33,450 nt of DNA from Bacteroidota bacterium (GTDB lineage Bacteria; Bacteroidota; Bacteroidia; Bacteroidales; DYOH01): NCBI GenBank assembly GCA_020048155.1, contig JAIFMY010000132.1:1-33450 (forward strand), read 5' to 3'. The first letter of the stretch is position 1; every line of letters begins with the position of its first letter. The notes under the pieces were generated by a model that searched no databases, was not told the DNA's origin, and saw only the letters and a list, made by a program, of their open reading frames with translations. The position numbers and the translations under genes were made by a program. This document shows, piece by piece, positions 1-33,450 of the stretch.

Positions 1-2
1 AT

Positions 3-2123
3 GGGCATGCTTGGGTATATTTGAAAGATAATACAGTAATTGATTTGTTGGAAAACTCTAATACCGGCACCGACACAATATTTTGGAGATATGATGGTAC
101 ACCCCCAACTACCCAACTGACTACCTACCACAAGCAAATTACCAACTCAGATACTGTGTGGTTTTATGTTGCATTCTCTGAACCCGTTTATTATTTTACC
201 ACCGCGAGTATCTCAGCTTCACGCGGGGTAGTTTCTAATTTATCGCAAATGGGTGATATACAGCATTATAAATTTATGATAACAACTGCACCATACGATT
301 GGCACGAAATATTTATAAAATCGGGTGGCGCTGCTGATAAAGCGCGCAACAGCAATGTAAGCTCAAATAAAATAATTATTTATACCGATAAAATTCATCC
401 TTCTGTGGTTCTTTCTTCACCCGAAACAAATCCTACAAATGAAGATTCTTTCAGGGCTTTTCTAACTTTTTCTGAAAAAACTTATGGCATAGATTCTACC
501 GATTTTTATCTCCAGAAATGTAAAGTAAGTAATTTATATACAGAAGATAGTATTCTCTTTTCATTCAATATTCATCCCTTGGTAAATGGAATCATCTCAA
601 TGAATTTACCTGCAGGTGTAGGAGCTGACCATATAGGCAATCTTAACACCGCCAGCTTGTTTTATAGCATAGAATACGATACAATCAGGCCACGAATGAC
701 TATCTATTCGCCTACCGGGAATTTTCAGCACGCCGAATTTACTGCCCGATTCAAATTTGATGAAACGGTACAAGGATTTGGTGATACCTCCATAAGCATC
801 ATCAATGGGACTTTTAAGAATTTTACCATGTCCGCTTCCCAAACTGAGTGGCAAGTAACCGTTGTACCCAATAAAATTGGAGAAGTAATAGTTTCTGCGA
901 GAGAAAATGCTGTTTTGGATAAGGCAGGAAACCGTAGCACAAAACCCACCGATTTGATTGTAAGCTACAACAATGATTCTTTTCAACCCAAAGTGGTTCT
1001 GAGCTCCAATACCCCAAGCCCTACGGCAAGCTCAGAAATTGAAGTAATTATGACATTCAGCGAACCCGTATTCGGACTGACCATTTCCAAAATTCGTACG
1101 CAAAATGCCACTGTTTCAAATTTGCGAATGATAGAAAACGATAGCTTGTGGAGCGTTAAAGTATATCCAGGAACAGATGGTTACATTAAAATTTGGCTCG
1201 ATGCGCAAACTGTATATGATGCAGCTCAGAATTACAGCACGGCATCAAACACTCTTACTTGGTTGGTTGACCTGTCAGCACCCGGTCTTAACATTAGTAC
1301 TACAGCACCAGATACTGGAAATATTCAGCAAATATCTGTTCGATTTGTATTTACTGAAGAAATTACCGGGCTTGATTCTTCCGATTTGAAATGCACCAAT
1401 ATGAATCTCGTATCGCTTACAAGTAGTTCTACACTTGTGTACAGCGCAATATTTCAAATTATTGCAGATGGCGATGCCTCCATATGGGTTACTGAGCAGT
1501 CTGTTATAGATTTAGTTGGAAATGCGAATACACCTTCCAATGTCATTCAGTTGTATTACGATGGTACTCGCCCACAGGCTTATATCAGTTCGTATCATGC
1601 AAAAGATACCATATATACTGATACCCTTACCATCAGGGTTACCTTTAGCGAAAAAATAGATGGATTCAGTTTCAACAATCTTCAGCTTTTCAATGCACAG
1701 GTGGTTGGCATGAATTACGATCCAGTTTTGAAGGCCTATGATATTACGCTTCAAGCTTTAGATTCATTGCAATTCGGAATCACTGCTAAAGTCCCGAGTG
1801 GAGTTTCATATGATAAATGGAACAATCCAAATCTGGCTTCTGATGTTTATGTAAAGTATCTAAACTTTGGCCCCAATGCCATCAATTCCCGAGATTTGCC
1901 ACCCGGGTGGAGGATAGGTTCAGGTTATGAAGTTATTCGCATAGAATCGCCTGCTCACAACGGCAATGCCCAACTCGAGATTTTCGACCTTCAGATGCGT
2001 AGCATATTATCTTACCAAATGGAATCGTCAGAAACCAAAAATATTCAAATAATGAATGGGGTATATTTTATCAGGATTACACAAGACAAATTCGAATACG
2101 GGAAAATGTTGATAGTTCGCTGA
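3..2123 (+). CDS. Secreted Ig-like repeat protein with type IX sorting domain (5' partial)
   Basis: The reading frame is already open at the left edge and the first in-frame start-like codon is a TTG at 21, so the true start lies outside the window. About 700 residues are visible. They contain six imperfect repeats of about 98 residues, starting near visible residues 25, 125, 218, 317, 414 and 514. Each opens with a D-x-x-x-P motif and carries a conserved FSEPV/FSEKI-type strand followed by a V-S-N-L or similar turn, as in bacterial Ig-like (Big) domains. The last roughly 80 residues follow a short linker and contain AQLEIFDLQMRSI, then GVYFIRI and a final KMLIVR, which is the pattern of a T9SS type A C-terminal sorting domain. 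The protein is therefore probably exported by the type IX system and kept at or released from the cell surface. Its ligand is unknown. An adhesin or structural surface protein is the simplest guess. Confidence 0.8.
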   Translation, partial: GHAWVYLKDNTVIDLLENSNTGTDTIFWRYDGTPPTTQLTTYHKQITNSDTVWFYVAFSEPVYYFTTASISASRGVVSNLSQMGDIQHYKFMITTAPYDWHEIFIKSGGAADKARNSNVSSNKIIIYTDKIHPSVVLSSPETNPTNEDSFRAFLTFSEKTYGIDSTDFYLQKCKVSNLYTEDSILFSFNIHPLVNGIISMNLPAGVGADHIGNLNTASLFYSIEYDTIRPRMTIYSPTGNFQHAEFTARFKFDETVQGFGDTSISIINGTFKNFTMSASQTEWQVTVVPNKIGEVIVSARENAVLDKAGNRSTKPTDLIVSYNNDSFQPKVVLSSNTPSPTASSEIEVIMTFSEPVFGLTISKIRTQNATVSNLRMIENDSLWSVKVYPGTDGYIKIWLDAQTVYDAAQNYSTASNTLTWLVDLSAPGLNISTTAPDTGNIQQISVRFVFTEEITGLDSSDLKCTNMNLVSLTSSSTLVYSAIFQIIADGDASIWVTEQSVIDLVGNANTPSNVIQLYYDGTRPQAYISSYHAKDTIYTDTLTIRVTFSEKIDGFSFNNLQLFNAQVVGMNYDPVLKAYDITLQALDSLQFGITAKVPSGVSYDKWNNPNLASDVYVKYLNFGPNAINSRDLPPGWRIGSGYEVIRIESPAHNGNAQLEIFDLQMRSILSYQMESSETKNIQIMNGVYFIRITQDKFEYGKMLIVR

Positions 2124-2192
2124 TAATAAGTATTATAGAATTTGTTTAAAAAAAATTGAAGAATTTAAGTACTCAATAATTCTTACAGTTTC

Positions 2193-2200
2193 TATATTTG
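2193..2200 (+). promoter_or_regulatory. Putative Bacteroidota -7 element upstream of parC
   Basis: TATATTTG matches the TAnnTTTG consensus of the Bacteroidota primary sigma factor exactly. It lies about 79 bases before the parC start. I see no good TTTG at the expected distance upstream, so the -33 element is weak or absent. Confidence 0.4.
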
Positions 2201-2278
2201 CAAGCGTTTTGAATGGTATAAGGTACAAATCTTCCCCCATTTCAAACCTGACTTGTATAATAGAAAACACACAAGATT

Positions 2279-4900
2279 GTGAGTAAAGATATTGATAATC
2301 AGAATAATTCAGAGAATAATCCCACGGATTCTCACAAGCAAGATATACCACTTACCCGCTTATTGAGCGGTATGTACAAAAACTGGTTTCTCGACTACGC
2401 CTCGTATGTAATACTAGAGAGAGCAGTGCCACACCTCAACGATGGATTGAAACCCGTTCAGAGACGTATTTTGCACTCTATGCGCCGTATGGAAGATGGC
2501 AGATACAACAAGGTGGCCAATATCATTGGTCATACCATGCAGTTTCACCCGCATGGCGACGCTTCTATTGGCGATGCACTTACCCAACTCGGGCAAAAAG
2601 AACTTCTCATAGACATGCAAGGCAACTGGGGAAATATTTTCACTGGTGACAATGCTGCAGCACCACGTTATATAGAGGCCAGACTTTCAAAGTTTGCTCT
2701 CGATGTAGCTTTCAATCCTAAAACAACAAGCTGGAAACCATCCTACGATGGCCGCAATAAGGAGCCCATACAGTTGCCTATGAAGTTTCCGCTGCTGCTT
2801 GCACAAGGCGTAGAAGGGATAGCAGTAGGTCTGGCTTCAAAAATTCTCCCTCACAATTTTATCGAACTCATAGATGCCTCTGTAGCACACCTCAGAAATC
2901 AGCCTTTTGAGCTATACCCAGATTTTCCTACCGGTGGATATTGCGATGCCGGCAGGTACAACGATGGGCTTAGAGGCGGCAAAGTAAGGGTTCGTGCAAA
3001 AATCGAAAAACTCGACAAAAAGACATTGGTGATCAAAGATATACCTTTCGGGACTACAACTACTTCGCTCATTGATTCCATTTTGGCAGCGAATGAAAAA
3101 GGCAAAATTAAAATTCGGAAGATAGATGATAATACTGCCGAATTTGTTGAGATACTGGTACATCTGGGCATGAATGTGACCCCAGACCAGACCATTGATG
3201 CGCTTTATGCATTTACTGATTGCGAAGTGTCTATTTCACCAAACTCTACGGTAATTGAGGACGATAAACCCAAGTTTCTGGGAGTTACCACCATGCTGAA
3301 ACATTCGACTGAGCGCACCCGCGATTTGTTGAAACTCGAATTGGAAATAAGATTGCACGAACTGGGTGAAGATTGGCATTTTTCTTCGCTCGAAAAGATA
3401 TTCATCGAAAAACGGATATACCGCAACATAGAGGAGTGCGAAACATGGGAAGCCATAATTGAAACCATTGACAAAGGACTTGCTCCTTACAAAAAGCTTT
3501 TCTACAGAACCATTACCACCGAAGATATTACCAAACTCACCGAAATTCGTATAAAGAGAATTTCCAAGTTCGATGCTTTTCAGGCCGATGAGCATATAAA
3601 AGGGCTTGAAAATGAGATGAAAAAGGTGCAGAACAACATTGATCACATCACCGATTATGCCATAAAGTATTTTGAGGAAATAAAGCGGAAGTACGCACCA
3701 GGCCGCGAGCGCAAAACGGTTCTCCGCAGTTTCGATACCATTGAAGCTACGCAGGTAGTGGTGGCAAACCAGAAACTATACGTAAACCGCGAGGAAGGTT
3801 TTGTAGGTACTGGACTTAAAAAAGATGAGTTTGTAGCCGATTGTTCTGATATCGACGATATTATTGTTTTCCGTCGCGATGGAAAGTATTTCATTACCAA
3901 AGTGGCCGAAAAAGTATTTATTGGAAAACAAATCATACATGTGGGAATTTTCAGGAAAAGCGACGAACGAACAATCTACAACGCCATTTACCTCGATGGG
4001 AAAAGTGGTGTAGCTTACGTGAAGCGTTTTTCGGTAACATCAGTTACCCGAGACAAAGAATACGATATAAGCAAAGGAGAACAGCATTCCAGGGTATTGT
4101 ACTTTAGTGCCAACCCCAATGGCGAGGCCGAAACGGTAAAAATTACACTTAAGCCACGTCCAAGGCTCAAAAAGCTGCAATTTGAATTCGATTTTAGTTC
4201 AATAGAAATAAAGGGACGTTCTTCTATCGGGAATATTCTTAGCCGAAATCCTATTCACAAAATTGTACTTTCAGGTGCCGGTAGGAGTACCCTTGGCGGG
4301 CACAAAATTTGGTTCGATGCCGATGTACATCGCATCAACAACGATTCCAGAGGAAAGTACCTGGGCGAGTTTAAAGACGATGAGAAAATTGTAGTATTCA
4401 GCAATTCAGGATATTATCAGTTTACTTCATTCGAGCTTACCAACCACTATCCTTCCGATGTTTGCTTTATTGCCAAGTACGATGTGGATCAGGTTTTTAC
4501 CGCCATTTATTTTGATGGCGAGCAAAATACATATTTTGTGAAACGTTTTGCCGCTGAATACTCAGATAAGGATACCGTATTCATAAGCGAACATCCTGCT
4601 TCTAAATTATTCAGTATATTGGATTATGATGATCCAAGTATTGAAGTAGCATGGGGGGGATTGCAATCCAAATTGCCTGCCGAAACCATCAACCTCACTG
4701 AGTTTGTTCCAGTGAAAGGTGCAAAGGCTAAGGGCAAACGCTTGTCGACCAATACAGTAGCCGAGATAAAAGTACTAGAACCCTTTGTCGATGAAGAATC
4801 GGAAGATGAGCCTATAGAAATAAATTTTATAAGGTATGGCGATGATGGTGAGATAATTGAATCGGGGCAAATTTCCGAGGAAAGTACCGACGAGGAATAG
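2279..4900 (+). CDS. parC: DNA topoisomerase IV subunit A
   Basis: This is the DNA-cleaving subunit of the type II topoisomerase that decatenates daughter chromosomes. It is 873 residues long, in the range of Bacteroidota ParC. The GyrA/ParC cleavage domain occupies about residues 25-430. The catalytic tyrosine is Y131, in APRYIEARLS, next to R130. The quinolone-determining stretch is HPHGDASIGDA (90-100). After a coiled-coil arm, a beta-pinwheel-like C-terminal domain occupies about 500-820, ending in a very acidic tail. The start is GTG at 2279. No better ATG precedes the conserved region. The stop is two bases before aroK, so the two are probably co-transcribed. The partner parE is not in the window. 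The residue equivalent to E. coli GyrA Ser83 is Ala95, which I believe is common in this lineage rather than a recent resistance mutation. ParC is preferred over GyrA because of the extended acidic tail and sequence style, but this was not tested against a database. Confidence 0.93.
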   Translation: MSKDIDNQNNSENNPTDSHKQDIPLTRLLSGMYKNWFLDYASYVILERAVPHLNDGLKPVQRRILHSMRRMEDGRYNKVANIIGHTMQFHPHGDASIGDALTQLGQKELLIDMQGNWGNIFTGDNAAAPRYIEARLSKFALDVAFNPKTTSWKPSYDGRNKEPIQLPMKFPLLLAQGVEGIAVGLASKILPHNFIELIDASVAHLRNQPFELYPDFPTGGYCDAGRYNDGLRGGKVRVRAKIEKLDKKTLVIKDIPFGTTTTSLIDSILAANEKGKIKIRKIDDNTAEFVEILVHLGMNVTPDQTIDALYAFTDCEVSISPNSTVIEDDKPKFLGVTTMLKHSTERTRDLLKLELEIRLHELGEDWHFSSLEKIFIEKRIYRNIEECETWEAIIETIDKGLAPYKKLFYRTITTEDITKLTEIRIKRISKFDAFQADEHIKGLENEMKKVQNNIDHITDYAIKYFEEIKRKYAPGRERKTVLRSFDTIEATQVVVANQKLYVNREEGFVGTGLKKDEFVADCSDIDDIIVFRRDGKYFITKVAEKVFIGKQIIHVGIFRKSDERTIYNAIYLDGKSGVAYVKRFSVTSVTRDKEYDISKGEQHSRVLYFSANPNGEAETVKITLKPRPRLKKLQFEFDFSSIEIKGRSSIGNILSRNPIHKIVLSGAGRSTLGGHKIWFDADVHRINNDSRGKYLGEFKDDEKIVVFSNSGYYQFTSFELTNHYPSDVCFIAKYDVDQVFTAIYFDGEQNTYFVKRFAAEYSDKDTVFISEHPASKLFSILDYDDPSIEVAWGGLQSKLPAETINLTEFVPVKGAKAKGKRLSTNTVAEIKVLEPFVDEESEDEPIEINFIRYGDDGEIIESGQISEESTDEE

Positions 4901-4902
4901 GC

Positions 4903-5424
4903 ATGAAAACGGCACCTGAGAGAATATACTTGGTGGGTTATATGGGGAGCGGAAAAACTACCATTGGCAGAAGACTCGCTAGCAGACTCGATTTTAAGTT
5001 TATAGACCTCGATCAAAGAATAGAAGAAGAAAACCACATGAGCATAAATACCATTTTCGACAGATTTGGTGAACCTCATTTCAGAGATTTAGAACGTGTG
5101 GCACTCTTCGACACTTTCAAACTAAACAAACTTGTGGTAGCTACAGGTGGCGGTACACCTTGTTTCTTTGACAATATGCAGCAAATTGTCAAAAATGGGC
5201 TTAGTATTTACATTCAATTGCCAGTAGCTGTGCTTGCCGACAGACTAACAAATGCGCGCAATAGCCGCCCGCTTATAAAGGAGCATGCCGATTTGAAATC
5301 GTATATAAATGAAATGCTGAATGTGCGAATGGCTTATTATAATCAGGCACATATCATAGTCGACGGGCTTAACTTACAGGTGGACAACCTGATGAATCTG
5401 ATCAAGATTTCGACTGAATACTAA
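4903..5424 (+). CDS. aroK: Shikimate kinase
   Basis: This cytoplasmic enzyme phosphorylates shikimate to shikimate 3-phosphate with ATP, the fifth step of chorismate synthesis. At 173 residues it has the usual family length. The Walker A loop is GYMGSGKTT (12-20). The D-x-D shikimate/Mg site is D35 and D37. R61 and the GGG triplet (82-84) are the other substrate contacts. The lid carries the R122-P-L motif, and R142 is the conserved C-terminal arginine. The ATG lies two bases after the parC stop, so translation is probably coupled to parC. It ends only two bases before the stop codon of the convergent H-NOX gene, which leaves no room for a separate terminator. Confidence 0.95.
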   Translation: MKTAPERIYLVGYMGSGKTTIGRRLASRLDFKFIDLDQRIEEENHMSINTIFDRFGEPHFRDLERVALFDTFKLNKLVVATGGGTPCFFDNMQQIVKNGLSIYIQLPVAVLADRLTNARNSRPLIKEHADLKSYINEMLNVRMAYYNQAHIIVDGLNLQVDNLMNLIKISTEY

Positions 5425-5426
5425 AC

Positions 5427-5951
5427 CTATTTCTGAAAAATCAGGCGTACTTGTTCGTTCGAAATCTTTTCGATACCAATTTTCTCATTGAATTTTTTCG
5501 CCATTCCTTTTACTATGCTTATATAAATGTCTATCAGGCCACGGTGCGAAATGTATTTCACTACTATTTGCTTTTCCGACACATGTTCAAATTCAAAACG
5601 GGGTGGGCGCGCACCTTCCATATTGCTGGTGGTGGCTTTGTGTATTTCGTTCAGTTTGAGTATAAGTTCTCTGGCCGATTTTATCTGATTGAAATAATGG
5701 CCATACAATTTCGGAGTATATACATTTATCCAGTATTCGCCGAATAAATCAAACACTTCTTGCTGGCTTTTTCCCGTAACTTCGCAGGTAGACCCCATTA
5801 TTTTTATTACATGTTCATCGGCAACATCGCTACCCGGCAGAAAAATCTGATGTTTTGTAAATCCACTTTTTTCAAGAATCTGAATCCAAATTTGCTTTCC
5901 GGCGGCACTCATTATCAGTTCTTCAATACATTTTACTATCACACCTTTCAT
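5427..5951 (-). CDS. Stand-alone H-NOX (haem NO-binding) protein
   Basis: This is a soluble haem-based gas sensor of the HNOB/H-NOX family, 174 residues and a single domain. The proximal haem ligand is H104 in LNEIHKATT. The haem-propionate motif Y-x-S-x-R is Y133-I-S135-H-R137. The conserved proline that distorts the haem is P117 in ARPPRF. All of these sit at a constant +2 offset from Thermoanaerobacter tengcongensis H-NOX (H102, P115, Y131/S133/R135), so alignment by eye is secure. The distal Tyr140 that stabilises bound O2 in that protein is I142 here, which predicts an NO-selective sensor. No histidine kinase or cyclic-di-GMP enzyme is adjacent, so its output partner is unknown. The ATG at 5951 starts directly with the conserved MKG motif of the family. 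Confidence 0.92.
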   Translation of the reverse strand: MKGVIVKCIEELIMSAAGKQIWIQILEKSGFTKHQIFLPGSDVADEHVIKIMGSTCEVTGKSQQEVFDLFGEYWINVYTPKLYGHYFNQIKSARELILKLNEIHKATTSNMEGARPPRFEFEHVSEKQIVVKYISHRGLIDIYISIVKGMAKKFNEKIGIEKISNEQVRLIFQK

Positions 5952-6171
5952 GGTAAAAACAAATTTTTGTACAACATCAAGTAAGTAATTATTTAAAATA
6001 AAAGGAAAAATATATCATTTAATCCTTTACATGCAAGCGCTTTTTTTTTAATGGGCAATTCTATGAACTAAAACGAAGTTTCATTCAATTTTTATCGGTG
6101 ACGAAATATGAATCGATTTATGACAATCCGGTTAAATATAAACAATGATAAATTGATAAATAATTAATATA

Positions 6172-6193
6172 GGAATTATTGGCCAGTTATTCC
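6172..6193. promoter_or_regulatory. Imperfect 22-bp palindrome, candidate operator
   Basis: This block reads GGAAT...TGGCCA...ATTCC and matches its own reverse complement at 18 of 22 positions, centred on TGGCCA. It overlaps the possible -33 TTG of the downstream dehydrogenase gene. The rest of the 294-base gap between the divergent H-NOX and dehydrogenase genes is AT-rich, and I see no gene in it. Confidence 0.35.
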
Positions 6194-6210
6194 AAAATTT
6201 TATTACTTTG
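6179..6210 (+). promoter_or_regulatory. Weak putative promoter of the polyamine genes
   Basis: TTG at 6179-6181 is followed after 21 bases by TTACTTTG (6203-6210). This differs at one position from TAnnTTTG, and the spacer is two bases longer than usual. It would give a leader of about 30 bases before the ATG at 6246. Confidence 0.3.
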
Positions 6211-6245
6211 TGCTTAAAGTTTTAACCTTAAAATAAAGAAAATAG

Positions 6246-7439
6246 ATGAGCAAAGTATTACTTATAGGTGCAGGAGGTGTAGGAACCGTAGTTGCCCATA
6301 AAATGGCACAAATGCCGGAAGTATTTACTGAGATTTTGCTGGCTAGCCGTACCCGATCAAAATGCGATGCCATAGCCAACGCCATAGGTTCAGACCGTAT
6401 AAAAACTGCTGCCATTGACGCTGAAAACGTGCCCGAATTGGTAAAACTTATCAAATCATTTGGTCCGGATTTGGTAGTAAACGTAGCATTGCCATACCAG
6501 GATTTGCCCATTATGGATGCTTGCCTCGAAACCGGAGTAAGCTACTTGGATACCGCCAACTATGAACCTAAAGAGGAAGCCAAGTTTGAATACAAATGGC
6601 AATGGGTTTACCATGATAAGTTCAAAGAGAAAGGCATAACTGCCATACTCGGTTGTGGATTTGACCCAGGAGTTACCAATGTGTTTACTGCATATGCCGC
6701 CAAGCATCATTTCGATGAAATTCATACACTCGATATTGTAGACTGCAACGCCGGAGACCATGGCAAACCTTTTGCTACCAATTTCAATCCTGAGATAAAT
6801 ATCAGAGAGGTGACCCAACGTGGTAAATATTTTGAAAATGGCCAATGGGTAGAAACCAATCCGCACGAAATACATCGTCCACTTAACTATCCGGGTATCG
6901 GCCCCAAGGAGTCTTATCTGATATATCATGAAGAATTGGAATCGCTTGTAAAGCATTTCCCTACACTCAAAAAAGCTCGTTTCTGGATGACATTCGGACA
7001 GGAGTATCTTACACATTTACGTGTGATTCAGAATATTGGTATGGCAGGTATAGAACCAGTGATGTATAACGGAATGGAAATAGTGCCTATTCAGTTTCTG
7101 AAAGCAGTATTGCCCAATCCCGGCGACTTGGGAGAAAACTATAAAGGCTGGACTTCAATAGGATGCCGCATAAAAGGTATAAAAAACGGGAAGGAAAAAA
7201 CCTATTACGTGTACAACAATTGCAGCCACGAAGAATCGTATAAAGAAACCGGAACACAAGCTGTTAGCTACACCACAGGTGTGCCTGCTGCCATAGGTGC
7301 TATGATGTATTTGCAAGGCTTATGGAAAAAACCAGGCGTATTCAATGTTGAGCAAATGAATCCCGATCCGTTTATGGAGCAACTCAACAAACGCGGATTG
7401 CCATGGGTCGAATTGCATGATCTGGATTTAGAATTTTAA
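6246..7439 (+). CDS. Carboxynorspermidine/carboxyspermidine dehydrogenase (saccharopine dehydrogenase family)
   Basis: This cytoplasmic NADPH-dependent enzyme is predicted to condense aspartate semialdehyde with putrescine or diaminopropane to give carboxyspermidine or carboxynorspermidine. It is 397 residues long. The N-terminal Rossmann fold has G8-A-G10-G-V-G13. The central part contains ILGCGFDPGVTN and DIVDCNAGDHGKP, which are typical of the carboxynorspermidine branch of the family. The assignment rests strongly on the next gene, nspC, which catalyses the following step. In Bacteroidota the pair normally makes spermidine rather than norspermidine, so carboxyspermidine is the more likely product; that is inference from family knowledge. 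The ATG at 6246 is followed at once by the strand leading to the glycine-rich loop. Confidence 0.9.
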   Translation: MSKVLLIGAGGVGTVVAHKMAQMPEVFTEILLASRTRSKCDAIANAIGSDRIKTAAIDAENVPELVKLIKSFGPDLVVNVALPYQDLPIMDACLETGVSYLDTANYEPKEEAKFEYKWQWVYHDKFKEKGITAILGCGFDPGVTNVFTAYAAKHHFDEIHTLDIVDCNAGDHGKPFATNFNPEINIREVTQRGKYFENGQWVETNPHEIHRPLNYPGIGPKESYLIYHEELESLVKHFPTLKKARFWMTFGQEYLTHLRVIQNIGMAGIEPVMYNGMEIVPIQFLKAVLPNPGDLGENYKGWTSIGCRIKGIKNGKEKTYYVYNNCSHEESYKETGTQAVSYTTGVPAAIGAMMYLQGLWKKPGVFNVEQMNPDPFMEQLNKRGLPWVELHDLDLEF

Positions 7440-7484
7440 TATTTGAGATTATTGCCAACCTTTTGCGCACTATCTCGTATAAAG

Positions 7485-7543
7485 CGTGGTTCATATAGAG
7501 GGTTTTGATTGAAAAATCTATATATCTGAACCACGTTTTTTTT
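7485..7543 (+). terminator. Strong hairpin and T-tract between the two polyamine genes
   Basis: CGTGGTTCA (7485-7493) pairs perfectly with TGAACCACG (7527-7535). The stem is extended by TATA pairing past a one-base bulge, and eight T residues follow directly. This is a classic intrinsic terminator shape. It lies 46 bases after the dehydrogenase stop and only 36 bases before nspC, so it may reduce or gate read-through within the operon. Confidence 0.8.
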
Positions 7544-7579
7544 AGTACACCCCAAACAACAAAAAATATATAACTGCAT

Positions 7580-8713
7580 ATGAATTTTGACCAAATACCT
7601 TCACCTGCTTATGTGATAGATGAAAATAAACTTACCGCTAATTTGGAACTTATAAGTAATGTTGCCAAAAAAGCGGGAGTTGAAATCATTGTTGCCCTAA
7701 AGGCTTTTGCCGGGTGGAGAATGTTTCCGCTAATGAACAATTATATAAAAGGTGGTGCAGCAAGTGGCTTACAGGAAGCACGTCTTATACACGATGAGAT
7801 GCATACACCAGCACATACTTATTCGCCCGCTTTTGCCGAAAAGGATTTTAATGAAGTACTCAAGTATAGCAATCATATTATATTCAATTCATTATCGCAA
7901 TTCCATAAGTTTCTGCCTCTTATTCAGAAACATGAGCATCCCATTGAAATTGGTTTGCGCATAAACCCTGAATTTTCGGAAGTAACTACTGCCATATACA
8001 ATGCCTGCACACCGGGCAGCCGACTTGGTATGAGCATCGATAATATGCCTGAAACTTTGCCGGCTGAAATTACCGGCTTACATTTTCATGCACTTTGTGA
8101 GTCAGATTCGCACAACCTGGAGCATACACTCAAAGTAGTAGAGCAAAAATTTGGAAAATATTTTTCTTCCCTGAAATGGATAAATATGGGAGGGGGACAT
8201 CTGATGACTCGTAAAGGCTACGATACGGAACATTTGGTGAAAGTACTCACTGATTTTAAAGCTAAACATAATCTGAAGGTAATCATGGAGCCGGGAAGCG
8301 CATTTACATGGGAAACCGGTGTTTTGGTGGCCACTGTTTTAGATATAGTAAGCTACAAGGGGCTTCATACAGCCATACTCGATGTTTCTTTTACGGCACA
8401 TATGCCCGACTGCCTCGAAATGCCTTACAAACCACGTATAAGGGGCGCCAAAGAACCCGGCGAGGCACCCTACAGCTACCGAATGGGGGGAGTAAGTTGC
8501 CTTTCAGGCGATTTTATGGGCGACTGGGCTTTTGACCATGAGTTACAAGTAGGCGAAAAACTTATTTTTGAAGATATGATACACTATACTATGGTGAAGA
8601 CCACCACTTTCAATGGTGTTGCGCATCCTGAAATTGGGCTCTGGTCCAAAGATGACCACTATACCAGTTTGCGTAAATTTACATACTTCGATTATAAAAA
8701 CCGTATGATGTAA
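7580..8713 (+). CDS. nspC: Carboxynorspermidine/carboxyspermidine decarboxylase
   Basis: This PLP enzyme decarboxylates carboxyspermidine (or carboxynorspermidine) to spermidine (or norspermidine), the last step of the aspartate-semialdehyde polyamine route. It is 377 residues, the usual length, with the alanine-racemase-like fold. The PLP lysine is K41 in IVALKAFAG. The phosphate-binding glycines are GGG 204-206 and the EPGS motif is 237-240. The C-terminal catalytic cysteine and aspartate are C307 and D311 in VSCLSGDFMGDW. The motif HMPDCLEMPYKPR (274-286) is characteristic of the NspC family and separates it from diaminopimelate decarboxylase. It follows its partner dehydrogenase after a terminator-like hairpin. 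No separate promoter is visible in the 36 bases after that hairpin. Confidence 0.95.
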   Translation: MNFDQIPSPAYVIDENKLTANLELISNVAKKAGVEIIVALKAFAGWRMFPLMNNYIKGGAASGLQEARLIHDEMHTPAHTYSPAFAEKDFNEVLKYSNHIIFNSLSQFHKFLPLIQKHEHPIEIGLRINPEFSEVTTAIYNACTPGSRLGMSIDNMPETLPAEITGLHFHALCESDSHNLEHTLKVVEQKFGKYFSSLKWINMGGGHLMTRKGYDTEHLVKVLTDFKAKHNLKVIMEPGSAFTWETGVLVATVLDIVSYKGLHTAILDVSFTAHMPDCLEMPYKPRIRGAKEPGEAPYSYRMGGVSCLSGDFMGDWAFDHELQVGEKLIFEDMIHYTMVKTTTFNGVAHPEIGLWSKDDHYTSLRKFTYFDYKNRMM

Positions 8714-8743
8714 AAACTAAATTTGAAGGCTGATTAAAAATAT

Positions 8744-8775
8744 TTTGGCTGTTAGCAATTTGTTATGTATATTTA
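8744..8775 (+). promoter_or_regulatory. Putative promoter of the TPR gene
   Basis: TTTG (8744-8747) is followed after 20 bases by TATATTTA (8768-8775). This differs from TAnnTTTG only in the last base, and the spacer is one base longer than the best matches in this window. The leader would be about 40 bases. Confidence 0.42.
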
Positions 8776-8821
8776 GATGATAGATGTTTTTGTTGGGAAA
8801 CTATAATGTTTAGGTTTAGTT

Positions 8822-10138
8822 ATGACTTTTCATGAAATAAAAAACAATGCAGATAATTTGCGGAAAGCCAAAAAATTTGCACAATCGCTCGAATTTTACA
8901 CTAAGCTCTGGAAAGAATTTCCGGAACAGTGCAATGAATGGGTGGCCTGGGGATACGCCGTTTGCTTACAGAAAGAAAAAAAGCACGTAGAAGCTTTGGA
9001 AATATGCGACAAAGTGATGAGTTCGCAGCCCGATTTTCCAAATATTAAAGGGGTATATGTATGGTCGCTTTACTATACCCAAATAAAATTGGAGATTGTG
9101 GATGACGAAGAATTGTTTCTCCACTCTGCCAATCAGATCATAAAATATGCTCGCCAGGACGATAATTTTTCGCCCTACACTATGACTGTATTTAAAGTGC
9201 TTGAGCATATTGAATCGAAGCAAGTATATGAAGCCGACCATGCTCTAGAATGGTTAGGGAAATTGAGGCCAGAATTGCTTGATCAAGAGCCTTTTGCATA
9301 TGTAGACCCGAATGGAAACCAAAGAGAGCTTGCCTCCAAAATGGAACAATACCATATGATGCTCTCAAAAGCTTATTTACAAAAAGAACGCTGGACGGAG
9401 TGTATCGAAGTATGTAAGAATGCACTCAAAACGATTCCAAAGCTACACTACAATAACGAAATCTGGTTTACCCGAAAAATGGCCATTGCAGAGAGTAAAC
9501 TTGGCAATACGCTCAAAGCCATTGATTTGCTAAAAGATCTGTCTGATAAGCGAAGCGACTGGTTTATTTCAGCTGAAATAGCTTCTTTGCTTTTTGATGC
9601 CGGAGATACCCGAGAAGGGATGGAATATGCAGTTGCTGCAGCCCAAGCACCTGGTGAACCTGATAAGAAGATAAATTTATTTAAGCTGATGGCTGAAATG
9701 CTCATATCTATGGATAAAATAGAATGGGCGCAAAAGCATGTACAATTTGTATATGCAGTGCGTAAGCAGAAAAATTGGAAAATAGATTCTGAACTGCAAC
9801 ATTTGATAGAACAATTGGATGTTGATACTACACGTATGATTGATCCTAAAAGGCTTTTCAATCATATACGCAATATTTGGGACGATGTACTGTATGCCGA
9901 TCAGGAACGTTATGAAGGCAAAATAAAATCGCTACTACCTACTGGCACCGCTGGTTTCATAGAAGATATGGATAGGAAAACATACTATTTCAGACGTAAG
10001 GACTTCAAAGGTAAAACTGATTTCTTTGTAGTAGGTACACCTGTTACTTTTTATGTTCAGGAAGGATTTGATACTAAGAAAAACAGACCTTCGTTCAATG
10101 CCGTAAACGTGCGTATGATAAAACCTACAGAACAGTAG
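8822..10138 (+). CDS. TPR protein with C-terminal cold-shock-like domain
   Basis: This 438-residue cytoplasmic protein has no signal peptide or membrane segment. Residues 1 to about 350 are helical and contain TPR-like helix pairs, for example around 10-65, 185-220 and 225-300. Residues about 362-432 look like a cold-shock/OB domain. They have the order EGKIKSL, then TAGFIED in place of RNP1 (KGFGFI), then TYYFRRKDF in place of RNP2 (VFVH), then GTPVTFYVQEG and NAVNVRMI. The usual basic and aromatic RNP residues are only partly kept, so nucleic-acid binding is plausible but unproven. I do not recognise a named family, and the cellular role is unknown. The gene stands alone, with its own likely promoter and a strong terminator shared with the convergent nrfA. 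Confidence 0.75.
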   Translation: MTFHEIKNNADNLRKAKKFAQSLEFYTKLWKEFPEQCNEWVAWGYAVCLQKEKKHVEALEICDKVMSSQPDFPNIKGVYVWSLYYTQIKLEIVDDEELFLHSANQIIKYARQDDNFSPYTMTVFKVLEHIESKQVYEADHALEWLGKLRPELLDQEPFAYVDPNGNQRELASKMEQYHMMLSKAYLQKERWTECIEVCKNALKTIPKLHYNNEIWFTRKMAIAESKLGNTLKAIDLLKDLSDKRSDWFISAEIASLLFDAGDTREGMEYAVAAAQAPGEPDKKINLFKLMAEMLISMDKIEWAQKHVQFVYAVRKQKNWKIDSELQHLIEQLDVDTTRMIDPKRLFNHIRNIWDDVLYADQERYEGKIKSLLPTGTAGFIEDMDRKTYYFRRKDFKGKTDFFVVGTPVTFYVQEGFDTKKNRPSFNAVNVRMIKPTEQ

Positions 10139-10156
10139 TTTTCTTTTTTTGAGTAA

Positions 10157-10199
10157 AAAAAACGAAACCCCGTAGATGACTCTTTGGGGTTTCGTTTTT
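10157..10199. terminator. Bidirectional terminator between the TPR gene and nrfA
   Basis: AAAAACGAAACCCC pairs with GGGGTTTCGTTTTT around a 14-base loop. An A-tract flanks the left arm and a T-tract the right arm, so the hairpin can terminate transcription in both directions. It sits between convergent genes. Confidence 0.92.
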
Positions 10200-10217
10200 A
10201 CTTATTGCAGGTATGCT

Positions 10218-11717
10218 TTACAGCTGCACTTTATATTTCGATTCACGTTCCTTGGCTTTTGCAATCCATTGTGGCAACAAGTTGGCTTTGAATAGGTTTT
10301 TCTCTTCGCGGAATTTATCCATGTCCAAACCAATATATTTCTGAGCATCGGCTTTTGTTGTAATAGCAGGGTATGGTACAGGTTCGGTAACACCCAGTTT
10401 GTGCAACAAGCGGGCAAGTTCAATGCGGGCTTCTTGGGTTGCTATGAGTCCCTGAGATATCACACGTCCTACTTCAACAGGGGCGTGGAAAGATGCTCCA
10501 TGACTGGCAGCAACATAATCCCAGAACCATTGCCCCTTGCGAATGTTGTATAGGATATCTTTCATTTGCTCTTCGGTTGCACCTTTTTCCCATGCTACTT
10601 TAGCTTCTACGTGAGCGTGTACCAGGATTTCTTCCAATTTGTCGCGGTTCTGTATGATTTTATCTTGCCTGTCGTACACATTTTTAAGCAATTTTTCAGA
10701 TTCTTCTCTGTGGCAAACCTGACACGAGTTGGCTATATTTTGCAAAGGGCTGCTCAATTTGTGGTCGGTATATTTTACACCTCCCTCAGAGCGATATGGC
10801 ATATGGCAGTCTGCACATGACACACCTCTTTCGGCATGAATACCGGTCATATATACCTCGTAGTCGGGGTGTTGAGCTTTTAATATGGGAGTTTTACTAA
10901 GTGCGTGGGTAAAATCTGTAAATTTTTTCTCATCATAGTATGCAAGCATCTCTTCGGCAGAGTTACCTTTGTCCCATGGGAAAGTTAGATAAGCGCTCTT
11001 ACCATCAGATTTGTCAAAATAATATTCTACGTGGCACTGTGCACATACAAGCGAACGCATTTCTTGGTGGGTAGCATTTTTAATGTCTTTACCCTGGCGT
11101 TGCCACGCTTCAATAAGCCCAGGGCGAGATATACGTAAGTTCATGGTTTCCGGATCGTGACAATCGGCGCAGCCAATAGGGTTTACAATTTCAGATCCTA
11201 AAGATGCCCATTTTCCGGTATAAAATTCTTTAATGCCTTTTTCGTTCATCAGGCGGCCTACATCAGGGCTTTTGCAAGTCCAGCAAGTACTAGGCTGTGG
11301 ACCATCTGAGTCGTTGGTGGGGCCACCTGTACGTAAGGTATTGTATATATCTTCGATGGCATAATAGTGGCCTCTGCCTTGGCTATAATCTTTTGAGAAT
11401 GCATATCCAGCCCAAAGTACCACCAGGCGTGGATCTACAGCAAGCATATCAATCATAGCATTGCCATTGTATTTACTTCTGAAATTGGTATCTAAAGTTC
11501 CCAGATAAGATTGATATTCGCGCTGGTAATTGGCTCCCCAAATGGCATTGCGGGGTTCCCAATCAGCAATTTCTAGTGTAGGTTTGTACACATATTCTTT
11601 CTCGGCACGTCGCTCAGTGATAGAGCTGGCAAGCAAACCGAGGAAAAACACCACTACGATGGTTGCGAAAAATAGTAGCCAGTTGATCCAAGGGCTACGC
11701 TGTTTATTATTTTCCAT
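10218..11717 (-). CDS. nrfA: Cytochrome c nitrite reductase, pentahaem catalytic subunit
   Basis: This enzyme reduces nitrite to ammonium with six electrons, and can also reduce NO and hydroxylamine. It works on the periplasmic face. It is 499 residues with an N-terminal signal anchor (about 12-32). Five haem sites are present: the special lysine-ligated CWTCK (145-149) for the active-site haem, then CADCH (183-187), CAQCH (225-229), CADCH (301-305) and CQVCH (332-336). Catalytic residues match Wolinella NrfA in order and spacing: R115 (R114), E231-Y232 (E217-Y218), K280-A-Q282-H283 (K274, Q276, H277). The calcium site is therefore intact. It lies 41 bases downstream of nrfH on the same strand, the usual nrfHA arrangement. 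Confidence 0.98.
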   Translation of the reverse strand: MENNKQRSPWINWLLFFATIVVVFFLGLLASSITERRAEKEYVYKPTLEIADWEPRNAIWGANYQREYQSYLGTLDTNFRSKYNGNAMIDMLAVDPRLVVLWAGYAFSKDYSQGRGHYYAIEDIYNTLRTGGPTNDSDGPQPSTCWTCKSPDVGRLMNEKGIKEFYTGKWASLGSEIVNPIGCADCHDPETMNLRISRPGLIEAWQRQGKDIKNATHQEMRSLVCAQCHVEYYFDKSDGKSAYLTFPWDKGNSAEEMLAYYDEKKFTDFTHALSKTPILKAQHPDYEVYMTGIHAERGVSCADCHMPYRSEGGVKYTDHKLSSPLQNIANSCQVCHREESEKLLKNVYDRQDKIIQNRDKLEEILVHAHVEAKVAWEKGATEEQMKDILYNIRKGQWFWDYVAASHGASFHAPVEVGRVISQGLIATQEARIELARLLHKLGVTEPVPYPAITTKADAQKYIGLDMDKFREEKNLFKANLLPQWIAKAKERESKYKVQL

Positions 11718-11758
11718 TGTTCAAGAGTTATTTGAAATGTTTGATTTAATTTTTCGAT

Positions 11759-12334
11759 TTATTGCATTTTTGTTTTTAGCCATTCAGGCACCGGGCTTGA
11801 AAGACGTGGGGCTCTGGCATTTGGTGTAGAGGTGAGGCTATTAACCCGCCCATGGGGTACTTCCCGGTGGCAGTCCCAGCACAGTTTGCCTTTGCCATGC
11901 TGTTTGTCGTTGTATGTAAATTCATTGTTTACATTCTGGTTGTTGGCTTTGTGGCATCGCACACAATTTTCTTGTACAACTGCTTTACCAGCTTCTTTAA
12001 TGGTTATGACCTGAGGCTCGAGCCTGAGAGTAAACATAGAGGCGTGTCTCATACCATCTTTCGCCTTGAAAAAATACTTGGCTACTACATTGGTATGGGG
12101 CACATGGCAGTCGTTGCAGTTGGCTACCTCGCGGTGCGAACTGTGTTGGTAGGTGGCATACTGCGGTATCATGATGTGGCAGTTGATGCAGGTCTCGGGC
12201 TCGTCTGACAGGTACGAGGCTGCATTAGATACTTTAAAGATATACAATGCAAGTCCTACAAATATTCCTACCAGAATGATAACTGGTCGCTGCCAATTGT
12301 CAGGTGGAATTATTTTCAGAATTAAGGCTCTCAT
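11759..12334 (-). CDS. nrfH: Cytochrome c nitrite reductase, tetrahaem quinol-oxidising subunit
   Basis: This NapC/NirT-family membrane-anchored cytochrome takes electrons from menaquinol and passes them to NrfA. It is 191 residues. One transmembrane helix lies at about 17-35, followed by four haem motifs: CINCH (49-53), CNDCH (73-77), CVRCH (124-128) and CWDCH (152-156). M55, just after the first motif, fits the unusual methionine ligand known for NrfH haem 1. The order nrfH-nrfA with short spacing indicates a single transcription unit. The PepSY gene upstream lies 83 bases away on the same strand and may be part of it. Confidence 0.97.
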   Translation of the reverse strand: MRALILKIIPPDNWQRPVIILVGIFVGLALYIFKVSNAASYLSDEPETCINCHIMIPQYATYQHSSHREVANCNDCHVPHTNVVAKYFFKAKDGMRHASMFTLRLEPQVITIKEAGKAVVQENCVRCHKANNQNVNNEFTYNDKQHGKGKLCWDCHREVPHGRVNSLTSTPNARAPRLSSPVPEWLKTKMQ

Positions 12335-12417
12335 ATGATTCTATATTTTAAGAATAACGGATATACAACTCTTGAATCAAATTTATGGATTTCGAAGTTT
12401 GTGAAAAATGATATAAA

Positions 12418-13986
12418 TCATGATTCTGATGATGAAATAGTGTTGGGAATAACTTTTTTCCTTTTGTATTTTATTTTATACCAAGTAATTACTCCAGAAA
12501 TAAGTACGAAAAGAGTAGCCAGGCCGGTAAGCGGAACTATGAGTATATAAAAATCGCCCATTATACCCTGAAAAATGCGACCGGTGTGTATTTCCAGTGA
12601 AATATTCCACAATGGCATTTTTATATCTTTCATTTCTTCAGGCATTGCCGTGAATGTCTGATGGTGATGCAAAGCCTGTATCCCGGTATTATAGTCTGAA
12701 TAATAGTATGTAGAGTCACTTGCTTTTATTAATCCGGAAATTACTTGTTCGCCAATAGGCCTCGATGTTCTGTTTTCGTACCCAACCGGCTGCATATTCA
12801 TGGCATCCAGTTGGTATGCATCTTTTATATTCCATATGTACAAGCCACTAAATGAGCCAATCAAATAAGTATATGGAGCTATTTTTTCGCACAAATTTAT
12901 ACCCATTACACTTATGGTGGGCTGTGAGGGGAGCGCCACCGGTGGATTTTCGGAGAATGGCATATAGGTATATACACCTTCCGATGTAAAAAGTAAAAAG
13001 GATTTCAGATCTTCATCGTATTGTATAAGCCTGAGTTTGTCTTCCCAATAGTTATGGGCTGCCAGCTTGGTGTAGGGTATAGGCGAAACTACGGAGTTAG
13101 CTATGGGGATGAGAAATGGCGGCCGCAGAAACATTCCTGTAAGGGTATTGAGCAATAGGAGTGGAAGTAGCCACACGCCTATAGTATTATGTATTTTCAG
13201 ATTTTTCTGATTGAATATTTTTATTTTACTCAGCTTTTCTTTTACCTTATCCCGCTTTTTCTTAATATAAACCGGAATTATAAAATAAATAATGCCGGTA
13301 ATAGCGAGTGTTGCCATGCATAAACCCAGAAAGTCAACTAATAGTTTTCCCCATTTCCCATATATTTCGCCACTATGTATAACCCAAAGTGTGCGGAATA
13401 AACCAACTTCGGTATTTTGTGCGTAGGCTGGAATATGATCTTGCTCAATAACCCAGGTTGAGTCTTTGGCAAATGGGTGTAATACAAATAATTCAGAGCG
13501 GGTGATTGCAAAAAGTTTCCCATTGGATTCAGTGAGGCTAATTACCCTTTGCTCTTCGTTGCCCAAATAAATGGGAGTCCATTTTTTGTGTCTGTATTCA
13601 TAGAGTCCGTGTTGAGTACCAATCAGCAAGTGCGAACCATTATATACTATGGCTGTTTCTACTTTCCTGTAATCTGTTCCAGTAGGCAAACCCGCATTAA
13701 ATTCAGTGAAATTAGTAAAAGCTGAGTCGGTGAGCCATATTCCACTGTTTCCATATATAAGAATAGAATCTTTGCCAATAGTTAGGTTGCGCTTAACTAC
13801 GCCGTTATTCCAGTTGTTTATATGATATGCTTCTGGCATATATTTTCGGGGAAAATGCAAATGAGCTATCAAACTTCTATGATTGAGAAGAATACCGCTA
13901 CCTGCAAACATCAATAGATTGATTGTAATAATTAAGCCCAACCATTTGTGATATTTTCTAAAAAAATCTGTTTTAACCTTTTTCAT
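12418..13986 (-). CDS. PepSY-associated membrane protein with large periplasmic insert
   Basis: This 522-residue inner-membrane protein belongs to the PepSY_TM family, some members of which are ferric-siderophore reductases. Four membrane segments are visible. The first follows HKWLGL near the N-terminus. The second follows the HSGEIYGKWG motif (about 210-250). The third follows IHNTIGVWLLP. The last follows HTGRIFQGIMGD near the C-terminus. Each is preceded by a histidine that could bind haem, which is typical of the family. Two extracytoplasmic blocks contain short beta-propeller-like repeats such as SGIWLTDS, HGLYEYR and SGLYIWN. I chose the ATG at 13986 rather than the one ten codons upstream because a perfect -7 element (14014-14021) overlaps the upstream ATG. 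The closeness to nrfHA suggests a redox or iron/haem role in nitrite respiration, but this is inference. Confidence 0.8.
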   Translation of the reverse strand: MKKVKTDFFRKYHKWLGLIITINLLMFAGSGILLNHRSLIAHLHFPRKYMPEAYHINNWNNGVVKRNLTIGKDSILIYGNSGIWLTDSAFTNFTEFNAGLPTGTDYRKVETAIVYNGSHLLIGTQHGLYEYRHKKWTPIYLGNEEQRVISLTESNGKLFAITRSELFVLHPFAKDSTWVIEQDHIPAYAQNTEVGLFRTLWVIHSGEIYGKWGKLLVDFLGLCMATLAITGIIYFIIPVYIKKKRDKVKEKLSKIKIFNQKNLKIHNTIGVWLLPLLLLNTLTGMFLRPPFLIPIANSVVSPIPYTKLAAHNYWEDKLRLIQYDEDLKSFLLFTSEGVYTYMPFSENPPVALPSQPTISVMGINLCEKIAPYTYLIGSFSGLYIWNIKDAYQLDAMNMQPVGYENRTSRPIGEQVISGLIKASDSTYYYSDYNTGIQALHHHQTFTAMPEEMKDIKMPLWNISLEIHTGRIFQGIMGDFYILIVPLTGLATLFVLISGVITWYKIKYKRKKVIPNTISSSES

Positions 13987-14013
13987 GAATTGAAGTGATT
14001 TCAAATTCGCATA

Positions 14014-14021
14014 CAAAGGTA
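14014..14021 (-). promoter_or_regulatory. -7 promoter element that decides the PepSY start
   Basis: On the minus strand this reads TACCTTTG, an exact TAnnTTTG match. Transcription would begin around 14005, inside the first codons of the longest reading frame, so the ATG at 13986 is the more likely start. The -33 region is only T-rich. Confidence 0.45.
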
Positions 14022-14099
14022 TTAAAGATGTGAATATCTTAAATTGTTGTAAAACATTTTTCGATGATTATTTTTAAAATTTGCCGAAATTGAGCATGA

Positions 14100-17000
14100 T
14101 TATTTATAAACTAAGTATTTGCCAATAGTGGCAATCAGCTCGTTAAATTGAATAGGTTTTAGCAGGTAATCGTTGGCACCGGCAGCAAAAGCATTTGACT
14201 TGAGTTCATCTTGCGTGAAAGCAGTAAGAACGACAATTGGTACTTGTGAGCCGTTTTTACGTAAATCTTTTATAGCAGAAACCCCATGCATGATAGGCAT
14301 ATGCAAATCCATAAGTATCAGGTCAAAATCACGAGGGGTGTTGTTGTATGTCATAATTGCTTCGAGGCCATTGGTTACATGAGTGAGATGCACCCCGGTT
14401 GGTTTCAGAAGTGTTTGAAGTAACATAAAATTGGTATCATCATCTTCAGCAACCAAGAATTTATATTTTTCCCAATTGTTGGAGGCTTGCGCATCTAACC
14501 TTAATCCAGATAGCGAAAGTTTAATTCCTATAACGGTTATATCGTCCATTTGTTTGTATCCTTGCATGTGCAATGTTAGCTCATCTTCGAGTAAGGTAAG
14601 TTGTTCTTTGATAGGGTACGAACTTGTTTTTATTAAAAATTCTCGAAAGGCTGTCATCATATATTTTCGCCCCTTAAAACCACCCACTTGGTCTACAAAA
14701 CCGTCGGAGCATAGGTACAACATATCGCCTTCTTCAAACGAAAACTCATGATTTGTGAAATCGTCTTTTTCTTTTATATAGAAACCTATAGGCATTCTGT
14801 CACCTTTTATAAAGTGGGTTACATCTTTTTGCACCAATAGCATGGGGAGATATGCACCTGAAAACTGAACGGTTTTGTTATAAAAATCCACAATTACCAT
14901 TCCTAAGTCAATTCCATCTTTGGATATTCTTTCAGAATCATTTTGTCTGAGGGAGTTCTTCAGGTTTAGACGTAGGCTGTTGAGTATATTGCTTGCTTTC
15001 AGTTTGGCGGTGCTATTGAAATGATGGTTGCTAAGTTCGTTGAGTAAAGATATGCCCAACATACTCATAAAAGCGCCGGGTACACCATGCCCGGTGCAGT
15101 CGCCTATGGCAAAAGCTGTTATATTTCCTTTGTTGAGATACCAATAAAAATCACCACTTACTATTTCGCGGGGCTTGAATAGTATGAAATGTTGGGGGAA
15201 TGATCTTTTAATAAGGTTATCAGGTGGAAGCAAAGCAGATTGTATTCTTTTGGCGTACAAAATACTATCAGTAATGTCTTTGTTTTGTTTTGAAATTTGC
15301 TCGAGGTGATGATTGGCCAAATCGCGTTGTTGTTGCATGGCCATTCTTTGGTATTCAATTTCAGAGGTTCGCGAAGAAATGGTTTTTTCAAGCGCCTTTT
15401 TGTCATTTGCTGCTTTCCATAATATGGTTTTCATAATGCCAAAAACCAAAGATCCAACTGCTAAAATAATGAGCAGTATGCCCCACCATGTACTGTACCA
15501 ACCTGGGGATACTTCAAGGTAAAGGGTAGTGATTTCACTCCAATAATATTTCCCTTTTTGCTTAGACCTGAATTGAATTTGGTAGTCGTTGTCGGGCAGG
15601 GAGGGGATAAAAAGCTCGTTACTGGATTTGAGCGTAATCCAGTTTGAGTCGTTGGGTAATATTCTGTATTGGTAATCAATACTATGCCCTGGATATAATA
15701 ACGACTCAAAAGTTAATTTCAGAAAGTTGGTATGATATAATTTTAAATTTCCGGTTACTGGCAATATGCCTGAGTTTGACTCTATTTTCGAAAAAACAGG
15801 AGCAGGGGTTTGTTCGAAACTAATTTGGGAGGTATTTACTGATACTCCTGAAGTAGTACCTACCCAAATTTTATGGTTTGGGTCTATTACAATGTTTCTG
15901 TAGGCTATAGATTTGCTGCTAAGCCCATGCCATTCGGCGAACAAAGTGATAGAATTTTGGTACAAGCAGAAAAGCCCTTTGGCTGAGCCCATCCAAATAT
16001 TTCCGTGCTTATCAGTAGTTATTGCAGTGATGGCCGTATTTTGGGTTTCGGGCTGATTTATGATTTCAATTTGTTTAGTATTATGCTTTATAAGACCGTG
16101 TTGCGTAGCTAGGTATATTTGGCCCTCATTACCAAAAGCTATATCGTTTACACTTAAGTTTATATCATCAAACTTGTTCAGATTTTTACTTAGGTTATCA
16201 AATTTATCTTGTGCTTTGTTGTATTTAAAAAGGTAATGTTCCATGGTATAGCCACCTACATAAATGTCACCTTCAGGGCTCTGCTTTACTATAAGGGGCC
16301 TACTCATGATTCCTTCTGCTGCGCTGTAGAAGAATGTTTCAAATTGTGGGGTAATCTTGATGAGGTTCTCATTCTTGTCCTGGCAAAGCCAAATATTATT
16401 ATCAGAGTCTTTATAAATATAGAAAATGGCAGTTCCGTAATCACTAAAACTGAAGGTTTGAGTACTGCCAGTATTTGATTTAAAGGTGAGTACTCCTTCA
16501 GAATCTGCTAGCCAAAGTCCATTCTTATCGGGAAGAATCTGCAATATAAATCTGTCGGTTACATCCTCAATAAGCTCAAGCGGATCGAGCGATTTTCCGT
16601 ACTTCGTTCTGTAAATTTTGTGCCCTGAAGTAAAATATACGTAATTGTTCTCTGCCAAAGCGATGTCTTGGATGTAGTCTCGCTCAGTATCAGGATATAC
16701 ATTTTCGAATTCTTTAAATTGCAACAGGGTAAGACCAATATCAGAACCTAACCAAATATCTTGATTGTTTCTAACATATATGTAATTAAATGCCTCATAC
16801 TGTTCAGTTTGTAACTGGTTTATTGAGTAGGTATCTCTCACGCGCTCCAGCATATATACTCCATTTGTCCAGCTGCATACATAAAATTTTATATTGTCTG
16901 ATGTAGCTATACCCGAGGCATTTACATTTTCGAGAATAGGCTTTTTGGTGGCAGTAAGATAATTGGAACTTAATTGTATTTCGTAAACTGTACCATTTGT

Positions 17001-17684
17001 ATTTAGGAGAAAAGTGTTTTCCGTACCTTTGACCACACCATTTACCTCGGTAGGTTTATTGTTATATTCAATTTCTTTAAATTTCTTTACATTTTCGTCG
17101 AAATGGTACAAATATCCGTACTTAGAGAAGACAATCAGTTTTTTGTCATCGTTCAGAAACATAAAAAATGAACTCTGAAAATGGGCGGTCCTATCTTTAT
17201 CCGGAAATTCGTATCTTTCTGTAGCTCCATTTGCTTTAACTCTGAAAATACTCAGGTTATCAGCAATCCATAAATCATTGTTATCGTCTTCAAGTATATG
17301 TTTAGGATACCAAGCTGAAGTGTCCATCGGTATTTTGGAGGCGCGCAATATACATTTTGCGTTTGGTTCAAATACATTGTTTTCAAATTCAAAAATTCCT
17401 TCATCGGCACTTGCAAGTATCTTTCCATTTCTGCGTTCAACAACATGTTTTATAAAAAGGGTAGGCAGGCCTATATCGAAATATTCAAACGACACCCCGT
17501 TGTACCTATAGATTCCACCGTCTGTAGCAAGCCAAATATATCCTGTTTTTGAGGAAGATATACTTTTAACGAGCTCGTTGGATAAACCCGAATTTTCGTT
17601 GAATTTAAAACTTCGCATCTGCTGCCCTTGCGCAGAGCTGAAAAATAGAAATATGAGAATATATAATGAGTAATAAAAACGCAT
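14100..17684 (-). CDS. Membrane sensor: beta-propeller, Y_Y_Y, SpoIIE phosphatase and C-terminal receiver
   Basis: This is a 1194-residue signalling protein. It has a signal peptide (about 1-20), then a two-component-regulator propeller (Reg_prop, about 25-630) with many GYIWLATDGGIYRY and NIWMGSAKGL type blades. A Y_Y_Y domain follows (about 650-720), then one transmembrane helix (about 729-752) and a coiled coil (about 755-805). The cytoplasmic part is a PP2C/SpoIIE serine phosphatase (about 806-1054) with SGDFYWY, GDCTGHGVPGAF and LCSDGFVDQ metal-binding motifs. A receiver domain (about 1073-1194) with phospho-acceptor D1126 in LILMDLHMP and the lysine of LLKPI ends the protein. It should sense an extracytoplasmic ligand and dephosphorylate an anti-sigma-antagonist-like partner, under control of a histidine kinase acting on its receiver. 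Neither partner is in the window. Placing the receiver after the phosphatase is unusual. Confidence 0.9.
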   Translation of the reverse strand: MRFYYSLYILIFLFFSSAQGQQMRSFKFNENSGLSNELVKSISSSKTGYIWLATDGGIYRYNGVSFEYFDIGLPTLFIKHVVERRNGKILASADEGIFEFENNVFEPNAKCILRASKIPMDTSAWYPKHILEDDNNDLWIADNLSIFRVKANGATERYEFPDKDRTAHFQSSFFMFLNDDKKLIVFSKYGYLYHFDENVKKFKEIEYNNKPTEVNGVVKGTENTFLLNTNGTVYEIQLSSNYLTATKKPILENVNASGIATSDNIKFYVCSWTNGVYMLERVRDTYSINQLQTEQYEAFNYIYVRNNQDIWLGSDIGLTLLQFKEFENVYPDTERDYIQDIALAENNYVYFTSGHKIYRTKYGKSLDPLELIEDVTDRFILQILPDKNGLWLADSEGVLTFKSNTGSTQTFSFSDYGTAIFYIYKDSDNNIWLCQDKNENLIKITPQFETFFYSAAEGIMSRPLIVKQSPEGDIYVGGYTMEHYLFKYNKAQDKFDNLSKNLNKFDDINLSVNDIAFGNEGQIYLATQHGLIKHNTKQIEIINQPETQNTAITAITTDKHGNIWMGSAKGLFCLYQNSITLFAEWHGLSSKSIAYRNIVIDPNHKIWVGTTSGVSVNTSQISFEQTPAPVFSKIESNSGILPVTGNLKLYHTNFLKLTFESLLYPGHSIDYQYRILPNDSNWITLKSSNELFIPSLPDNDYQIQFRSKQKGKYYWSEITTLYLEVSPGWYSTWWGILLIILAVGSLVFGIMKTILWKAANDKKALEKTISSRTSEIEYQRMAMQQQRDLANHHLEQISKQNKDITDSILYAKRIQSALLPPDNLIKRSFPQHFILFKPREIVSGDFYWYLNKGNITAFAIGDCTGHGVPGAFMSMLGISLLNELSNHHFNSTAKLKASNILNSLRLNLKNSLRQNDSERISKDGIDLGMVIVDFYNKTVQFSGAYLPMLLVQKDVTHFIKGDRMPIGFYIKEKDDFTNHEFSFEEGDMLYLCSDGFVDQVGGFKGRKYMMTAFREFLIKTSSYPIKEQLTLLEDELTLHMQGYKQMDDITVIGIKLSLSGLRLDAQASNNWEKYKFLVAEDDDTNFMLLQTLLKPTGVHLTHVTNGLEAIMTYNNTPRDFDLILMDLHMPIMHGVSAIKDLRKNGSQVPIVVLTAFTQDELKSNAFAAGANDYLLKPIQFNELIATIGKYLVYK

Positions 17685-17704
17685 GCGTATAAAATTTAAT
17701 ACTA

Positions 17705-17735
17705 CAAGATAGGTAAAGAAATGATTCTATTCAAA
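17705..17735 (-). promoter_or_regulatory. Weak putative promoter of the sensor gene
   Basis: On the minus strand TTTG (17735-17732) is followed after 20 bases by TATCTTG (17711-17705), one base short of the TAnnTTTG consensus. It lies about 20 bases before the start codon. Confidence 0.25.
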
Positions 17736-17768
17736 CCTGTTTTATAAAAAACTTAAATATTTAATATG

Positions 17769-18413
17769 TCATTTTTCCTGCGAAACCTGCTTAAGTTTTT
17801 GCATAATAAAAAAAACTTCTCTTCCTGCCCTAGGTTTTATTGAGTTGTAGCAGTTTTCAAAGCATTGCACCGAAAAATAAGGTTTAAAAAGTTGTAAATA
17901 TTCTTGAGGGAACATACTAAAGGGTGGAAAATGATTGTAAAATGGATGATTGAAAAACAAGCCAACATACTTTCCGTCCAGATTGAGGAGTTTGTGCATT
18001 TGTATGACAAAGGCTGTGCGCAGTTGAGGGGGAAACGAAGTGAAAAAAGTTTGCTCCAGTATGAGGTCGAATGTGAAATTTAAGTCAAAAAAGTCAAGTT
18101 GTATAATATTTTTCTCTGGGAAATGCGGAACTCTTTTCCTGAATGCTTCGATAGGTTGGATTGCAAATTCTAGCAAATACACATTGCAGAAGCCACAATT
18201 GTATAGGTATTCAACTTCCCAGCCATAGCCGGCTCCGGGTATGAGTATAGTTAAGTCTTTGTTAGTGAGTTGCTTTGTATACTCAATCAAAGGAGGAGAT
18301 GCATAACCTAAGTCCCAGCCAGTTTGCTGGTTTGAGTATTGCTCAGTCCAGTATTCCTGTGGAAAAATCGTTGGTTTGCTCAAAGTATTGAAGCGTTTCG
18401 GTTTTGAGTACAT
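17769..18413 (-). CDS. TPMT-like SAM-dependent methyltransferase
   Basis: This is a 214-residue cytoplasmic methyltransferase of the thiopurine S-methyltransferase-like class. The N-terminal family motif is W-x-x-x-Y with TGWDLGYASPPL. The SAM-binding loop is LIPGAGYGWEVEYL. The acidic ribose-contact residue follows in YLLEFA, and LILEQTFFTSF is the family motif IV region. The natural substrate is unknown; related enzymes methylate thiols or halides. The frame extends to a TTG at 18431, but the first ATG is at 18413 and is preferred. Either start overlaps the 3' end of the upstream kinase gene by about 70-90 bases. A TTG at 18383 would cut the overlap to about 40 bases. The two genes are clearly co-transcribed. 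Confidence 0.85.
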   Translation of the reverse strand: MYSKPKRFNTLSKPTIFPQEYWTEQYSNQQTGWDLGYASPPLIEYTKQLTNKDLTILIPGAGYGWEVEYLYNCGFCNVYLLEFAIQPIEAFRKRVPHFPEKNIIQLDFFDLNFTFDLILEQTFFTSFPPQLRTAFVIQMHKLLNLDGKYVGLFFNHPFYNHFPPFSMFPQEYLQLFKPYFSVQCFENCYNSIKPRAGREVFFIMQKLKQVSQEK

Positions 18414-19371
18414 CAAATTCAATAGGCACAACGCCTACTTTTTCGCACACCAATCCTCCTCCAAGGTTGGCTATGATAGCAGCTTGCAATGGGGTTGCAT
18501 GAGCGGCCAAACAGGCAGCAGCTATGCTTATGACAGTATCACCGGCACCCGACACATCAGCTATAGTCCTAATTTGGGCCGGAATATGTGCCCACTGATT
18601 GCCAAAAGTCAGCATCATCCCATTTTCCGATAGGGTAGTCAGCATCACTTCTATTTCATATTTTTGTTGAAATTCAGAAGCATGTTTACGAATAGCATCT
18701 AAGTCATGTCCTTGAAATTCTTTTTTTATTCCCTCTGTAAGCTCTTTTAGGTTGGGTTTGAAAAAAGAAACTCCAGCATAATTAGTGAAATTTTTCTTTT
18801 TTGGGTCTACCAGGGTTTTTATACTAAAATTGCGTGCTAATTCAATGGTTTCACGTATTAAATCTGGCACTATTAAGCCTTTATCGTAATCTTCAAATAT
18901 GATGGCATGTATTTTTTTCTTTTTTATGATTTGCTCAATCTGGTGAATAAATGAGCGAGCTAGGTTTTCAGTTAGGTCAGTGGTTATTTCTTCATCTATG
19001 CGAAGCAAGTGCTGAGTTCCACTAATTACCCGTGTTTTTATGGTTGTAGCACGTTTCCCCGAAATCATAATTCCTTCGGCTGAAAGGCCTGCTGCATCGA
19101 GTAATTCAAAAAAGGTTTCGCTTGCAGCATCGTCTCCTATTACCGAGCAAAGTATAGGGTTGGCGCCCAAGGCACTTAAGTTAAGAGCCACATTGGCTGC
19201 TCCTCCGAGCCTGTTTTCTTTTCTGGAAGCAGCTACTATGGGTACGGGGGCTTCAGGCGAAATGCGGTTTACTTTGCCCCACAAATATGCATCAATCATT
19301 ACATCCCCTATAACCAGTATATTCAAATGTTGGAAAGTTGCGAATATGGAATTAATTTCGTGCGGTGTCAT
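18343..19371 (-). CDS. PfkB-family kinase, D-glycero-beta-D-manno-heptose-7-phosphate kinase type (RfaE1)
   Basis: This predicted sugar kinase has 342 residues from the ATG at 19371. Its best match by motif is the kinase half of HldE/RfaE, which phosphorylates heptose 7-phosphate at C1 during ADP-heptose synthesis for lipopolysaccharide. The signature RISPEAPVPIV follows GDVMIDAYLWG. GGAANVALNLSALGAN is the PfkB substrate site. DVSGAGDTV near the C-terminus carries the catalytic aspartate and anion hole. The adenylyltransferase half of HldE is absent, as in split RfaE1/RfaE2 systems. An upstream in-frame ATG at 19413 would overlap the divergent gene and adds a non-conserved stretch, so I prefer 19371. 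Other heptose genes are not in the window, so the substrate is inferred. Confidence 0.87.
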   Translation of the reverse strand: MTPHEINSIFATFQHLNILVIGDVMIDAYLWGKVNRISPEAPVPIVAASRKENRLGGAANVALNLSALGANPILCSVIGDDAASETFFELLDAAGLSAEGIMISGKRATTIKTRVISGTQHLLRIDEEITTDLTENLARSFIHQIEQIIKKKKIHAIIFEDYDKGLIVPDLIRETIELARNFSIKTLVDPKKKNFTNYAGVSFFKPNLKELTEGIKKEFQGHDLDAIRKHASEFQQKYEIEVMLTTLSENGMMLTFGNQWAHIPAQIRTIADVSGAGDTVISIAAACLAAHATPLQAAIIANLGGGLVCEKVGVVPIEFDVLKTETLQYFEQTNDFSTGILD

Positions 19372-19398
19372 TGTGTACGTATTAAAGAACAAAAATGA

Positions 19399-19923
19399 AT
19401 GAAACAACAACATTTATTGCGTGTTGGCAAATACAATCTAGATTTGAGCAACTTGGCAAATGTAGCAAAAAAATCTGCCCCGTATTATAAAGAACTATCG
19501 AAACGCACCAATAAAATATCAGAAAGTAAGCTTGATGAAATAATAAACAAACTGCATGACGACTATTTCAGCCAATTTGATTGCCTGCATTGTGCCAATT
19601 GTTGTCGCGGACTTGGGCCAAGGCTTACCTCGCGCGATATAGATAGGCTTGCAGCACACAAGCGTATGAAACCCGGGCAGTTTGCCGAAGAATTTTTGAC
19701 AATTGATGAGGACAATGATTATGTTTTTAAGACAATGCCCTGCCCCCTGATTTCTGCCGATAATACATGTCAAGTATATGAAAATCATCCGAAGGCATGT
19801 AGGGAATATCCACACACTGCTCAGCCTGCACAAAGGAAAATATTTCAGATAACCATACGCAATGCTGCAGTTTGCCCTGTTGTTTATTGCATTTTGCAAG
19901 ATTTGAATACAATGATACCCTAA
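19399..19923 (+). CDS. YkgJ-family cysteine-cluster protein
   Basis: This 174-residue soluble protein has the CxxCxxCC signature of PF03692 (zinc- or iron-chelating family): C62-LH-C65-AN-C68-C69. More cysteines follow in MPCPL, NTCQVYENHPKACREYP and AVCP, the pattern expected for binding an Fe-S cluster or zinc. The molecular function of the family is not established. The gene diverges from the heptose-kinase gene with only 27 bases between the starts, so their promoters must overlap neighbouring coding sequence. It ends three bases before the stop of the convergent DUF486 gene. Confidence 0.9.
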   Translation: MKQQHLLRVGKYNLDLSNLANVAKKSAPYYKELSKRTNKISESKLDEIINKLHDDYFSQFDCLHCANCCRGLGPRLTSRDIDRLAAHKRMKPGQFAEEFLTIDEDNDYVFKTMPCPLISADNTCQVYENHPKACREYPHTAQPAQRKIFQITIRNAAVCPVVYCILQDLNTMIP

Positions 19924-19926
19924 CTA

Positions 19927-20301
19927 TTACTTTTTGAAAATAAAGTATACAGCCAGAATTAGAAATATGAATCCAATAAGATGATTCAAACGGAACGCTT
20001 CGCTTTTGAACACCAACATTGAGAATACAACAAAGACCACCAATGTTATGGCCTCTTGTATCACTTTGAGTTGAACCAACGAAAATGGCCCTCCATTGCC
20101 CTGAAAACCAATTCTATTAGCAGGAACCTGAAAGAAGTATTCAAAAAGTGCAATTCCCCAACTAATAAAAACTACAGCAATAAGGCCAAGGTCTGCAAAA
20201 CCTTTCATCTCTTTAAATTTGAGGTGGCCATACCAGGCCAGCGTCATGAAAGTATTTGAAAGAATAAGTAATAAAATGGTATAAATAGCTTTGCTAGTCA
20301 T
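19927..20301 (-). CDS. DUF486 family small membrane protein
   Basis: This 124-residue protein has four predicted transmembrane helices, a size and layout like a half-size drug/metabolite transporter. The motifs SNTFMTLAWYGHLKF near the N-terminus, FEYFFQVPANRIG in the middle and FSLVQLKVIQEAITLVVF after it are characteristic of DUF486. The transported substrate is unknown. I start it at the ATG at 20301 because it gives the normal family length. Alternative starts at 20352 (ATG) and 20364 (TTG) add a polar, non-conserved stretch. The gene diverges from the sigma-54 regulator across a 177-base region with TTGCAA repeats. Confidence 0.85.
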   Translation of the reverse strand: MTSKAIYTILLLILSNTFMTLAWYGHLKFKEMKGFADLGLIAVVFISWGIALFEYFFQVPANRIGFQGNGGPFSLVQLKVIQEAITLVVFVVFSMLVFKSEAFRLNHLIGFIFLILAVYFIFKK

Positions 20302-20346
20302 GTGTAGATATTTGTTACAATTATCAGTTATTATTCTTATACTGGA

Positions 20347-20414
20347 TTGCATAATTGTTTGCAAAGTTGATTAAAATCTTGCAATAGTTCATTGTTGGTG
20401 CAATATCATTGCAA
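20347..20414. promoter_or_regulatory. Phased array of TTGCAA boxes between divergent genes
   Basis: Self-palindromic TTGCAA occurs at 20359-20364, 20379-20384 and 20409-20414. One-mismatch copies are TTGCAT at 20347-20352 and GTGCAA at 20398-20403. Start-to-start distances are 12, 20, 19 and 11 bases, close to one or two helical turns, so the boxes lie on about the same face of the DNA. This is a candidate multi-site operator. It could also be chance in AT-rich DNA. Confidence 0.35.
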
Positions 20415-20478
20415 TTTGTATAGTTATAATAAAAAAGTTTGTATATTTAAAAAATTTATAATTCCCATAAATAAGCAC

Positions 20479-21660
20479 ATGAGTAACGGACATATTCTCA
20501 TCATTGACGACGAAAGGCCAATTAGAAATTCCATCAGAGATATACTTGAATATGAGGGTTATACCTGCGAAGTGGCTGTAGATGGAATAGAGGGCTTAGA
20601 AATATTTACTCAAAAGAAATTTGACATAGTTCTGCTAGATATCAAAATGCCACGTATGGACGGAATGGAAGTACTGGATAAAATATTCGAAAACAATACT
20701 GATGCACAAATAATTATGCTCAGTGGACATGGTACAGTTGACAATGCGGTAGAGGCCATCAAAAAGGGTGCTTACGATTTCATTGAAAAACCTGTAGATC
20801 TGAACCGTTTGCTCATCACCATACGCAATGCCCTCGATAAATCTACACTTATATCTGAAACCAAACTGCTTAAAAGAAAAGTAAGCAAAACATTTGAGAT
20901 GGTAGGTGAATCACCTGCTATTTCGCAGATTAAAGATCTTATAGAAAAAGTTGCACCTACAGATGCGCGAGTACTCATTACAGGCAGGAATGGAACCGGT
21001 AAAGAACTTGTAGCCCGCTGGATACACGAGAAAAGTAATCGGGCACACATGCCTTTCATTGAGGTCAATTGTGCGGCTATTCCATCAGAACTTATAGAGA
21101 GTGAATTGTTTGGTCATGAAAAAGGAGCTTTCACATCCGCCATAAAACAAAGAAAAGGCAAATTTGAGCAAGCAGACTCCGGAACTATTTTTCTGGACGA
21201 AATTGGGGATATGAGTTTAAGTGCTCAAGCCAAAGTACTCAGGGCTTTGCAAGAAAGCAGAATTTCAAGGGTGGGTGGCGAAAAAGATATCAAAGTAAAT
21301 GTGCGGGTTGTAGCGGCTACTAATAAAGATTTACAAGACGAAATACAAAAAGGAAATTTCAGAGAGGATTTGTACCATAGACTTTCTGTAATTATTATTC
21401 ATGTGCCCAGCCTCAATGATAGATTGGACGATATTCCGTTGCTAACTGAACATTTTATCAATATTATTTCAGAGGAATTAAATTTTCCGAAAAAGGAGAT
21501 TTCCCCGGATGCAATTGAAGAGCTCAAACTTTTTCAGTGGAATGGGAATATACGTGAGTTGCGCAATGTGGTTGAAAGGCTCATGATATTGTCAAACAAT
21601 GTTATTACAGCTGACGACGTGCGGTTATATGTGCGTCCCATGGGGCAAACTCGAAACTAG
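20479..21660 (+). CDS. Sigma-54-activator response regulator lacking a DNA-binding domain
   Basis: This NtrC-family regulator has 393 residues from the ATG at 20479. The frame runs upstream to a TTG at 20392, but the receiver domain begins right at 20479. The receiver covers 1 to about 118, with D54 as phospho-acceptor and K104 in EKPVDL. The AAA+ domain (about 140-385) has Walker A GRNGTGKE (169-176), the sigma-54 contact loop GAFTSA (216-221, usually GAFTGA), Walker B GTIFLDEIGD (235-244), the arginine finger region REDLYHRL (295-302) and WNGNIREL (354-361). It stops about eight residues after the AAA+ domain, where a Fis-type helix-turn-helix of about 45 residues would normally follow. It may therefore activate sigma-54 promoters without specific DNA contact, as reported for FlgR and CtcC. 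No cognate kinase is adjacent. Confidence 0.95.
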   Translation: MSNGHILIIDDERPIRNSIRDILEYEGYTCEVAVDGIEGLEIFTQKKFDIVLLDIKMPRMDGMEVLDKIFENNTDAQIIMLSGHGTVDNAVEAIKKGAYDFIEKPVDLNRLLITIRNALDKSTLISETKLLKRKVSKTFEMVGESPAISQIKDLIEKVAPTDARVLITGRNGTGKELVARWIHEKSNRAHMPFIEVNCAAIPSELIESELFGHEKGAFTSAIKQRKGKFEQADSGTIFLDEIGDMSLSAQAKVLRALQESRISRVGGEKDIKVNVRVVAATNKDLQDEIQKGNFREDLYHRLSVIIIHVPSLNDRLDDIPLLTEHFINIISEELNFPKKEISPDAIEELKLFQWNGNIRELRNVVERLMILSNNVITADDVRLYVRPMGQTRN

Positions 21661-21671
21661 TTTACTATGAA

Positions 21672-22136
21672 ATGAATCAACATAGCGCCAATGCACCTAA
21701 CTCACCGCCAATTATGGAAAAACCGCAGTTTTCAATTCCGGAGCTTTCTAAAGCTGACCTTATAAAAGAATGGATCAGACGTGCTGATGAAGATTATGGT
21801 GCGGCTAAGCTCATACAAGGTCAGGTACCAGAGTATCTATATACAGTATATTACCATTGTCAGCAAGCCTGCGAAAAGTACATCAGGGCTTACCTTGTGA
21901 GTAAAGAAATTGAGTTTCCTGAAAATACGCAACTCAGTGGATTGATTAATAAAGCATCTAAACTTACCCAAATTCCATCCGAATTGTTTACGGAAGCCGA
22001 AGAAATAGATTATTTGGTCGTAAAGTTTAGATATCCACTTGATTTGCTCAGTAATACTGAAATCGATTTTGTGAATCTTCTTGCAATGGTCGCTCACTTC
22101 AGAGAATATTTTGTAAGCAATATTCAAATTGACTGA
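21672..22136 (+). CDS. HEPN-domain protein
   Basis: This 154-residue soluble protein carries a HEPN domain (about 28-148). Family features are WIRRADEDYGAAKLI at the start of the first helix, then VYYHCQQACEKYIRAYL (59-75) and KFRYP (118-122). HEPN proteins often act as RNases or as partners of MNT nucleotidyltransferases. A full R-x4-6-H RNase motif is not obvious here, and no MNT antitoxin gene is adjacent. The ATG is 11 bases after the stop of the sigma-54 regulator, so the two are probably co-transcribed and may share a pathway. The first 25 residues are low-complexity and likely disordered. Confidence 0.85.
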   Translation: MNQHSANAPNSPPIMEKPQFSIPELSKADLIKEWIRRADEDYGAAKLIQGQVPEYLYTVYYHCQQACEKYIRAYLVSKEIEFPENTQLSGLINKASKLTQIPSELFTEAEEIDYLVVKFRYPLDLLSNTEIDFVNLLAMVAHFREYFVSNIQID

Positions 22137-22154
22137 ATATAAATAAAATAAAAT

Positions 22155-22183
22155 AAAAAAAGCGACAGATCCTGCCGCTTTTT
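22155..22183. terminator. Bidirectional terminator
   Basis: AAAAAGCG-A-CAG pairs with CTG-C-CGCTTTTT around a three-base loop, with one A-C mismatch in the stem. A- and T-tracts flank it on both sides. It lies between the convergent HEPN and Bax-inhibitor genes. Confidence 0.88.
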
Positions 22184-22205
22184 ATGTTTATATGCAATGT
22201 GTGTA

Positions 22206-22952
22206 TTAGTCGTTCGAAGAAAAATAGGATACCAAGCGAAGAATTTCGAGGTAAAGCCAAACCAATGTTACCATCAGACTAAAGGCTGAGTACCATTCCA
22301 TAAATTTAGGTGCGCCCATGGCCACTCCCTCTTCTATAGTACTGAAATCCCAGATAAGCACCAGCGAAGCTACAATTACAATACCCAGACTGAGCAATAT
22401 ACTCAACGGGCCACCATCGTGCATGAAGCCCATATTTACTCCAAACATTCCCAGTATCCAGGTAAGCAGGTACATAACAAAAATACCACCCATAGCTATC
22501 GTTAAGCCCATTTTAAACTTCTCGGTTACTTTTATCATACCGCTTTTATATACAAAAAGCATAGTCATAAGTACACCGAAAGTAAGCAGGACTGCCTTAA
22601 TTACAATACCCTGATACATAGATGCGAACATTGCTGAAATTCCTCCAAGTACCAAACCCTCAGCCAAAGCATATACCGGTGCACCTATAGGAGCCCATTG
22701 TGGTTTGAAACTTATAACCAGCGCAACTATGAACGCAAATATACCACCACCTATCACCCAGCCCATTACTTCGCCGCCGCTAAATGCACTGCGCCATACC
22801 ATGGTAGCTGTAGCCATTGCCAACAACAAAAGAATGATGGTTTTGTTGGCTACTCCTTGAATTGTCATTGTCTGAGAGTCCGATTGTGAAAACGCCATCG
22901 AACGCCATTTATCCAGATTTAATGCCGGATTTGATGATTTTCCAATTTTCAT
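22206..22952 (-). CDS. Bax inhibitor-1/YccA family membrane protein
   Basis: This 248-residue inner-membrane protein has seven predicted transmembrane helices after a polar N-terminus of about 35 residues. The family pattern is clear in APIYALAEG-like APVYALAEGLVLGGISAMF, in KSGMIKVTEKFK and in LIWDFSTIEEGVAMGAPK with its conserved aspartate pair near the pore. Bacterial members are linked to calcium leak and to control of the FtsH protease, but the role of this subgroup is not settled. It is the last gene of a minus-strand operon, 32 bases after the AlkD-like gene. Confidence 0.93.
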   Translation of the reverse strand: MKIGKSSNPALNLDKWRSMAFSQSDSQTMTIQGVANKTIILLLLAMATATMVWRSAFSGGEVMGWVIGGGIFAFIVALVISFKPQWAPIGAPVYALAEGLVLGGISAMFASMYQGIVIKAVLLTFGVLMTMLFVYKSGMIKVTEKFKMGLTIAMGGIFVMYLLTWILGMFGVNMGFMHDGGPLSILLSLGIVIVASLVLIWDFSTIEEGVAMGAPKFMEWYSAFSLMVTLVWLYLEILRLVSYFSSND

Positions 22953-22984
22953 ATTACGAATTGATTTTGGTTAAACTTGTTTAT

Positions 22985-23668
22985 TTAATGGTGAGGATGT
23001 ACTCCTGTGTACTCTAATTCCATGAGAGCCTCTTCCCCAATCCAGCGCAAATATATATTATTTTCTGATTGGAAACTAATGGCAACCTGTTTGGCTAATG
23101 TATTGTTAGCCAGATTTCTACAGCCATACGAACTCAATGCCCTTGCAATAGCCCTTCTTAGGTGTACATTCTCAGTGTTTGCAAAAAAATTAATCTTTTC
23201 TAATAATTTTTTATCAAATTCTATATCTATTTGTATATCAAATTTATACAATTTGCTCGCTAGCAAAAATGCAGTTTGAAGTACGTATGGATTGGTGGAA
23301 ATGAATAGACTTATGCAAAATATTTGAGAATCAGGTATATGTGGTAAGAAGTACATGTTTATTTGTTCTGCGAGTTCAGCATTATCAAAACTGAGTATCC
23401 GTTCCATTACCCTTTCTGCTGCTATTTTGTCTGGTTCTTCAAGCATAAACGACAGTATTTTGGTTTCTCTGCTACCAAAATTCCAAAGCAAGTTCGCCAG
23501 TTGCGTATCGGGCGGCATACTCTTGGCTAACTCTTTTAACTCGGGCACCGAAACCCCTCTGCTGTTTACATATGTTACATGGTGTTGGTTCATCGAGTTT
23601 ACAACATCACCATTTTCCATAGTTTCCAGACGTGAGAGTATATAATTGTATGATTCGAGAAAACTCAT
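22985..23668 (-). CDS. AlkD-like / HEAT-repeat protein
   Basis: This 227-residue soluble protein is made of helical HEAT-like repeats. The segment GVSVPELKELAKSMPPD followed by LANLLWNFGSRETKILSFML resembles the N-terminal part of the DNA alkylation repair (AlkD) family, where glycosylases excise alkylated bases. Later repeats such as NVHLRRAIARALSSYG also fit. I cannot confirm the catalytic aspartate or the aromatic residues of AlkD, so it may be a non-enzymatic relative. Its ATG overlaps the stop of the upstream gene by four bases (ATGA), which indicates translational coupling with the P-type-ATPase-like protein. Confidence 0.7.
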   Translation of the reverse strand: MSFLESYNYILSRLETMENGDVVNSMNQHHVTYVNSRGVSVPELKELAKSMPPDTQLANLLWNFGSRETKILSFMLEEPDKIAAERVMERILSFDNAELAEQINMYFLPHIPDSQIFCISLFISTNPYVLQTAFLLASKLYKFDIQIDIEFDKKLLEKINFFANTENVHLRRAIARALSSYGCRNLANNTLAKQVAISFQSENNIYLRWIGEEALMELEYTGVHPHH

Positions 23669-25218
23669 TGTTGTTCATTTTTAAATTTTAGAAGTATAAA
23701 ATATTTGTTCACCAGGTTGTTGGTTGTTTGCACCGCTGTGTTTGCCAATACCACATGGTGTAAATGTAGCGGCATTAAAATTACAAGAAAGACTAGGACA
23801 ATATTGAGCGTTAGCCCCATGGTTAATCTCCAGTCAATGTGCTGCTTAATATTTACTGCAAAATCTAGTATTGTTTGTAACTCCTTTGCAGATGCTATGT
23901 GCATGCTATTCTCAGAAGCTGGCACTATATTATTTTCAGGATGAATCAAAAATGAGAACGCATTATTTTTTTCATGGTTTTCTGCAGCACTTATCCACGC
24001 CAGTGGTGCTTTTGCAGAGAGTCTATTTACCAGAGCCTGCTCCTCATTACTATTTTCGCACACATATATTTTATCTGTTTTTAAACTGTTTTTAATCGAC
24101 AGATTAGATGGATGTTCATGTTTACATATTATCGCATTGTTGAACTGTAATTTGTTGGCAATGCGTATATATTCAGAAGCATCTGGCAGCGTATTTTCAG
24201 TGAGCGAAAATTGAGCTATTACTTTTTCATCAAGTATTAGGTAATAATCATATTCTTCCGGATTATTTTTGAGTACTTCCGGTTTTACATTGGTCAAGCT
24301 ATATTTTTTACCTTCTGCATCTTGGCCTGTAACCATAGCTTTTTGGGAAGAAATAATCTCAATTTGTTTTATATTTTCCTTGTTTTCAATTTCCTTTTCT
24401 AGTGCTTGTGCAACTTCTGGAAATGATTGCGCCATGAGCTGCGCACATATGCTCAATATGGTATCTCGCTTGTACGACCATCTGAAATTCAATTCTGTAA
24501 GTTTGAATTTCCCATCGGTAATGAGTCCCGGCCTGCTAAATAGAAGTATGCGCAAATTGCCTATTCTTTTAATAAGTGCAACGCTTGGTTTGGCATGCGC
24601 TCCAAAAATCTTTTCGCGCTCAGCATACCTTGCCGTTATATGATACAGGTAACCAATGGGCGTAAATACAAGGATAAATTGCAGATATACAAATCTGTAT
24701 ATAAAGACTTCAAATTGTATATATTGCACAAAATACAATGCATACAGAATACCACCGCCAACCAATAGCAAAACCAGCGTGCCTTTTACTTGAACACCCA
24801 AAAATGCTGAAGCCGCCATTTTCTCATCTTTATCTCCGGCGAAATACATATAGAGCACCCCTTGTATAGCTACATAAATATTGAAGAATGTAAGTAGCGA
24901 TGGCAGAAATGGTGAAAAAAAATGAGTAAAATGCAATATACTAATGGTGAGTAGTATAAAGGTAAATTGCAGCAACATAATATGCTTAAGGGTACGGCGC
25001 AAAGTGATTAACCACCCAACCCAAAGCAACACACTGATAACTATAGTAATAACTTGACTTACAGCCCCAAAATATAGAAGGGTGCCATTGGCAAATGCAG
25101 ATAAAACCAGTAATAATATGGCAGGTTTGTTCCTGTATTTTTGTATAAAACCCATAAAGCGATGCTTTTTGTTGAAAATTGCGTTGATAAAGCTTTCGCA
25201 AACATAATTGAAAGGCAT
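23665..25218 (-). CDS. P-type-ATPase-like membrane protein with all catalytic motifs lost
   Basis: I find no simple annotation, but the layout follows a P1B (heavy-metal) ATPase. FTPIGYLYHITA (185-196) sits where the CPC helix would be. Forty-one residues later, F-S-R-P-G-L-I-T-D-G-K (227-237) aligns without gaps to FDKTGTLTEGK, with S228 in place of the phosphorylated aspartate (known spacing about 43). QSFPEVAQAL (264-273) stands where SEHPLA would be. TLPDASEYIRIANKLQ (343-358) matches the start of the P domain. The final NIKQHIDW plus two helices resemble the last two ATPase helices. The TGD and GDGxND motifs and the actuator domain are missing. It cannot be a pump by the usual mechanism, so a regulatory or scaffold role is inferred. 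Length is 517 residues. An alternative ATG is at 25155, and a possible -7 element TATGTTTG (25206-25199) would favour it. Confidence 0.7.
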   Translation of the reverse strand: MPFNYVCESFINAIFNKKHRFMGFIQKYRNKPAILLLVLSAFANGTLLYFGAVSQVITIVISVLLWVGWLITLRRTLKHIMLLQFTFILLTISILHFTHFFSPFLPSLLTFFNIYVAIQGVLYMYFAGDKDEKMAASAFLGVQVKGTLVLLLVGGGILYALYFVQYIQFEVFIYRFVYLQFILVFTPIGYLYHITARYAEREKIFGAHAKPSVALIKRIGNLRILLFSRPGLITDGKFKLTELNFRWSYKRDTILSICAQLMAQSFPEVAQALEKEIENKENIKQIEIISSQKAMVTGQDAEGKKYSLTNVKPEVLKNNPEEYDYYLILDEKVIAQFSLTENTLPDASEYIRIANKLQFNNAIICKHEHPSNLSIKNSLKTDKIYVCENSNEEQALVNRLSAKAPLAWISAAENHEKNNAFSFLIHPENNIVPASENSMHIASAKELQTILDFAVNIKQHIDWRLTMGLTLNIVLVFLVILMPLHLHHVVLANTAVQTTNNLVNKYFILLKFKNEQQ

Positions 25219-25294
25219 CTAAAGAAAAAGATTTTTTTTAAATATCGTACAATCAGTTACTAAGGTAAAATATCAAGATTTTTTTAAAAATAGC

Positions 25295-25325
25295 TTTGGA
25301 TCATTCAACTATTACTGTATATTTG
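25295..25325 (+). promoter_or_regulatory. Promoter of tRNA-His
   Basis: TTTG (25295-25298), a 19-base spacer and TATATTTG (25318-25325) match the Bacteroidota promoter consensus at every defined position. The tRNA begins 23 bases downstream. Confidence 0.82.
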
Positions 25326-25348
25326 CATCGCTTTTAAAGCACCACATG

Positions 25349-25422
25349 GTGGATGTAGCTCAGTCGGTTAGAGCATTGGATTGTGGTTCCAAGGGTCGTG
25401 GGTTCGAATCCCATCTTTCACC
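25349..25422 (+). tRNA. tRNA-His (anticodon GTG)
   Basis: The cloverleaf is clear: D stem GCTC/GAGC, anticodon stem TTGGA/TCCAA with loop TTGTGGT (anticodon GTG), and T arm GTGGG-TTCGAAT-CCCAT. G at 25348 (G-1) and C at 25422 (C73) are the identity pair of histidine tRNA. CCA is not encoded. The acceptor stem GTGGATG/CTTTCAC is weak, with a T-T mismatch at 6-67 and a G-T pair at 4-69. The normal 3' strand would be CATCCAC. It stands between its own promoter and a terminator in the 304-base gap between coding genes. Confidence 0.93.
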
Positions 25423-25423
25423 C

Positions 25424-25459
25424 AAAATTCCTGTAAATCTATGGTTTGCAGGAATTTTT
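25424..25459 (+). terminator. Terminator of tRNA-His
   Basis: AAAATTCCTG (25424-25433) pairs with CAGGAATTTTT (25449-25459). It starts two bases after the mature tRNA end and finishes in a T-tract. Confidence 0.85.
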
Positions 25460-25522
25460 GTTTATATGCTTTTTGCCTTTCAAAAAAATTGGCTTTCAGG
25501 TCTGATCTAATAGGTACAACAT

Positions 25523-26563
25523 ATGAAACAAAAAGCCCTGCACAACAAGGTAAACCGTGATGAGTTGAAAACGAAACTCATGGCCGAAACTTTTCAGCGC
25601 ACTACCATTTCTTTTTACAGATATTTCATCATAGACAATCCTCAGGAGTTCCGCAACAATCTGTTTGCTCAATGGGCTGAGCTAGACTGCCTCGGGCGTA
25701 TATACGTGGCACGTGAAGGTATAAATGCACAGATGAGTGTGCCCGAATTTCATATGCCGGCATTTCTCAACCTGTTGCAACAAATACAGGGCCTCGAAAA
25801 TATGCCCATAAAATATGCAGTGGAGGACAACGGAAAATCGTTTTACAAACTCACCATCAAAGTAAGGCCAAAATTGGTGGCCGATGGCTTGGACGATGAT
25901 GCATTTGACGTAACCAATGTAGGAACTCACCTGAGCGCCGAAGAATTTCACCACTTAGCCGGGCAGCCAGATACCATTATTGTAGATATGCGCAACCACT
26001 ACGAAAGTGAGATAGGCCATTTCAAAAATGCCATTCTCCCGCAGGCCGATACTTTCAGAGCTGAGTTGAACCTGGTAGCTACGCATCTGAAGGAACAGAA
26101 AGACAAAAAAGTATTGCTATATTGTACTGGAGGCATCAGGTGCGAGAAAGCCAGTGCTTACCTCAAACATCATGGTTTTGAAGATGTAAACCAATTGCAT
26201 GGAGGCATCATAGAGTATGCCCGCCAGATAAAAAGACTGGGCATTGAGTCTGCTTTTATTGGCAAAAATTTCGTATTCGACGAGCGTCTGGCCGAAGATA
26301 TAGATGGGCAAGTAATAAGCCACTGCCACCAATGTGGCAAACCGTGTGCTACACACACCAACTGCGCCAATCAGGCTTGCCACTTGCTTTTCATACAATG
26401 TGATGAGTGCCGCAATACATATGAAGGCTGCTGTACAACACAATGCGTAGATGAAAAAGCGGGCAAAATATTGATAGAACGCACACAGGATGACAGAAAA
26501 CAGAAATTTAATAAGGGTAAAATAGCTTTGCTGAACATGATAAATAATCAGCCTCATCACTAG
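25523..26563 (+). CDS. trhO: tRNA uridine(34) hydroxylase, rhodanese family
   Basis: TrhO (YceA) uses oxygen to hydroxylate uridine 34 of certain tRNAs, an early step to 5-(carboxy)methoxyuridine. It is 346 residues, the family length. The N-terminal YceA-specific domain contains VAREGINAQMS (62-72). The rhodanese domain (about 135-235) has VDMRNHYE and the active loop Y-C201-TGGIR-C207-EKAS. The C-terminal region is cysteine-rich (HCHQCGKPC, NCANQAC, QCDECRNTYEGCC), as in other members, and probably binds a metal. Its position next to a tRNA gene is suggestive but probably coincidental. Confidence 0.93.
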   Translation: MKQKALHNKVNRDELKTKLMAETFQRTTISFYRYFIIDNPQEFRNNLFAQWAELDCLGRIYVAREGINAQMSVPEFHMPAFLNLLQQIQGLENMPIKYAVEDNGKSFYKLTIKVRPKLVADGLDDDAFDVTNVGTHLSAEEFHHLAGQPDTIIVDMRNHYESEIGHFKNAILPQADTFRAELNLVATHLKEQKDKKVLLYCTGGIRCEKASAYLKHHGFEDVNQLHGGIIEYARQIKRLGIESAFIGKNFVFDERLAEDIDGQVISHCHQCGKPCATHTNCANQACHLLFIQCDECRNTYEGCCTTQCVDEKAGKILIERTQDDRKQKFNKGKIALLNMINNQPHH

Positions 26564-26614
26564 GATTATTGCGTTATTTGTGCGAAATTTCGTTCAAAAT
26601 CAAATTTTACACAA

Positions 26615-26734
26615 ATGGTAGACTATACGTTAATTTATATCATTGGCTTTGTTGTATTTGGCCATATTTTGTTCGGCATAGGCTGGCTTGTTTGGAAAAT
26701 GAATAAACCAAAAAAAGATGATACTAAAGAATAA
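26615..26734 (+). CDS. Small single-pass membrane protein (39 residues)
   Basis: A short frame encodes a peptide with residues 4-27 hydrophobic (LIYIIGFVVFGHILFGIGWL core) and a basic then acidic tail, KMNKPKKDDTKE. It has the look of a real single-pass microprotein with a cytoplasmic C-terminus. Its last 17 bases overlap the start of the AI-2E family permease gene in another frame, which suggests coupled translation. I do not recognise a family. Confidence 0.55.
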   Translation: MVDYTLIYIIGFVVFGHILFGIGWLVWKMNKPKKDDTKE

Positions 26735-27827
26735 TCTTAAAATACTAATAGTAGTAGCGTTTATACTACTCATGTTAGCAGGTTTCTGGTATCTTTTCGA
26801 TTTGGTTATTTACATACTTATAGCATGGGTGCTCTCTCTCATAGGAGATCCGTTTGTAGATTATTTGAGCAGCGAGAAACATAAAAAATTCAGACTTCCG
26901 AGGGCCATAGCCGCTGCTTTAGTCATACTTGGGGCATTCACATTTTTTGTCTCAATTCTTGTCATTATCATACCTCTTATAATGAGCCAGGCACGAGAAA
27001 TTTCGCAACTCAGGCCGGAGGTAGCTATTCAAAACCTGGAAAAGCCTCTTGAAACAATAGAAGCATGGTATTATAAATACAATTTGAGCGGTGACCCGAA
27101 TCTAAAATTTGAAGACTTCTTGTCGACCAAACTTTTGGAATTTTTTAAAATATCCGACTTATCTTCGGTTTTTGGAAGTGTGTTCAACGTATTGGGTAAT
27201 ATATTCATAGCCTTGGCTTCCATTACATTTATAGCCTTCTTTTTTATGAAAGAAGACAAACTCTTTTCACAAGGATTGACATCTTTCTTTCCCGAAAAGT
27301 ATGATGAGAAAATACACACTGCTATAAAAAGCATACAAAACTTACTTGCAAGGTATTTCATTGGTATTACTTTAGAAAGTTCAATCATTATTGTTTTGGA
27401 TACTCTCGGGCTTTGGATTATAGGACTTGAATTCAAATATGCCATCATTATTGCTGTATTTGCGGGGGTTATAAATGTAATTCCGTATTTAGGACCATTG
27501 CTGGGTGGTGCCTTCGGACTTGTTTTTACTCTTATCACACATCTATCAGATAACGTTGATAATCAATTGCTGCCACTCTTGGGTTTAGTTATATTAGTGT
27601 TAGGAATAGTACAGTTTCTAGACAACAATATACTACAGCCGCTCATATATTCTAATAGTGTGAAGGCTCATCCGTTAGAAGTATTTTTGGTGATAAGCAT
27701 AAGCGGAAGTCTGGCAGGGGTAACAGGTATGATAATGGCTATACCTGCGTATACAGTAGGAAGGGTTATTGCAAAAGAATTTTTCAATCAATTCAGGCTA
27801 GTACAGAAATTAACACAAAATTTGTGA
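26718..27827 (+). CDS. AI-2E / PerM family transporter
   Basis: This 369-residue inner-membrane protein has about eight transmembrane helices in the pattern of PF01594. Two helices lie at the N-terminus, with a long soluble segment after the third (about 95-155). The family core follows with FFMKEDKLF, then LGLWIIGLEFKYAIIIAV and GVINVIPYLGPLLGG (251-265), and a final GLAGVTGMI-like stretch SLAGVTGMIMAIPAY. Despite the family name, most members are not proven to export autoinducer-2; some are Na+/H+ antiporters or lipid-linked permeases. It overlaps the preceding 39-residue membrane protein. Confidence 0.92.
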   Translation: MILKNNLKILIVVAFILLMLAGFWYLFDLVIYILIAWVLSLIGDPFVDYLSSEKHKKFRLPRAIAAALVILGAFTFFVSILVIIIPLIMSQAREISQLRPEVAIQNLEKPLETIEAWYYKYNLSGDPNLKFEDFLSTKLLEFFKISDLSSVFGSVFNVLGNIFIALASITFIAFFFMKEDKLFSQGLTSFFPEKYDEKIHTAIKSIQNLLARYFIGITLESSIIIVLDTLGLWIIGLEFKYAIIIAVFAGVINVIPYLGPLLGGAFGLVFTLITHLSDNVDNQLLPLLGLVILVLGIVQFLDNNILQPLIYSNSVKAHPLEVFLVISISGSLAGVTGMIMAIPAYTVGRVIAKEFFNQFRLVQKLTQNL

Positions 27828-27864
27828 TCAATGTTATTTTTATTCAGTCTAAATACCGATTATG

Positions 27865-27903
27865 CACATGTGTTTGCTGGTATTTGAATATAAATTAATT
27901 TTG
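27865..27903 (+). promoter_or_regulatory. Promoter and adjacent palindrome of the Fe-S/NrfD/cytochrome operon
   Basis: TTTG (27873-27876), a 19-base spacer and TAATTTTG (27896-27903) match the Bacteroidota consensus fully. The 8-bp palindrome CACATGTG (27865-27872) abuts the -33 element and is a candidate regulator site. The leader to the ATG at 27974 is about 64 bases. Confidence 0.7.
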
Positions 27904-27973
27904 ATTGTTTGGATACCAAAAATAGTTCCCTTTAATAAATGTAAACATAACTAATAAATTCTATATCAATAAA

Positions 27974-28957
27974 ATGGCCGAAGAATTGAACAAATCTGCC
28001 CATTCTGAAAATGATGGTTCGGATAATAGTCGTCGCGATTTCCTGAAAATAGGACTTGCACTGGGAGCCGGAGTGGTAGTCGGTGGTGGTGCTATATATG
28101 AAGGATATAAAGGCGAAACGAAAAAAATAAGAGTACTTACTACCGATGGACATACACTAGAGATAAACAAGCCTGTGGTAATGGAAGATTACGAATTGAA
28201 AGATTCGAGCGAACTCCCATTGTCGGACTTGCAAAAAAGAGGCAGAAAAGGTATACCCGGTAAAAAATGGGTAATGGTGATAGACCTTTCAAAATGTCGC
28301 AACGCCCGAAAATGTATGGACTCTTGCCAGGCAGCTCACCAACTGAAGCCCGAGCAACACCACATAAACGTGCTTCGCATGCAAGACGATGCCAATACAG
28401 AGCCCTACTTCATGCCAAAGCCTTGCTACCATTGCGACAATCCTCCTTGTACCAAAGTATGCCCGGTAGACGCAACTTTCAAACGCGAAGACGGTATTGT
28501 ACTTATTGATAATGAAAGATGTATTGGTTGCCGTTTCTGCGTGGCCGCTTGTCCTTACAGCGCTAGGGTGTTCCATTGGAGCGATCCTAAATTTGTAGAA
28601 GCTAATGCATTGAAAGAATACGACATAGAACTTAACGTTCCACAGAAAAAAGGAACCATCACCAAGTGTTTGTTTAGTGCCGACAGGCTGAGGAAAGGCC
28701 AACAACCTTATTGCGTAGAGGCTTGCCCCAATGGTGTATATTGGTTCGGTGATCTGAATGAAGATGTTGTAACCAATGGAACTTCAAAAGATACAGTTCG
28801 ATTCAGTGATCTTATCCGCGAAAACGCCGGTTATACCATGATGCCTGAGTTGGGTACCAAGCCAAGAGTATATTATCTGCCTGCCAAAAATCGTCTCTTC
28901 CCGTTTGAATACAACGGAAGCAAAGAGTTGAGTCAGGAAGATCAACATTGGTTTTAA
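27974..28957 (+). CDS. Tat-exported four-cluster Fe-S protein (DmsB/NrfC/PsrB-like)
   Basis: This is a periplasmic electron-transfer subunit of 327 residues. The Tat motif is S19-R20-R21-D-F-L-K, followed by a glycine-rich hydrophobic stretch. Four cysteine groups match the ferredoxin-like B subunits of molybdoenzymes and DsrO/NrfC. They are C108/C114/C118, C151/C154/C159/C163, C183/C186/C189/C193 and C232/C247/C251. In group I the second cysteine is A111, and in group IV the second is S235, so both outer clusters lack one normal ligand. It leads an operon with an NrfD-like membrane protein and a cytochrome c, which implies electron exchange with the quinone pool. No catalytic molybdoenzyme is adjacent. 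Confidence 0.9.
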   Translation: MAEELNKSAHSENDGSDNSRRDFLKIGLALGAGVVVGGGAIYEGYKGETKKIRVLTTDGHTLEINKPVVMEDYELKDSSELPLSDLQKRGRKGIPGKKWVMVIDLSKCRNARKCMDSCQAAHQLKPEQHHINVLRMQDDANTEPYFMPKPCYHCDNPPCTKVCPVDATFKREDGIVLIDNERCIGCRFCVAACPYSARVFHWSDPKFVEANALKEYDIELNVPQKKGTITKCLFSADRLRKGQQPYCVEACPNGVYWFGDLNEDVVTNGTSKDTVRFSDLIRENAGYTMMPELGTKPRVYYLPAKNRLFPFEYNGSKELSQEDQHWF

Positions 28958-28994
28958 AAACTAAAATATTAACTCGAAGAAACATATAAATTTT

Positions 28995-30353
28995 ATGTCG
29001 TCGAAAACACACGAAACATTACCGGCAGCTGAGGCAAAAACCCTGCTCAACAAAATATCTGATGATTTATTGAGGCCCATTCAGAACCACAAAGGCTTCA
29101 CCATGTGGGCTTTATTTCTGGGATTGGCTCTAGCTTTAGTTTTATGGGCTTATGTCATACAGTTGCGCGATGGTTTGGGCGTTACCGCCATGCGCGATTA
29201 CTCCGCTTGGGGATCGTACATAGCCAACTTTGTATTTTTTGTAGCAGTGAGCCTCGTAGGTATGCTCATTAGTGCCATCATGGGGCTTATTGGCGTTGAA
29301 TGGGCGAAACCCATTTCACGCATAGCTGAGATTGTAGCTTTTTCTGCAGTAGCAGTCGCCGGATTGGTGATTGTATTTGACATGGGGCGCCCCGATAGGC
29401 TTCTCAATGTGTTTATACATGGCCGTTTTCAGTCGCCCATTTTGTGGGACGTTACCGTAGTTACCACTTACACCGCTATCAGTTTGGTATTGCTTATATT
29501 GCCACTAATTCCCGATATTGCTATTATGCGCCGCCGCATGACCAACCTTCCTAAATGGCAAAAAATGCTTTACGATATGGCTTCATTCGGTTGGGTGGGC
29601 AACGATGCTCAGTACCACGCCCTGCACCGTATGCTCAAAGTGCTTATGATACTGGTTATTCCTGTTGCTTTAGCAATACATACCGTTACCTCATGGCTTA
29701 TGGCTTCTACTTTGCGTCCGGGCTGGAACTCAACCATTTTTGGTCCTTACTTCGTAACCGGAGCATTTGTGGCAGGTACGGCAGCAGTGATCATTCTGAT
29801 GTTTTTTTACCGAAACAATTTCAAACTGAAAGAATATCTTACTGATTATCATTTCGAGATGGTATCCCGATTGCTGGTGCTTACTTCCTTGGTATATTTG
29901 TACTTCAATGTAAATGAGTATCTGGTACCCGGTTACAAAATGCCATTGCACGAAGGGCAACATTTGACCGAACTTTTTACTGGTCATTGGGCACCCTTAT
30001 TTTGGGCAACTCAAATTTTCGGACTTATTCTGCCAATCATTTTGTTGCTGTTCAAACCTATGCGCAAACCTCTTCCAGTAACCATCATTGCAGTATTTGT
30101 GCTTGTTGGGGCTTGGTTCAAGCGCTTTATCATAGTGGTTCCAACCCAGTTTCATCCGTTTTTACCCATACAAAACGTACCCGAAAACTTTACTACCTAC
30201 AGTCCTACTTTGATTGAGATTGCTGTGCTTATCATGCCATTTATTTTGGCACTGATTATTGGCACCATTGTATCAAAACTTATACCTGTAGTTTCTATTT
30301 GGGAAGTTGCTGAACAAAAGGGTATTAGCAGAGAAGTATTAAATCAGGAATAA
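28995..30353 (+). CDS. NrfD/PsrC-family quinone-binding membrane protein
   Basis: This 452-residue inner-membrane subunit has about ten predicted transmembrane helices after a 35-residue polar N-terminus. Family features include the acidic/arginine loop FDMGRPDRLLN after the fourth helix, the HALHRMLK segment, and VPVALAIHTVTSWLMA-like IPVALAIHTVTSWLMAST, with the histidine near the quinone site. Ten-helix members occur in Psr, Dsr and alternative complex III. It begins 37 bases after the Fe-S gene and ends six bases before the cytochrome gene, so the three products probably form one complex that oxidises or reduces menaquinone. Confidence 0.93.
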   Translation: MSSKTHETLPAAEAKTLLNKISDDLLRPIQNHKGFTMWALFLGLALALVLWAYVIQLRDGLGVTAMRDYSAWGSYIANFVFFVAVSLVGMLISAIMGLIGVEWAKPISRIAEIVAFSAVAVAGLVIVFDMGRPDRLLNVFIHGRFQSPILWDVTVVTTYTAISLVLLILPLIPDIAIMRRRMTNLPKWQKMLYDMASFGWVGNDAQYHALHRMLKVLMILVIPVALAIHTVTSWLMASTLRPGWNSTIFGPYFVTGAFVAGTAAVIILMFFYRNNFKLKEYLTDYHFEMVSRLLVLTSLVYLYFNVNEYLVPGYKMPLHEGQHLTELFTGHWAPLFWATQIFGLILPIILLLFKPMRKPLPVTIIAVFVLVGAWFKRFIIVVPTQFHPFLPIQNVPENFTTYSPTLIEIAVLIMPFILALIIGTIVSKLIPVVSIWEVAEQKGISREVLNQE

Positions 30354-30359
30354 CAAAAC

Positions 30360-31277
30360 ATGAATCAGTTTATGAGATCAAAGATATACAAATCAGTATT
30401 TTTAATACTGGCCTTCTATGTGGGAAGTATGGCAATAGTTGCAGCGCAGCAACCTTGGGTAGCCCCCGATGATAAAAAGGCAGAAAAAAATCCAGTTGCA
30501 GTGAATGCTGATATCATTGAAAAAGGCAATGATTTGTTTTTGAAAAATTGCAAATCGTGCCACGGCGACCCAGGCCAGAAAAATATGTTAGCATTGAACC
30601 CGCTTCCACCCGATTTGGGCGATAAAGAATATTTGAAAAAGGCATCGGATGGTGAAATACATTATAAAATAACTGCAGGACGTGGTGCCATGCCTACTTT
30701 CGAGAAAGTACTGACTGACCAACAGCGTTGGGAGATAGTTTCATATCTGCGCAGCCTGGGCGACGGTCCGGTTGATGCAGGCGGTACTGGTGGTACAGAA
30801 GCTTTTGCAGGTGGTGCCCTCAAAATGGAAGTAAACCTGAACGATAAAGACTCTACCATGCTTATACGTTTGCTGGGCACCGACAAAGAAGCAGGTGTAC
30901 CTGCTGCTGGCGTAAAAGTACAGTTCATGGCCAAACGTACTTTTGGAAACCTGGTGCTGGGCGAAGTGACCTCGAATGACAACGGATATGCTTTGTTGAA
31001 ATTTCCTGAAAGCTTGCCACGCGACCGTGATAACAAAACCGATGTTATAATAAAAGTGAAAGATGAGAAATCATATGGCAAAGTAGAGCAAGTAGTACCT
31101 GTATCATGGGGGCAAGCCAATCCGCACAAAAACCTGCTGGCAGAGCGCTCTATGTGGACTACCCGCTGGATGGCGCCAAGCTGGTTGCTAATAACTTTTC
31201 ATACAGTGGTGATTGGCATTTGGGCTTATCTGATAGGTGTAGTATTGCAAATGTTGAAACTCAAGAATATGAAATAA
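30360..31277 (+). CDS. Membrane-anchored monohaem cytochrome c
   Basis: This 305-residue protein has an N-terminal signal sequence (about 8-30) and one class I cytochrome c domain (about 45-135). The haem motif is C64-KS-C67-H68, and M111 in GRGAMPTFE is the likely sixth ligand. Residues about 155-260 form a beta-rich block with PAAGVKVQFMAKRTFG and SNDNGYALLKFP, resembling a transthyretin/carboxypeptidase-regulatory-like fold. A C-terminal transmembrane helix lies at about 276-296. The haem should therefore sit in the periplasm near the membrane and carry electrons between the Fe-S/NrfD module and an unknown partner. The gene ends at a strong terminator. Confidence 0.88.
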   Translation: MNQFMRSKIYKSVFLILAFYVGSMAIVAAQQPWVAPDDKKAEKNPVAVNADIIEKGNDLFLKNCKSCHGDPGQKNMLALNPLPPDLGDKEYLKKASDGEIHYKITAGRGAMPTFEKVLTDQQRWEIVSYLRSLGDGPVDAGGTGGTEAFAGGALKMEVNLNDKDSTMLIRLLGTDKEAGVPAAGVKVQFMAKRTFGNLVLGEVTSNDNGYALLKFPESLPRDRDNKTDVIIKVKDEKSYGKVEQVVPVSWGQANPHKNLLAERSMWTTRWMAPSWLLITFHTVVIGIWAYLIGVVLQMLKLKNMK

Positions 31278-31302
31278 TCAGGCATAGTCCCTGTATAATT
31301 GC

Positions 31303-31337
31303 AAAAACGCCTTTCAAATTGCTTGAAAGGCGTTTTT
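31303..31337. terminator. Bidirectional terminator after the redox operon
   Basis: A perfect 15-bp stem, AAAAACGCCTTTCAA with TTGAAAGGCGTTTTT, surrounds a five-base loop. It lies between the cytochrome gene and the convergent EamA gene and can work on both strands. Confidence 0.95.
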
Positions 31338-31365
31338 ATTTTCTGGCAGAATAAGTTTGTAATTG

Positions 31366-32334
31366 TTATTCGGGAATATTTTTGTTGTTGTTCTTTTTAT
31401 ATCTGTATACCACTTCATGAAAAAACGCCCTCACCATTTTGTGTGGCATACGATCGTAATTTATTTGCGATAAAAGCAAACCACTTACTACTACACCAAT
31501 TCCTGCAATGTTCAGAAGCGTAAGCTGTTCGCCTATAATGAAATATGCAAAAATGGCGGTAAATACAGGTATGGTGTTCGACAAGGTATTGGCTTTTACA
31601 ACTCCCAGGTTGCGAATGCCATATGTATACAGCATAAATGCTAGCGATGAAGCAAACAGAGCCAAATACACGATGTTCAAAATGGGTATTTTTTGCAAAC
31701 CTATTTCACGAAAATGTCCAAGCTCGAAAATAAAGAATAGGGGTAAAAAAAGAATAGAACCAAATAGGTTTTGCCACATGATGATGGAGAAAACATTATA
31801 TCTGTCTGAAACTTTGACTACAAAAATGGAATATGCTATAGCAGAGAAAACCGCGAGCATGATAAGCAGAATGCCATACACATCGGCAGCCAGGGTGAGA
31901 TCGTTTTTCAGAACTACCATAAGTACACCTAATACTGAGATGATAATGCCCACAAAGTTCATTGCAGAAATGCGCTCCTTAAAAAAAATGTATGCTGCAA
32001 GCGGGCTAAAAAGTGGAATAGTGGCCACCAATACAGCAGTTACTGTAGAGGATACTCTGTTGAGCCCGAAATTTTCGCCCAGAAAATATAAAAAGGGCTC
32101 GAAAAAACTCAGCACCAATATGAGTTTTAGGTCGGCAGCTTTCAAAGGGATGAGTACTTTTGTAATTCTTCCCACTACATACAAAAAGCTGGCTGATATG
32201 ATGAGCCTGAAAAATATAATGGTGATTGGTTTGTAAGTATCTAGCACCTGCTTTGTCCAGATGAAAGAAAAACCCCAGAATATCATGGCAAAAAGCATGG
32301 CCATGTATACTTTCAATTTTTTTTGGGAGTCCAT
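31366..32334 (-). CDS. EamA/DMT-family transporter
   Basis: This 322-residue inner-membrane protein has ten predicted helices in two EamA repeats. The first repeat starts with AMIFWGFSFIWTKQVLD and ends near SAMNFVGIIISVLGVLMVV. The second ends with EQLTLLNIAGIGVVVSGLLL. These are typical of metabolite or drug exporters of the family; the substrate is not known. The frame is open for 40 more codons upstream to 32454, but that would overlap the stop of the preceding gene, and the family start is the ATG at 32334. It follows the saccharopine-dehydrogenase-like gene after 34 bases on the same strand. Confidence 0.93.
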   Translation of the reverse strand: MDSQKKLKVYMAMLFAMIFWGFSFIWTKQVLDTYKPITIIFFRLIISASFLYVVGRITKVLIPLKAADLKLILVLSFFEPFLYFLGENFGLNRVSSTVTAVLVATIPLFSPLAAYIFFKERISAMNFVGIIISVLGVLMVVLKNDLTLAADVYGILLIMLAVFSAIAYSIFVVKVSDRYNVFSIIMWQNLFGSILFLPLFFIFELGHFREIGLQKIPILNIVYLALFASSLAFMLYTYGIRNLGVVKANTLSNTIPVFTAIFAYFIIGEQLTLLNIAGIGVVVSGLLLSQINYDRMPHKMVRAFFHEVVYRYKKNNNKNIPE

Positions 32335-32368
32335 TTCTGTGTGATTCGGTATGAGTTGTTTATTGATT

Positions 32369-33450
32369 TTAAGAATGACTAATTTTATATGTGACTCCTC
32401 TTTCTTGTTGATAATCAAGAATCTGCTGCAAACAATCAGAGTGTGCGCCCACATATTCCGGAGGGCATATGCCTGCTTGTTTGAATTTTCCGCTAAGTAG
32501 CAACTCTGCTACAGCAGTGCAGGTGTAGCCGGTGGTGCGTGCCATAGAGTGTATTTTCGATTTTGGGTCGTATTTGTCCAATAGTTCGTATTTTACCTTT
32601 TTGAGTTGACTCTGGTGCTTGTATGCCAGTTCTATGCGCATGATAGTTACATCTTCTTCTTCTGGCTTCAGTTTCCATTTAGGGAAGAGCAGGGCAGCAG
32701 TGACATCTATTGGCCGAACCATGTTACCATTTGCCAGAATAGGATCGTAAGAGAAAAAACCTGACTCACGCAATACCCTCAGATAGTCTACTGTATGCGG
32801 GTAACGCATGGTTTTCTCTATCATAGTCGGAATATTGAGTGTGGTAAGCATCGAGCGTAGACCATCTGTATTGAATGCCTCTAGGGTTCCAAAATTGTCG
32901 AAATGAATATATTCTTGTTCCGAAAGTGCTTCTTTTGTAACCATTTGCCCGTTGAGCATATATCTGGATGGGCGAATATACTCTTCAATCACATCTATGG
33001 GCGAAAAAACTGCTTTGTATTCATACGGATATTCTCTTACCAAAGGCAATCCACCTACATAGCAATGATAGGTTTCTATCTCGTAGTGAGCATGGTAGTG
33101 CCCAGCGATGATATTGCCCATTCCGGGCGCCACGCCTGCATCTACCACCACAGTTACCCCCATGCCTTTTGCCAATGAGTCGAGCAAGAAAGCATCTTCG
33201 GGGAAGAATGCGATATCTACTACATCTTTTCCTGCAATAATGGCATTGCGCAAAGTTTCAAATCCCATGAATCCGGGCGTAGCATTTATCACCAAATCGG
33301 CATCTTTCACAGCCATTGCAATATTTTCGGGGCGGCTCAGGTCGGTTACCAGCGGGGTTATATTGGTCATATCCGCATATCTGGTGCTTATTTCGGGGTT
33401 TAAGTCGGCCACTACTACGTTGTACCTGGTGGCCAAATCGAGGGCAATGG
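32369..33450 (-). CDS. Saccharopine-dehydrogenase-like oxidoreductase (5' partial)
   Basis: About 360 residues of an NAD(P)-dependent enzyme are visible; the start lies past the right edge. The in-frame codons at the edge read I-A-L-D-L-A-T-R-Y, which belong just after the GxGxxG loop, so only some 10-15 residues are missing. The Rossmann half has VVVADLNPE and ADLVINATPGFMG, and the C-terminal half has DAGVAPGMGNIIAGHY and YVGGLP. It resembles the lysine 6-dehydrogenase/saccharopine dehydrogenase group more than the polyamine dehydrogenase at 6246-7439. A lysine-metabolism role is possible but not proved. The TTG at 33436 is not a credible start. Confidence 0.82.
   Translation of the reverse strand, partial: IALDLATRYNVVVADLNPEISTRYADMTNITPLVTDLSRPENIAMAVKDADLVINATPGFMGFETLRNAIIAGKDVVDIAFFPEDAFLLDSLAKGMGVTVVVDAGVAPGMGNIIAGHYHAHYEIETYHCYVGGLPLVREYPYEYKAVFSPIDVIEEYIRPSRYMLNGQMVTKEALSEQEYIHFDNFGTLEAFNTDGLRSMLTTLNIPTMIEKTMRYPHTVDYLRVLRESGFFSYDPILANGNMVRPIDVTAALLFPKWKLKPEEEDVTIMRIELAYKHQSQLKKVKYELLDKYDPKSKIHSMARTTGYTCTAVAELLLSGKFKQAGICPPEYVGAHSDCLQQILDYQQERGVTYKISHS

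Follow-up and report, generated by a model that had tools for sequence, protein, structure and literature searches.

The window (the whole stretch of 33,450 nucleotides analysed here, from genome G000) carries on its minus strand an open reading frame at 23665..25218 that starts with ATG and runs for 517 codons with no internal stops, as an earlier sequence-only reading of the same DNA had described it. The frame shares 4 bp with the downstream gene at 22985..23668, an overlap that fits the translational coupling proposed in that reading. Its GC content by codon position (0.45/0.29/0.34) is close to the values of the coupled neighbour, which matches the expectation for a real gene. The features of the locus are as follows, with the basis for each in parentheses.

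22206..22952, minus strand: gene for a Bax-inhibitor-1-like (BaxI_1) membrane protein, which follows the HEAT gene in the array
22985..23668, minus strand: gene for a HEAT-repeat/DNA_alkylation-type protein, coupled downstream (family match; overlap also in G001)
23665..25218, minus strand: pseudo-P1B-ATPase gene, 517 aa (ORF call and homology)
24652..25122, minus strand: N-terminal hydrophobic helices, residues 33-189, without an intervening actuator domain (hydropathy)
24655..24663, minus strand: T-P-I instead of the CPC metal motif of M4, residues 186-188 (family alignment)
24505..24570, minus strand: P domain first half, residues 217-238, KRIGNLRILLFSRPGLITDGKF (CopB match and profile alignment)
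24535..24537, minus strand: Ser228 codon, in place of the phosphorylated Asp of DKTGT (alignments)
24196..24480, minus strand: N-domain, residues 247-341, predicted fold like the CopB, ZntA and ATP7B N-domains (AF2 model)
24418..24426, minus strand: residues 265-267, S-F-P aligned with SxHP (ten-copy alignment)
23935..24195, minus strand: P domain second half, residues 342-428 (profile and family alignments)
24118..24126, minus strand: residues 365-367, C-K-H in place of TGD/SGD (family alignment)
23974..23991, minus strand: residues 410-415, S-A-A-E-N-H in place of GDGxND, without the Mg-binding Asps (family alignment)
23674..23856, minus strand: C-terminal helices corresponding to M5-M6, residues 455-515 (profile alignment, hydropathy)

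Kinship with P1B heavy-metal ATPases

Searched alone, the window protein matched the ATP-binding domain of CopB over residues 217-281 (phmmer, E 0.002) and P1B models in a single-sequence NCBIfam scan (E 0.002-0.004). Within LFSRPGLITDGK, Ser228 stands at the Asp position and the alignment to the CopB DKTGT region is gap-free, as the sequence-only reading had it, with a one-residue gap further on. Four single members of the family matched TIGR01525 (best 2.7e-8), and two matched the copper model TIGR01511 (1.2e-8). When a profile of nine family sequences was searched against the PDB (177,635 distinct sequences), all 10 matches were to P1B ATPases, with a best E of 1e-8; on this search, chance resemblance to P1B ATPases is rejected. 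An hhalign comparison of six members with 52 canonical ATPases aligned 281 columns with few gaps, from just N-terminal of DKTGT through M5-M6, at E 1e-27 (a single-comparison E-value). Homology to the P1B superfamily thus spans the P-N-P body in both profile and single-member matches, and once the relatives are added the window protein is, judged by its sequence, a homologue of P1B heavy-metal ATPases far beyond chance. The P-domain-like start and last two helices claimed earlier are indeed kept, as seen in the profile alignment to canonical P1B ATPases and in the hydropathy. Pfam has no family for the pseudo-ATPase; no member matches any Pfam family, E1-E2_ATPase included, at E 0.01 or better. 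The P1B order of elements is likewise preserved, and the spacing claimed with it is close but not identical: by hand count, 41 residues separate the M4 Pro from the Asp position in the window protein, versus 43 in the canonical pump L047.

An AF2 model of residues about 200-445, built from two family sequences only, gave an N-domain (model residues 48-142, protein ~247-341) with core pLDDT mostly 70-83. In VIA-align, which re-ranks only the candidates of Foldseek, this N-domain was closest to CopB (3skx; Z 9.0, 88 residues, 3.0 A), followed by ZntA (4umw; Z 8.8) and ATP7B (Z 8.1), and the top 38 rows were P-type ATPase chains throughout; as such structures were included in AF2 training, the match lends support to P-type descent, short of proof. 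The P-domain part of the model is unreliable (pLDDT <50), and its putative HAD Rossmann assignment rests on sequence; a full-length AF2 model from two sequences was unusable (pLDDT 38). The best-modelled part of the protein therefore resembles P-type N-domains, and the relatives can be aligned across the DKTGT region, where the Asp is replaced and the loss of the motif is shared by all; neither fold nor homologues spoke against the pseudo-ATPase interpretation of the sequence-only reading, which is supported.

Family membership, motif loss and constraint

Relatives were found in ten further Bacteroidales genomes, all within the order of the window's genome. The members are G000 (the window), G001, G018 (GenBank record JAOZVK010000222.1, Bacteroidales bacterium), G063, G085, G167, G259 (copy split across two contigs), G278, G774, and G775, with a fragment in G389. 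A first search, across 99 relatives, gave two short members with frames of 504-510 aa alongside canonical pumps; the set was then enlarged by iterated profiles and by inspection upstream of HEAT-gene homologues. A scan of genome contigs gave one relative only, that of G018. The pseudo-ATPase is missing from most Bacteroidales sampled, and in class and phylum samples no further member was seen among the matches listed, which looked canonical: frames were nearly all ~600 aa or longer, the few shorter ones were taken from their position to be contig-edge pieces, and motifs were inspected in fetched loci only. In a tree with 52 canonical rows, the nine pseudo-ATPase rows formed one separate clade (support 100/99) on very long branches of up to 10 changes per site; the branches are too long for the tree to have placed the family in a specific P1B subgroup.

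At the site of the phosphorylated Asp, the ten copies in the alignment have S, L, Q, S, A, E, D, S, S, and S; the lone Asp is not followed by TGT, and DKTGT is intact in none of the ten. TGD/SGD and GDGxND are degenerate in every copy, their positions scrambled within a region that is retained, so that the sequence-only reading was right about the loss of these motifs and wrong in taking the regions to be deleted. The His of SxHP is gone from all ten, as in the change from HP to FP noted earlier for the window protein, its Ser has become Trp in eight, and the glycine motifs of the N-domain are eroded. At M4, CPC has become xPx, with Pro retained in 7/9 members that have a letter there and Cys in none; the TPI reported for the window protein is one such case. 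The actuator domain with its TGE is absent, again as first read: N-terminal inter-helix loops are at most 24 residues long, compared with ~145 in L047. No metal-binding domain was found in the pseudo-ATPases. With the catalytic motifs and the actuator domain lost, a phosphoenzyme cycle should, by established P-type chemistry, not be possible in these proteins.

Frames of 433-517 codons are open in eight genomes at 15-25% identity; of 300 copies of the window ORF evolved neutrally in simulation, at 0.2 changes per site, not one remained free of stops. Six residues are invariant in the ten copies (N360, D382, Y385, L400, K403, and A404), four of which (N360, D382, K403, and A404) are variable among canonical pumps. 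For the closest pair, the congeners G259 and G774, dN was 0.27 and dS 1.31 over 191 codons, a ratio of about 0.2 that rests on this one pair of genomes (pyrE of the same pair, for comparison: dN 0.084, dS 0.84); a further 61 C-terminal codons were looser, with dN/dS values of 0.62/1.39. These rates indicate purifying selection on the pair, in line with the earlier view that the gene is not an obvious decaying pseudogene. The G774 copy has stops in its N-terminal part (L078 1200-1663) and the G259 copy is without most of the N-terminal helix region (L011 1492-1660), the soluble part being open in both; the helices are thus under less constraint than the soluble body, and the gene can erode. The length of the N-terminus and the number of helices differ between members, and the very long branches imply that constraint is weak or shifting.

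Gene neighbourhood and resident P-type ATPases

In G063, G167, G259, G774, G775, and G085, pyrE directs into the pseudo-ATPase gene from just ahead of it on the same strand, and the order pyrE, pseudo-ATPase, HEAT gene, BaxI gene recurs in several families; genes of the relatives were named by likeness to window genes and by reading their sequences, not by family search. Overlap of the pseudo-ATPase with the HEAT gene, followed by BaxI, is seen in the window and in G001. The array of G063 and G167 runs from the pseudo-ATPase through an oppositely oriented gene to the HEAT/DNA_alkylation-type gene, BaxI, and an aminotransferase-like gene. HEAT and BaxI are adjacent in G001, G063, and G167; in G278, BaxI lies one gene away from the pseudo-ATPase. 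The HEAT gene was present in 5/5 carriers and 31/94 other genomes (Fisher p 0.005), a figure biased by kinship and by the discovery of one carrier via the HEAT gene itself. The pair of HEAT/DNA_alkylation-type and BaxI_1 genes (window 22206-23668) recurs in L086, L087, L093, L096, L097, and L098, forming a recurrent two-gene unit in Bacteroidales with or without the pseudo-ATPase; since L086, L097, and L098 have the pair and no pseudo-ATPase, position is no proof of a common function.

Two further observations concern the surroundings. Window positions 21672-22136 encode a HEPN-domain protein directly after a gene resembling a sigma-54-type response regulator. In three genomes of one family, a lipoprotein-like gene with the motif IAYGHTSHGSQ separates the pseudo-ATPase from the HEAT gene, on the strand opposite to the pseudo-ATPase:

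L038 8889-9758, opposite strand to the pseudo-ATPase: lipoprotein-like gene
L040 5413-6387, opposite strand to the pseudo-ATPase: lipoprotein-like gene
L044 1900-2763, opposite strand to the pseudo-ATPase: lipoprotein-like gene

TIGR01494, a detector that was positive in 14 of 14 control genomes, revealed no P-type ATPase of any kind in G000 (91% complete), G018 (96%), G063 (99%), and G085 (77%), two of which are thus at least 96% complete. Canonical pumps do occur in the carriers G001, G167, and G278. Unless such pumps were missed in assembly gaps, the pseudo-ATPase works in cells without a P-type ATPase.

Possible roles and comparison with known systems

Taken together, we consider it probable that this gene is a selected, non-pumping descendant of a P1B ATPase whose catalytic machinery has been lost; the inactivity of the family is the well-supported part of this explanation, and the protein would be expected neither to hydrolyze ATP nor to pump metal. 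An ancestral P1B ATPase would have lost the site of phosphorylation, the motifs for Mg and phosphate, the nucleotide-binding His, the metal-binding Cys pair, and the actuator domain, and would have retained the body of M3-M4, P-N-P, and M5-M6. Anchored in the membrane by M3-M4 and M5-M6, the P-N body may have become a binding or adaptor surface that uses the newly fixed N360, D382-K383-x-Y385, and K403-A404 of the second P-domain half to bind a partner protein or a ligand that does not belong to the P-type ATPase family. This adaptor role is the weaker part of the explanation, a tentative proposal that falls somewhat short of an even chance.

Slow decay is an improbable alternative. Loss of function by a P1B ATPase in an ancestor of these Bacteroidales, with the gene persisting since then without a job, would agree with the very long branches, the N-terminal stops of G774, the patchy distribution, and the variable length of the N-terminus, but the simulation indicates that neutral change would not have left such long frames open in eight genomes, and both the dN/dS of the closest pair and the invariant residues not found in canonical pumps speak against it. 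We give negligible weight to the idea that the protein has no P-type kinship and that its DKTGT-like stretch is a coincidence: the missing Pfam match and the weak single-sequence matches of the window protein (E 0.002) would suit it, but the matches across P-N-P are specific to P1B ATPases, and some members reach E 1e-8 by themselves.

The remaining alternatives assign the protein a different job. Its N-domain might bind nucleotide without hydrolysis and signal via the membrane helices, which we think unlikely; this fold is the best-modelled part of the protein, and TMEM94, a pseudo-P-type protein, binds AMPPCP with micromolar affinity and with no ATPase activity detected (PMC12134183), but the ATP-contacting His of SxHP is lost from all copies, Trp replaces the Ser in most, and the glycine motifs are eroded. 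ATP-independent passage of metal or another solute through the helices would draw on the retained helix set and M4 Pro, but both metal-binding Cys residues are lost in all members and the varying number of helices suggests that the conserved function lies elsewhere than in the membrane part; a passive transporter or channel is hardly to be expected. One version of the sensor or scaffold role suggested in the sequence-only reading, regulation of a canonical P-type ATPase in the same cell (such as by a dead subunit in a heterodimer), would be a natural role for a dead paralogue in the three carriers that have pumps, but the four carriers with no P-type ATPase detected argue against a general regulator of this kind, and we regard it as very improbable. 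Another formulation of the non-pumping P1B descendant is, in our view, rather likely to hold: in a prokaryotic family of dead P-type ATPases, a membrane pump would have been turned into a binding module that does not pump, kept in a recurring neighbourhood and found also in cells without a working P-type ATPase. If true, the family would show the capacity of the P-N scaffold without its chemistry; being a small bacterial family with all catalytic sites gone and new residues fixed, it offers a tractable sequence set for testing.

Pseudokinases and pseudophosphatases are well known; pseudo-P-type ATPases are, to our knowledge, rare and disputed, as with TMEM94. Our literature search turned up no account of a dead P-type ATPase in bacteria, which is not proof that none exists. 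Compared with the P1B ATPases (CopA, CopB, and ZntA; TIGR01525 and TIGR01511), the pseudo-ATPase is alike in its P-N-P body, M4 Pro, M5-M6, order of elements, near-identical spacing, and significant profile match; it is unlike them in having no intact DKTGT, SGD, GDGxND, SxHP, or CPC and no actuator domain. TMEM94, a human ER protein and disputed P-type Mg2+ ATPase, is a parallel in its P-type-like A/P/N architecture: a cryo-EM study found no ATPase activity, TGES, or catalytic cycle under its conditions (PMC12134183), whereas according to another paper it is an active ATPase, named ERMA (PMC13322241). TMEM94 differs from the present family in being eukaryotic, with ten helices, an A-like domain, and an Asp (D417), and it is not of the P1B type. 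Plasmodium guanylate cyclase beta also contains a degenerate P-type ATPase domain (PMC6592433), which differs in being eukaryotic and fused to a cyclase, its Toxoplasma counterpart being P4-like.
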